Virus record (IMG/VR): IMGVR_UViG_3300023301_000031
Coordinates: 1-40,001 of that record
Length of the DNA stretch: 40,001 nt
Source: a virus
Reading direction: 5' to 3' (one strand)
Each line of letters opens with the position of its first letter. Position 1 is the stretch's first letter. The translations under genes were made by a program, and so were the position numbers. Of this stretch, positions 1 through 40,001 are shown in pieces. Under the pieces are notes generated by a model. It was not told the DNA's origin and did not search any database. It saw only the letters and a list, made by a program, of their open reading frames with translations.

Positions 1-30
1 TGGTATAATAGTTTATAAACAATGAGAGGA
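1..30 (+). promoter_or_regulatory. truncated copy of the repeated sigma70 promoter
   Basis: TATAAT lies at 4-9, followed by the start-region sequence that recurs at 1535. The -35 box lies off the left edge of the window. It would drive the operon starting at 38. Confidence 0.75.
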
Positions 31-37
31 GAGGATT

Positions 38-193
38 ATGTGTTGTATTTATGAAGGTTGGGGTACTAATACTTGTAGTATTGACCAAGAAACCTGTAAT
101 TATGATGAAGCGAATTATGATACCTGCCCTTGGTATGAGTCTAATGTAGATGAATTACCTACAAAAATATATAGGAGTACAGCTAATGACTAA
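38..193 (+). CDS. small cysteine-rich protein, unknown function
   Basis: A 51-aa ORF with ATG at 38 behind a strong purine-rich site (GAGAGGAGAGGA) and a promoter at the window edge. It has five Cys and many Asp, Glu and Tyr residues, so it is acidic and may bind a metal or be disulphide-linked. No family was recognised. Its stop overlaps the start of the next gene (186), suggesting translational coupling. It was judged real from the ribosome binding site and position. Confidence 0.55.
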   Translation: MCCIYEGWGTNTCSIDQETCNYDEANYDTCPWYESNVDELPTKIYRSTAND

Positions 194-383
194 ACGTGAG
201 GCTGCTGTTGTCGGAGCATACACAGGGGTATTGATGGGGAAGTTTGGAGACCTTCATGAGTATATAGAAGAAGTTATGGGTCGGCCTGTCTGGACACAAG
301 AACTTGCTAGTAAGGAAATTAATGCTGAGCTTAAGGCAAAGGCTAGACCTGAGTTCTTAAAAATCTGTGCGGATATAAAATGA
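186..383 (+). CDS. conserved phage hypothetical protein (65 aa)
   Basis: Begins MTKREAAVVGAYTGVL and contains HEYIEEVMGRPVWT; this resembles a small protein common in tailed phages (a DUF7736-like pattern, from memory) with no known function. I chose ATG at 186 rather than 150 because AGGAG sits 7-8 nt upstream and the start overlaps the upstream stop. It is mostly helical and soluble in appearance. Its TGA overlaps the ATG of the next ORF (380). Confidence 0.7.
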   Translation: MTKREAAVVGAYTGVLMGKFGDLHEYIEEVMGRPVWTQELASKEINAELKAKARPEFLKICADIK

Positions 384-466
384 TAGGTATATTTGGTGTT
401 TTCATATCTCTCTGTTGGGTACTAATAATGATATTAGGTTTATTTAAAGTGGGAGTACAAAAATGA
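380..466 (+). CDS. 28-aa one-helix membrane peptide
   Basis: The ORF starts in an ATGA overlap with the upstream stop and ends in an ATGA overlap with the downstream start at 463. Nearly the whole peptide is hydrophobic (Ile, Leu, Phe, Val, Trp) with a Lys-Val-Gly-Val-Gln-Lys tail, consistent with one transmembrane helix. A similar peptide sits at 1220. Function is unknown; the exact overlaps on both sides argue that it is translated. Confidence 0.5.
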   Translation: MIGIFGVFISLCWVLIMILGLFKVGVQK

Positions 467-1011
467 TTTTCTTCACCGCTGACCAGCATTTTGGTCATTC
501 AAATATTATCAGGTTCTGTAATCGGCCTTTTACTGATGCTGATCACATGACTGAAGTAATTGTCGCAAACCACAACCAAGTGGTTGGAAAAGGCGACGTT
601 GTATATCATATAGGGGATGTTTCGTTTCAGCTTGATGTGGAACAATACCTTAACCGTTTGAATGGACAACATCACCTAATCATTGGAAATCACGACCATA
701 AAGTATACCGTAAAAATAAGCGTCCAGGCGTGTACCAAAGTATTCAACAAATGAAAGAAGTTAATTGGAATGGGTACAGCTTCTTTCTTAGCCACTATTC
801 TCATCGAGTATGGAATAAATCCCACTTTGGGTCAATTCATCTTTATGGGCATAGTCACGGAACTCTACCAGGATTTGGTCGCTCAATGGACGTGGGGGTA
901 GATACGCATGACTTCTTCCCATACTCTGGAGACGCAGTAGTAAAACTAATGGAAAAAACTGATTTTGTGGGAGTTGACCATCACCTCAAAGCATTTAAGG
1001 ATTGTAAATAA
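463..1011 (+). CDS. calcineurin-like metallophosphoesterase
   Basis: 182 aa. Metal-binding motifs of the metallophosphoesterase fold occur in order: DQH near residues 7-9, GDVS near 51-54, GNHDH near 75-79, a Ser-His pair near residue 110 and GHSHG near 128-132. This family uses two metal ions to hydrolyse phosphate esters, but the substrate cannot be told from sequence. A second enzyme of the same superfamily is encoded at 2743. It is coupled to its neighbours by overlaps at both ends (ATGA and TAATG). Confidence 0.85.
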   Translation: MIFFTADQHFGHSNIIRFCNRPFTDADHMTEVIVANHNQVVGKGDVVYHIGDVSFQLDVEQYLNRLNGQHHLIIGNHDHKVYRKNKRPGVYQSIQQMKEVNWNGYSFFLSHYSHRVWNKSHFGSIHLYGHSHGTLPGFGRSMDVGVDTHDFFPYSGDAVVKLMEKTDFVGVDHHLKAFKDCK

Positions 1012-1223
1012 TGGGAATGTTTGATTATGTAAATTATGAATGTGATTGCCCTTACTGTGATACTAAGTTACCCGATTTCCAAAGTAAGGATGCAGAATGT
1101 CTACTAAGGCTTATCGAACCTAGTGAAGTGGAAAACTTCTACACTATGTGTGATAATTGTGGCGCTTGGGTAGAATTCCAATATAATATGGGTGACCTTA
1201 AGCTAATAAGAGAGCCAGTATGA
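1011..1223 (+). CDS. zinc-ribbon protein (70 aa)
   Basis: Two Cys pairs (CDCPYC near residues 11-16 and CDNC near 47-50) form a likely four-Cys zinc ribbon. The start overlaps the upstream stop (TAATG) and the stop overlaps the small ORF at 1220. Zinc ribbons of this size can bind nucleic acid or protein, and nothing in the sequence decides which. Confidence 0.65.
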   Translation: MGMFDYVNYECDCPYCDTKLPDFQSKDAECLLRLIEPSEVENFYTMCDNCGAWVEFQYNMGDLKLIREPV

Positions 1224-1306
1224 GTATAGTTTGGGTTATAACTGTAATATATTTATTTTTAGTATTAATCATGTTTATTCTTTCAGTAACAAGTAGGTGG
1301 GATTAA
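1220..1306 (+). CDS. 28-aa one-helix membrane peptide
   Basis: Begins MSIVWVITVIYLFLVL and ends SRWD, so nearly all of it could span the membrane. ATGA overlap with the gene before and TAATG overlap with the gene after. Same size and position type as the ORF at 380, though not similar in sequence. Function unknown. Confidence 0.5.
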   Translation: MSIVWVITVIYLFLVLIMFILSVTSRWD

Positions 1307-1515
1307 TGGGACTTGATTATTTCATAGTAGATTGTTGTGGAGAAATCTTTTGTGATGCTGAGGGCAACTATACCTACTGTGAAACCTGCGGGGCTGTCCT
1401 TTGTGCTTGGTGCTTAGAGAAGTTTGGTATAGTGCTTTGTGACGGTGATGGTGAATTATTTGAGTGCCCGCTCTGTGATCAGTTTCGACATATGAATCCT
1501 GAATATAATCCTTGA
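1306..1515 (+). CDS. cysteine-rich, RING-like zinc-binding protein
   Basis: 69 aa with about 12 Cys in a RING/zinc-ribbon-like spacing (CC, CETC, CAWC, CPLC). I chose ATG at 1306 because AGGTGG lies just upstream and it overlaps the previous stop; an in-frame GTG at 1297 is less likely. The TGA stop lies inside the -35 box (1512-1517) of the next promoter. It could bind nucleic acid or a host protein; function unknown. Confidence 0.65.
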   Translation: MGLDYFIVDCCGEIFCDAEGNYTYCETCGAVLCAWCLEKFGIVLCDGDGELFECPLCDQFRHMNPEYNP

Positions 1516-1540
1516 CTTTTTAACTAAATCTTGGTATAAT
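1512..1540 (+). promoter_or_regulatory. sigma70 promoter
   Basis: TTGACT at 1512-1517, 17-bp spacer, TATAAT at 1535-1540 with a TG extension. It drives the operon starting at 1570. The stop codon of the upstream gene is embedded in the -35 box. Confidence 0.9.
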
Positions 1541-1569
1541 AGTTTATAAACAATGAGAGGAGATAAAAA

Positions 1570-1803
1570 ATGAATTTAGAAGAAATTCGAGAAGTTTTGA
1601 AGAATCATAAAGCATTAGTCACTTTTATAAAAAAGGATGGTACTGAGCGTATTATGCATTGTACCTTGATTCCTGAGTTTCTCCCAGTGTTACTTGGCTC
1701 TTCTAGTGAGAAATCTAAAGAGGTTCTGCCTGTGTGGGACTTGGAAGTAGGCAACTGGAGGTCCTTCCGCATTGACTCAGTAACGAAAGTGGAGAAGCTA
1801 TAA
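1570..1803 (+). CDS. SH3-like small protein (DUF2693/WYL_2-like)
   Basis: 77 aa. The pattern LVTFIKKDGTERIMHCTLI followed by VWDLEVGNWRSFRIDSV resembles the small beta-barrel WYL_2/DUF2693 family found in phages, often near DNA-related genes. It is the first gene after the promoter, with AGGAG well placed. A second protein with a similar ending motif is encoded at 19338. The family match is from pattern memory. Confidence 0.6.
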   Translation: MNLEEIREVLKNHKALVTFIKKDGTERIMHCTLIPEFLPVLLGSSSEKSKEVLPVWDLEVGNWRSFRIDSVTKVEKL

Positions 1804-1949
1804 TGAATACTGTTTATTCGGGTTTAACCGCATTTGTAACCTTTGTACTCCTTGGGTCTTACCAGGCTTACTTTTTTACACCTTATACTTCTGCTGAAGC
1901 TAGTATAGTAATGCTTCTATGCCTTATTTTTTTTAAGGGGGATTTTTAA
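1803..1949 (+). CDS. 48-aa membrane protein
   Basis: Starts in a TAATG overlap with the gene before. It has two hydrophobic stretches (about residues 5-25 and 33-45), so probably two transmembrane helices, with a short Lys-Gly-Asp-Phe end. Function unknown; candidates include an early inner-membrane protein, but nothing more can be said. Confidence 0.5.
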   Translation: MNTVYSGLTAFVTFVLLGSYQAYFFTPYTSAEASIVMLLCLIFFKGDF

Positions 1950-1951
1950 TT

Positions 1952-2257
1952 ATGTATCAACCAGACAATTGGGTAATCTTAGAGATTACTAATAAGGGTG
2001 AAAAGACATACAAAGTATTGGCTGGGTGGTCCGGTGGGTACTTGGATGGAGATTTCTGGCAACTCAACTCAGGTATTACCAAAGTTGAAAATGGGGGGGA
2101 CTTCTACTTGTTTCATGGCCACTCTGGTAGTGTCTATAAATGCCACAAAAACTCTGAAACAGTGCGTATGAATATTGCGGGTATCCTTAATCAAATCCTA
2201 GAACAGTACCCTAAACATATAAAAGAAGTTTCAGTGGAGGAGATAGATGTTCAATAA
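1952..2257 (+). CDS. conserved hypothetical protein (101 aa)
   Basis: Contains YKVLAGWSGGYLDGDFWQLN and FHGHSGSVYKCHKN, a pattern I associate with a hypothetical protein shared by several enterobacterial phages and prophages. No catalytic motif is visible. AAGGGGG precedes the start, and it overlaps the next ORF by 11 nt. Confidence 0.7.
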   Translation: MYQPDNWVILEITNKGEKTYKVLAGWSGGYLDGDFWQLNSGITKVENGGDFYLFHGHSGSVYKCHKNSETVRMNIAGILNQILEQYPKHIKEVSVEEIDVQ

Positions 2258-2522
2258 AAAACTGAAAAAGAGAATTGTATGTTTAGAAGATAGGGTAGAG
2301 CGTTTGTATACGGAAAACCGGGCACACATCAAGAGGCTAAGACATTTAGAGTGTCCCCATACTAAAACTATATTTGTTATGGAAAAGGTTTTTAATGTTT
2401 ACCCCCGCTATATTGAGCAGTGTGCTTGCTGTGAAAAACAAATTAAATTTTATAGAGTTGCTGATTGGAAAATAGCTAAAGCCATAGCCTTGCAAGCAGA
2501 GGTGGAGGAATTACTAAAATGA
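2247..2522 (+). CDS. coiled-coil plus zinc-finger-like protein (91 aa)
   Basis: The N-terminal part (about residues 1-30) is basic and likely a coiled coil; the centre has CPH and CACC clusters that could bind zinc. It overlaps both neighbours, so it is part of a tightly coupled operon. No family recognised. Confidence 0.6.
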   Translation: MFNKKLKKRIVCLEDRVERLYTENRAHIKRLRHLECPHTKTIFVMEKVFNVYPRYIEQCACCEKQIKFYRVADWKIAKAIALQAEVEELLK

Positions 2523-2743
2523 CAGTACAAGAACTAATAGATAAATTGAAGACTTGTGATAAAGATGCTTTAGTAGTTACTAGGGGTTATGAGGCTGGGT
2601 ATGACTCTGCTACGTCTGTGTACCTTTGTACTGTTGCTTTAAATGTTAATACAGCGTGGTATTATGGGGCGCATGAAATTCTTGAAGAGAGTCTAGATGA
2701 ATATAAAGGATATGAAACTGCAAAGGCAGTAAGGATAGGTTAA
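2519..2743 (+). CDS. conserved phage hypothetical protein (74 aa)
   Basis: Starts MTVQELIDKLKTCDKDALVV, an N-terminal pattern seen in many short phage proteins of unknown function. ATGA overlap upstream and TAATG overlap downstream with the phosphoesterase gene. It is soluble in appearance, with no catalytic residues to point to. Confidence 0.65.
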   Translation: MTVQELIDKLKTCDKDALVVTRGYEAGYDSATSVYLCTVALNVNTAWYYGAHEILEESLDEYKGYETAKAVRIG

Positions 2744-3435
2744 TGATATATCTAGCTGGAGATTTACATGGGAGTTGTGGGGGGTTAACCTCAGAGTTTT
2801 GGCCTATTGGCAAGACTTTAACCAAAAGTGACTATCTAATCATCTTAGGGGATTTTGGACTTCTTTGGGATGGTTCCTCCACGGATAAACACTGGCTTAA
2901 CTGGCTACATAAGAAGCCTTGGACTACCCTATTCTTAGATGGAAACCATGAGAACTTCGACATGATTGACGTCTTACCCGGCCGTCATATGTTCAACTCT
3001 AGAGTTGGGGTAGTAAATGAGTCAGTATTTCATCTACGTCGTAGTCACTTATATAATATTGATGGTAATGTTATATTCACGCTAGGTGGAGCTTTATCTA
3101 TTGATAAGCACTTACGCAAAGAAGGTAAGTCTTGGTGGCCTGGAGAAGCTATATCAGGAGACGATGTTGAGATTGCTTGGAGTAATTTACTTGATATAGG
3201 TATGGAAGTTGATTATATTTTAACTCATACATGCCCTACAGACGTTCTAGCCTGTCATGGAATCGTGGGGGGTGGTGCAAAACTAATAGATCCAGCTTCC
3301 TTCATCCTACAAGACTTAGCTCTAGTTACTAAGTTTAAGCATTGGTATCATGGTCATCTTCATGTTGATAATACTAAAATGGGTAAATTTACTTGTTTAT
3401 ATGAAAATATTGTTGAATTAGGGGAAGTTATTTGA
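2743..3435 (+). CDS. calcineurin-like metallophosphoesterase
   Basis: 230 aa. Motifs in order: GDLHG near residues 6-10, GDFG near 36-39, DGNHEN near 66-71, THTCP near 161-165 and GHLH near 204-207. These are the metal ligands and catalytic His of the metallophosphoesterase superfamily. Similar phage enzymes are sometimes called Ser/Thr phosphatase-like, but the substrate is not known. It is not closely similar to the enzyme at 463 outside the motifs. Confidence 0.85.
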   Translation: MIYLAGDLHGSCGGLTSEFWPIGKTLTKSDYLIILGDFGLLWDGSSTDKHWLNWLHKKPWTTLFLDGNHENFDMIDVLPGRHMFNSRVGVVNESVFHLRRSHLYNIDGNVIFTLGGALSIDKHLRKEGKSWWPGEAISGDDVEIAWSNLLDIGMEVDYILTHTCPTDVLACHGIVGGGAKLIDPASFILQDLALVTKFKHWYHGHLHVDNTKMGKFTCLYENIVELGEVI

Positions 3436-3466
3436 TAATCGTAAAAGATACCAAAAGGAGAGAAAA

Positions 3467-3643
3467 ATGTGGGACGAAAAACCTGAAATAATGTATAATT
3501 ATGAAATCAATTTAACCGAAAAAGAACAAACAACGCTACTGCAGTACTCTTTAGATAATATAACTAAAGAGGCAAAAGATGCCTTACTTATTGAGTGGGC
3601 TATACTATGTCTACTTAAAGAGGAATTAAAAAATAATTCTTGA
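3467..3643 (+). CDS. 58-aa acidic hypothetical protein
   Basis: ATG at 3467 behind AAGGAG. Helical composition rich in Glu, Leu and Lys, with no motif recognised. The TGA stop lies inside the -35 box (3640-3645) of the next promoter, the same arrangement as at 1512 and 35615. Confidence 0.55.
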   Translation: MWDEKPEIMYNYEINLTEKEQTTLLQYSLDNITKEAKDALLIEWAILCLLKEELKNNS

Positions 3644-3668
3644 CTTTTTAGTAATGATTTGGTATAAT
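3640..3668 (+). promoter_or_regulatory. sigma70 promoter
   Basis: TTGACT at 3640-3645, 17-bp spacer, TATAAT at 3663-3668 with a TG extension. It drives the operon from 3694. Confidence 0.9.
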
Positions 3669-3693
3669 AGTACTTAATCAATGGGAGAAATAT

Positions 3694-4320
3694 ATGAAAG
3701 TAAATATTGGGCCTTACAAAGAATGGGTGGGGCCGTACCAAATCGCTGATATTCTTCAGAAAGTAGGTGTTTCTGATGATCGCTGTCACAAGCTGGGGGA
3801 GCGTTTATCTAAAACCCCCCTCAATTCTATATGTGAATGGGTTGAGTCTAAACGTAAGCGTAAAGTAAAAATTAAAATTCATAAGTATGACCACTGGAAC
3901 GCCTATACTACACTGGCTATGATTATTCTTCCGGTTTTGAAAGAGTTGCATAAACATAAACACGGGGCCCCAAATATTGATGACTCCGATGTACCTGAGG
4001 AATACCGCAGTTCTAATGCCCCAGCTAAAGAAACTACTTGGGATGTTGATGAAAACCACTTCATTCGGTATGACTGGGTTTTAGAAGAAATGATATTTGC
4101 TTTTGAAAGTATCATTGATGATTCTTGGGAAGACCAGTTTAGTACTGGTGAAATTGACTTCTATTTCGAACCTTGTAATGATGGGACAGATTGTTCTGAA
4201 ATGAAAGAAGGCCCAAATCATACTTATAAACGAGATGATGTAGGTTGGACAGCTTATTACGAACGTATTCAGAATGGAACTTATCTCTTCGGTAAGTATT
4301 TCCAGACTCTTTGGGACTAA
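3694..4320 (+). CDS. conserved phage hypothetical protein (208 aa)
   Basis: Begins MKVNIGPYKEWVGPYQIAD, a start I associate with a widespread tailed-phage protein of unknown function. The middle is basic (KRKRKVKIKIHKYD near residues 54-67) and the C-terminal half is acidic with many aromatic residues. No enzyme motif seen. First gene after a strong promoter, so probably made early and in quantity. Confidence 0.7.
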   Translation: MKVNIGPYKEWVGPYQIADILQKVGVSDDRCHKLGERLSKTPLNSICEWVESKRKRKVKIKIHKYDHWNAYTTLAMIILPVLKELHKHKHGAPNIDDSDVPEEYRSSNAPAKETTWDVDENHFIRYDWVLEEMIFAFESIIDDSWEDQFSTGEIDFYFEPCNDGTDCSEMKEGPNHTYKRDDVGWTAYYERIQNGTYLFGKYFQTLWD

Positions 4321-4323
4321 TAA

Positions 4324-4512
4324 ATGTATATTGATATTGTTAGTACAATACTAACTGGTTTTATGGCGGAGCGTATAAAAAATAAGTTTGAAACTTATAG
4401 AATTATATGTTATGTGTCGGGAGAACAATACCCACATGATTTAGGTGTTATAAATGTACCTAAAGGAACAGATATATCAGAAATTAAGGAGTTGCTAAAT
4501 GCCCATTTATAA
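4324..4512 (+). CDS. hypothetical protein (62 aa)
   Basis: Follows the previous gene by 3 nt, so its ribosome binding site would lie in the upstream coding end and reinitiation is likely. A hydrophobic N-terminus is followed by a mixed alpha/beta sequence. It overlaps the next ORF by 14 nt. No family recognised. Confidence 0.5.
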   Translation: MYIDIVSTILTGFMAERIKNKFETYRIICYVSGEQYPHDLGVINVPKGTDISEIKELLNAHL

Positions 4513-4657
4513 GTATCAGTGTGTTAATTGTTCAGAAACACATGAAAGTTTACGTTCTATAGTTAACCGAGAGAAGTATGCGGAATGTAAATGTGGTTCA
4601 GTATGTGTACTCGTTCCTAGTGTTTCAGCTTCCCGTAGAGATCATCTAGTGAGGTAA
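4499..4657 (+). CDS. FmdB-like zinc-ribbon protein (52 aa)
   Basis: Begins MPIYKYQCVNCSETHE with a second pair CKCG near residues 33-36, the typical layout of the FmdB/CxxC_CxxC_SSSS putative regulatory zinc ribbon. These small proteins are frequent in phages and bacteria and their role is not established. AAGGAG lies upstream. Confidence 0.7.
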   Translation: MPIYKYQCVNCSETHESLRSIVNREKYAECKCGSVCVLVPSVSASRRDHLVR

Positions 4658-4659
4658 AA

Positions 4660-4992
4660 ATGAATAAAGTTATTAAAGATAATACTGTAGCAGTCTTAGT
4701 TCCTAAGGTTTCTGGAACTTATTGGTTTACTAGGCACAAGTTACCTCAATTACTTTTCGACCCTGTAGTAGTTTATTTAGTACAAAAGCTTAGTAAGTCT
4801 CATAGCTTAGATATAGCTTCTGAGATAGAGTATTACTGTGACAAGACTTATGGCGAGCGAGATTATTGGGGTGATTCTATGTATTTAACTGTAGAATATA
4901 TATCGGTGGGCTCTATGTTTTCCGTTACTCTTGAAGACGATCGGGAAGCTATTAGTATTCCCTCATTAAAACACGAGGTATTTATTGCATGA
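4660..4992 (+). CDS. hypothetical protein (110 aa)
   Basis: Starts 2 nt after the previous stop and overlaps the next start by 4 nt (ATGA). Mixed alpha/beta composition with no signal peptide or recognised motif. Its place directly upstream of the zinc-finger protein and thyX suggests co-expression only. Confidence 0.55.
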   Translation: MNKVIKDNTVAVLVPKVSGTYWFTRHKLPQLLFDPVVVYLVQKLSKSHSLDIASEIEYYCDKTYGERDYWGDSMYLTVEYISVGSMFSVTLEDDREAISIPSLKHEVFIA

Positions 4993-5336
4993 AATTATGT
5001 GGATTCTGTCATGGCAGTGGTTGGCAAAATGTTGGAGAAAGAATATCTTGTAAAAATTGTAGTACCGAGAGAGTAGACGAAATTAGGCAACTACATGATA
5101 CTAAAACCGATATGAATAAATACCGTAGATATGTGCGGCCTGATGTATTTATAGACGTTTATGATGTTCTTGACGTTTTTGAAGTTAGTAACCCCGCAGT
5201 TGCTCATGCAGTAAAGAAGTTATTAGCTCCAGGAAAGCGGGGTTTCAAATCTACAATAGACGATCTAAAAGAAGCTGTAGTTTCAATTAACCGTGGGATA
5301 GAGCTGGAGGAGCAGAATGTACGTAAAGTTGAGTAG
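4989..5336 (+). CDS. conserved phage protein with N-terminal zinc finger
   Basis: 115 aa. CGFCHGSGW at residues 4-12 with CKNC near 21-24 makes a DnaJ-like zinc finger. The C-terminal part (YRRYVRPDVFIDVYDVLDVF and NPAVAHAVKKLLAPGKRG) matches a phage hypothetical pattern known from many lytic phages. Function unknown; it overlaps thyX by 20 nt, so they are likely translated together. Confidence 0.65.
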   Translation: MKLCGFCHGSGWQNVGERISCKNCSTERVDEIRQLHDTKTDMNKYRRYVRPDVFIDVYDVLDVFEVSNPAVAHAVKKLLAPGKRGFKSTIDDLKEAVVSINRGIELEEQNVRKVE

Positions 5337-6978
5337 TTATAGTAGACCAACAAAAGCTTTAGAACACCTAGGAATCATTACTTTAGAAGATCAAATTGCT
5401 TATTTTGCTAAAGTATCTAATCCTAAAGGGCAGGAAGATATTAGTACCTCAGAAAAACTTATTAAGTACTTGATTAAACATAAACATTGGTCTCCTTTCG
5501 AGATGGTAAATATCGTCCTAGAAGTTAATACAACCAGAGACATAGCGCGTCAAGTGCTGAGGCACCGAAGCTTCACGTTTCAGGAATTTTGTATAGCGGA
5601 AGGTACTTATATAACTACTTTAACTAAGTCTGGGAATTCTAAGAAAGTTTTAGTAGAGGATTTATATAAAAGACAAAATTCTGTTCAATATTCTGATTTA
5701 TCTGATAATTTAGTTAGAGTATATGATGAAAAAACAAAACTTCTAGTCTCTGCAAAAATTAAAGAAGTATTTAAAACGGGAATAAAAGATTGTTTTAAAA
5801 TAACTACGGAGGCGGGGAAAACTATTATAACTACAAAAGAACATAAGTTTCTTACTACACAAGGCTTTAAAGCCTTGATGGATATAAATATAGGAGATTT
5901 TATAGCTACTAATGGAGTTAAGGTATACCAAGATTACGAATGGTTAAAACAAGTAAAAGAAGAATCTATAATAGACTGTACAGGGGTACAAGGTATTGCG
6001 GACAAAGCAAATTGTTCTTATCATACTATACGTAAATGGTTGCGTAAACATAGCCTACAATTTACAAAACAAGATGTATCAAGATATAGTACCCCCTGGA
6101 ACAAAGGTTTAGCTAAAGAGTTACAACCAATGTATGGAAAGAAGCACTCTATAGATACCTTAGAAAAAATGAAGGTGTCAGCTAGATCTGGAAAAGATTC
6201 TAATTTATACACAAATGGAATTAATGGTTGGAGAAAGCAAATAGCTTATGATTGTATAAAGAAAAAACCACAACTGTTACTAAAATTTTCTAATAAGTGT
6301 CCCTCTTGTGGTATAGCTATAAACAGGGGTACTTGTGATATAGACCACATTAAATCTGTAGGCTCTAAACCAGAGTTAGCTTATACTGATGATAATATTC
6401 AAATACTATGTAAACCCTGTCATAAGGAAAAGACTACACAAGAGACTTTAGACTCTAAGTATACTATAGGGTGGGATTTAGTGACTTCTATAGAATCAGT
6501 AGGTAGTTATGTAACTTATGATATAGAAGTGGATCATATATCCCATAATTATATAGCTAATAGCTTAGTGACTCATAACTCACAAAGGTACGCAGACCCT
6601 AGCGAGTCTTTAGGGTTTGTTCATAGTGAATGTCGTATGCAAGACCCAAAAAACCGACAAAGTAGTAGTTGGTGCTCTGAGCAAGAATTAATAGATTGGT
6701 GGAATACTGTGCAGGAGTCTGTAGCAGAAGAAAGTATGGATTTTTACACTCAAGCTGTTAAAAGGGGTATAGCAAAAGAGGTAGCTAGGAAACTTCTACC
6801 AGAAGGTCTCACAGGTTCCAGGTTATATATGAACGGTACATTACGTTCCTGGATTCACTACTGTGCCCTACGCTCAGGAGAAGAAACCCAATCAGAACAT
6901 CAAATTTTAGCTAGGGAATCTATTAAATGTATATCTAGTATATTCCCCCCAATGGAGGTAGTTTGTAATGGTATGTAA
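5317..6978 (+). CDS. thyX: flavin-dependent thymidylate synthase ThyX, intein-containing precursor
   Basis: The 553-aa precursor is two ThyX pieces around a 330-aa intein. ThyX methylates dUMP to dTMP using methylene-tetrahydrofolate, NADPH and FAD as a homotetramer. The N-extein (residues 1-91) ends in RHRSFTFQEF and the C-extein starts SQRYA, so splicing rebuilds the signature RHRX7S. The spliced enzyme would be about 223 aa, normal for the family. ATG at 5317 lies in an overlap with the upstream gene after GGAGGAG. It supplies dTMP for phage DNA synthesis. Confidence is high for both enzyme and intein. Confidence 0.93.
   Translation: MYVKLSSYSRPTKALEHLGIITLEDQIAYFAKVSNPKGQEDISTSEKLIKYLIKHKHWSPFEMVNIVLEVNTTRDIARQVLRHRSFTFQEFCIAEGTYITTLTKSGNSKKVLVEDLYKRQNSVQYSDLSDNLVRVYDEKTKLLVSAKIKEVFKTGIKDCFKITTEAGKTIITTKEHKFLTTQGFKALMDINIGDFIATNGVKVYQDYEWLKQVKEESIIDCTGVQGIADKANCSYHTIRKWLRKHSLQFTKQDVSRYSTPWNKGLAKELQPMYGKKHSIDTLEKMKVSARSGKDSNLYTNGINGWRKQIAYDCIKKKPQLLLKFSNKCPSCGIAINRGTCDIDHIKSVGSKPELAYTDDNIQILCKPCHKEKTTQETLDSKYTIGWDLVTSIESVGSYVTYDIEVDHISHNYIANSLVTHNSQRYADPSESLGFVHSECRMQDPKNRQSSSWCSEQELIDWWNTVQESVAEESMDFYTQAVKRGIAKEVARKLLPEGLTGSRLYMNGTLRSWIHYCALRSGEETQSEHQILARESIKCISSIFPPMEVVCNGM
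5590..6579 (+). mobile_element. HNH-containing intein inserted in ThyX
   Basis: Precursor residues 92-421. It starts with Cys (CIAEGTYI) and ends with a VTHN dipeptide-type end followed by extein Ser, the required residues for class 1 splicing. A conserved EHKF motif (block B-like, THH/TKEH region) lies near precursor residue 175. The centre carries an HNH endonuclease: CPSCG, DIDHI and CKPCHKEK. The endonuclease would cut intein-less thyX alleles and cause homing. All splice-site residues appear intact. Confidence 0.9.
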
Positions 6979-7141
6979 AGAGTGTGAAAATCATCCATGT
7001 ATTTGTGGATATGCTTATAAAGATTTAGAATTAGAATTCAGGGTACATATAGCAGCAGCAGTTTTAGGAGTTCCTATCCATGCAATATCAGAAACTCTAG
7101 GTGGGCGTATCCCAACCACACATCCTTTAGGAGATTATTAA
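6968..7141 (+). CDS. 57-aa cysteine-containing hypothetical protein
   Basis: ATG at 6968 overlaps the end of thyX, with GGAGG just upstream. The N-terminus has MVCKECENHPCICG, a compact Cys cluster likely to bind zinc, and the rest is helical (VHIAAAVLGVPIHAIS). No family recognised. The next ORF starts 1 nt after its stop. Confidence 0.55.
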   Translation: MVCKECENHPCICGYAYKDLELEFRVHIAAAVLGVPIHAISETLGGRIPTTHPLGDY

Positions 7142-7142
7142 A

Positions 7143-7289
7143 ATGGCAAAAGGTAGAATTGGAGGTAGTAACGAAGTTATTGAGGCAACACCTAAGAAAA
7201 CAAGTATTGGGTGCTCAAAAAACACTAACTATAACAAAGCTCGGCATAAGAAGCATGGCAAAAAAGTGTATCGGGGGCAAGGTCATTAA
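7143..7289 (+). CDS. 48-aa basic conserved phage protein
   Basis: Contains TSIGCSKNTNYNKARHKKHG and ends YRGQGH, a short basic pattern I associate with small T5-like and other phage proteins of unknown role. Very rich in Lys, Arg, His and Gly, so RNA or DNA binding is possible. It is the last gene before the tRNA-region promoter at 7300. Confidence 0.6.
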   Translation: MAKGRIGGSNEVIEATPKKTSIGCSKNTNYNKARHKKHGKKVYRGQGH

Positions 7290-7299
7290 AAAATAACTC

Positions 7300-7328
7300 T
7301 TGACATTTTTGCTCAATCGGGGTATAAT
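7300..7328 (+). promoter_or_regulatory. sigma70 promoter of the tRNA/tmRNA region
   Basis: TTGACA at 7300-7305, 17-bp spacer, TATAAT at 7323-7328. It is the first promoter of the stable-RNA cluster. Confidence 0.92.
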
Positions 7329-7369
7329 AATCTATAAACAATTGAAACAGAAAAGAAAAAATCATATAT

Positions 7370-7452
7370 GCTCCTCTGGTGGAATGCATACACGCTAGTT
7401 TTAGGAGCTAGTGCCGAAAGGATTGAGAGTTCGAGTCTCTCGGGGAGTACCA
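7370..7452 (+). tRNA. tRNA-Leu (UAG)
   Basis: Acceptor GCTCCTC pairs with GGGGAGT (two G-U pairs); anticodon stem CTAGT/GCTAG with loop TTTAGGA; long variable arm typical of Leu; T-arm GAGAG/CTCTC; CCA encoded. Confidence 0.9.
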
Positions 7453-7500
7453 AATCGAGCCCACCTGAGCCAGCGTAGCGAATCAGATAAAAGTTATAAT

Positions 7501-7835
7501 GGGGGTGCAATAGTTTCGACAGACGCTGTGGATAAAGATAACACAAGCCGTGGATGATTGTTGGCCACGTAAAATATCAATCACACTATAAACGCAGATT
7601 CTCAAGTAGAATACGCACTAGCAGCTTAGGCTGTGAGGTCGCCACCATACTCCGATAGGTGGATAGGCCCTTAATCGGAAACAGATGACAGTAGACCTGT
7701 CAAGATATTAGGAAAAGCTCGCCAACCTCTGGAGTCCTAGTAATCGAGATTTAGACCTAAAGTGGCAAACGCTTGTATAATGTTACTTTTGAAAAGGGTT
7801 TGGACGCGGGGGGCAGCACCCCGCCACCTCCACCA
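7501..7835 (+). ncRNA. ssrA: transfer-messenger RNA (tmRNA)
   Basis: A one-piece tmRNA of about 335 nt. The 5' end GGGGGTG pairs with CACCTCC before ACCA; a TTCGACAG motif follows the 5' acceptor strand, and TTTGGACGCGGG near the 3' end matches bacterial tmRNA. The tag ORF at 7594-7629 encodes ADSQVEYALAA then TAG, closely like the E. coli tag ending YALAA (ClpXP degron). ATAAAC before GCA resembles the ATAGTC that sets the resume codon in E. coli. tmRNA frees ribosomes stalled on broken mRNA. The T-loop is abnormal: GGCAGCA within a GC-rich stem instead of TTCRANT, so function should be tested. It lies between two tRNA-Leu genes. Confidence 0.92.
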
Positions 7836-7845
7836 AAATAAATAT

Positions 7846-7930
7846 GCTCGTGTGGAGGAATTGGGATACTCTACAGACTTAAAATCTGTCGCCTTAGGGA
7901 TTGAGGGTTCGAATCCCTCCACGAGTACCA
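7846..7930 (+). tRNA. tRNA-Leu (UAA)
   Basis: Acceptor GCTCGTG/CACGAGT (G-U first pair), anticodon arm ACAGA-CTTAAAA-TCTGT, long variable arm, T-arm GAGGG/CCCTC, CCA encoded. Confidence 0.93.
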
Positions 7931-7936
7931 GACTTA

Positions 7937-8003
7937 GTTAGTATAGGATGCGATTGAGCAAGGCCTTTTAGACAAATAGTGGTTCGACTCCGCTTTTACT
8001 AAC
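7937..8003 (+). pseudogene. degenerate tRNA-like element
   Basis: A canonical T-loop (TTCGACT) in stem AGTGG/CCGCT and outer arms GTTAGTA/TACTAAC can be seen, but no anticodon stem forms in the middle and no CCA follows. It is either a decayed tRNA or a non-standard one. Confidence 0.45.
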
Positions 8004-8036
8004 TTTCTATTGTTAAAAATTTTTACTGTTAACTAT

Positions 8037-8112
8037 GCTGAGGTCGCCCAATTGGTCGGGCTACACACTTGTAATGTGTCTTGTGAGAGTTCGAGTCTCT
8101 TCCTCAGCTCCA
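8037..8112 (+). tRNA. tRNA-Thr (UGU)
   Basis: Acceptor GCTGAGG/CCTCAGC, anticodon arm ACACA-CTTGTAA-TGTGT, T-loop TTCGAGT, discriminator T, CCA encoded. Confidence 0.93.
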
Positions 8113-8135
8113 TACTAAAACCTAAGGGGTTTAAA

Positions 8136-8636
8136 ATGCACAAAGTAGTAGTACTTAATACTGATATGAGCCCCATAGGAGTAGCCTCTTGGCAGGATGC
8201 AGTATCTATGGTAATAAGGGTTAGAGCTGTAGTTGTTGCAGAATCTGATACTCTTATTCATCCTAAGTTTGGATTCCTACCAACTATTATTAAGTTAGTA
8301 AATGTAGTAAGGCATTTATGGAAGAAAAAAGTGCCTTTTAGTAATGATAATGTGCATACTAGGGATAGACATACTTGTCAGTACTGTAAAGAACCCTTAG
8401 TTAGAAGTAAGTGTACTATTGACCATGTCTTACCAAAAGACCAGGGTGGAAAAAATGGCTGGTTAAATTGTGTAACTGCCTGCTTTAGTTGTAATAATAA
8501 AAAAGCTAATAGAACTCCTAGCCAGGCTAAGATGTTCTTAAGTAAGCAACCAAGTCAACCAACTATTATGCAATTTATTCTTTTAAAGCTAGAATTAGAA
8601 GGGGTGGATGGGTTAATAAAAGACTTATTAAAATAA
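8136..8636 (+). CDS. free-standing HNH endonuclease
   Basis: 166 aa. An N-terminal region (VVVLNTDMSPIGVASWQDAV) of the common RRXRR/HNH-associated type precedes an HNH domain: CQYC near residue 84, TIDHV (catalytic His) near 97-101, and CFSCNNKKANRTP near 117-129. The enzyme would cut DNA using one metal ion. It sits between tRNA genes, typical of a phage homing endonuclease. ATG at 8136 follows AAGGGG; the upstream in-frame region is tRNA-Thr and is excluded. Confidence 0.88.
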   Translation: MHKVVVLNTDMSPIGVASWQDAVSMVIRVRAVVVAESDTLIHPKFGFLPTIIKLVNVVRHLWKKKVPFSNDNVHTRDRHTCQYCKEPLVRSKCTIDHVLPKDQGGKNGWLNCVTACFSCNNKKANRTPSQAKMFLSKQPSQPTIMQFILLKLELEGVDGLIKDLLK

Positions 8637-8641
8637 AGTTC

Positions 8642-8670
8642 TTGACTTTTTAACCAAAACACGTTATAAT
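8642..8670 (+). promoter_or_regulatory. sigma70 promoter
   Basis: TTGACT at 8642-8647, 17-bp spacer, TATAAT at 8665-8670, just after the HNH gene. It drives tRNA-Ser and following RNAs. Confidence 0.9.
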
Positions 8671-8693
8671 AGTCTATAAACAATGAGAAATAC

Positions 8694-8779
8694 GGAAGGT
8701 ACCGTCAATGGTGGCAAATGGGTGTTGAATACCTTGGGGGTCTAATACGCTTGGGGTTCGATTCCTCTACCTTCCTCCA
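8694..8779 (+). tRNA. tRNA-Ser (UGA)
   Basis: Acceptor GGAAGGT/ACCTTCC, anticodon loop GTTGAAT in a stem with one G-U, a long variable region typical of Ser, T-loop TTCGATT, CCA encoded. Confidence 0.8.
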
Positions 8780-8794
8780 GCTTATGGAGTCTAT

Positions 8795-8929
8795 ATGATT
8801 AAAAAGTTAAAATGTTCTTTAGGCTTTCACAAATATTTATCAGCAGTTTATGTGATAAATAGCCATACTGCTAATTATGATAGGTTTAAGTGCAAAGATT
8901 GTAAAAAAGTAGTATTACGGTGGTATTGA
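8795..8929 (+). CDS. 44-aa zinc-ribbon-like protein
   Basis: Begins MIKKLKCSLGFHKY and has CKDCKK near residues 33-38, giving a C-x-n-H plus CxxC pattern like the DUF1660-type small phage proteins. TGGAG precedes the start. Its TGA (8927-8929) directly abuts the first base of tRNA-Met at 8930, so tRNA processing would cut the mRNA right after the stop codon. Confidence 0.6.
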   Translation: MIKKLKCSLGFHKYLSAVYVINSHTANYDRFKCKDCKKVVLRWY

Positions 8930-9000
8930 GGCTGTACCAAGCGGTTGGGTAGTTCCTTCATACGGAACGGTCGAAGGTTCGACTCCTTCTTCAGCTACCA
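8930..9000 (+). tRNA. tRNA-Met (CAU), probable elongator
   Basis: Acceptor GGCTGTA/TTCAGCT (one mismatch), anticodon arm GTTCC-TTCATAC-GGAAC, T-loop TTCGACT, CCA encoded. The 5' GGCT start resembles elongator Met rather than Ile2 or initiator. Confidence 0.8.
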
Positions 9001-9012
9001 AAAGAGGATAGT

Positions 9013-9150
9013 ATGAATTTATCTAAGTCTAAATGCGCTTATAAAGGTTTAGGTTGTGCTAAAGAGGATAGATGTTTCCTTAGAGGGAATGAGATGTTAG
9101 CTTGTCCACTTAGAGCTTATATGTTATTTCTAGACAAATCTGGACCTTAA
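9013..9150 (+). CDS. 45-aa cysteine-containing protein ending inside a tRNA
   Basis: ATG at 9013 behind AGAGGA, placed between two CAU tRNAs. It has four Cys (C8, C15, C21, C31) and is basic at the N-terminus. Its last codons and TAA (9148-9150) lie inside the tRNA that starts at 9142, so RNase P cleavage would remove the stop codon and leave a non-stop mRNA. No family recognised. Confidence 0.55.
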   Translation: MNLSKSKCAYKGLGCAKEDRCFLRGNEMLACPLRAYMLFLDKSGP

Positions 9151-9218
9151 GCCAAAATGGAGGCGGCGTCCCGCTCATAACGGGAAGATAGTAGGTTCAA
9201 CTCCTACAAGGTCCACCA
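9142..9218 (+). tRNA. tRNA with CAU anticodon, probable tRNA-Ile2
   Basis: Acceptor GGACCTT/AAGGTCC, anticodon arm TCCCG-CTCATAA-CGGGA, T-loop TTCAACT, CCA encoded. C4-G69 and C5-G68 are present, pairs reported to favour TilS (lysidine synthetase) recognition in E. coli, so it may read AUA after modification. Ile versus Met is an inference. Confidence 0.8.
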
Positions 9219-9220
9219 AA

Positions 9221-9364
9221 TTTAATATCGGGGTCTAACAACCTGGTAAGGCTTAAATGGCAATCATTAGACGGTCGGAACTTATATTCCGTGTTAGCGT
9301 GTTTAAGGTATCAGTATAGCCCTCTATAGCGGAGTGAGAGTGGGGAATCCTCACCGATATTAAA
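9221..9364 (+). ncRNA. structured spacer RNA closed by an 11-bp stem
   Basis: TTTAATATCGG pairs perfectly with CCGATATTAAA across about 122 nt. Inside are GTCTAA/TTAGAC, CGGAA/TTCCG and GTGAG/CTCAC helices. The 3' side is followed by TATTTTTC and the next promoter. Function unknown; it could be a stable small RNA or a decayed tRNA with insertions. Confidence 0.45.
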
Positions 9365-9372
9365 TATTTTTC

Positions 9373-9401
9373 TTGACTTTTAAACTCAAAATTGTTATAA
9401 T
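9373..9401 (+). promoter_or_regulatory. sigma70 promoter
   Basis: TTGACT at 9373-9378, 17-bp spacer, TATAAT at 9396-9401. It drives the gene at 9447 and the downstream tRNAs. Confidence 0.9.
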
Positions 9402-9446
9402 AATCTATAACGAATTAGGAAACCCTAAAACTTTGGAGGATTAAAA

Positions 9447-9761
9447 ATGAGCCAGGACCAAAAGCCTAAAATGATTAGCCTGAAAGAGCAACTTACCAGA
9501 AACAAGAATCGACATATGGCTAAGATCTATAGTCGTCGTGTGAAAAACGGAGTATCAAATCAACCTGTTGGTATGGTTATTACAGGTAACAAAGATCACG
9601 GAATCCCTTTTAGTGGCCAGGATAAGTTTAGTGGCCAGAATCGTGCTTTTGCTGACCGTATTGAAATGTTTGATAGTAAAGATAAATTCGGGCGTGACAT
9701 TCACCGCCTGCACTATGCAGACAACAACAAGTACAATGGCAATGGTACTTTGAAAGCTTAA
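9447..9761 (+). CDS. hypothetical protein (104 aa), unknown function
   Basis: First gene after its own promoter with a clear GGAGG site. The N-terminal third is basic (RNKNRHMAKIYSRRVK); the rest is rich in Asp, Lys, Asn and Gly. Codon use looks more GC-rich than its surroundings. A basic, probably nucleic-acid-binding protein is possible, but no family was recognised. The stop is followed by hairpin-rich spacer DNA up to the next tRNA-like element. Confidence 0.65.
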   Translation: MSQDQKPKMISLKEQLTRNKNRHMAKIYSRRVKNGVSNQPVGMVITGNKDHGIPFSGQDKFSGQNRAFADRIEMFDSKDKFGRDIHRLHYADNNKYNGNGTLKA

Positions 9762-9822
9762 AGTTTGAAACTGCGGATGCGCTACCGCCTTGATTGGATA
9801 AATCAAATTGCGCAAAAATTCC
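9762..9822 (+). other. hairpin-rich spacer
   Basis: GCGG/CCGC and TTGATT/AATCAA hairpins, plus TGCGC/GCGCA further apart. No gene seen. Confidence 0.3.
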
Positions 9823-9896
9823 GTACCATTATTATTGGTAGTCACCTATTAAGTCCTACATGGCCTGGGTGGAGGGTTCGACTCCCTCAATGGTAC
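9823..9896 (+). pseudogene. tRNA-like element with odd centre
   Basis: An 8-bp acceptor-like stem (GTACCATT/AATGGTAC) and a canonical T-arm (GAGGG-TTCGACT-CCCTC) are intact. The centre does not give a normal D-arm or a 7-nt anticodon loop; a TCACC/GGTGG helix is possible. CCA is not encoded. Decayed or non-standard tRNA. Confidence 0.5.
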
Positions 9897-9904
9897 TTAG
9901 TTTC

Positions 9905-9975
9905 GGAAGTGTTCGAAGATCGGTACTAGGATTGCAACCCCTAGGATGAGAGTTTGAGTCTCTCCACTTCCTCCA
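9905..9975 (+). tRNA. tRNA-Cys (GCA)
   Basis: Acceptor GGAAGTG/CACTTCC, anticodon loop TTGCAAC, discriminator T as usual for tRNA-Cys, T-loop TTTGAGT, CCA encoded. One A-C mismatch at the top of the anticodon stem. Confidence 0.85.
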
Positions 9976-9986
9976 AATGTATCACC

Positions 9987-10007
9987 CCTAGTAGGGATAT
10001 AATTTAT
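9987..10007 (+). repeat. 21-bp direct repeat, copy 1
   Basis: A perfect 21-bp match to 10101-10121, starting CCTAGTAGGGATATAATT. The two copies flank a tRNA-Gly-like half. The overlapping ACCCCTAGT at 9984-9992 is also complementary to the ribosome-binding region of the GIY-YIG gene (ACTAGGGGT). Confidence 0.85.
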
Positions 10008-10060
10008 GCGGGTAGATAAGCTGTATGGTCGCGGCACTAGCCTTCCAAGCTATCACTATG
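10008..10060 (+). pseudogene. tRNA-Gly (UCC)-like 5' half
   Basis: GCGGGTA 5' acceptor strand and a Gly-type anticodon arm CTAGC-CTTCCAA-GCTAT (anticodon 10044-10046) are visible, but no matching 3' acceptor strand or normal T-loop follows. A hairpin CGTAT-CAATCCT-ATACG lies where a T-arm might be. A complete tRNA-Gly (UCC) is at 10872. Confidence 0.5.
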
Positions 10061-10100
10061 GCTACCGTAATGGCGTATCAATCCTATACGAGAAGACAGT

Positions 10101-10121
10101 CCTAGTAGGGATATAATTTAT
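10101..10121 (+). repeat. 21-bp direct repeat, copy 2
   Basis: Perfect copy of 9987-10007, 114 bp downstream. Confidence 0.85.
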
Positions 10122-10196
10122 AAAAGGCGAAAAGGGTAGCCCCCCTGGCCGTGCTAGTTCACGGCCTAGCCCAGTAACTCAACTAGGGGTATTAAA
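10122..10196 (+). promoter_or_regulatory. hairpin leader of the GIY-YIG gene
   Basis: GGCCGTG/CACGGCC forms a 7-bp hairpin with a CTAGTT loop. The Shine-Dalgarno region ACTAGGGGT can pair with the CCTAGT of the upstream repeats, so ribosome access may depend on where transcription begins. No promoter was found directly upstream. Confidence 0.4.
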
Positions 10197-10871
10197 ATGA
10201 TAGGAATTTACGCTTTATGGTTTGAAGAAACTTCTATGATTTATATTGGACAAAGCCAAAATATAAAAACTAGATATAGAGAACATCTAAATAAATTAAA
10301 GAATAGTAGACATACTAACTATAAAGTTCAGAATTGTTATAATAAGTTTGGAGAACCAGAACTAATAATATTGGAGGAGTGTTTACTAGCCCAGTCTAAT
10401 GATTTGGAAATATTTTGGACTGCCGAATTCGATTCGATAGATAAAGGCTTAAATATTATAGAAGCTGGTCAGGTAGGCTACGGTACTAACAGCAATAACT
10501 CTAAATATAGTAGAATCCAGGTACTGAAGGTATTCAGTTTATTATACAGAACTACTCTCACATATTTGGAGATTGCTAATAAACTAAATATACACCCTAA
10601 ATTAGTTGGTGATATTAAATGCGGTAGAACTCATGTATGGCTTAAAGAATATTACCCAAAACAGTATAGTAAATTAGAGAGAAGATTTAGGAATCAACCT
10701 AAAGGAGATGTGGTTACTTTTATTGATTCCATAGGTCAAAGGTATTTTGTGGAAGATATAGCTAACTTTTGTAGAAGTTTAGAGGTAGATAACCCAGAAC
10801 AATTTAGGAAAGGTCTTAGTAAAGTTCGTTCTGGAACTTTAAAGTCATACAAGGGTTGGATAAGAGAGTAA
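10197..10871 (+). CDS. free-standing GIY-YIG homing endonuclease
   Basis: 224 aa. N-terminal GIY-YIG nuclease domain: GIYALWF at residues 3-9, YIGQSQNIKTRYREH near 17-31 (catalytic Arg in the second helix) and a conserved Glu in the NIIEAGQ region. The C-terminal half has an HTH-like segment (TYLEIANKLNIHPKLVGDI) and ends KSYKGWIRE, a NUMOD-type DNA-binding tail. It would make site-specific cuts to spread its own gene. The TAA at 10869-10871 abuts tRNA-Gly at 10872. A tRNA-Gly-like half lies upstream, which may mark its insertion history. Confidence 0.88.
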   Translation: MIGIYALWFEETSMIYIGQSQNIKTRYREHLNKLKNSRHTNYKVQNCYNKFGEPELIILEECLLAQSNDLEIFWTAEFDSIDKGLNIIEAGQVGYGTNSNNSKYSRIQVLKVFSLLYRTTLTYLEIANKLNIHPKLVGDIKCGRTHVWLKEYYPKQYSKLERRFRNQPKGDVVTFIDSIGQRYFVEDIANFCRSLEVDNPEQFRKGLSKVRSGTLKSYKGWIRE

Positions 10872-10950
10872 GCCTTGTAAGCTAAGTTTCTTGGTGAGAC
10901 AGCTGGCTTCCAACCAGTAGCAGTCGGTTCGATTCCGATGCAAGGCTCCA
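10872..10950 (+). tRNA. tRNA-Gly (UCC)
   Basis: Acceptor GCCTTGT/GCAAGGC, anticodon loop CTTCCAA, T-loop TTCGATT, discriminator T as expected for Gly, CCA encoded. It begins directly after the GIY-YIG stop codon. Confidence 0.9.
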
Positions 10951-10956
10951 TTTTGA

Positions 10957-11080
10957 GAGTAGTAAGTGCTTAAAGATACAGGCATCCCCTTATAGCGAGT
11001 CATGAAGCTGTGGTAGCTATCATGGACTCCTTAAGCTTGGAGCCGACCCTAAGTATGGACTAACCACCCCGCTCCATTAG
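10957..11080 (+). ncRNA. structured spacer RNA
   Basis: A bulged hairpin is built from GAGTC/GACTC, ATGA/TCAT and AGCT/AGCT (10997-11029), followed by TGGAGC/GCTCCA (11038-11076). No ORF and no tRNA features. Function unknown. Confidence 0.4.
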
Positions 11081-11085
11081 TTTAT

Positions 11086-11186
11086 GGTCTATGTTGATGG
11101 AAGCAGCTTTATCTTAACCCCTGCAGGGGTCACTTATTCTAGATCTGTGTGATAAAGAAACCTAGGTTCGACCCCTAGATAGACCC
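11086..11186 (+). pseudogene. tRNA-like element with a 37-nt anticodon loop
   Basis: Acceptor GGTCTAT/ATAGACC, D-like arm GTTG/CAGC with a GG-containing loop, stem CTTTATC/GATAAAG (11107-11113, 11151-11157) in the anticodon position, and T-arm CTAGG-TTCGACC-CCTAG are present. The anticodon loop is about 37 nt instead of 7 and holds a perfect 14-nt palindrome ACCCCTGCAGGGGT. CCA is not encoded. It could be an intron-bearing tRNA or a pseudogene. Confidence 0.55.
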
Positions 11187-11191
11187 ACAAT

Positions 11192-11276
11192 TTGGCTGTA
11201 AGGACACAAGAGTGATTATCTGTACTCCTAACAAGGACTAGTACCCCTTAAAAGGTCTCATCAACCAAACAGCCAA
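11192..11276 (+). ncRNA. structured spacer RNA, 8-bp closing stem
   Basis: TTGGCTGT pairs with ACAGCCAA, enclosing a bulged GTACTCC/GGACTAGTAC hairpin. It shares CAAGGACTAG with the element at 11367. It ends 8 nt before tRNA-Phe. Confidence 0.45.
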
Positions 11277-11284
11277 TTAATCTC

Positions 11285-11359
11285 GGAACTTTAGCTCAGT
11301 AGGTAGAGCGTCTGGTTGAAGCCCAGAAGGCATTGGTTCAATTCCAGTAAGTTCCACCA
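11285..11359 (+). tRNA. tRNA-Phe (GAA)
   Basis: Acceptor GGAACTT/AAGTTCC, anticodon arm TCTGG-TTGAAGC-CCAGA, T-loop TTCAATT, CCA encoded. Confidence 0.93.
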
Positions 11360-11366
11360 CTTAAAA

Positions 11367-11405
11367 TGTTTGCAAGGACTAGCGGTTAAAACTCTCGCGC
11401 AAACA
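11367..11405 (+). ncRNA. short structured spacer RNA
   Basis: TGTTTGC pairs with GCAAACA around a 25-nt loop that contains CAAGGACTAG-like and GCG/CGC pairs. It fills the gap between tRNA-Phe and tRNA-Val. Confidence 0.4.
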
Positions 11406-11414
11406 CAATTTCAT

Positions 11415-11490
11415 GCTCCTTTCGTCTAGCGGCCATGACACCTCTCCTACAAAGAGGCACCCGAAGGTTCGAGTCCTTCAAGGAGTACCA
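11415..11490 (+). tRNA. tRNA-Val (UAC)
   Basis: Acceptor GCTCCTT/AAGGAGT, anticodon arm CCTCT-CCTACAA-AGAGG, T-loop TTCGAGT, CCA encoded. Confidence 0.93.
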
Positions 11491-11496
11491 AAGTTT

Positions 11497-11629
11497 GGAA
11501 GCACCCTGTAAGTTAAGAATGAGGAATGTAGCGGTGACTATAATAGGCAAGTCCGGGAGTTATCTCACTAACACAGGGAAGAGTAAATGTCTAGGGCATA
11601 TGCAAAGTGAATCAGGTGGCGTTGCTTCC
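11497..11629 (+). ncRNA. structured spacer RNA, nested stems
   Basis: GGAAGCA/TGCTTCC closes the element and CCCTGT/ACAGGG (11504-11509, 11573-11578) continues inward. No gene seen in the 193-bp gap between tRNA-Val and the initiator-like tRNA; the reading frame crossing it starts in tRNA-Val and is not credible. Confidence 0.4.
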
Positions 11630-11683
11630 ACCCTTGTCATTAGTACCATATTTGCCCAAACCTCGAAAAACCAATTAATCTGA

Positions 11684-11754
11684 TGCGGGAATTCAGGCGA
11701 TCAGCGGGGTTCATAACCCTGACTTAGGAAGTTCAAATCTTCCTCCCGCTCCCA
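11684..11754 (+). tRNA. initiator-like tRNA-Met (CAU)
   Basis: Acceptor TGCGGGA/TCCCGCT leaves positions 1 and 72 unpaired (T-T), as in bacterial initiator tRNA. G-rich anticodon stem CGGGG/CCCTG around TTCATAA and T-loop TTCAAAT also resemble tRNA-fMet. Discriminator C, CCA encoded. Initiator identity is inferred. Confidence 0.75.
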
Positions 11755-11758
11755 AAAT

Positions 11759-11814
11759 GTGACTTTGAAATACGCACTGTAAGTTCATTAACTAGGTTGA
11801 TAGCCTAGAGTCAC
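11759..11814 (+). ncRNA. short structured spacer RNA
   Basis: GTGACT/AGTCAC closes a 56-nt element with an inner hairpin CTAGG-TTGATAG-CCTAG. Confidence 0.4.
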
Positions 11815-11823
11815 TAAATTTGA

Positions 11824-11894
11824 TGCCTGGGCGATGGATCGCACGGAACTCTTTGACAGTTCTAGGCGGGGTTCAATTCCCCGACAGGCTGCCA
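11824..11894 (+). tRNA. tRNA-Gln (UUG)
   Basis: Anticodon arm GAACT-CTTTGAC-AGTTC, T-arm CGGGG-TTCAATT-CCCCG, weak first acceptor pair and discriminator G, both Gln identity features. CCA encoded. Two acceptor mismatches (positions 1 and 7). Confidence 0.85.
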
Positions 11895-11909
11895 GGATTA
11901 GGAGTAATA

Positions 11910-12269
11910 ATGCAAGATGAGTGCCAAAAGAAAAGTAGAAGTATTAGGCGGCATCACCGTAAGCGTATTATTCAGAAATGGCGAAGAATATGTGACCACT
12001 GGTACTTAGATAACAAAGACGAATGGGCTAGATATATGTATGGTAGAGGCTCCATCCGTTGTGGATGTTTTATGTGTAAAAGCCCTAGACGTGGAGGGAT
12101 TGGAGATTCACCTTATACAATTCAGGAACGTAAAGCATTAGAAGATGCTAAAGACCAATTAGATAAAAATTACGAGTATATCAATGGGTGTGTAACAGAT
12201 TCAGCTTATTGGAATATAGGCTGTGATTGTGAGGAGTGTAGAAATGGAATGTCCAATTTGTGGTCTTGA
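11910..12269 (+). CDS. hypothetical protein (119 aa), basic with Cys clusters
   Basis: ATG at 11910 behind AGGAG. The N-terminus is strongly basic (KKSRSIRRHHRKRIIQKWRR); CGCFMCKSP near residue 52 and CDCEEC near 108 are two Cys clusters that could bind metal. The mix suggests RNA or DNA binding. Its frame also runs back into tRNA-Gln, so the upstream part is not counted. It overlaps the next ORF by 26 nt. Confidence 0.65.
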   Translation: MQDECQKKSRSIRRHHRKRIIQKWRRICDHWYLDNKDEWARYMYGRGSIRCGCFMCKSPRRGGIGDSPYTIQERKALEDAKDQLDKNYEYINGCVTDSAYWNIGCDCEECRNGMSNLWS

Positions 12270-12396
12270 TGGTCAAGTACCTGAGGGTAGTAGAGAAGCT
12301 ACCGAGTACTTAGAAGAAAATTATATCTGTGAGAATATTGAATGTGAGAAGCACTTTCAGGCCAGATATAAACTAATCGAAGTAGTAGAAGTATAA
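12244..12396 (+). CDS. 50-aa zinc-finger-like protein
   Basis: ATG at 12244 behind GAGGAG. It begins MECPICGLDG and has CENIECEKHF near residues 33-42, a likely zinc-binding set. The TAA at 12394-12396 lies 1 nt before tRNA-Ser at 12398. Function unknown. Confidence 0.6.
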   Translation: MECPICGLDGQVPEGSREATEYLEENYICENIECEKHFQARYKLIEVVEV

Positions 12397-12397
12397 C

Positions 12398-12484
12398 GGA
12401 GAGGTCGCCTAACGGTAGGGAAGCTGATTGCTAATCAGTCGGGATGTAAAAGTTCTGAGGGTTCGACTCCCTCTCTCTCCTCCA
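12398..12484 (+). tRNA. tRNA-Ser (GCU)
   Basis: Acceptor GGAGAGG/TCTCTCC, anticodon arm GCTGA-TTGCTAA-TCAGT, long variable arm, T-loop TTCGACT, CCA encoded. Confidence 0.92.
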
Positions 12485-12502
12485 GAAACCGAAAAAAAGT
12501 TC

Positions 12503-12531
12503 TTGACTTCTTAACTTAAAAAGGTTATAAT
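12503..12531 (+). promoter_or_regulatory. sigma70 promoter
   Basis: TTGACT at 12503-12508, 17-bp spacer, TATAAT at 12526-12531. It drives the second half of the tRNA cluster. Confidence 0.9.
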
Positions 12532-12571
12532 AATCTATAAACAATTAGAGAAGAAGAAATATATTAAATCT

Positions 12572-12646
12572 GGTCTATAAGTGTTAATGGGAGCACGGCT
12601 GATTGTCAATCAGTAAGAAGGGGATCGAAACCCCTATAGACCGCCA
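12572..12646 (+). tRNA. tRNA-Asp (GUC)
   Basis: Acceptor GGTCTAT/ATAGACC, anticodon arm GCTGA-TTGTCAA-TCAGT, discriminator G as expected, T-loop ATCGAAA, CCA encoded. Confidence 0.92.
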
Positions 12647-12652
12647 AAATAT

Positions 12653-12729
12653 TGGTGTGTAGCGTACAGTGGTAACGCGCATGGCTGTTAACCATGTATA
12701 TGTCGGTTCGAACCCGACCTCACCAGCCA
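12653..12729 (+). tRNA. tRNA-Asn (GUU)
   Basis: Anticodon arm CATGG-CTGTTAA-CCATG, discriminator G, T-loop TTCGAAC, acceptor TGGTGTG/CTCACCA with one mismatch, CCA encoded. Confidence 0.9.
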
Positions 12730-12736
12730 AAATTGA

Positions 12737-12826
12737 ATAGTGGGAAACGCGGGTTCAATTCCCGTAAGGTCACTCTAGCGGCTACGCTAAGGAACTTTCG
12801 TCTAACTGGATAGGACACCTGCTAGT
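12737..12826 (+). other. circularly permuted tRNA-like element (3' half before 5' half)
   Basis: In order: TAGTGGG, AAAC, T-arm GCGGG-TTCAATT-CCCGT (12749-12765), AAGGTCA, CTC, hairpin TAGCG-GCTA-CGCTA, A, GGAACTT (12791-12797), TC, D-arm GTCT-AACTGGATA-GGAC, A, CCTGCTA. AAGGTCA and GGAACTT can pair 5 of 7, and CCTGCTA pairs with TAGTGGG with two wobbles, as anticodon-stem halves at the outer ends. Conserved U8, G10, A14, the D-loop GG and A26 are in place. No anticodon is evident. It may instead be two juxtaposed tRNA fragments. Confidence 0.5.
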
Positions 12827-12833
12827 AAAATAT

Positions 12834-12907
12834 ACTCCTATAGCTGAGTGGTTTAGCACAGTTCCGATAAAGCTGCGACGATGGTTCGATTCCATCTAGG
12901 AGTACCA
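12834..12907 (+). tRNA. tRNA-Ile (GAU)
   Basis: Acceptor ACTCCTA/TAGGAGT, anticodon arm CAGTT-CCGATAA-AGCTG, T-loop TTCGATT, CCA encoded. Confidence 0.9.
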
Positions 12908-12914
12908 AAATTAT

Positions 12915-12988
12915 TGAGGGGTAGAGAAGGGGTATCTCGCCTGGTTGGAACCAGGAGATCGTAGGTTCGAGTCCTACCTCCTCAACCA
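12915..12988 (+). tRNA. tRNA with 6-nt anticodon loop, identity uncertain (Pro UGG or GGA)
   Basis: Acceptor TGAGGGG/CTCCTCA, D-stem GAGA/TCTC and T-arm are good. The anticodon stem CCTGG/CCAGG encloses only TTGGAA, one base short, so the anticodon could be UGG or GGA. A short variable loop argues against Ser. The same stem is found in tRNA-Pro at 13250. Confidence 0.7.
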
Positions 12989-12992
12989 ATAT

Positions 12993-13076
12993 AGGGTAGT
13001 AGGTTAAATGGTAACTGGTGTGCCAGCAAGCCTCCAAAACTTGTTCCAAGGGGTTCGATTCCTCGCTATCCTGCCA
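12993..13076 (+). tRNA. tRNA-Trp (CCA)
   Basis: Acceptor AGGGTAG/CTATCCT, A1 and discriminator G as in Trp, anticodon loop CTCCAAA, T-loop TTCGATT, CCA encoded. It is 84 nt, with an extra CTGG-TGTG-CCAG hairpin between the D region and the anticodon stem. Confidence 0.85.
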
Positions 13077-13077
13077 A

Positions 13078-13240
13078 GTTCGACGGAATGACCAAGATGC
13101 GCTCAATTGACCGAGAGATTACTAAAGTATTTATACTTTGGTTTGCCAAGCAGAGACGGGTGATTTTGCCGAAAAAATTAAAAATAGGTTTCTACACGGT
13201 GCTCTCGTAGAAATAAGGTTCTGGTCAGGATACGCGGAAC
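13078..13240 (+). ncRNA. structured spacer RNA
   Basis: TGACCA/TGGTCA (13089-13094, 13222-13227) encloses hairpins ACTAAAGTA/TACTTTGGT (13121-13142) and TTTCTAC/GTAGAAA (13189-13213). No ORF. It fills the gap between tRNA-Trp and tRNA-Pro. Confidence 0.4.
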
Positions 13241-13249
13241 GCCTTTTAT

Positions 13250-13326
13250 ATGGGAGTAGCTTAGTCTGGTAAAGCGCCTGGTTTGGGACCAGGAGACCGC
13301 AGGTTCGATTCCTGTCTCCCGTACCA
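13250..13326 (+). tRNA. tRNA-Pro (UGG)
   Basis: Acceptor ATGGGAG/CTCCCGT, anticodon arm CCTGG-TTTGGGA-CCAGG, T-loop TTCGATT, CCA encoded. Confidence 0.92.
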
Positions 13327-13369
13327 ATTATGGTTAGTACTAGAATAGTTAGGAAATCCTAAGTTTCAT

Positions 13370-13443
13370 GCTTCCATAGCTCACGGGTAGAGCATACGGC
13401 TTTTAACCGTACGGCGAGAGTTCGAGCCTCTCTGGGAGTACCA
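13370..13443 (+). tRNA. tRNA-Lys (UUU)
   Basis: Acceptor GCTTCCA/TGGGAGT with wobbles, anticodon arm TACGG-CTTTTAA-CCGTA, T-loop TTCGAGC, CCA encoded. The spacer before it (13350-13363) holds a TTAGG/CCTAA hairpin. Confidence 0.92.
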
Positions 13444-13447
13444 AATC

Positions 13448-13513
13448 TATGCCTCATCTACCAAGTGTAGAAGTGAGATATGCCGAAGCTGGCGGCAGAA
13501 GAATACCAGCATA
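13448..13513 (+). ncRNA. short structured spacer RNA
   Basis: TATGC/GCATA closes two hairpins, CTCA-CTAC/GTAG-TGAG and GCTGG/CCAGC. It lies between tRNA-Lys and tRNA-Tyr. Confidence 0.4.
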
Positions 13514-13523
13514 ACAATTTAAT

Positions 13524-13607
13524 GGATGTGTTGAGCAATTGGTCGCTTAGCTGGCTGTAACCCAGTGGCCTTCGGGTATGTAGGTTCGAGTCCTACCACA
13601 TTCACCA
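13524..13607 (+). tRNA. tRNA-Tyr (GUA)
   Basis: Acceptor GGATGTG/CACATTC, anticodon arm GCTGG-CTGTAAC-CCAGT, long variable arm, T-loop TTCGAGT, CCA encoded. Confidence 0.92.
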
Positions 13608-13615
13608 GTTCAAAA

Positions 13616-13687
13616 AGTAGTAAGGACGGCTATGGAATTGTGATCTAACAGCCCCTAATGTGAGACTAACAACTCTTCCTTACTATT
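13616..13687 (+). ncRNA. structured spacer RNA, 11-bp closing stem
   Basis: AGTAGTAAGGA pairs with TCCTTACTATT (one G-U), with GGCT/AGCC inside. It ends 2 nt before tRNA-Glu. Confidence 0.45.
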
Positions 13688-13689
13688 AT

Positions 13690-13764
13690 GCTCCATTAGA
13701 TTACTGGTTAGATCATCAGCTTTTCAAGCTGAGGGAAGGGGTTCGATTCCCCTATGGAGTACCA
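13690..13764 (+). tRNA. tRNA-Glu (UUC)
   Basis: Acceptor GCTCCAT/ATGGAGT, anticodon arm TCAGC-TTTTCAA-GCTGA, T-loop TTCGATT, CCA encoded. Its 3' half is included in the 301-bp tandem duplication. Confidence 0.92.
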
Positions 13765-13767
13765 AGT

Positions 13768-13879
13768 TTGAGTAAAGTAGTAGAAAAGTTAATGAGCAGA
13801 GGTTCAGACTACTCGGTGAATAGCCAAAGCATTGCTAAGCTTGTAAAAATATAGCACTACAATACTTTCTGATACTCAA
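13768..13879 (+). ncRNA. structured spacer RNA (copy 1)
   Basis: Nested pairs TTGAGTA/TACTCAA, AAGTA/TACTT and GTAGT/ACTAC bring the ends together over 112 nt. An identical copy is at 14069-14180. Confidence 0.4.
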
Positions 13880-13887
13880 TTAATCAC

Positions 13888-13961
13888 GGGGCTTTAGTAT
13901 AAAGGGATTATTTCTGGTTTGCAACCAGACGATCAGGGTTCGATTCCCTGAAGCTCCACCA
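13888..13961 (+). tRNA. tRNA-Ala (UGC), copy 1
   Basis: Acceptor GGGGCTT/AAGCTCC contains the G3-U70 pair that defines tRNA-Ala; anticodon arm TCTGG-TTTGCAA-CCAGA; T-loop TTCGATT; CCA encoded. Confidence 0.93.
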
Positions 13962-14026
13962 AAACCAGATAGTAGCGGTAGCAGTCCGCTATAAATACTC
14001 CTTAGGTAATACTCAGGCCGAAATCG

Positions 14027-14065
14027 AAGCTGAGGAAAGGGGTTCGATTCCCTTATGGAATACCA
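14027..14065 (+). pseudogene. tRNA-Glu 3'-half remnant
   Basis: A product of the tandem duplication: the 3' half of tRNA-Glu without the 5' half. It carries three substitutions relative to the intact gene, two of them in the acceptor/T-stem region, so it cannot be a tRNA. Confidence 0.85.
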
Positions 14066-14068
14066 AGT

Positions 14069-14180
14069 TTGAGTAAAGTAGTAGAAAAGTTAATGAGCAG
14101 AGGTTCAGACTACTCGGTGAATAGCCAAAGCATTGCTAAGCTTGTAAAAATATAGCACTACAATACTTTCTGATACTCAA
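14069..14180 (+). ncRNA. structured spacer RNA (copy 2)
   Basis: Identical by eye to the element at 13768-13879. Confidence 0.4.
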
Positions 14181-14188
14181 TTAATCAC

Positions 14189-14262
14189 GGGGCTTTAGTA
14201 TAAAGGGATTATTTCTGGTTTGCAACCAGACGATCAGGGTTCGATTCCCTGAAGCTCCACCA
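14189..14262 (+). tRNA. tRNA-Ala (UGC), copy 2
   Basis: Identical copy of the tRNA at 13888, including G3-U70 and CCA, produced by the 301-bp duplication. Confidence 0.93.
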
Positions 14263-14266
14263 AAAC

Positions 14267-14344
14267 CAGATAGTAGCGGTAGCAGTCCGCTATAAATACT
14301 CCTTAGGTAATACTCAGGCCGAAATATTGACGCTATGCTATCTG
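14267..14344 (+). ncRNA. structured spacer RNA
   Basis: CAGATAG pairs with CTATCTG and an inner TAGCGG-TAGCAGT-CCGCTA hairpin is perfect. The upstream duplicate (from 13966) lacks the right-hand strand, so only this copy can close. Confidence 0.4.
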
Positions 14345-14345
14345 C

Positions 14346-14506
14346 GGCACTATAGGCCGAAATCGGACATGCCAGTGCCGATTTAGTTGAAATGAGATAG
14401 TCCTTTACTCCCTGGCAGGAGTATAAATAAGACACCGCCTTGAAAGCGGAAATACGGGAGAGGGATGCCCGTCACAAAGAAGTCGTCTAATACTCTCTAT
14501 AGTGCC
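14346..14506 (+). ncRNA. multibranched structured spacer RNA, 10-bp closing stem
   Basis: GGCACTATAG pairs perfectly with CTATAGTGCC. Inside are four hairpins: AAATCGG/CCGATTT, TACTCC/GGAGTA, CCGC-CTTGAAA-GCGG (looks like a Ser UGA anticodon arm) and ACGGG/CCCGT. At 161 nt it is the largest and best-folded of the spacers, with no ORF. It may be a stable RNA like T4 RNA C/D, or a tRNA-Ser derivative. Confidence 0.5.
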
Positions 14507-14516
14507 AAACTTATAT

Positions 14517-14593
<77 letters not shown>

Positions 14594-14599
14594 GAATCA

Positions 14600-14679
14600 A
14601 CCCGAAACGCCTCTCAACGATGCGCACCCCTCGACCTGAATTAACAGGTATCGCCTACTAGACATGCTAGGAATCGGGT
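14600..14679 (+). ncRNA. structured spacer/leader RNA
   Basis: ACCCGA/TCGGGT encloses ACCT/AGGT and CCTA/TAGG hairpins. It precedes the secreted-protein gene at 14707. Confidence 0.35.
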
Positions 14680-14706
14680 CTTATAACCACAAATCAGGAG
14701 ATTTAA

Positions 14707-15006
14707 GTGAAAAAGCTACTTGTTACATCCTTAATGCTAGTATTGATTAGTACACCCGCTCTCGCAGGAATTTGTGAAGATATATCAAGCCTAGCTGGAG
14801 TTATTATGGATGTTAGGCAGAAGGGCGCTCCAATGTCTACCGTTATGGATGTAGCTAACGAACAAAAAGATGCCTACAGGCCTTTGTGTAGGAGTATAGT
14901 TATTGATGCGTATGAAAGCCCTAAGTATAGTACGGAAAGTGTGAAAGCACAAGTAATCTCAGAATTTACTAATAAGTACTACCTAGCTTGTGTAAAAAGT
15001 AATTAA
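14707..15006 (+). CDS. secreted (periplasmic) protein of unknown function
   Basis: 99 aa with a clear signal peptide: MKKLLVTSLMLVLISTPALA with cleavage likely after ALA, residue 20. The mature part of about 79 aa has three Cys (C23, C60, C96) and is helical. No lipobox is present, so it is unlikely to be a lipoprotein like T5 Llp. Start is GTG at 14707, supported by AGGAG. It is embedded between tRNAs and could act in the envelope, for example in exclusion or host modification; this is a guess. Confidence 0.75.
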   Translation: MKKLLVTSLMLVLISTPALAGICEDISSLAGVIMDVRQKGAPMSTVMDVANEQKDAYRPLCRSIVIDAYESPKYSTESVKAQVISEFTNKYYLACVKSN

Positions 15007-15010
15007 GTGT

Positions 15011-15085
15011 GTGTCTGAAGGCAAAAGGCTCGCCGACTGATTGTGGCTCAGTTGTTAGTCAGTTCGATTCTGACCAGACACCCCA
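15011..15085 (+). tRNA. tRNA-His (GUG)
   Basis: Acceptor GTGTCTG/CAGACAC, anticodon arm ACTGA-TTGTGGC-TCAGT, discriminator C as required for His, T-loop TTCGATT, CCA encoded. The base at -1 is T, not the usual G. Confidence 0.9.
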
Positions 15086-15097
15086 ATAAGGTGAATA

Positions 15098-15295
15098 ATG
15101 AAAACTTACCAATACATAGAACCTGATAATGAAGGGAATCCAATAACTATAACAAGAACAGAAGAAGAAATAATATTTGAGTATTTCCACTACTGGTCAG
15201 TTAAAATGATTGAAGTTGATAAAGCTGATAAAATCAATATACAAAACTGTATAAAAGACTGGATAGTGCTTCATTGGGCTGGGGAATTATTATGA
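15098..15295 (+). CDS. hypothetical protein (65 aa)
   Basis: An acidic, helical small protein beginning MKTYQYIEPDNEGNP. AAGG lies upstream just after the tRNA-His end. Its stop overlaps the start of the next ORF (ATGA), so they are coupled. Function unknown. Confidence 0.55.
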   Translation: MKTYQYIEPDNEGNPITITRTEEEIIFEYFHYWSVKMIEVDKADKINIQNCIKDWIVLHWAGELL

Positions 15296-15522
15296 CATTA
15301 GAAGAAGAAGTAGAATTACTAAAGGAAAAACGTGATTTGCTTATTGAGATAGCAGCTTTAGAGCCTGCGAAAGTTACTAGCATTAATGCAGATTACCCCT
15401 CTCAGGAACCTGTTCGTCGTACAACAACAGGGAGTACAGTTCCCTTTCCATCTAGCTTAAATGACGTAGATCCTTTTGTTAGAAATTTTATGCTTGAAGA
15501 TAGCTGTTACACTATAAGTTAA
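15292..15522 (+). CDS. hypothetical protein (76 aa) with N-terminal coiled coil
   Basis: The N-terminus (TLEEEVELLKEKRDLLIEIA) is a short coiled coil, followed by a Pro/Ser/Thr-rich region. ATG at 15292 is in ATGA overlap with the upstream stop. It ends 3 nt before tRNA-Arg (ACG). No family recognised. Confidence 0.55.
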   Translation: MTLEEEVELLKEKRDLLIEIAALEPAKVTSINADYPSQEPVRRTTTGSTVPFPSSLNDVDPFVRNFMLEDSCYTIS

Positions 15523-15525
15523 TAT

Positions 15526-15614
15526 GTCTCCTGCCCCACCCTCGGTCTACGAAGCCGTTGGCATTATAATTGGTGGACGGAAGCCACGAGGTTCAATTCC
15601 TCCAGGGGACCCCA
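15526..15614 (+). tRNA. tRNA-Arg (ACG) with non-standard architecture
   Basis: Acceptor GTCTCCT/AGGGGAC, anticodon loop CTACGAA (as in E. coli tRNA-Arg ACG) in stem TCGGT/GCCGT, T-loop TTCAATT and CCA are present. Only 9 nt (GCCCCACCC) separate acceptor and anticodon stem, so there is no D-arm there; instead 28 nt lie 3' of the anticodon arm, including the D-loop-like ATTATAATTGGTGGACG. CCACC/GGTGG may pair. The tRNA at 15882 shares the layout. Confidence 0.75.
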
Positions 15615-15632
15615 GTTTAAAAGGAGATTATT

Positions 15633-15878
15633 ATGTTCGCATTTCTATTATTTCTTTGCAGTTTCATATTAGGGGCATTGTGCCTACCAGCTTTGATATT
15701 CCTTAGAGCTAGACGGGATAAAGGATGGGATGATAGTAATATAGGTAACATTTATCGTGTTATTGCGTATCTCGCAGTACACCCTAGTAAATTTAATGGA
15801 ATGGTTAATGAAGATGGTAGTCTACCTTTTTGGTATACAGATAAAGATGAATTTAACGATATTGTAAATACTGATTAA
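15633..15878 (+). CDS. membrane-anchored hypothetical protein (81 aa)
   Basis: ATG at 15633 behind AAGGAG. Residues 2-23 are a strong transmembrane helix (FAFLLFLCSFILGALCLPAL) followed by Arg-Ala-Arg-Arg, so an N-out anchor with a soluble C-terminal domain is likely. The end (PFWYTDKDEFNDIV) recalls small phage proteins of unknown function. It lies between the two tRNA-Arg genes. Confidence 0.6.
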   Translation: MFAFLLFLCSFILGALCLPALIFLRARRDKGWDDSNIGNIYRVIAYLAVHPSKFNGMVNEDGSLPFWYTDKDEFNDIVNTD

Positions 15879-15881
15879 TAT

Positions 15882-15969
15882 GCCCCCTGTTCCCACAAGA
15901 TCCTTCTAAGGTCTCGACATTAAAGAGTGGGGCGGAAGTCCGAAGGTTCAACTCCTTCAGGGGGTTCCA
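15882..15969 (+). tRNA. tRNA-Arg (UCU) with non-standard architecture
   Basis: Acceptor GCCCCCT/AGGGGGT (G-U first pair), anticodon arm AGATC-CTTCTAA-GGTCT, T-arm GAAGG-TTCAACT-CCTTC, CCA encoded. As in the other tRNA-Arg, only 9 nt (GTTCCCACA) precede the anticodon stem and 27 nt follow it; CCCAC can pair with GTGGG and both share CGGAAG before the T-stem. Confidence 0.75.
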
Positions 15970-16005
15970 GGTTATTTAGACAAGCCACCAAAAGAAAAAT
16001 ATAAG

Positions 16006-16034
16006 TTGACAAAAATCTCCTATTAAGTTATAAT
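16006..16034 (+). promoter_or_regulatory. sigma70 promoter inside a long inverted repeat
   Basis: TTGACA at 16006-16011, 17-bp spacer, TATAAT at 16029-16034; start expected near 16041. It drives the HNH-lysozyme operon. Confidence 0.9.
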
Positions 16035-16060
16035 TAACGTAACTTAAATAGGAGATTTTT
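16011..16060 (+). promoter_or_regulatory. inverted repeat sequestering the ribosome binding site
   Basis: The arm at 16011-16030 pairs with 16040-16060 over 20 bp with a single bulge. The right arm contains the AGGAG used by the gene at 16064. mRNA from the local promoter would lack the left arm and be free to translate, whereas read-through mRNA from the tRNA cluster would hide the site. This matches the known T4 e and I-TevI control scheme in logic. Confidence 0.8.
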
Positions 16061-16063
16061 ATT

Positions 16064-16738
16064 ATGAACATGGAAATCACAGTAGAAATCCTAAAAAGCT
16101 TAAATAGACAAGGTACTGAAGTAGTAAAGAGAGGTAGAATAGGATGTCCTGAGGTATTATTAGAAGAGTTAATTTGGAGTATACTGGAGTTTGGAACTAC
16201 TACAGAAGCAGCAGAATACTTAAGTATTAGTAGATCTACTATAAGTAGAGTCTTAAAAACTACCTTTAACTTATCAAATGCTCATAAAACTAGAGATTGG
16301 AGAGTATGGTTAGTCACCCAAACTCCTTATAAAAAATGTTCTATTTGTAATAACTATTTAGACAAAGAGCAATTCCACTTTAGTAAAGACCAAATAGATA
16401 AATCAAAATCTTCGTGTAAAGACTGTAGTAACGCTAAGTCTAGAAACCATTATGCTAATAATACTGAGTACTATAAGATTATTCATAAGAATCATTATGA
16501 AAATAATAAATCTCAATACATAGCCAAAGATGCTAAACGTAGGGCCGCTAAGCTACAGAGAACGGTATCTTGGGCTAATCTAGCCGTTATTAAAACTATA
16601 TATCTAAACTGCCCGAAAGGTTACCACGTAGACCACATAGTTCCCTTACAAGGGAAAACAGTTAGTGGCTTACACGTAGAAAACAACTTACAATACCTAA
16701 CATCTGAAGAGAATATTAAAAAGGGGAATAAATACTGA
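16064..16738 (+). CDS. HNH homing endonuclease with HTH and zinc finger
   Basis: 224 aa. N-terminal HTH (TTTEAAEYLSISRSTISRVL, near residues 45-64), a zinc finger (CSICNNYL near 93 with CKDC near 118), and a C-terminal HNH: HVDHIVPL near 191-198, then VSGLHVENNLQYLTSEEN. This layout is common among T5-type free-standing homing endonucleases. It is first in an operon with lysozyme (TGATG overlap) and its translation is probably controlled by the hairpin at 16011-16060. Confidence 0.88.
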   Translation: MNMEITVEILKSLNRQGTEVVKRGRIGCPEVLLEELIWSILEFGTTTEAAEYLSISRSTISRVLKTTFNLSNAHKTRDWRVWLVTQTPYKKCSICNNYLDKEQFHFSKDQIDKSKSSCKDCSNAKSRNHYANNTEYYKIIHKNHYENNKSQYIAKDAKRRAAKLQRTVSWANLAVIKTIYLNCPKGYHVDHIVPLQGKTVSGLHVENNLQYLTSEENIKKGNKY

Positions 16739-17187
16739 TGAATATAGAAAGACTCATATCCCAATTAAAACGCGATGAAGGCGTCCGAGTACGGGTGTAT
16801 AATGACTCTTTAGGCTATAAGACTGTTGGAATAGGTCACTTAATAAAAAGCTCAGACCCTGAGTGGTTAAGAGACTTAAAGGTGGGAGATAAGATATCTA
16901 TGGAACAAGTAGACTCCATATTTATTGATGATCTTACTAGCGCTATACACGACACTATGAAAGTATTTGAACCTGTTTGGGAGTGTTTCCCAGATATTGC
17001 GCAAGAGGTTTTTGTGAATATGGTTTATAATCTTGGAGTAACTAGATTTCTTAAGTTTAAAAAGACTATCCTAGCTGCCTATTCCAAAGACTGGAAAACC
17101 GTAGCAGTAGAGATGTTAGACAGTAAATGGTCTAAACAGGTGGGACAACGAGCCTACCGCTTAAGCGCCCAGATCGAGAGAGTGTAA
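16738..17187 (+). CDS. T4-type lysozyme (endolysin, GH24)
   Basis: 149 aa. The catalytic triad spacing of T4 lysozyme is exact: E14, D23 and T29 (KRDEGVRVRVYNDSLGYKTV). GIGHL follows, and the C-terminal lobe NMVYNLGV with SKWSKQVGQRAYRL matches the family. It hydrolyses peptidoglycan. There is no signal peptide, so it would need a holin. Length is a little below the T4 enzyme (164 aa). It overlaps the HNH gene by 1 nt. Canonical T5 carries a peptidase endolysin instead, so this may be a replacement or a second lysin. Confidence 0.93.
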   Translation: MNIERLISQLKRDEGVRVRVYNDSLGYKTVGIGHLIKSSDPEWLRDLKVGDKISMEQVDSIFIDDLTSAIHDTMKVFEPVWECFPDIAQEVFVNMVYNLGVTRFLKFKKTILAAYSKDWKTVAVEMLDSKWSKQVGQRAYRLSAQIERV

Positions 17188-17260
17188 GTGGATAGCCTGT
17201 GCGCCGGTTCTATTTGGGGCTTTCTTTGGCTTCTACGGTTGGATGACCAGAAGATAAGAC
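17188..17260 (+). other. spacer between lysozyme and next promoter
   Basis: No gene with a usable start and no strong hairpin. A +1-shifted frame from the lysozyme end would encode a short hydrophobic peptide but has no start codon. Confidence 0.4.
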
Positions 17261-17289
17261 TTGACATAATTACTGAAACTTGTTATAAT
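17261..17289 (+). promoter_or_regulatory. sigma70 promoter
   Basis: TTGACA at 17261-17266, 17-bp spacer, TATAAT at 17284-17289. Confidence 0.92.
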
Positions 17290-17319
17290 TGTTTATAAAG
17301 AAATGGAGGAAGGATAATT

Positions 17320-17649
17320 ATGGCAAGAGCTAATAAAAATGGTTGGGATTTTGTAAAAGCAGGTAGTATCTATCAGTACAAAGAGGATTCGCTAATATTA
17401 ATTGTAGAGATTCTTGAGGATAATAGTGATGACGATTATTATTCTTTTAAAGTACTACCTATTGCAGGGAATTATAACTTTAAGGATACATTCACAGTAT
17501 ACTTCTCAAAAGGCTTAAGCGGCACTTTCAATGGCGCTAGTCAATTCTATAGGGAGGTAGAATATATGCCAATGCCTATAGGAACTTCTTGGAAATTTGT
17601 GTTTGACGAAGTTAAATTAAACACTACTGAATATGTCTGGGGAGAATAA
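17320..17649 (+). CDS. hypothetical protein (109 aa)
   Basis: First gene of the operon with GGAGGAAGG upstream. Composition suggests a beta-rich soluble fold (LILIVEILED, YYSFKVLPIAG, WKFVFDEVKL). No family recognised. The next gene starts 2 nt after its stop. Confidence 0.6.
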   Translation: MARANKNGWDFVKAGSIYQYKEDSLILIVEILEDNSDDDYYSFKVLPIAGNYNFKDTFTVYFSKGLSGTFNGASQFYREVEYMPMPIGTSWKFVFDEVKLNTTEYVWGE

Positions 17650-17651
17650 TT

Positions 17652-18326
17652 ATGGCAAAAACTAAACGTATAAAGAAAAAAGAACACGAAAAACTTACTG
17701 ATGTTAATATTAATTACGTTATAGGATTACTAAAAGCAGATAAGCCAATTACTAAGAAAGAGGCTTGTGCAATTCTTAATATCTCCTATAATACAACTAG
17801 GCTGAACACAATTATAGATAATCATGTAAGTAGAAAAGAATATGAGAAAACTCGAAGAGATAAGAACAGAGGTAAGCCTGCTACTAAAGATGAAATAAAA
17901 CTAATTATATCTAGTTACTTGAGGGATACCCCTGTAGTTGATATAGCTGGGATTATATACAGATCTCCGGGGTTTGTGAAATCTATCCTTACTCGTTTAG
18001 GTGTACCGGAAAAACAAACGGGGGACGCTAAATACGAAGTAGCTATTCTACCTGATGAATGTGTTGCTACAGAATTTAAACCAGGTCAGATAGTTTGGTC
18101 TGCGTCCTATCACGCTCCTTGTGAAGTAGTGCGAGAAGTGTTAGACGCAGGGCTTGAAAAGAAATATGGCTGTAAAGTATATAAAGTATATATACTAGAA
18201 GCTATGGAAGAGGTGTCTAGGTACTTTCCCAAAGTAACTATGGGTGGTTTTAATGCTGCAGCGCTTGCTTATAATCTGGGAAGTTTGGAGCATTTATCTG
18301 AATATGATATTAAATACAGTTCTTGA
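17652..18326 (+). CDS. putative HTH DNA-binding regulator
   Basis: 224 aa with a basic N-terminus (KTKRIKKKEHEK) and two helix-turn-helix-like segments: KKEACAILNISYNTTRLNTI near residues 36-55 and VVDIAGIIYRSPGFVKSIL near 95-113. The C-terminal half is alpha/beta (VYKVYILEAMEEV). It looks like a phage transcription or DNA-binding factor; the target is unknown. It overlaps the next ORF by 23 nt. Confidence 0.65.
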   Translation: MAKTKRIKKKEHEKLTDVNINYVIGLLKADKPITKKEACAILNISYNTTRLNTIIDNHVSRKEYEKTRRDKNRGKPATKDEIKLIISSYLRDTPVVDIAGIIYRSPGFVKSILTRLGVPEKQTGDAKYEVAILPDECVATEFKPGQIVWSASYHAPCEVVREVLDAGLEKKYGCKVYKVYILEAMEEVSRYFPKVTMGGFNAAALAYNLGSLEHLSEYDIKYSS

Positions 18327-18585
18327 TATATTACCCTACTATGGGCTATTCTGTGGTAGTGTTGGAATTACTTCTTGGTTCACTGTCTATAAACCTATAT
18401 TAAAAAAACTAAAAGAAACTAATGAAGGAGTTTGGGAACAACATAATAGTCTATTCACAGTAGTCATAACAATGGCTATATCTTTCGTATTAGCTCCTAT
18501 ATTTATATTTGTAGTATTGAAAGGCCCAAATGAAGATTTCACTAATACCTATATAGAAACCCTAATAGGTGATGATGAGGACTGA
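18304..18585 (+). CDS. two-helix membrane protein (93 aa), possible holin
   Basis: Transmembrane helices near residues 7-26 (VLDILPYYGLFCGSVGITSW) and 49-70 (FTVVITMAISFVLAPIFIFV), with a basic loop and an acidic C-terminus (GDDED). Two helices and about 93 aa would fit a class II holin, and lysozyme is encoded 1.1 kb upstream, but it is in a different operon, so this is only a candidate. I chose ATG at 18304; the longer frame lacks a ribosome binding site. Confidence 0.55.
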   Translation: MILNTVLDILPYYGLFCGSVGITSWFTVYKPILKKLKETNEGVWEQHNSLFTVVITMAISFVLAPIFIFVVLKGPNEDFTNTYIETLIGDDED

Positions 18586-18595
18586 AAAATAGTTC

Positions 18596-18624
18596 TTGAC
18601 ATTTCTGGTAAAACGCGGTATAAT
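18596..18624 (+). promoter_or_regulatory. sigma70 promoter
   Basis: TTGACA at 18596-18601, 17-bp spacer, TATAAT at 18619-18624. Confidence 0.92.
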
Positions 18625-18737
18625 ATATCTTAACGAATTGAAAAAAGGAGAAAGTTGTGGGTCACCATTTTTACACTCAACAATTACAAGCAACTGGAAC
18701 CTGCCCTGGAATTAACCCTAACAAACGGAGAAAAAGA

Positions 18738-19109
18738 ATGGCCTGGACTGACGAAGCTAAACAACAAGCTATTGACGCGTATGAAGCAGAGAATCCTACA
18801 CCTGAGACTTCTATTGAAATTGTAAAGCAAATTGCTGAAGATATGAGTGAAAGTGTAAATGGGGTTCGTATGATCCTCGCTAAAGCTGGGGTCTACATCA
18901 AGAAAGTCGCAGGAGCTACCCCTAGTGCCCCTAGTGATACAGCTAAACCTGCTCGTGTGAGTAAAGAAGATGCACAGAATACTCTCAAAGCCGCGATTAC
19001 TGCCGCTGGACAAGAAGTTGATGAAGACATTATCACTAAACTAACTGGTAAGGCTGCAATTTACTTGGCCGCAGTTATTAGCGCTAGTGGCGCGACTGAA
19101 GCTGAGTAA
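18738..19109 (+). CDS. small DNA-binding-like protein (123 aa)
   Basis: Begins MAWTDEAKQQAIDAYEAENP; contains an HTH-like stretch (SVNGVRMILAKAGVYIKK, near residues 37-54), an Ala/Pro/Ser linker and an Ala-rich helical C-terminus. The N-terminal half resembles repeat units of the D5-like protein at 22025 (W-x-E/D-E start, then V-x2-I/K-L-x-K-x-G-V). ATG at 18738 has GGAG 7 nt upstream; an in-frame GTG at 18657 also has AGGAG and would add 27 residues. Codon use is more GC-rich than its surroundings, suggesting high expression. Confidence 0.65.
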   Translation: MAWTDEAKQQAIDAYEAENPTPETSIEIVKQIAEDMSESVNGVRMILAKAGVYIKKVAGATPSAPSDTAKPARVSKEDAQNTLKAAITAAGQEVDEDIITKLTGKAAIYLAAVISASGATEAE

Positions 19110-19337
19110 TAGTTGACTACTAACTATATAAGTAGAGGGACGTCCACCAAAAGGACAAAACAAAATCCTAATCTAGTCAATTAGGTCTTGCCGCGTGACT
19201 GCCGTAAGCATTGTGGATTAGTACCGAGAATCTGTTTATTAACCGCCGGAGAACCCGCAGGTGAAAACCAGATTCTCGGGAAAGCCTCCTCTTTAAGTAC
19301 CGCAAAAGAGCTTTTGCTTAGCTTAGAGGAGAACTGC
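19110..19337 (+). promoter_or_regulatory. structured leader of the next gene
   Basis: 228 nt without a credible ORF. Hairpins: CCTAAT/ATTAGG (19167-19185), CCGAGAATCTG/CAGATTCTCGG (19224-19279, 11 bp perfect), GCAAAAG/CTTTTGC (19302-19317). CTCCTCT with AAG (19286-19297) can pair with CTTAGAGGAG (19322-19331), which hides the ribosome binding site of the gene at 19338. It may be a riboregulator or protein-binding leader; no known riboswitch class was recognised. Confidence 0.55.
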
Positions 19338-19619
19338 ATGACCAAAGATCAGCTTAGAAAACTGGTTCTAGAGTATGGAGATGCTATAATTACTTATCGT
19401 AGCTTAAACTCCAACAAACTGAAGTACAATGTGTGCACTTTAGACTTTGATACGCCTTATATTAAGGCTAAAAAGAATAAGTCTAAAGAGTGCGTGGATA
19501 CTTTATTGCTTTTTTGCTGGGACACAGACACTTACAGGTTAATCAGACCCTCTAATATAGAAGGTGTGTCTAGTGTTGTGCCGTTAAGTAGGGCACTAAG
19601 GAACAGGGATGAATATTGA
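19338..19619 (+). CDS. WYL_2/SH3-like small protein (93 aa)
   Basis: The pattern LLLFCWDTDTYRLIRPSNIEG resembles the C-terminal strand region of WYL_2/DUF2693-like phage proteins; compare the protein at 1570. I chose ATG at 19338 because AGAGGAG is well placed; the upstream TTG at 19188 lies in the structured leader. Function unknown. It overlaps the next ORF by 11 nt. Confidence 0.6.
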   Translation: MTKDQLRKLVLEYGDAIITYRSLNSNKLKYNVCTLDFDTPYIKAKKNKSKECVDTLLLFCWDTDTYRLIRPSNIEGVSSVVPLSRALRNRDEY

Positions 19620-19914
19620 ACCTGAATCAACTGTCATCTATGAGCGAGTAGTTTGGCAAGACGAACCTGGGCATAATCAAACTCGTTTGGTTATTAATGA
19701 GTTCCGAGAAGTAGAGTACCTACATATTAGGAAATATTATCTAGCGTTTGAAGGAGACTTCCAAGCTAGTGATAAAGGGATATGCTTTCCACTTGATATT
19801 GATGTTACTAAGGAACTATTCAGAGGTTTGGCAGAAGTAATGTCTTTAGCAGAGTCTAAAGAGATTATTGAGGAATATTTTGGAGATACAATAAGAGACC
19901 TTTATTGTAAATAA
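19609..19914 (+). CDS. hypothetical protein (101 aa)
   Basis: An acidic soluble protein (MNIEPESTVIYERVVWQDEP) with a helical C-terminus (SKEIIEEYFGDTIRDLYCK). Coupled to the gene before by overlap. No motif recognised. Confidence 0.55.
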   Translation: MNIEPESTVIYERVVWQDEPGHNQTRLVINEFREVEYLHIRKYYLAFEGDFQASDKGICFPLDIDVTKELFRGLAEVMSLAESKEIIEEYFGDTIRDLYCK

Positions 19915-19917
19915 TCC

Positions 19918-19946
19918 TTGACTTTTTAACCCGATTGTTATATAAT
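19918..19946 (+). promoter_or_regulatory. sigma70 promoter of the ligase operon
   Basis: TTGACT at 19918-19923, 17-bp spacer, TATAAT at 19941-19946. Confidence 0.92.
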
Positions 19947-19972
19947 AGTATATAAACAATGAGGAGATTAGA

Positions 19973-20905
19973 TTGATTTCAATTAAATTTTTAGATTATG
20001 CGGCTAAGTGTTACTATGAGGGTCACCCAGTAATCTCAGATGCAGAGTTCGATACTCTGGCGGAAGAGTTTGGGTATACCAGTGTAGGCGCTAGCGTTCA
20101 GGACGGCGTAGAGCATACTACCCGTCTTTTTTCTTTGCAGAAAATATATGAGGGGGAGGATAAGCCACCTATCTCTGGTGATGTTGTCGAAACTCCTAAA
20201 TTAGACGGGGCCGCTATATCTTTAACTTATTTTAAGGGAAATCTAGTCATGATTCTGACTAGGGGCGATGGGATTCGAGGCCAAGATATTAGTCACTTAA
20301 TACCTTACTTTCCAGTAACAAAAAGTATTAAAACACAACATCGGATACTACAGGTAACTGGTGAAGTTGTTGCCCCTAAGACTATCTCTAATGCAAGGAA
20401 CTACGCTGCAGGTGCGCTTAACCTAAAAGACATTGAAGAGTTTAAAACTCGGAACCTCACTTTCGTTGCGTACGGCGTAGCCCCTTGTTTGTCAGATACT
20501 TATTTTGAAGATTTGGGCTGGCTTAATGTAGAAAACTTTTACACTGTATTGAGTGAGGATTTAGAACAGTTTCCGCAGGATGGTAAAGTATTTCGTATAA
20601 ATGGTAATAATGAATTTGATAAGCTTGGCAGTACAGCACAACACCCACGCGGGGCTTATGCATTAAAGACTCGTAAAGCTGGAGTAGTAACAAAACTATT
20701 AGATGTTATTTGGCAGGTTGGACGCAGCGGCGTCGTGGCCCCTGTAGCAATTCTGGAACCCATTACTATTGATAGTGCTAAAATATCTAGGGCTACTCTA
20801 CATAATATTAAGTATATAAATGATTTAAACCTAGAAATAGGCTGTGACGTAGAAATTATACGAAGTGGAGAGATAATTCCTAGAGTAACAAGACGAGTAA
20901 ACTAA
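19973..20905 (+). CDS. ligA: NAD-dependent DNA ligase, subunit A (adenylation and OB domains)
   Basis: 310 aa from a TTG start at 19973, which GGAG precedes by 7-8 nt. It has a short Ia region (YYEGHPVISDAEFDTL, residues 14-29), the nucleotidyl-transfer motif with active Lys (KLDGAA, K76), GDGIRGQD near 103-110, and an OB fold at the C-terminus (VGRSGVVAPVAILEP onward). The zinc, HhH and BRCT parts are missing here and are encoded at 21263. T5 has the same split ligase. It would seal nicks using NAD+. Confidence 0.92.
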   Translation: MISIKFLDYAAKCYYEGHPVISDAEFDTLAEEFGYTSVGASVQDGVEHTTRLFSLQKIYEGEDKPPISGDVVETPKLDGAAISLTYFKGNLVMILTRGDGIRGQDISHLIPYFPVTKSIKTQHRILQVTGEVVAPKTISNARNYAAGALNLKDIEEFKTRNLTFVAYGVAPCLSDTYFEDLGWLNVENFYTVLSEDLEQFPQDGKVFRINGNNEFDKLGSTAQHPRGAYALKTRKAGVVTKLLDVIWQVGRSGVVAPVAILEPITIDSAKISRATLHNIKYINDLNLEIGCDVEIIRSGEIIPRVTRRVN

Positions 20906-20920
20906 CTAAAGGAACTAGAT

Positions 20921-21187
20921 ATGGACAACAACCAGATTAGAGTACAGTTAGATCAATTAGCTAAAGCAATCTATATAGGACACGAGGTTTTTGATGATCT
21001 AAATAATTATTTAGACTCAATTAGGTTACTGGGACCTGAAAAGGTAGATACAGGTGTTCCTGAGACTGAAGCTACCTTAGACCCGGAACCTATGTCTGCT
21101 CTAGCTATGGAGTTAAAGGAAATGAAATTAAATGCCGAAAATCTTAATAGGAGAATTACCACACTTAGGGATGAAATAGACCTTTAG
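20921..21187 (+). CDS. hypothetical protein (88 aa) between ligase genes
   Basis: Helical and acidic, with a C-terminal coiled coil (KEMKLNAENLNRRITTLRDE). AAAGGA precedes the ATG. Its position between the two ligase subunit genes could mean it bridges or regulates them, but this is only context. Confidence 0.55.
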   Translation: MDNNQIRVQLDQLAKAIYIGHEVFDDLNNYLDSIRLLGPEKVDTGVPETEATLDPEPMSALAMELKEMKLNAENLNRRITTLRDEIDL

Positions 21188-21204
21188 ATGTTGAAAAATA
21201 ACAC

Positions 21205-21233
21205 TTGACTTTTTAGATGATATAAGGTATAAT
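21205..21233 (+). promoter_or_regulatory. sigma70 promoter
   Basis: TTGACT at 21205-21210, 17-bp spacer, TATAAT at 21228-21233. It allows separate expression of the second ligase subunit. Confidence 0.92.
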
Positions 21234-21262
21234 AGTTTATACACAATCGAGAAAGGGAAAAA

Positions 21263-22021
21263 ATGCAAAAGATCATCGCTCCAGTAAACTGCCCAAGTTG
21301 TGAGTCGCTATTAGAATGGCGCAAGGACTTATTATATTGCATTAGCGACTCGTGTGGAGTTAAATCCCAAAAGGCGATTGAGCATTGGGCTAAGACCTTG
21401 AAGATCAAAGGATTAGGCCCCGCTACAGTAGAGAAACTAGAGATTAAATCAGTTCTTGATATTTATGAACTGACTGGACATTACATCGAATTAGCTTTGG
21501 GGTCGGAGAAACTAGCTACTAAACTTTACATGGAAATTCAAAAATCAAGGCTTGCTAGTCTGAATCGAATTCTCCCAGCTTTTGGTATCCCCCTAATTGG
21601 CAACTCTGCCACAAGTAAGTTATGTACTGTTATCACAGCATTAGACGAACTTACAACCGAAAAATGCAAAGAAGCAGGACTAGGCCCCAAAGCTATATAC
21701 AATTTAATGAAATGGTTTGAAAATGAGTATGAAACTGAAATTAAATTTCGTATGCAATTCAAACCCCAAACAGAAAAAAGAGTACAGAGAAAAGAAGCAA
21801 GTAAAGGTATAGTTTGTATATCCGGTAAGTTAAACTCAGTAAAAACTAAGGCTATTGCCGAACAGATGCTGATAGAAGCTGGGTATACAGTAAAATCTTC
21901 TTTAACTAAAGAAGTTACTATCCTACTTAACGAGAGTGGAGTAGAATCCACAAAAACCACTAAAGCCAGGACTTCTGGCGTAACCGTCGTTGAAACACTC
22001 AACGAACTTTTGGAGACTTAA
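21263..22021 (+). CDS. ligB: NAD-dependent DNA ligase, subunit B (zinc, HhH and BRCT domains)
   Basis: 252 aa. Zinc finger at residues 8-33 (CPSCES and CISDSCGVK), then helix-hairpin-helix motifs (KIKGLGPATVEKL near 47-59, and PAFGIPLIGNSATSK region) and a C-terminal BRCT domain (GIVCISGKLNSVKTKAIAEQ onward). These are the DNA-binding parts that follow the OB fold in one-piece bacterial LigA. It probably assembles with the product of 19973. A promoter lies just upstream. Confidence 0.9.
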   Translation: MQKIIAPVNCPSCESLLEWRKDLLYCISDSCGVKSQKAIEHWAKTLKIKGLGPATVEKLEIKSVLDIYELTGHYIELALGSEKLATKLYMEIQKSRLASLNRILPAFGIPLIGNSATSKLCTVITALDELTTEKCKEAGLGPKAIYNLMKWFENEYETEIKFRMQFKPQTEKRVQRKEASKGIVCISGKLNSVKTKAIAEQMLIEAGYTVKSSLTKEVTILLNESGVESTKTTKARTSGVTVVETLNELLET

Positions 22022-22024
22022 AAA

Positions 22025-22753
22025 ATGGCACTACCTAAATGGAACGAAGAAAGAACCGCGCAACTGATTGAACTTGTGGGAAATGTATCCCCTGTCGATC
22101 AAGCACTTGTAGCTGAAATCGCTACAGCACTAGAAACAACTAACCGCTCAATCTCTAGCAAACTTCGTAAGATGGGTGTTGATGTAGAGCTGGCTTCTGC
22201 TGGCGCTACCAAGACCTTCACCGAAGATCAAGCTGAGGCTCTCGGTGCCTTCGTAGAAGCTAACGATGGGGAATTCACTTATGGTGAAATCGCTGAGAAC
22301 TTTGCAGACGGGCACTTCTCACCTAAGCAAATCCAAGGTAAGATCCTATCAATGGAACTTACTGGCAAGGTTAAACCTACCCCTAAAGTCGAGGCAGTTC
22401 GTACTTATACCGAAGCTGAGGAAGATACTTTCCTCGCTCTCGTTGCTAAAAACGCTTTCCTTGAGGAAATCGCTGATGCACTCGGTAAAGAGCTGAATTC
22501 GGTTCGTGGAAAAGCTCTTAGCTTCCTACGTTCAGGTGAAATCGAAGCTATTCCTAAGCAGCGCGACGTCAAAGGTAAAGATAAGACTGACGCTCTTGAA
22601 GATCTTGGCGACGTTTCTGCTTACACAGTAGATAAACTAGCTGAAGTTCTTGGTAAAACTCCTCGCGGGGTTCGCACAATGCTTACTCGCCGTGGAATTA
22701 CAATTGCAGACCATGATGGTGCGGCTAAAAAAGCCAAAACTTCTGCAGCGTAA
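22025..22753 (+). CDS. D5-like DNA-binding protein
   Basis: 242 aa. Three or more repeats of an HTH/Myb-like unit: an opening such as WNEERTAQLIELV or YTEAEEDTFLALV, then IA-x-AL-x-T/K and S-V/I-x-K-L/A. It ends in a basic, Ala-rich tail. Position between ligase and helicase matches T5 gene D5, a dsDNA-binding regulator. Codon use is more GC-rich than its neighbours, fitting an abundant protein. A strong terminator follows at 22784. Confidence 0.75.
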   Translation: MALPKWNEERTAQLIELVGNVSPVDQALVAEIATALETTNRSISSKLRKMGVDVELASAGATKTFTEDQAEALGAFVEANDGEFTYGEIAENFADGHFSPKQIQGKILSMELTGKVKPTPKVEAVRTYTEAEEDTFLALVAKNAFLEEIADALGKELNSVRGKALSFLRSGEIEAIPKQRDVKGKDKTDALEDLGDVSAYTVDKLAEVLGKTPRGVRTMLTRRGITIADHDGAAKKAKTSAA

Positions 22754-22783
22754 TTAGTTTAACTGGGCTTTAACCCTAGGCAA

Positions 22784-22819
22784 AAAGGCGGGGAAGACAT
22801 TTTGTCCTCCCCGCTTTTT
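22784..22819 (+). terminator. rho-independent terminator
   Basis: GCGGGG/CCCCGC with GAC/GTC inside and an ATTTT loop, followed by TTTTT. It separates the D5-like gene from the helicase gene. Confidence 0.9.
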
Positions 22820-22838
22820 AATGTAAATGGAGTCGCGT

Positions 22839-24182
22839 TTGAATGTTACATCAATACTTCTAAAAAAGATTATTTTAGAGGCAGATTCCGATACCTGGGC
22901 TAGAATCAGGAAACATTATCTGCCTGCTGAGTACCACACGGTTTTCTCAGTTATAAATAAGCACTTCGAAGAAATTGGTAGCATCCCCTCTTTTGACGCA
23001 CTCAAACTGTCTATAAGAAGTAACGTCGTTTTAGACACAGTATTTGCTATACAGGCGGCGGCAGATGTAGAAATAGACAATTCCCAGCTTCTAGAGTTTT
23101 TAAAGAACGAGTATACTCAAGAGGAGATAATGGACCAGGTATCTAAATACTTGGAAGAATCCATTATGATGGAATCAGCAAAAGAGAATGTTGATAAGCT
23201 TCAAGGTATTATTTTTCATATTGAAGATAGGGTAGAGTTAAAAGACCCTAATGAAGATATGCAAAGAATAGAGCTATTCGACTCAGAAGAGGATTTACAG
23301 AACAGATTCGCATTAGGATTAAATGCAGATTACGACGCTAATATTAAGTTCGCCTCTGGTGACTATATACTTATTGGAGGCCGTCGTGGTTCTGGTAAGT
23401 CTTTAACTTGCTCTAATATTGTTGCCAATGAGTGGGACAAAGGTAGATCATCAATATATTTCACTATAGAGATGACTTCTAGAAAGATCCTTCAAAGAAA
23501 CTGCGCTATTGCTACAGGTATTCCAGCCGCCAGTCTTAAGAATAGAAACTTATCTCATGGTGAATGGCAAACAGTAGCAAAGTGGTGGGCTGATAGATTT
23601 GACGGCGGGGCTGAGGCATATTTAAAGTATACTAAGCATCATAGCTTTGATAAGCTACACCAAGATTTATCCAAGTGTCACCTATATCCAGAAAAACAAA
23701 TGGATGTAGTTTACGATCCTTCTATGACGTTGGGAACTATTAGGAGCGAGTTAGATCGAAAAGTAGAAAGATTAAAACCCTCAGTTATTATTGTTGATTA
23801 TGTTAACCAAATTAAAAAAAGTAATCGTGGTTCACAGTATGACTGGTTCGACCAAATAGATATTAGTACAGCTCTAAAAACAATGGCTTCAGATTACGGA
23901 CTGCCTTTGATATCCCCCTATCAAACAGACGCTACTGGAGAGGCTAGGTTTGCAAAAGGTCTACTAGACTCAGCAGATGCAGCTTTTTCACTAGAAGCAC
24001 ACAAAGGAGAGCATAACTGTATTGCATTTGACTGTGCTAAAATGAGGGATGATGATGAAATTGGATTCTGTTCAACAGTTGATTGGAGAAGCCTTAAGAT
24101 TGGGCCTAACTCCGCAGTAAATCCTAAAAATAAAAAAGAAAGCTCTGAGGACGATAAAGGCGAAGGAGCTTATGACATGTAA
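22839..24182 (+). CDS. DnaB-type replicative helicase (D6-like)
   Basis: About 447 aa. RecA-type ATPase core: Walker A GGRRGSGKS near residues 180-189, the segment FTIEMTSRKI after it, and Walker B VIIVDYVNQI near 310-320. The N-terminal 150 residues are helical. It would unwind the phage fork. I prefer TTG at 22839 because GGAG lies 6 nt upstream; ATG at 22827 is nearer the terminator and lacks a site. Ends in an acidic tail. Confidence 0.88.
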   Translation: MNVTSILLKKIILEADSDTWARIRKHYLPAEYHTVFSVINKHFEEIGSIPSFDALKLSIRSNVVLDTVFAIQAAADVEIDNSQLLEFLKNEYTQEEIMDQVSKYLEESIMMESAKENVDKLQGIIFHIEDRVELKDPNEDMQRIELFDSEEDLQNRFALGLNADYDANIKFASGDYILIGGRRGSGKSLTCSNIVANEWDKGRSSIYFTIEMTSRKILQRNCAIATGIPAASLKNRNLSHGEWQTVAKWWADRFDGGAEAYLKYTKHHSFDKLHQDLSKCHLYPEKQMDVVYDPSMTLGTIRSELDRKVERLKPSVIIVDYVNQIKKSNRGSQYDWFDQIDISTALKTMASDYGLPLISPYQTDATGEARFAKGLLDSADAAFSLEAHKGEHNCIAFDCAKMRDDDEIGFCSTVDWRSLKIGPNSAVNPKNKKESSEDDKGEGAYDM

Positions 24183-24234
24183 TAGGTAAACTCGGCTACC
24201 TAACTCAAAAGCCCTCTATTGGAGATAAAACCCA

Positions 24235-24381
24235 ATGAAAAAAGCAACAGAAAATGCAATGAAAGTACTAGCTGAAAGGATTACTAGCTATATAGATGCT
24301 GGTGATGCCCTTAAACTTACGCAAGCCCAATTAAATCTGGCGCATGTTCTATCGGTGGTTAAAGAAACCTCAAAAGATTAG
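24235..24381 (+). CDS. 48-aa helical hypothetical protein
   Basis: ATG at 24235 behind TTGGAG. Entirely helical in composition (ENAMKVLAERITSYIDAGDA). It lies between the helicase gene and a terminator. A TAGGTA/TACCTA hairpin precedes it. Function unknown. Confidence 0.55.
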   Translation: MKKATENAMKVLAERITSYIDAGDALKLTQAQLNLAHVLSVVKETSKD

Positions 24382-24386
24382 TATGT

Positions 24387-24428
24387 AAGCCCATATGTAC
24401 TCCAACTAGTCACATATGGGCTTTTTTC
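24387..24428 (+). terminator. rho-independent terminator
   Basis: AAGCCCATATGT pairs with ACATATGGGCTT (12 bp) and is followed by six Ts. It ends the helicase transcript. Confidence 0.9.
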
Positions 24429-24445
24429 ACAGGAGTAGTAAACTA

Positions 24446-24601
24446 ATGATAATTGCTGACACAGAAGAAGGCCGAGAAGTAGTAAGAAAACTACGAGAAT
24501 TATTTGAGATTCCAGAGTATATTTTAGATTTTCAATTAAATATATGTCAGGATGATTTTATAACAGCTACTGTAACGTACTACCCAAAGGCATTAAAATG
24601 A
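24446..24601 (+). CDS. hypothetical protein (51 aa)
   Basis: ATG at 24446 behind AGGAG, directly after the terminator. Sequence begins MIIADTEEGREVVRKLREL and looks alpha/beta. It overlaps the next start (ATGA). No promoter was seen between terminator and gene, so expression must come from read-through or a weaker promoter. Confidence 0.55.
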   Translation: MIIADTEEGREVVRKLRELFEIPEYILDFQLNICQDDFITATVTYYPKALK

Positions 24602-24900
24602 GAGTACCTTTTAACGGAACACTAGAAATAGAATGGGTTGATGTTAGCCACAAAATGCCTTTAGATGATTTCAAAAATAAAGAATGTAATTGGGGTGTAT
24701 TTACTCCTGTATTTGTTTTAATCAATGATGATGAAGACTTTAACGAAGCTCCTAGCATTGCTATGATTGAATACTTAGTAGATACTAAGGGTATAGGCTA
24801 TTGGTGCTGGCTTGATGGGTCCCTCTATCCTGAATGTCATGCAATGAACATTAAATTTTGGGCAGATGTACCTACTTATTATAAAACAAGTATAATTTAA
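24598..24900 (+). CDS. hypothetical protein (100 aa), DUF551-like pattern
   Basis: Contains IEWVDVSHKMPLDD, then FTPVFVLINDDEDF and IGYWCWLDG, which loosely fits the W-x-P-x-V-L layout of DUF551-type phage proteins. The match is weak. Function unknown. Coupled to the gene before by ATGA. Confidence 0.5.
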   Translation: MRVPFNGTLEIEWVDVSHKMPLDDFKNKECNWGVFTPVFVLINDDEDFNEAPSIAMIEYLVDTKGIGYWCWLDGSLYPECHAMNIKFWADVPTYYKTSII

Positions 24901-24911
24901 GGAGTAATAAT

Positions 24912-25433
24912 ATGATAAATGATATAGAGTTAAATATAATGGCTAGGGGTAGTGGGAAAACTACTAGAATTACGGAAAGGTACACAAGATGTTCTGCTAC
25001 GTATAAATATTTAATAGTCCCTAATCCTTCGAGGAATACGCTACATAAGGCTATAAGTATACCAGACTTATATAATAGATGTGATGAATTAAAAAATACT
25101 AGTAATACTATACACTTATTTATAGATGAGTATTATCTATTGAATCTAACGGATAGAACCTCTTTATTAGCTATGTATAGGGAGAATAATATTAAAGTTA
25201 TTATTTATAGCACTTCTAATATGTTATATGATCTAGAACTTATAAATATGGTGAAACAATTTAAGCTCAAGGGATTAAAGGCTTCTTATTTAAGCTCTAG
25301 TACCTCTGAAAATTATTATTATAATTTTATTACAGAACCTTCCTGTATTATTAATAAGGACCTGTTAGTTTGTAAAAGCTCTTTGCCTGGGGAGTTGTTT
25401 AAATTGGAAGTACTCAATAGGTGGTATGAATGA
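24912..25433 (+). CDS. small P-loop NTPase
   Basis: 173 aa. Walker A ARGSGKTT at residues 11-18 and Walker B IHLFIDEYY near 67-75. The N-terminal half is a complete P-loop core, with no helicase motifs beyond that. It overlaps the primase gene by 4 nt, so it may have a role in replication or packaging-like DNA handling. AAGGAG upstream. Confidence 0.75.
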   Translation: MINDIELNIMARGSGKTTRITERYTRCSATYKYLIVPNPSRNTLHKAISIPDLYNRCDELKNTSNTIHLFIDEYYLLNLTDRTSLLAMYRENNIKVIIYSTSNMLYDLELINMVKQFKLKGLKASYLSSSTSENYYYNFITEPSCIINKDLLVCKSSLPGELFKLEVLNRWYE

Positions 25434-26269
25434 CAGTAGAAGAACTATTACAAAAGAAAAAATTATTTTACAAGGTTTCTGGTAGAGACTTCGTAGTACC
25501 TTGTCTAAATCCTGAGCATGATGATGGAGACCCAAGTATGAGAATAGACTCTGTACTCGGGATTTTTAATTGCCTTTCTTGTGGGTTCAAAGGCAACCTA
25601 TTCTACCTATACGGAGAAAAATTAGACAAACTAGGTATCCTTAGAGAGCAAATTAAACGTCAAATAGATGATGTTAGAGCCTCTAGTATTGGTTTGAAAA
25701 TGCCTAAGGATGCTGAGTACGTTACAACAGACTATAGAGTATCAGTAGCAACTCTAAACGAATTTGAAGCTTTCACAACCCTAGACCAAGACCAAGTTAA
25801 TAGAATAGTATTTCCTATTAGAGATTTGAAAGGCAGAATAAGCTGTTTCGTAGGTAGATCTAAAGATAAATTTGATAAGGTAAAATACAATATCAGCCCC
25901 GCGCAAAGCAGTACTCCTTTATTCCCTTTAGGCAAAATTAAGCCAGAAGCAGGTAGGGTAATACTAGTAGAGGGTTTGTTTGACCTACTCAACCTCTGGG
26001 ATAATGGATTCCGCAATGTGCTGTGTTGCTTTGGAACCCGTAAAGTTACTAAAACCAAACTTCATCTATTAAGTATGTTAGGAGTTTCAGGTATTGATAT
26101 TATCTTCGACCCTGATGAGGCGGGCCAAGAAGCAGCTCAATCAGTACGCGAATTAGCGGAAGAGCTTTTCTTTCAAGTACGAAATATTAATTTAAAAAAT
26201 GCAGATCCAGGAGAGTTACACCCAACAAGGGCCTTAAAACTAAAGGAGAAGTTATATGATGGAATTTGA
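25430..26269 (+). CDS. DNA primase (zinc finger plus Toprim)
   Basis: 279 aa. CHC2-type zinc finger at about residues 24-50 (PCLNPEHDDGDPS and FNCLSCGFKGN), then a Toprim domain: VILVEGLFDLLNL near 179-191 with the catalytic Glu, and IIFDPDEAGQEAA near 221-233 with the DxD. It makes RNA primers for the lagging strand. It is shorter than bacterial DnaG (about 580 aa), lacks the helicase-binding domain, and is typical of phage primases. Confidence 0.9.
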   Translation: MTVEELLQKKKLFYKVSGRDFVVPCLNPEHDDGDPSMRIDSVLGIFNCLSCGFKGNLFYLYGEKLDKLGILREQIKRQIDDVRASSIGLKMPKDAEYVTTDYRVSVATLNEFEAFTTLDQDQVNRIVFPIRDLKGRISCFVGRSKDKFDKVKYNISPAQSSTPLFPLGKIKPEAGRVILVEGLFDLLNLWDNGFRNVLCCFGTRKVTKTKLHLLSMLGVSGIDIIFDPDEAGQEAAQSVRELAEELFFQVRNINLKNADPGELHPTRALKLKEKLYDGI

Positions 26270-26564
26270 GGAATTCAAACACTATATGGATTCAGTTATA
26301 AAACATGGCCAGGTAATAGATGAAGCGTATAACTACCTTAGTTATGATTTAATAGACAAGCTAGGTGTAGGTTGTACTGGTTTAGTACAATTATTAAAAG
26401 AATTGATGGGGGATACTGAGACAGACTGGATTAATTACTGGTTATATGAACTCAATTGTGGGGAAAAATATACAGCAGATTGTGTAACTATTGAGGACGA
26501 AATTGTACCTTTAAAAACCCTAGAAAATTTATACAAAGTATTAAAAGACAATTACGAGTCTTAA
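26256..26564 (+). CDS. hypothetical protein (102 aa)
   Basis: ATG at 26256 (or 26259) with AAAGGAG upstream in the primase end. Acidic, rich in Tyr, Leu and Glu; mostly helical. It lies between primase and polymerase genes; a DNA-replication accessory role is possible but unsupported. Confidence 0.55.
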   Translation: MMEFEEFKHYMDSVIKHGQVIDEAYNYLSYDLIDKLGVGCTGLVQLLKELMGDTETDWINYWLYELNCGEKYTADCVTIEDEIVPLKTLENLYKVLKDNYES

Positions 26565-26620
26565 AACTAACCCTAACCCGAAACAGGTTATTCGGTAATA
26601 AATTAAGCCTAAAGGAGTGC

Positions 26621-29600
26621 ATGAGCAATAAGACAGTAGCGTTAATAGAAGCTAAACCAAGTAGAAATGATTATACACAGCTTTTCGGCGGGGCCTTTGA
26701 GTTTGATAGGTTCTCTCTTACTTCCAATCGAGACGTTAAGAAAGTTTTGAAAGCAGATGTCGATATTGATATTGATCTAGACGCCTACGAGTGGGTAATC
26801 TTAGTAGGTTCTGAGCCTCTTAAGTATTATACTAAACTCAGCTCTATTACAGAGTATACAGGGCATATAGTAGATGATAAATTCCTTCCAGTCATTAACC
26901 CCGCTATGATAACTTTCAAACCCGAAGCTAAAAAGCCTTGGGAAGAGTCTAAAGGCAATATTATTAAGTACATTTCTGGTGAATTACAGAAAGTTCAGTA
27001 CGAGACTTCAGATTTTGTAGGTATTGAAGATAAGGACGAGGCTATGGCGTACCTCCAAGCCGCCTACGATCATCCAAATCCTTTCATAGCTCTTGACTCT
27101 GAATCATCTAACCTATATGCTAGAAATGGTTATATGATGGGCTTCTCAATAACTTATAAAGAGGATAGCGGGGCCTATATCTTAACAGACTGTATCGACG
27201 AAGAGGTTGAACAGTTAATGCAGAAAATCTTCAATAAAAAACTAGTTATTTTTCACAATGCTAAGTTCGATATAGTATGGTTTGAATACCATTTTGGTTT
27301 CGAGTTTCCTCACTTTGGGGATACGATGCTAATGCATTACACCTTAGATGAAACTCAAGGGACTCATGGTCTCAAGCAGTTAGCTCTTAAGTATACTAAG
27401 TATGGGGACTATGAAAAAGCTCAGAATGAGTGGATAGATCATTATTGCAAGAAGAATCGTATAAAGAAAAGGGACTTTACCTATGACTTAATCCCTTTTG
27501 ACATTATTAAAGTATATGCCTGCTTAACTCATGATAGTAAAGTACATATGTCGGATGGGTCTTGGGAAACTATAGGAGATTTAGTGCGCTCAAAGAGTAC
27601 TAAACAAGTACGATCTTACAATGAAGTCACTAGGGTAGTAGAGGATAAAAGGATAATAGGTTGGGTAAAACAAGCTCATAATTCAAAAGAATGGTTATGC
27701 CCCCAATTTTATAATACTCCTCAAGACCCCCATAAAATTTATGGCCCAAAATTTACCCCAGATCATAAACTATTCACTGAGGAAGGTTGGGTAGAAGCTC
27801 AAGACTTGGAAAAAGGGTCTAAGATACTATCAGAAAGCTTGAGTTATTCAGAGGATGCGTATCAAACCTTACTCGGATCTTTAATGGGAGATGGGTACTT
27901 TTCCTGTAGAAATAACAAGGGAGCTGGTTTCATTATTTCTCAAGCGGAGCCTAGAAAAAATTATGCTAAATTCAAAGCCGAACTACTAGGGGATAATGCC
28001 TTAAAAATACTTAAAGAAGGTAACAAAGAACCCCTACATCAATATGATATAAAGTACTCAGATGTATTAACCGAATATCTCAATTCTTTAGTATTTAGAG
28101 AAGGGTTTCAGGGCTCAAAACTATATTTATCTAAAAGGATACTAAGCACTTTAGACAGAAGAGCTTTAGCTATTTGGATAATGGATGATGGAAACTTGCC
28201 TGAGAACGGCGGACTACGTATCTGGTCAAGAACTGTAGGTAAAGAAGAGCAAATAAATGTTATAAATTGGGTCAACAGCTTAGGTCTACCCACCCCTAGG
28301 TACTTTGAAGACTCTAGTAAAAATAACCAATTTTTTACTTGGGGGGTTGAAGATACTCACATTATATCTAATGAACTAGCTGCGTACTTCCATGTGGATT
28401 GTGCTTATAAACTTAATACGGAAAAAACTATAGGTAGTTATATTTGGAGTACTAAAAGTACTAAGTACTTGTACCGAACGGTGACTAGTGTAAAATGTTG
28501 GTATCCTAGAACTAAAAGAGGGTATGCCACTAAGTGGTGTATTAATGTAGAGGATAATCATAATTTCTACACTAAAACAGGTTTAGTGCATAACTGTGTA
28601 GATACTGCAGTAACCTTCGCGTTGTATCTTAAATTCAAGCATTACTTAGATAAAAACGCGAAATTAACTGGAGTCTATAAGAACATCCTTATCCCTGGTT
28701 GTCGCTTCCTAGCCACTATTCAGGAGAATGGCGTTCCGTTCGATATGGTTAGACTAAAGTTCGGACAACAGTACATGGAAACGGAGATTAGAAAAGCTGA
28801 AGACGAGCTATCTAACTTCCCTGAGATTGCTGAATTTGAAAGGGTTGAGGGTAAACAGTTTAACCCCAATAGTACTCTTCAATTACGTAAACTTCTTTTC
28901 GACTACATCGGGTTAAAACCTACTGGAAAATTGACCGGAACTGGAAAGGCTTCCACAGATGCAGAAGTTCTAGGTCAGCTTGCAGAGTTACACCCAATAC
29001 CTAGACATATTCTAGCTATTCGTAAGAGTAGTAAAATTAAGAATACTTACTTAGATAAGATCATCCCACAATTAGACGCGGATGGTCGACTACGTACTAA
29101 CTTCAATCTTAGTAGTACAACTTCAGGTCGTTTGTCAAGTAGCGGTAAAATGAATATGCAGCAGTTGCCTCGTGATAATCCTGCGGTTAAGGGCTGTATC
29201 AAAGCAGCTCCTGGATATACAATAGTTGCAATGGACCTATCAACGGTAGAGATGTATATAGCCGCAGTCGTTTCAGGTGATTTAGAGCTTCAAGATGTTT
29301 TTCGTAGTGGGGGTAACTTTCATAGTCAGATAGCAAAAAAAGTATTCAAACTTGACTGTCCTGTAGAGGATGTTGCTGAACTTTATAGGGGTTTACGCCA
29401 GGCGGCTAAGGCAATTTCATTCGGTATTCTATATGGAGCTTCTGCGGGCAAGATTGCTGCAACTGTTAATGCAGAGATGGAAAATGTTGCTAAAGAGAAA
29501 GGAATACCTTTTAACAAGAGGGATTTAATAAGTACTCACCAAGCGCAAGAAACTATCAATGAATACTTCGGTACTTTCTGGAAGCTAAAGGAGTGGATTG

Positions 29601-30043
29601 ATGAAACACGAGACTTCATTAAAACTAAAGCATATGTATACTCACCTTTTGGAAGAAAGCGTCGCTTACCTAACGTTAAGTCCGATAACTCAGGCGTGCA
29701 AGGGCACGAGATTAGGAGTGGACTTAATTTTATTATACAGTCCACTGCTTCCGATGTTAACCTATTAGGTGCTATAGAAATGCAGGCTTACCTTGAGATA
29801 CTAGGTAGTAAAGCTAGGATATTTGCCCTTGTTCATGACTCAATCTTAGCAGAAGTGCCTGATGAAGAAGTAGATTCTTATAAAGAAAATCTACTTGGAT
29901 TTATTCAAAAGGATCGCGGGGTTTCAATTCCAGGCGTACCTATTGGTTGTGAGTTTGAAGTAGTAGCAGAAGACTATTCTAATGGTAAGTTTACTGACCA
30001 ATTCGGGGAGGAGTTCGAAGAATGGCAAAAGCAAGCAGCTTAA
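26621..30043 (+). CDS. family A DNA polymerase with intein
   Basis: The 1140-aa precursor is a 782-aa polymerase around a 358-aa intein. N-terminal 3'-5' exonuclease: LDSESS near 158, HNAKFDIVW near 214, and ExoIII YACVD rebuilt across the splice junction (299-301 and 660 on). Polymerase motif A AMDLSTVEMY near 870, motif B RQAAKAISFGILYG near 926, motif C LVHDS near 1070-1074. Motif C has HDS where most family A enzymes have HDE. It copies the phage genome. Start ATG at 26621 follows AAAGGAG. The position matches T5 D9. Confidence 0.93.
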   Translation: MSNKTVALIEAKPSRNDYTQLFGGAFEFDRFSLTSNRDVKKVLKADVDIDIDLDAYEWVILVGSEPLKYYTKLSSITEYTGHIVDDKFLPVINPAMITFKPEAKKPWEESKGNIIKYISGELQKVQYETSDFVGIEDKDEAMAYLQAAYDHPNPFIALDSESSNLYARNGYMMGFSITYKEDSGAYILTDCIDEEVEQLMQKIFNKKLVIFHNAKFDIVWFEYHFGFEFPHFGDTMLMHYTLDETQGTHGLKQLALKYTKYGDYEKAQNEWIDHYCKKNRIKKRDFTYDLIPFDIIKVYACLTHDSKVHMSDGSWETIGDLVRSKSTKQVRSYNEVTRVVEDKRIIGWVKQAHNSKEWLCPQFYNTPQDPHKIYGPKFTPDHKLFTEEGWVEAQDLEKGSKILSESLSYSEDAYQTLLGSLMGDGYFSCRNNKGAGFIISQAEPRKNYAKFKAELLGDNALKILKEGNKEPLHQYDIKYSDVLTEYLNSLVFREGFQGSKLYLSKRILSTLDRRALAIWIMDDGNLPENGGLRIWSRTVGKEEQINVINWVNSLGLPTPRYFEDSSKNNQFFTWGVEDTHIISNELAAYFHVDCAYKLNTEKTIGSYIWSTKSTKYLYRTVTSVKCWYPRTKRGYATKWCINVEDNHNFYTKTGLVHNCVDTAVTFALYLKFKHYLDKNAKLTGVYKNILIPGCRFLATIQENGVPFDMVRLKFGQQYMETEIRKAEDELSNFPEIAEFERVEGKQFNPNSTLQLRKLLFDYIGLKPTGKLTGTGKASTDAEVLGQLAELHPIPRHILAIRKSSKIKNTYLDKIIPQLDADGRLRTNFNLSSTTSGRLSSSGKMNMQQLPRDNPAVKGCIKAAPGYTIVAMDLSTVEMYIAAVVSGDLELQDVFRSGGNFHSQIAKKVFKLDCPVEDVAELYRGLRQAAKAISFGILYGASAGKIAATVNAEMENVAKEKGIPFNKRDLISTHQAQETINEYFGTFWKLKEWIDETRDFIKTKAYVYSPFGRKRRLPNVKSDNSGVQGHEIRSGLNFIIQSTASDVNLLGAIEMQAYLEILGSKARIFALVHDSILAEVPDEEVDSYKENLLGFIQKDRGVSIPGVPIGCEFEVVAEDYSNGKFTDQFGEEFEEWQKQAA
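27521..28594 (+). mobile_element. LAGLIDADG intein in DNA polymerase
   Basis: Precursor residues 301-658. It starts CLTHDSKV and ends GLVHN followed by extein Cys. A block B-like TPDHKLF motif is present. Two LAGLIDADG motifs (LLGSLMGDG and LAIWIMDDG) mark a homing endonuclease. All splice residues (C1, H-N, +1 Cys) look intact. The insertion point is the ExoIII motif of the exonuclease domain. Confidence 0.92.
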
Positions 30044-30186
30044 ATAACTGTAGTTGTGGCAGAGAGCCTAAACTAATGAGAAGTGGAAGCTATATATTCT
30101 ACCAGTGTTGTGGGGTAATGGGAAGCTTCCCCGGCTCTGAGGATGAACAAACCGCAAAAGAGATGTGGAATATTAATAATAAATAA
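30022..30186 (+). CDS. Lar-like zinc-ribbon protein (54 aa)
   Basis: The pattern NCSCGREPKLM, then YIFYQCCGVMG and AKEMWNINN matches the layout of the Lar/restriction-alleviation zinc ribbon (CPFCG...C..CG...A...WN), with CSC and CC in place of two CxxC. Lar proteins modulate type I restriction in E. coli; activity here is only a possibility. It starts within the polymerase gene end and has a TAATG overlap with the next. Confidence 0.6.
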   Translation: MAKASSLNNCSCGREPKLMRSGSYIFYQCCGVMGSFPGSEDEQTAKEMWNINNK

Positions 30187-30677
30187 TGGTAATACACTAC
30201 AAGCAATTCGGGTTAATTAACTTTCCTATATTCGGGCTCCCGTCAGATGATTTAGAAGTCACTGACGGGCTCCTGAGGCTGGAGAACCTTGTAGTGGATG
30301 ATAGAAACCAGATCGGTGATACGCTAGGTAAGCGCCGATTACAAACTTTTCACCAATTATTACCATTACATGCGTGCTATGAGGACATTACAGGCCTTAT
30401 TAGAGCCAAACATAAAATATTTGTAGATAATAAAGGCTACTGCTTTATTTATGAGAAAACTAGATTTTTCCCTGTTAAATATCATAGAATAATAAAGGAG
30501 GATAGGAAAGATATTGCTACAGTACTAAAGGTATCAACTATACCTTTTCCAGTGATCGTAAAAAGACCACCACCCCCTGGGAAGACTTGGGTAGGAATGT
30601 TATACTTAAATAAAAAACCCTGGATTCCCTACGAGTACTCCGAAACTCAGAGTACGACAACTCGAAGGAAAATTTAA
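30186..30677 (+). CDS. hypothetical protein (163 aa)
   Basis: TAATG overlaps at both ends place it firmly in the replication operon between polymerase and the PhoH-like gene. It contains VKRPPPPGKTWVGMLYLN near the C-terminus, and a basic tail (TTTRRKI). Mixed alpha/beta composition; no known motif. Confidence 0.6.
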   Translation: MVIHYKQFGLINFPIFGLPSDDLEVTDGLLRLENLVVDDRNQIGDTLGKRRLQTFHQLLPLHACYEDITGLIRAKHKIFVDNKGYCFIYEKTRFFPVKYHRIIKEDRKDIATVLKVSTIPFPVIVKRPPPPGKTWVGMLYLNKKPWIPYEYSETQSTTTRRKI

Positions 30678-31354
30678 TGAGCAAAAAAAGTCGTGGAAAA
30701 AAGCCAGATACCTTTGACCTAGCAGATGTTCAACCTCTAACTGAGAATCAATTAAAAGCTTTTAAAAGCAACAAGAATCTCATATTAAGCGGCTCTGCAG
30801 GTACAGGGAAAAGTTTTTTGGCTTGCTATTTTGCATGTGAAGGTATGGTAAAGAAAAAGAAAGATAATATAGTACTGATTAGAAGTGCTGTACCTACGAG
30901 AGACTTGGGGTTCCTCCCAGGCAACGATAAAGAAAAAGCTAGAATTTATGAAGAACCTTATTATGATATTTTTGCTGAGATTCTACAACGAGGGGATGCC
31001 TACGAACTATTAAAAAAGAAAGATGCGTTAGAGTTTATGACAACATCTTACATGCGTGGGTTGACTTTTAGAGATTGTACTATCTTTATGGATGAATGTC
31101 AAAATGCAACTTTCCAGGAATTAGACTCTGTAATTACTAGAGTGGGAGAGAACTGTAGAGTTATAATCTGTGGAGACTTTAAACAAGCAGACCTTAAGAA
31201 GAATGGTTTATTAAAGTTTATCACAATACTATCCAGAATGGATAAAGACTTTGATCATATTGAGTTCACAGTTGATGATATTGTGAGAAGTGAATTCGTT
31301 AAATCTTATCTTAAAACAAAAGAGGCTTATGAAAAAAGCGGTATTGAGCAATAG
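30677..31354 (+). CDS. PhoH-like P-loop ATPase
   Basis: 225 aa. Walker A GSAGTGKSF near residues 38-46, the segment NIVLIRSAVPTRDLGFLPG after it (RSAVxxRDLGFLPG is typical of phage PhoH) and Walker B IFMDECQNA near 136-144. PhoH-like proteins are ATPases, often linked to RNA or DNA unwinding; the phage role is not settled. It overlaps the next gene by 26 nt. Confidence 0.9.
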   Translation: MSKKSRGKKPDTFDLADVQPLTENQLKAFKSNKNLILSGSAGTGKSFLACYFACEGMVKKKKDNIVLIRSAVPTRDLGFLPGNDKEKARIYEEPYYDIFAEILQRGDAYELLKKKDALEFMTTSYMRGLTFRDCTIFMDECQNATFQELDSVITRVGENCRVIICGDFKQADLKKNGLLKFITILSRMDKDFDHIEFTVDDIVRSEFVKSYLKTKEAYEKSGIEQ

Positions 31355-32615
31355 AATATTCTTAGAGACAACTCCTGAGCTACAAGAAGCAATACGTAAG
31401 GAACTATCTTATACTATTGCTTCTTATAAAGCGGACGAGCCTCCTATTACTATCCGTAATATGTCTCTAATACGCCCTGGGTTAGTAAGTATACCTTCTG
31501 GACGTATGGACTTAATACCTAAAGGGTATGAAGTCATTGATAAGCGTATTGAAAACCGAGTAGAGTTCCCTGACTTCCAGGGAACTCTACGTTCAAGTCA
31601 GCAAGCAATATATAATGAAATCGAAGACAGTGCTATTATTAATGCGTGGGTGTCTTTTGGAAAGACATTCACAGCCTTAGCAATAGCGGGGCTGTTCGGT
31701 CAAAAAACCTTAGTAGTTACTCATACTGTACCATTACGGAATCAATGGGTTAGAGAAATAGAAAAAGTGTATGGATTTACACCTGGCATTATTGGCTCCG
31801 GTAAATTCAATATTAGCACCCCGATTGTAGTTGGTAATGTGCAGAGCCTTTATAAATGTATGGATCAGATATATAAAACCTTTGGGACAGTCATATTGGA
31901 CGAAATGCATCACGTTAGTTCACCTACCTTCTCCAGAATACTAGATAAGAGTTGTGCTAGGTATAAGTTAGGGTTATCTGGAACTATTGAAAGAAAAGAT
32001 GGTAAACACGTGGTATTTAGGGATTACTTTGGAAACAAGTTATTCCAACCCCCAAAAGAAAACTATATGGTTCCTGCAGTACATATTTACCCCTCAGAGA
32101 CCCGACTACCCGACGGGGCCTCAGTACCTTGGGCAAAGCGGATAAATGCTATAGCTTATAATGATGAGTACCAGCACTCTGTTGCTATGATAGCCTCCGC
32201 ATACGCAGCTAACGGGCATAATGTACTAGTAGTATCGGATAGAGTAGCATTTCTAAAGAACTGTGCTGAATTAGTAGGGGATAATGCAATCTGTATTACA
32301 GGTGACGTAGGTCACGAGGACCGTGAAACACTACTAGAAGAAGTAGGTAAGAATGGTAAAAACATACTCTTCGGAACCCAGAGTATATTTTGTGAGGGTA
32401 TATCAAAGAATGAATTAAGTTGTATAATATTAGCTACTCCTATCAATAACGAGCCATTATTAACTCAACTAGTCGGGCGTGTGATTCGTGAATTAAAGGG
32501 TAAGAAGCAACCTATAGTAGTGGATATAAATTTAAAAGGAAACACAGCCCGGAGACAAAATCAAGAACGTCTAGGCTTCTATATGAAAATGGGTTGGGAA
32601 ATTAAAAAATTATGA
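31329..32615 (+). CDS. SF2 DNA helicase (D10-like)
   Basis: 428 aa. Motif I AWVSFGKTF near residue 98, motif II VILDEMHH near 183, motif III LSGTIERKD near 217, and motif VI QLVGRVIR near 380. This is the DEAD/DExH UvsW/RecG-like fold that remodels DNA branches; its position matches T5 D10. ATG at 31329 follows AGAGG; the reading frame is open upstream but overlaps the PhoH-like gene. Confidence 0.88.
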   Translation: MKKAVLSNRIFLETTPELQEAIRKELSYTIASYKADEPPITIRNMSLIRPGLVSIPSGRMDLIPKGYEVIDKRIENRVEFPDFQGTLRSSQQAIYNEIEDSAIINAWVSFGKTFTALAIAGLFGQKTLVVTHTVPLRNQWVREIEKVYGFTPGIIGSGKFNISTPIVVGNVQSLYKCMDQIYKTFGTVILDEMHHVSSPTFSRILDKSCARYKLGLSGTIERKDGKHVVFRDYFGNKLFQPPKENYMVPAVHIYPSETRLPDGASVPWAKRINAIAYNDEYQHSVAMIASAYAANGHNVLVVSDRVAFLKNCAELVGDNAICITGDVGHEDRETLLEEVGKNGKNILFGTQSIFCEGISKNELSCIILATPINNEPLLTQLVGRVIRELKGKKQPIVVDINLKGNTARRQNQERLGFYMKMGWEIKKL

Positions 32616-32956
32616 AAACATTAACAGAATTATATAAAGAGCAGCACGAAGCTAATTTAGTATCTCTGAAAATTAATGAACAGATTAGAGCTAGGAAAAG
32701 TGAGATAGTAGTTCAATGCGAATCTAGTTCTATTGGGGATGGCTGTGGACAAGGGCATAAAATAAAAGACTTAGTTTATATTCAAACTTATTGGTATACA
32801 CCCCCTAGGGGGTGTACTGGGGGAGATTATTGGAATATGGGGGAAGGCCGTTTTACTTGTCCTACTTGTGGCTGTATAAATAGGCTTTATAACAGACCTG
32901 ATATTGAAGAGAAAAAACCTATGTTTAAAGAAGTTGTTAAATATTATAAAAATTAA
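32612..32956 (+). CDS. zinc-binding hypothetical protein, paralogue 1
   Basis: 114 aa. CESSSIGDGCGQ near residues 31-42 and CPTCGCINRLYNRP near 84-97 are likely zinc ligands, flanking an aromatic YIQTYWYTPP segment. The tandem gene at 32972 has the same order and about half its residues. It overlaps the helicase gene by ATGA. Confidence 0.7.
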   Translation: MKTLTELYKEQHEANLVSLKINEQIRARKSEIVVQCESSSIGDGCGQGHKIKDLVYIQTYWYTPPRGCTGGDYWNMGEGRFTCPTCGCINRLYNRPDIEEKKPMFKEVVKYYKN

Positions 32957-32971
32957 TAGGAGATATAACTT

Positions 32972-33325
32972 ATGGAAGACTTATCTAAACTAAAAGACTT
33001 GTCTGAGCTAGAAACGGAAGCTAAAGAAGTCCTTGATATTATTAATGATCAAATCCTAGAAGAGGATGATCCAACGTTAGTTAAATGCGAGTCTAGTTCT
33101 ATTGGGGATGGTTGTGGTCAAGCGCTAGAAATAACCGACTTAGTTTATATTCAAACTCATTATTACGTTCCCCCTAATGATAGTGAGGAGGGTGATTATT
33201 GGAGTGCTGGGGAGGGTAGATTTATTTGCTCTTCTTGCGGGTGTATAAATAGGCTTTATAACAGGCCAAGTATTGAGGGGAGAAAGAAATTATTCAAGTC
33301 AGTTAAAAACGAATACAAAGCTTGA
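32972..33325 (+). CDS. zinc-binding hypothetical protein, paralogue 2
   Basis: 117 aa. It shares CESSSIGDGCGQ, LVYIQT, GDYW, GEGRF and CGCINRLYNRP with the gene before, so the pair comes from a tandem duplication that has since diverged at the ends. Function unknown. AGGAG precedes the start. The operon ends here, before a new promoter. Confidence 0.7.
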   Translation: MEDLSKLKDLSELETEAKEVLDIINDQILEEDDPTLVKCESSSIGDGCGQALEITDLVYIQTHYYVPPNDSEEGDYWSAGEGRFICSSCGCINRLYNRPSIEGRKKLFKSVKNEYKA

Positions 33326-33334
33326 AAATAGTTC

Positions 33335-33363
33335 TTGACTTTATGTCTCCTTTAGTATATAAT
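33335..33363 (+). promoter_or_regulatory. sigma70 promoter
   Basis: TTGACT at 33335-33340, 17-bp spacer, TATAAT at 33358-33363. Confidence 0.9.
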
Positions 33364-33443
33364 GGTTTTATAAATTAAAGGAGATATTAACGAGGTAAAG
33401 AAGTAAAACAAAAAACTAGTATTGATAAAATTGAGGGATTAAA

Positions 33444-33605
33444 ATGAGAAAAATATCCGAATTAAAAGAAATTTGGTGTATGTGCCTTGAGTTAGAACAC
33501 GTAGCTAGAGATGGTTTTTCTACTTGTTCTATATGTGGAGGTAGGGACGCTTATGGTGGAGCAAAATCACGCCCTACTAACAAACATAAAGTAGTAAATA
33601 AATGA
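33444..33605 (+). CDS. 53-aa zinc-finger-like protein
   Basis: Contains WCMCLELEH near residues 11-19 and CSICGGRDAYG near 32-42, a likely four-Cys (or Cys/His) metal site, with a basic C-terminus. GAGGG precedes the ATG. It overlaps the methyltransferase start (ATGATG). Function unknown. Confidence 0.6.
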   Translation: MRKISELKEIWCMCLELEHVARDGFSTCSICGGRDAYGGAKSRPTNKHKVVNK

Positions 33606-34423
33606 TGAATGTACTCAGCCTATTTGACGGAATATCAGTAGCAAAGCAAGCTTTAGTAGATTTAGGTATAGAACACACTTATATTTCTGCTGAGATTGAC
33701 AAGTATGCTATTGCTATATCTGAAAAGAATCATCCTGACATATTTAGGCTTGAAGATGTCTGTGATATTGAGTCTAGGGATTTTGATGAAGATATTGATC
33801 TTTTAGTAGGAGGCTCACCCTGCCAAGGGTTCTCTTTACAAGGGCTACAGAAAGGCTTAGAGGATGATCGCTCAGGCCTAGTAGCTGAATATATTAGACT
33901 AAAGAATGAGCTAAATCCTAAGTACTTCCTCTTAGAGAATGTTAAGATGAAACAAGAGTGTGAAGACTTCATCTCAAAAGCTATGGGAGTCAAGCCTTAC
34001 AAAATCAATTCTTTAAACTTTGTTAATCAGTCTAGACTACGATTGTACTGGACTAATATCCCTATTGGAGAGCTACCAGAACAGCCACCTTGGGCTTTTA
34101 GAACCCCAGAGGGTTATGTTTCTGGAACAGCTCGTAAAGGGCCGCCTAGGAAAGTTATATTCACTCCTCACTTTGGTTGTTTAACGGCTTCATACTACAA
34201 AGGTGTCCGCGCGGATGGGCGTCCGTTAATAACTAAAGCCGAAGGTGAATATGATGAAATACTAGACCAGTTTCGTAAACTAACCCCAGAAGAGTGTGAA
34301 GTAATGCTACAAGGGCTCCCACACGGGTATACCTCAGGTGTTTCTAACACACAAAGGTATAAGTCCTTAGGGAATGCCTTTACTTTACCTGTAATTAAAC
34401 ATATATTTAAGGGGTTATTATGA
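33602..34423 (+). CDS. DNA (cytosine-5) methyltransferase
   Basis: 273 aa. Motif I LSLFDGIS (5-12), motif IV GGSPCQGFS with catalytic C74, motif VI LLENVKM near 110, motif VIII QSRLRLYW near 140, and motif X RYKSLGNAF near 256-264. It transfers a methyl group from SAM to C5 of cytosine. The target recognition region between VIII and X is short. No cognate restriction enzyme lies nearby, so protection of phage DNA from host restriction is likely. Confidence 0.92.
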   Translation: MMNVLSLFDGISVAKQALVDLGIEHTYISAEIDKYAIAISEKNHPDIFRLEDVCDIESRDFDEDIDLLVGGSPCQGFSLQGLQKGLEDDRSGLVAEYIRLKNELNPKYFLLENVKMKQECEDFISKAMGVKPYKINSLNFVNQSRLRLYWTNIPIGELPEQPPWAFRTPEGYVSGTARKGPPRKVIFTPHFGCLTASYYKGVRADGRPLITKAEGEYDEILDQFRKLTPEECEVMLQGLPHGYTSGVSNTQRYKSLGNAFTLPVIKHIFKGLL

Positions 34424-34629
34424 GTATAATTGATGAAATAGGAGAAGCGAGGGTTAGTTTCATAGAAGCAAATGGGTATGATCCTACTAGAGTATATATA
34501 GGATATACTGAAGAAAGACATATAAAAGTATGGCTGAAGAGTATAAACGATACTTCTAAAGGTATTATGTTAATAGACGGGATGACGGTTTTTATAGTAA
34601 ATGAATCCACCCACCTATATGCATGTTAG
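34420..34629 (+). CDS. hypothetical protein (69 aa)
   Basis: ATGA overlap with the methyltransferase gene. Mixed alpha/beta (RVYIGYTEERHIKVWLKSIN) with no motif recognised. It is followed by a short gap with its own AAGGAG for the next gene. Confidence 0.5.
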   Translation: MSIIDEIGEARVSFIEANGYDPTRVYIGYTEERHIKVWLKSINDTSKGIMLIDGMTVFIVNESTHLYAC

Positions 34630-34662
34630 AGCGGGCTGGTTAATATTAAGGAGATCAGACAA

Positions 34663-34905
34663 ATGAGAGAATCAGTATTAGAATTAGCAAATCATATGGA
34701 ATTAGTACTAAAGAAAAATGATCATAAAATGGGATGGAGTGGCCTTTCTATAAAAACTCTTCTATGTATGGTAAAAAATGAAGTAGACGAGTTAGAGGAG
34801 GCTTTAGATAACTGTAACCCTGTGGAAACTATTAAAGAGGCCGTTGATGTGGCTAATTTCTGTATGATGATTAGGGAGAATATAGTAAGGAGAAATTTAG
34901 AATGA
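34663..34905 (+). CDS. MazG-like NTP pyrophosphohydrolase
   Basis: 80 aa. KNEVDELEEAL near residues 38-48 followed by EAVDVANFCMMI near 59-70 gives the EExxE-12-28-ExxD layout of all-alpha NTP pyrophosphohydrolases. These enzymes hydrolyse dNTPs or alarmones; phage members may control (p)ppGpp or dNTP pools. It is short for the family but has the key acidic residues. Overlaps the next gene by 4 nt. Confidence 0.7.
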   Translation: MRESVLELANHMELVLKKNDHKMGWSGLSIKTLLCMVKNEVDELEEALDNCNPVETIKEAVDVANFCMMIRENIVRRNLE

Positions 34906-35270
34906 AAACTATAATTGCAGGGTCTAGAGACCTCACAGAAGAGCACATGTTAGAGGCTTTAGATGCTTGTCCTTTCATTAGTAAGGTTACTACAGTAGTG
35001 AGTGGTACTGCTAGAGGTATAGATAGGAGTGGTGAAGATTGGGCTAAACTCAATAACATGCCTATTGTTCGATTTCCTGCGGATTGGGCAAGATTTAAAC
35101 AGGGGGCTGGACGACTTCGTAACAAAGAGATGGCAGAATTTGCCGATGCCCTGATTGCAGTATGGGATGGGAAGTCTCCAGGAACTAAAAATATGATAGG
35201 GACTGCTAAAGGTATGGGTCTCTACGTCTATGTATACAACGCTAGTACTAAAGATGGGTGGATTGAGTGA
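34902..35270 (+). CDS. SLOG-family (DUF2493/YspA-like) nucleotide-binding protein
   Basis: 122 aa. GSRD at residues 7-10, VVSGTARGIDRSGEDWA near 33-49, FPADWARFKQGAGRLRN near 58-74, and ALIAVWDGKSPGT near 83-95 match DUF2493 of the SLOG Rossmann-like superfamily, which binds nucleotide-derived ligands. Some SLOG proteins act in defence signalling; the phage role is unknown. Confidence 0.85.
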   Translation: MKTIIAGSRDLTEEHMLEALDACPFISKVTTVVSGTARGIDRSGEDWAKLNNMPIVRFPADWARFKQGAGRLRNKEMAEFADALIAVWDGKSPGTKNMIGTAKGMGLYVYVYNASTKDGWIE

Positions 35271-35298
35271 ACATCAAAACTATAAAGGAGCTAAGAAA

Positions 35299-35502
35299 AT
35301 GACAAAAGCTATTAGAATTGAAAATGCAGATACATCAGATTGGGAAGTAGTTGTACAAGTTTGGAATATACATCAAGAGGGTCCAGATGCTTTAGTTAAT
35401 GAATATATCCTTAAATACCCAACAGCCATGCTTGAAGAGTATATTCATGGTACTCAGTACCTGATTATTAAAGAAAGTACAGATCAGCATCACACCTACT
35501 AA
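35299..35502 (+). CDS. conserved phage hypothetical protein (67 aa)
   Basis: Begins MTKAIRIENADTSDWEVVVQ, a beta-rich pattern I associate with short proteins found in many tailed phages. Function unknown. ATG at 35299 follows AAGGAG; the upstream in-frame part overlaps the SLOG gene. Confidence 0.65.
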   Translation: MTKAIRIENADTSDWEVVVQVWNIHQEGPDALVNEYILKYPTAMLEEYIHGTQYLIIKESTDQHHTY

Positions 35503-35516
35503 GAAAGGTAATAGTT

Positions 35517-35618
35517 ATGGTAGAAAAACGAAAGAAGATTATAGAAAATAAAGATTTTCGAGAGGCTCAATACGCTATTTTAACTAGGATATTTAGCTTA
35601 CCTATAAAAAGTTCTTGA
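35517..35618 (+). CDS. 33-aa basic peptide
   Basis: MVEKRKKIIENKDFREAQ start, amphipathic helix, ending FSLPIKSS. AGAAAGG precedes it. Its TGA lies in the -35 box of the next promoter, as with two other genes. Could be a real small protein or a chance ORF; the repeated stop/-35 arrangement favours a real gene. Confidence 0.45.
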   Translation: MVEKRKKIIENKDFREAQYAILTRIFSLPIKSS

Positions 35619-35643
35619 CAATTTTGGTTAAATGATGTATAAT
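35615..35643 (+). promoter_or_regulatory. sigma70 promoter of the ssDNA-binding protein operon
   Basis: TTGACA at 35615-35620, 17-bp spacer, TATAAT at 35638-35643. Confidence 0.92.
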
Positions 35644-35664
35644 AGTATTTCAAATGGTGGAAAA

Positions 35665-35706
35665 ATGAATACAATTTTAAAAATTAATCGTATTATTACT
35701 ATATAA
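35665..35706 (+). CDS. 13-aa leader peptide
   Basis: MNTILKINRIITI then TAA, behind GGTGGA, with a TAATG overlap into the gene at 35706. The next gene has no separate ribosome binding site, so translation of the leader probably delivers ribosomes to it. Four Ile codons in the last nine residues could make it sensitive to Ile supply, which is speculation. Confidence 0.5.
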   Translation: MNTILKINRIITI

Positions 35707-36119
35707 TGATTTTATTTAGCATGACAGTGGTTTTAATTAAGAGTGGTCATTCAGCCAAGAAAATTGTTGAGATCATAGACTACATAACGTTTCGACCCAT
35801 ACCAAGCCTTTTTACAGACCCCGTTAAGAATTATGTATTAATTGACTGGTCTGGGTCGAGTTTTCTTTTGCGCCCAAAAGAGCTACTACGCGCCGGATAT
35901 GGTGGAAAGTACTCCAAAAAAGAAATGGCGCAATACATCTGGTTAGCTTCGCTAAGAAACTACTCAGAATACCTGATAACTAATAAGTTATCTTTAGACC
36001 TCTTGGCCTGTTTAGGGAAAGAGGACCTCATCAACAACAATAGCCTTCTTCAATTAGTAGACGATCAAGTTCACTTTAGATTTGAAGAAGCCGGAACAGG
36101 AGTATTAAAATGGCATTAG
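35706..36119 (+). CDS. hypothetical protein (137 aa), D11 position
   Basis: Located just before the ssDNA-binding protein gene. Helical with a central aromatic part (NYVLIDWSGSSFLLRPKELL). No family recognised; by order it could be the T5 D11 equivalent, but the similarity was not tested. It overlaps the next gene by 10 nt. Confidence 0.55.
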   Translation: MILFSMTVVLIKSGHSAKKIVEIIDYITFRPIPSLFTDPVKNYVLIDWSGSSFLLRPKELLRAGYGGKYSKKEMAQYIWLASLRNYSEYLITNKLSLDLLACLGKEDLINNNSLLQLVDDQVHFRFEEAGTGVLKWH

Positions 36120-36757
36120 ATTTTGGTAAAGCAAGAGGCAAAGCGGCAAAAGGGTCTGTAGACCAGTATCAGTATGTAAATGGTGACAACAGGGTGCGTA
36201 TGGTTGGGGGGCTATTAGCTCGCTATGTTTATTGGATTAAAGGAATGAACGATAAAAATATTCCTTTTGAGTGCTTGTCCTTTGACAGAGATGCTGAAGC
36301 TTTTGTCAACAAAGAGAAAGACTGGGTTAAGGAGTTCTATCCAGATTTGAAATGTGGGTGGGCTTACGCAATTCTTTGTATTGATCCAGCAGATCAGAAA
36401 GTTAAGGTACTAAACCTTAAGAAAAAGCTGATGGAGCAGATCATGACTGCCACAGAAGATCTTGGCGACCCTACTGACCCGGATACAGGCTTTGACATTT
36501 GTTTCAAGCGTGAGAAAACCGGTCCTCAAGTGTATAATGTTGAGTACCAGCTTCAAGTGCTTAAGTGTCAGAACGCAGTTCGTCCACTAACTGACGCAGA
36601 AAGAGAAGCCTTCGCTGCAGCTACCCCTATAGATGAGCAATTGGTGCGTCCTACACCAGATTCTCAAGAGAAGCTGTTGAAAGAAATCCAAAACAAAGCT
36701 ACTGAGGGAGCTGAGGGCATTGAAGACGACGTAGAGAAGGAATTTGACGTAGAGTAA
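36110..36757 (+). CDS. ssDNA-binding protein (gp32-like)
   Basis: 215 aa. The core has aromatic and basic residues around a possible metal/ssDNA site (CLSFDRDAEAFVNKEKDWVK and YPDLKCGWAYAILCID, near residues 52-93), and the C-terminal 30 residues are strongly acidic (GIEDDVEKEFDVE). An OB-like core plus an acidic tail that recruits partner proteins is typical of phage SSBs such as T4 gp32. Codon use is more GC-rich than its neighbours, consistent with high expression. A hairpin at 36780 follows. Confidence 0.8.
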   Translation: MALDFGKARGKAAKGSVDQYQYVNGDNRVRMVGGLLARYVYWIKGMNDKNIPFECLSFDRDAEAFVNKEKDWVKEFYPDLKCGWAYAILCIDPADQKVKVLNLKKKLMEQIMTATEDLGDPTDPDTGFDICFKREKTGPQVYNVEYQLQVLKCQNAVRPLTDAEREAFAAATPIDEQLVRPTPDSQEKLLKEIQNKATEGAEGIEDDVEKEFDVE

Positions 36758-36779
36758 GCTAGTAATAGCTTAAAAACAA

Positions 36780-36818
36780 AAAGCCTGTACCAAGCTATTA
36801 AAATTTGGTACAGGCTTT
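36780..36818 (+). terminator. terminator or attenuator hairpin
   Basis: AAAGCCTGTACCAA pairs perfectly with TTGGTACAGGCTTT (14 bp) across an 11-nt loop. The T run after it is short (TTTACTT), so termination may be partial. It would lower expression of the nuclease genes relative to the SSB gene. Confidence 0.75.
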
Positions 36819-36834
36819 ACTTCACGGAATACAC

Positions 36835-37782
36835 ATGATACTAGCCACCGCAGATATCCACATTAAATTAGGCCAAAAGAATGTTCCAAGAGCTTGGGCA
36901 AAGGATAGGTATACTAAGTTCTTTAGTCAATGTGTAAAAGCCAGCGAAGGCTGCGAGTTACACATAATGCTTGGTGATCTTTTCGACCGTACACCTACCT
37001 TAGAAGAGATTGAATTATACTTTGAGTTTATAAATAGCTGTAGTATTCCTACTATTCTTATAGACGGGAATCATGAAGCCACCCGTAAAAACCACACTTT
37101 CCTCAGTGCTTTGAAAGAAGTAACATCTAAAGTAAACCCCTTAGTTACTATTGTAGATGAAGTTACTGAGTATCCTTGGGGTACTATTCTACCTTATTGT
37201 TGTTTACATAAGAAAGGTGTAATTGAGAGTCTCAATAAGAATAAACCACTATTCACCCATGTTCGTGGTGCAGTTCCCCCCCATGTCAAACCTGAAATTG
37301 ATTTAGCTAGATTATCTGAGTTTCCTAGGGTTTTTGCGGGGGATTTACATGCCCATTCAAATACTCAGTTGAACATAGTTTATCCGGGGTCTCCTATGAC
37401 AACTAGCTTTCACCGGAGTGAAGTAGAGACTGGGTATTTAGTTATAGATGGTATTGATTATGACTGGCGACCTTTCGAGTTACCCCAATTAATACGAAAA
37501 ACAGTGTCAGACCCCGCTGAGATGGTTCAAACTGAGTATAACCACACGATATATGAGCTTGAAGGTGACTTAGCAGATTTAGCTAATGTAAAGAACACTG
37601 AGCTTCTTGATAAGAAAGTAGTAAAACGAAGTACTGAAGCTACCCTTATTTTGAACGCAAACATGACAGTTACAGATGAACTTTCAGAATATTTAACCTA
37701 TATATTAGAATTACCTGAAGATAAGGTTTCTAACCTACTGGATACATTTAATGATTATACTACGAAAACTCAAATGGAGTAA
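36835..37782 (+). CDS. SbcD/Mre11-like nuclease subunit (D12-like)
   Basis: 315 aa. Phosphoesterase motifs of the Mre11 fold: ATADIHIKLG (3-12), MLGDLFDRTP near 48-57, DGNHEA near 82-87, and FAGDLHAHS near 167-175. With SbcC it forms an ATP-driven exo/endonuclease on DNA ends and hairpins; in phages it serves recombination (T4 gp47, T5 D12). I chose ATG at 36835; the longer frame begins inside the terminator stem. Overlaps sbcC by 32 nt. Confidence 0.88.
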   Translation: MILATADIHIKLGQKNVPRAWAKDRYTKFFSQCVKASEGCELHIMLGDLFDRTPTLEEIELYFEFINSCSIPTILIDGNHEATRKNHTFLSALKEVTSKVNPLVTIVDEVTEYPWGTILPYCCLHKKGVIESLNKNKPLFTHVRGAVPPHVKPEIDLARLSEFPRVFAGDLHAHSNTQLNIVYPGSPMTTSFHRSEVETGYLVIDGIDYDWRPFELPQLIRKTVSDPAEMVQTEYNHTIYELEGDLADLANVKNTELLDKKVVKRSTEATLILNANMTVTDELSEYLTYILELPEDKVSNLLDTFNDYTTKTQME

Positions 37783-39553
37783 CGCATTTAGCTATGCCGA
37801 AGATAATGAGTTAATATTAGACGAATCTATCCTCACTCAAGTTCTAGGGGGTAACGGGGTTGGAAAGTCCTCTATTCCTCTAATCATTGAGGAAATTTTC
37901 TTTAATAAGAACTCAAAAGGTACAAAGAAAGTAGACATACCAAATCGTAACTTAGACTCGGAAGGCTACTTTTTAGGTTTAGATTTTGACGTTGATGACG
38001 TTGATTATACTATCTCTATAACTAGAAAGAAATCTTTAAAGATAAAACTAACTAAAAACGGTGAAGATATTTCTAGCCATACGGCTACCAATACTTTTAA
38101 AACTATAGAGGAAATACTAGGAATAGACTTTAAAACGTTTTCCCAGCTGGTATACCAGAACACTAATAGCAGCCTTCAGTTTTTGACAGCTACAGATACT
38201 AACAGGAAGAGATTTCTTATTGAGCTATTAAACCTCAATAAGTATGTGGAATATTTTGAAACTTTCAAGGGTTTAGTGAAAGATTATAATAACCAAGTAA
38301 TAAGCTTAGAATCAAAAATAAGTACTCTCGAAGCCTGGCTCTCCAAAAATAATTTAGAGGGTATGATAGTATTACCCAAGCTAGATTTAGATATAAACTC
38401 GGAAAAAGATGAAGAGGCTTTAGGCGCTTTAACGGCGGAATTTAAAAATATTTCACAAAAAAACAAAAATATTTCAGCTAATAATTTATACAAAAGCCAG
38501 TTAGCACGTTTAGATATAAAGTCAGTTGCTGGAATTGATGCTCAGAAGGGCTCAAGTGACTCATTTATTCAAGCTATTGGAGACTATAAATCACAAAAAA
38601 GTGCGGCAAATAAGGCCTTGAAACATATTGAGTCCTTAGGGGATGAATGCCCTACCTGTTCTCAAGAAATAGATTCTGCTTTTAAGGAAGGGTTAAAGTC
38701 TGGGTACAAAGATATTGTATCTGAAATGGAGCTACTTTTAACAGAATTTAATGATAAAGTAACAAAAGTAAAAGAAAATAATGCTTTATTTGATAAGAAA
38801 CAAAAAATAGAGACTGAGTTTGAGTCTCTATACCGCGCTATTGATAACAACTTACCAGAAGAATTATTACACGCAGGTGAGCTAGAAGCCAAGATACTTA
38901 GTATAAAAACAATACTAAAAGAAAAACGAGTACAAATTCAATATATTATTGACGAAAACTCAAGGATTGATAAGAATAATACAACGATTCAAATAATTAC
39001 TGAACAAAGGGAAGGCTTCGAACAGCAACTAGAGGTTGCGTTAAGTGAAGTAAAAGATTTAAGTATCACATACAGTAATTTAGAAGTTTTGAAGAAAGCT
39101 TTCTCTACTAACGGGCTACTAGCGTATAAGATTGAATATCTAGTTAAAGAGTTAGAGACTATAGTTAACGAATATCTATCTGAGTTATCAGATGGTAGAT
39201 TCACCCTCACTTTCGCAGTTACCAATGATAAGTTGAATGTCGAACTTACAGATGATGGGCGAGACGTCGATATTTTATCATTATCAAGTGGGGAGTTAGC
39301 TAGAGTCAATACCTCCACATTATTAGCGATAAGGAGACTTATGAATAGTATTTCTAAGTCTCAGATTAATGTATTATTTCTAGACGAAGTTATATCTGTA
39401 TTAGACGATCCAGGCCGAGAAAGACTAGTAGATGTTCTATCTAGAGAAACTAAACTTAATACTTTTATTGTGAGCCACGAATGGAGTCATCCATTACTGG
39501 CTAAGCTTAACATTGTTAAAGAGAACAACATTAGCAAGTTAATTTATGATTAA
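37751..39553 (+). CDS. SbcC/Rad50-like ATPase subunit (D13-like)
   Basis: 600 aa. Walker A GGNGVGKSS near residues 33-41, two long coiled coils around a zinc hook (CPTCSQE near 300), ABC signature LSSGELARVN near 516-525, and Walker B NVLFLDEVISVLDD near 543-556. This SMC-like ATPase controls the SbcD nuclease (T4 gp46, T5 D13). It is shorter than E. coli SbcC (about 1050 aa), as usual in phages. Confidence 0.9.
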   Translation: MIILRKLKWSNAFSYAEDNELILDESILTQVLGGNGVGKSSIPLIIEEIFFNKNSKGTKKVDIPNRNLDSEGYFLGLDFDVDDVDYTISITRKKSLKIKLTKNGEDISSHTATNTFKTIEEILGIDFKTFSQLVYQNTNSSLQFLTATDTNRKRFLIELLNLNKYVEYFETFKGLVKDYNNQVISLESKISTLEAWLSKNNLEGMIVLPKLDLDINSEKDEEALGALTAEFKNISQKNKNISANNLYKSQLARLDIKSVAGIDAQKGSSDSFIQAIGDYKSQKSAANKALKHIESLGDECPTCSQEIDSAFKEGLKSGYKDIVSEMELLLTEFNDKVTKVKENNALFDKKQKIETEFESLYRAIDNNLPEELLHAGELEAKILSIKTILKEKRVQIQYIIDENSRIDKNNTTIQIITEQREGFEQQLEVALSEVKDLSITYSNLEVLKKAFSTNGLLAYKIEYLVKELETIVNEYLSELSDGRFTLTFAVTNDKLNVELTDDGRDVDILSLSSGELARVNTSTLLAIRRLMNSISKSQINVLFLDEVISVLDDPGRERLVDVLSRETKLNTFIVSHEWSHPLLAKLNIVKENNISKLIYD

Positions 39554-39562
39554 GGATAACAC

Positions 39563-40001
39563 ATGGCATTAGACTCACGAGCTAAAGGAGCTAGAGGGGA
39601 GTATCTCGTAAGAGATAAATTAAGAGAAGCCTCAGGTCTGCAATTCGAACGTGTACCCGCATCTGGAGCCCTCGCTTACTTAAAAGGAGATTTATTTGTA
39701 CCACATAAAGATTGTAGATTCTTAATAGAAGTAAAGAACTATGAGGAGTCCCCCTTCACAGATAAAATTTTTACTAATAGATCTAATAATATAGTTAATT
39801 GGTGGGCTAAAGCGGTTGAACAAGCTGCTTTAAGGGAGCAAGAGCCTGTTGTAATCTTTAAGTATAATAGGTCTAAACTATTCGTGTTAACCAATGTATT
39901 ACCAACCAAACTAGAAAAATTTATGTTTATTAATTGGTTAGGATGCTACGCTATGTTACTAGAAGATTGGCTAACTATAGAGGATATACAATGGCTAAGA
40001 G
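39563..40001 (+). CDS. PD-(D/E)XK nuclease, D14-like (partial, runs off the window)
   Basis: The first 146 codons are visible. GARGEYLVRDKL near residues 9-20, GDLFV near 47, and LIEVKNYEES near 57-66 match the E...D...ExK pattern of Holliday-junction resolvase or RecB-type nucleases. It follows sbcC as D14 does in T5. The 3' end lies outside the window, so the C-terminus is unknown. Confidence 0.75.
   Translation, partial: MALDSRAKGARGEYLVRDKLREASGLQFERVPASGALAYLKGDLFVPHKDCRFLIEVKNYEESPFTDKIFTNRSNNIVNWWAKAVEQAALREQEPVVIFKYNRSKLFVLTNVLPTKLEKFMFINWLGCYAMLLEDWLTIEDIQWLR

Follow-up and report, generated by a model that had tools for sequence, protein, structure and literature searches.

A 40,001-nucleotide stretch of viral DNA, hereafter the window, carries within its tRNA array an element at 12738-12824 that we tentatively read as a capped, circularly permuted tRNA-like RNA of the same type as the tRNA-mimic module of YrlA Y RNAs. 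Judged by its genes, the window is a fragment of a T5-like phage genome. The DNA polymerase shares 45% identity at 97% coverage with those of T5-like phages (e.g. Gostya9), and a T5-type NAD ligase subunit is also encoded. The tRNA array extends from 7370 to ~15085 and includes 19 ARAGORN-called tRNAs (all of which encode CCA) and a one-piece tmRNA, with further tRNAs appearing at lower thresholds (e.g. His at 15011, Cys at 9905, and a Trp-like one at 12999). The element is contained in the 104 nt that separate the mature ends of tRNA-Asn and tRNA-Ile, a site at which neither ARAGORN nor Rfam calls a tRNA. All of the parts named in a preliminary description are present in the swapped order that it gave, with a 3' half (T-arm, acceptor strand) followed by a hairpin and then a 5' half (acceptor strand, U8, D-arm, A26). 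The element and its neighbours comprise:

12653-12729, plus strand: tRNA-Asn(GTT), the upstream neighbour, CCA encoded
12738-12744, plus strand: closing stem 5' strand TAGTGGG, made up of TA and the anticodon-stem 3' strand GTGGG; pairs 7/7 with 12818-12824 in the MFE fold
12749-12765, plus strand: T-arm GCGGG-TTCAATT-CCCGT (GCGGGTTCAATTCCCGT), part of no intact tRNA
12766-12772, plus strand: acceptor 3' strand AAGGTCA; the next bases are CTC, not CCA
12776-12789, plus strand: cap hairpin TAGCG-GCTA-CGCTA, linking the acceptor strands (from the sequence and the MFE fold)
12791-12797, plus strand: acceptor 5' strand GGAACTT, the same as in the tRNA-Phe at 11285; 5/7 pairs with 12766-12772
After the acceptor 5' strand and before the D-arm, plus strand: T8 and C9 (from the sequence)
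12800-12816, plus strand: D-arm GTCT-AACTGGATA-GGAC (GTCTAACTGGATAGGAC), part of no intact tRNA
12817, plus strand: A26 (from the sequence)
12818-12824, plus strand: closing stem 3' strand CCTGCTA, paired in the MFE fold
12834-12907, plus strand: tRNA-Ile(GAT), the downstream neighbour, CCA encoded

The pairing proposed in the preliminary description is borne out, as the acceptor strands pair 5/7 beneath the hairpin, with two mismatches, and the outer strands do so at 7/7. T-A follows the 5' half, placing an A where U33 would be, and the resulting TA/TA pairs extend the helix into the loop; the 7-bp closing helix consumes positions 32-33 and 37-38. RNAfold of 12737-12825 returns the proposed four-way junction as the MFE structure (-27.8 kcal/mol), with a z-score of -2.26 and 3 of 200 shuffles as good. 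When the 104-nt native context is folded, the flanks favour a different structure (-29.7 kcal/mol, better by 1.9 kcal/mol) and the probability of the closing stem is 0.17-0.19. With a closing stem at ~18% and an alternative native fold, thermodynamics alone is thus not decisive.

We compared the element's pairing with that of unrelated tRNA halves, using 472 tRNAs from phage arrays and 222,312 combinations of halves from different tRNAs. An acceptor of at least 5/7 is found in 18% of combinations, and the element's acceptor match alone is unremarkable. A 5/5 closing stem is found in 2.1%, both features together in 0.47% (0.5-1.1% in smaller sets), and both together with two additional pairs in 0.14%. 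When flanks are shuffled, about 0.8% of orphan T-arms pass the same cut-offs, which for the eight orphan T-arms in the window gives a chance expectation of about 7%. These low rates and the modest window expectation thus indicate that the two halves probably belong together, through descent from one tRNA or through selection. A covariance model of permuted tRNAs (R1), derived from 22 real tRNAs that were cut in silico and had their halves exchanged, was set aside as evidence. It scores the element at 22.1 bits and ordinary head-to-tail neighbour tRNAs at up to 52.6 bits, meaning that any two tandem tRNAs look permuted to it. Among the R1 matches that were checked, the element is the only site at which both halves are orphan.

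The same layout is found in other phages. We scanned 48 loci (676 kb), picked for carrying tRNA arrays or as homologs of a first match, for an orphan T-arm, a capped acceptor, an orphan D-arm, and a closing stem. Matches occur in exactly three unrelated groups: the window; the Straboviridae Citrobacter phage Ci1 and Cronobacter phages S13 and LPCS28; and the Aeromonas Shenzhenvirus phages TS3, Akh-2, AhP_Mru1, and AhSzw-1 (our loci L270, L275, L273, and L274), where the element (15998-16088 in L270) is unannotated. Homologs exist for both of the other groups. Two-sided changes between Ci1 and S13/LPCS28 (three sequences) affect four acceptor, two closing-stem, and one T-stem pairs, while those among the Shenzhenvirus phages (four sequences) affect five acceptor, two T-stem, and one closing pair. 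One Shenzhenvirus phage has a wholly different acceptor sequence that, aligned by hand, is still 6/7 paired. Capped permuted tRNA-like RNAs appear, from these comparisons, to be real and maintained in phages.

The covariation that the preliminary description had looked to related phages for is found for the layout in two other groups, but not for the window copy itself. Neither half nor the junction, used as exact patterns against IMG/VR and GTDB genomes, recovered a homolog of that copy. A blastn search of GenBank phages with the halves recovered generic tRNA matches only, apart from a 28-nt match between the 5' half and a tRNA of Ci1, which prompted the Ci1 comparison. Searches for relatives with ThyX and the DNA polymerase recovered many contigs, few of which have tRNA arrays.

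The capped permuted layout of the phage groups is that of the tRNA-mimic module in YrlA (RF02553), a kind of Y RNA with a domain resembling tRNA (PMC7790460). By circular permutation, a bacterial Y RNA can be superposed on tRNA (PMC11472068). Carriage of YrlA by phages has been reported (PMC7765460); the earlier statement that permuted tRNAs are not established in phages overlooks YrlA RNAs, and the two conserved phage groups described above also have this layout. The S13 module is matched across its cap in Klebsiella phage KP13-16 and in Rhizobium phage RHph_Y65, and within 600 bases of that match each has a match to the YrlA model itself (39.7 and 37.3 bits, respectively, against a cut-off of 69). 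The RHph_Y65 copy is directly upstream of a TROVE-domain gene. A DUF2828 protein, which we infer to be Ro-like, is encoded by five phages with an S13-type module or insert-bearing tRNAs (Ci1, S13, KP13-16, phiN3, and KVP40), and the other 27 records searched yielded one sub-threshold trace. RF02553 falls at the right place on the Shenzhenvirus elements, below its cut-off (22.5-25.2 bits), and no TROVE or DUF2828 gene was found in those genomes.

The window element resembles YrlA (RF02553; structure 6CU1) in having a T-arm, a capped acceptor, and a D-arm in that order and in having its outer ends paired at the place of the tRNA anticodon stem, but differs in its 5/7 acceptor and in its cap, a 5-bp hairpin within an 18-nt linker. 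The RF02553 covariance model does not match it at E<=10. A long Ro-binding stem is absent, with only short A/T-rich sequence between the 7-bp closing helix and the tRNA on either side, and no TROVE or DUF2828 gene (PF05731, PF11443) is present in the 40-kb record, which is itself a fragment. With the Shenzhenvirus elements it shares a T5-like phage host, a position inside a tRNA array, a 4-nt variable region, a 7-bp closing stem, the lack of a conserved CCA, and the lack of a detected Ro-like gene. The Shenzhenvirus elements differ in being conserved by covariation, in sequence, and in an acceptor that mostly pairs 6/7.

We consider a capped permuted RNA of the YrlA mimic-module type to have somewhat less than an even chance of being the correct reading of the window element. 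This reading is favoured by the layout, by the MFE structure of the element folded alone, by halves that match each other beyond chance, and by the covariation of the layout in two other groups. It is also favoured by the two orphan halves, a combination that the element alone shows among the checked R1 matches and that only three groups show in the 48-locus scan, and by the sub-threshold RF02553 matches at the Shenzhenvirus, KP13-16, and RHph_Y65 loci. Moreover, a closing helix that continues past the anticodon stem and a missing CCA, both as in Shenzhenvirus, fit a mimic rather than a decoding tRNA. Counted against it are the lack of a homolog, of an RF02553 match, and of a Ro stem or gene, together with the 5/7 acceptor and the ~18% closing stem. 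Such an RNA could arise if the whole array were transcribed as one RNA, from which maturation of the tRNA-Asn 3' end and the tRNA-Ile 5' end would free a ~104-nt piece. The piece would fold with its own ends paired at the anticodon-stem place and its acceptor stem closed by the hairpin, presenting to enzymes that bind or cleave tRNAs what would resemble a tRNA elbow (T-arm and D-arm), while being unable to be aminoacylated or to decode. The layout may thereby confer a function as a decoy or a processing signal; cellular YrlA has been suggested, not shown, to be a competitive inhibitor of a tRNA-cleaving nuclease (PMC7790460).

A broader and more doubtful proposal is that T5-like phages, including Shenzhenvirus and the window phage, carry in their tRNA arrays a class of free-standing capped permuted mimics, without a Ro stem or protein, that either serve as decoys for host nucleases attacking tRNAs or regulate how tRNAs are processed. 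Expression of the element would mean that a phage with many tRNAs also carries a non-decoding tRNA look-alike, which would be a natural candidate against host anticodon nucleases, and the tRNA-mimic module of Y RNAs would extend to phages that seemingly lack Ro-like proteins.

The strongest alternative, and only a little less probable, is that the element is debris of the array. Tandem duplication and deletion would have placed the 3' half of one tRNA gene beside the 5' half of another copy, perhaps Phe-like, leaving a functionless sequence whose pairing is inherited from the ancestral gene. The array is visibly rearranging: a 301-bp tandem duplication (13726-14325, 99% identical) doubles a tRNA-Ala and left the 3' half of a tRNA-Glu orphaned (~14024-14066). 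The eight orphan T-arms and other degenerate tRNA-like pieces without CCA (T-arms at 7978, 9872, and 11162) agree with this account, and decay would yield the 5/7 acceptor and the loss of CCA. Both halves have tRNA-Phe-like traits (the acceptor GGAACTT, the T-loop TTCAATT, and a GAA in register upstream), and their best matches among intact tRNAs are diffuse (Arg, Glu, and Val for the 5' half; Glu, Phe, and His for the 3' half). On the other hand, debris requires the two kept halves to share one break point in the anticodon loop, and it gives no particular reason to expect the additional 32-38 and 33-37 pairs, which are pairable in 109 of the 472 intact tRNAs. The combination of two orphan halves is also rare elsewhere and conserved where found. 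If debris is correct, the element shows how swapped tRNA halves originate in phage arrays and that layout alone must not be named a permuted tRNA.

It is very improbable that the halves are two unrelated remnants with coincidental pairing. The finding was selected from the whole window, for which the ~7% expectation leaves some room for coincidence, but unrelated halves reach such pairing at rates of only 0.14-0.47%.

A working permuted tRNA-Phe(GAA) gene, from which the cap hairpin would be removed and the ends ligated as in red algae and Thermofilum, is very improbable, and the preliminary description's analogy to the permuted tRNAs of algae and archaea does not hold up. As in the permuted tRNA genes of Cyanidioschyzon and Thermofilum, the 3' half precedes the 5' half and the split falls in the anticodon loop. 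Joining positions 1-31 (12791-12822) to 32-73 (12733-12773) moreover gives a tRNA-Phe with U33 and anticodon GAA that ARAGORN accepts at its 97% setting. The joined halves nonetheless fail at the default setting, and we discounted the de-permuted score as evidence, as random chimeras also pass (10% at default, 18% at the 95% setting). A join at 31/32 places U at the purine position 37, and otherwise A33 follows the 5' half. In contrast to the algal and archaeal genes, the element has no decoding-competent loop or splicing motif that we could see, and no splicing endonuclease or RNA ligase was found among the screened window ORFs (a subset of all ORFs). An intact tRNA-Phe is, in addition, already present at 11285. 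Since the element has no CCA, no U33, and two acceptor mismatches, in addition to its 7-bp closing helix, a decoding permuted tRNA is unlikely.

Two further candidates were rejected. Like a two-piece tmRNA (RF04321; found in relatives L084, L085, and L195), the element has a capped acceptor and a T-arm preceding the 5' end, but it does not match RF04321 and contains a true tRNA D-arm; its sole Rfam tmRNA resemblance is in the T-arm (7.2 bits). A match to the AdoCbl-II riboswitch, at 18.9 bits where the cut-off is 36.5, was taken as chance. Permuted tmRNAs are known in marine phages (PMC9004378), and the window tmRNA (7501-7835) is one-piece, whereas those of T5-like relatives are permuted and two-piece (L084 5615-6007; L085 760-1165; L195 2813-3218).

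Several other features of the window came to our attention. Degenerate or odd tRNA-like stretches, mostly without CCA, are located at 7938-8010, 9823-9896, 10010-10075, and 14330-14495. The tRNA-like element at 11085-11190 has a ~37-nt anticodon loop with CCCCTGCAGGGG and no encoded CCA, and its cloverleaf is not supported by the MFE structure. Outside the array, the thymidylate synthase ORF (5317-6978) is split by an HNH-containing insert, probably an intein.

Unusual tRNAs were also observed in the other phages. A ~45-50-nt insert in the anticodon arm, with the core ACGCAAACTGAYAAGTTTGTATTCAGCA, is present in tRNAs of S13 and Ci1 (L276 1249-1491 and L167 480-725), and tRNAs of KVP40 (L304 1382-1628) have an anticodon-arm insert in the same length range. 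These insert-bearing tRNAs are annotated as Ser, pseudo, or 'OTHER', and all three phages encode a DUF2828 protein. The inserts could be introns or, alternatively, Y-RNA-like arms that tRNAs have acquired. For S13 and Ci1, we dropped the intron reading in favour of a Y-RNA-like arm, a preference that falls short of proof, because similar ACGCA and CAGCA motifs lie on either side of the permuted element and there is a gene for a DUF2828 protein nearby. Aeromonas phage 65.2 has a 118-nt tRNA-OTHER with a ~45-nt anticodon-arm insert (L266 13320-13437). Finally, a region of L084 (101-238, also part of L252) encodes two tandem D-arm/T-arm bodies that lack anticodon arms, are joined by a hairpin, and are enclosed by a single acceptor stem (GGTGAGTT/AACTTACC), an arrangement with which the MFE structure agrees.
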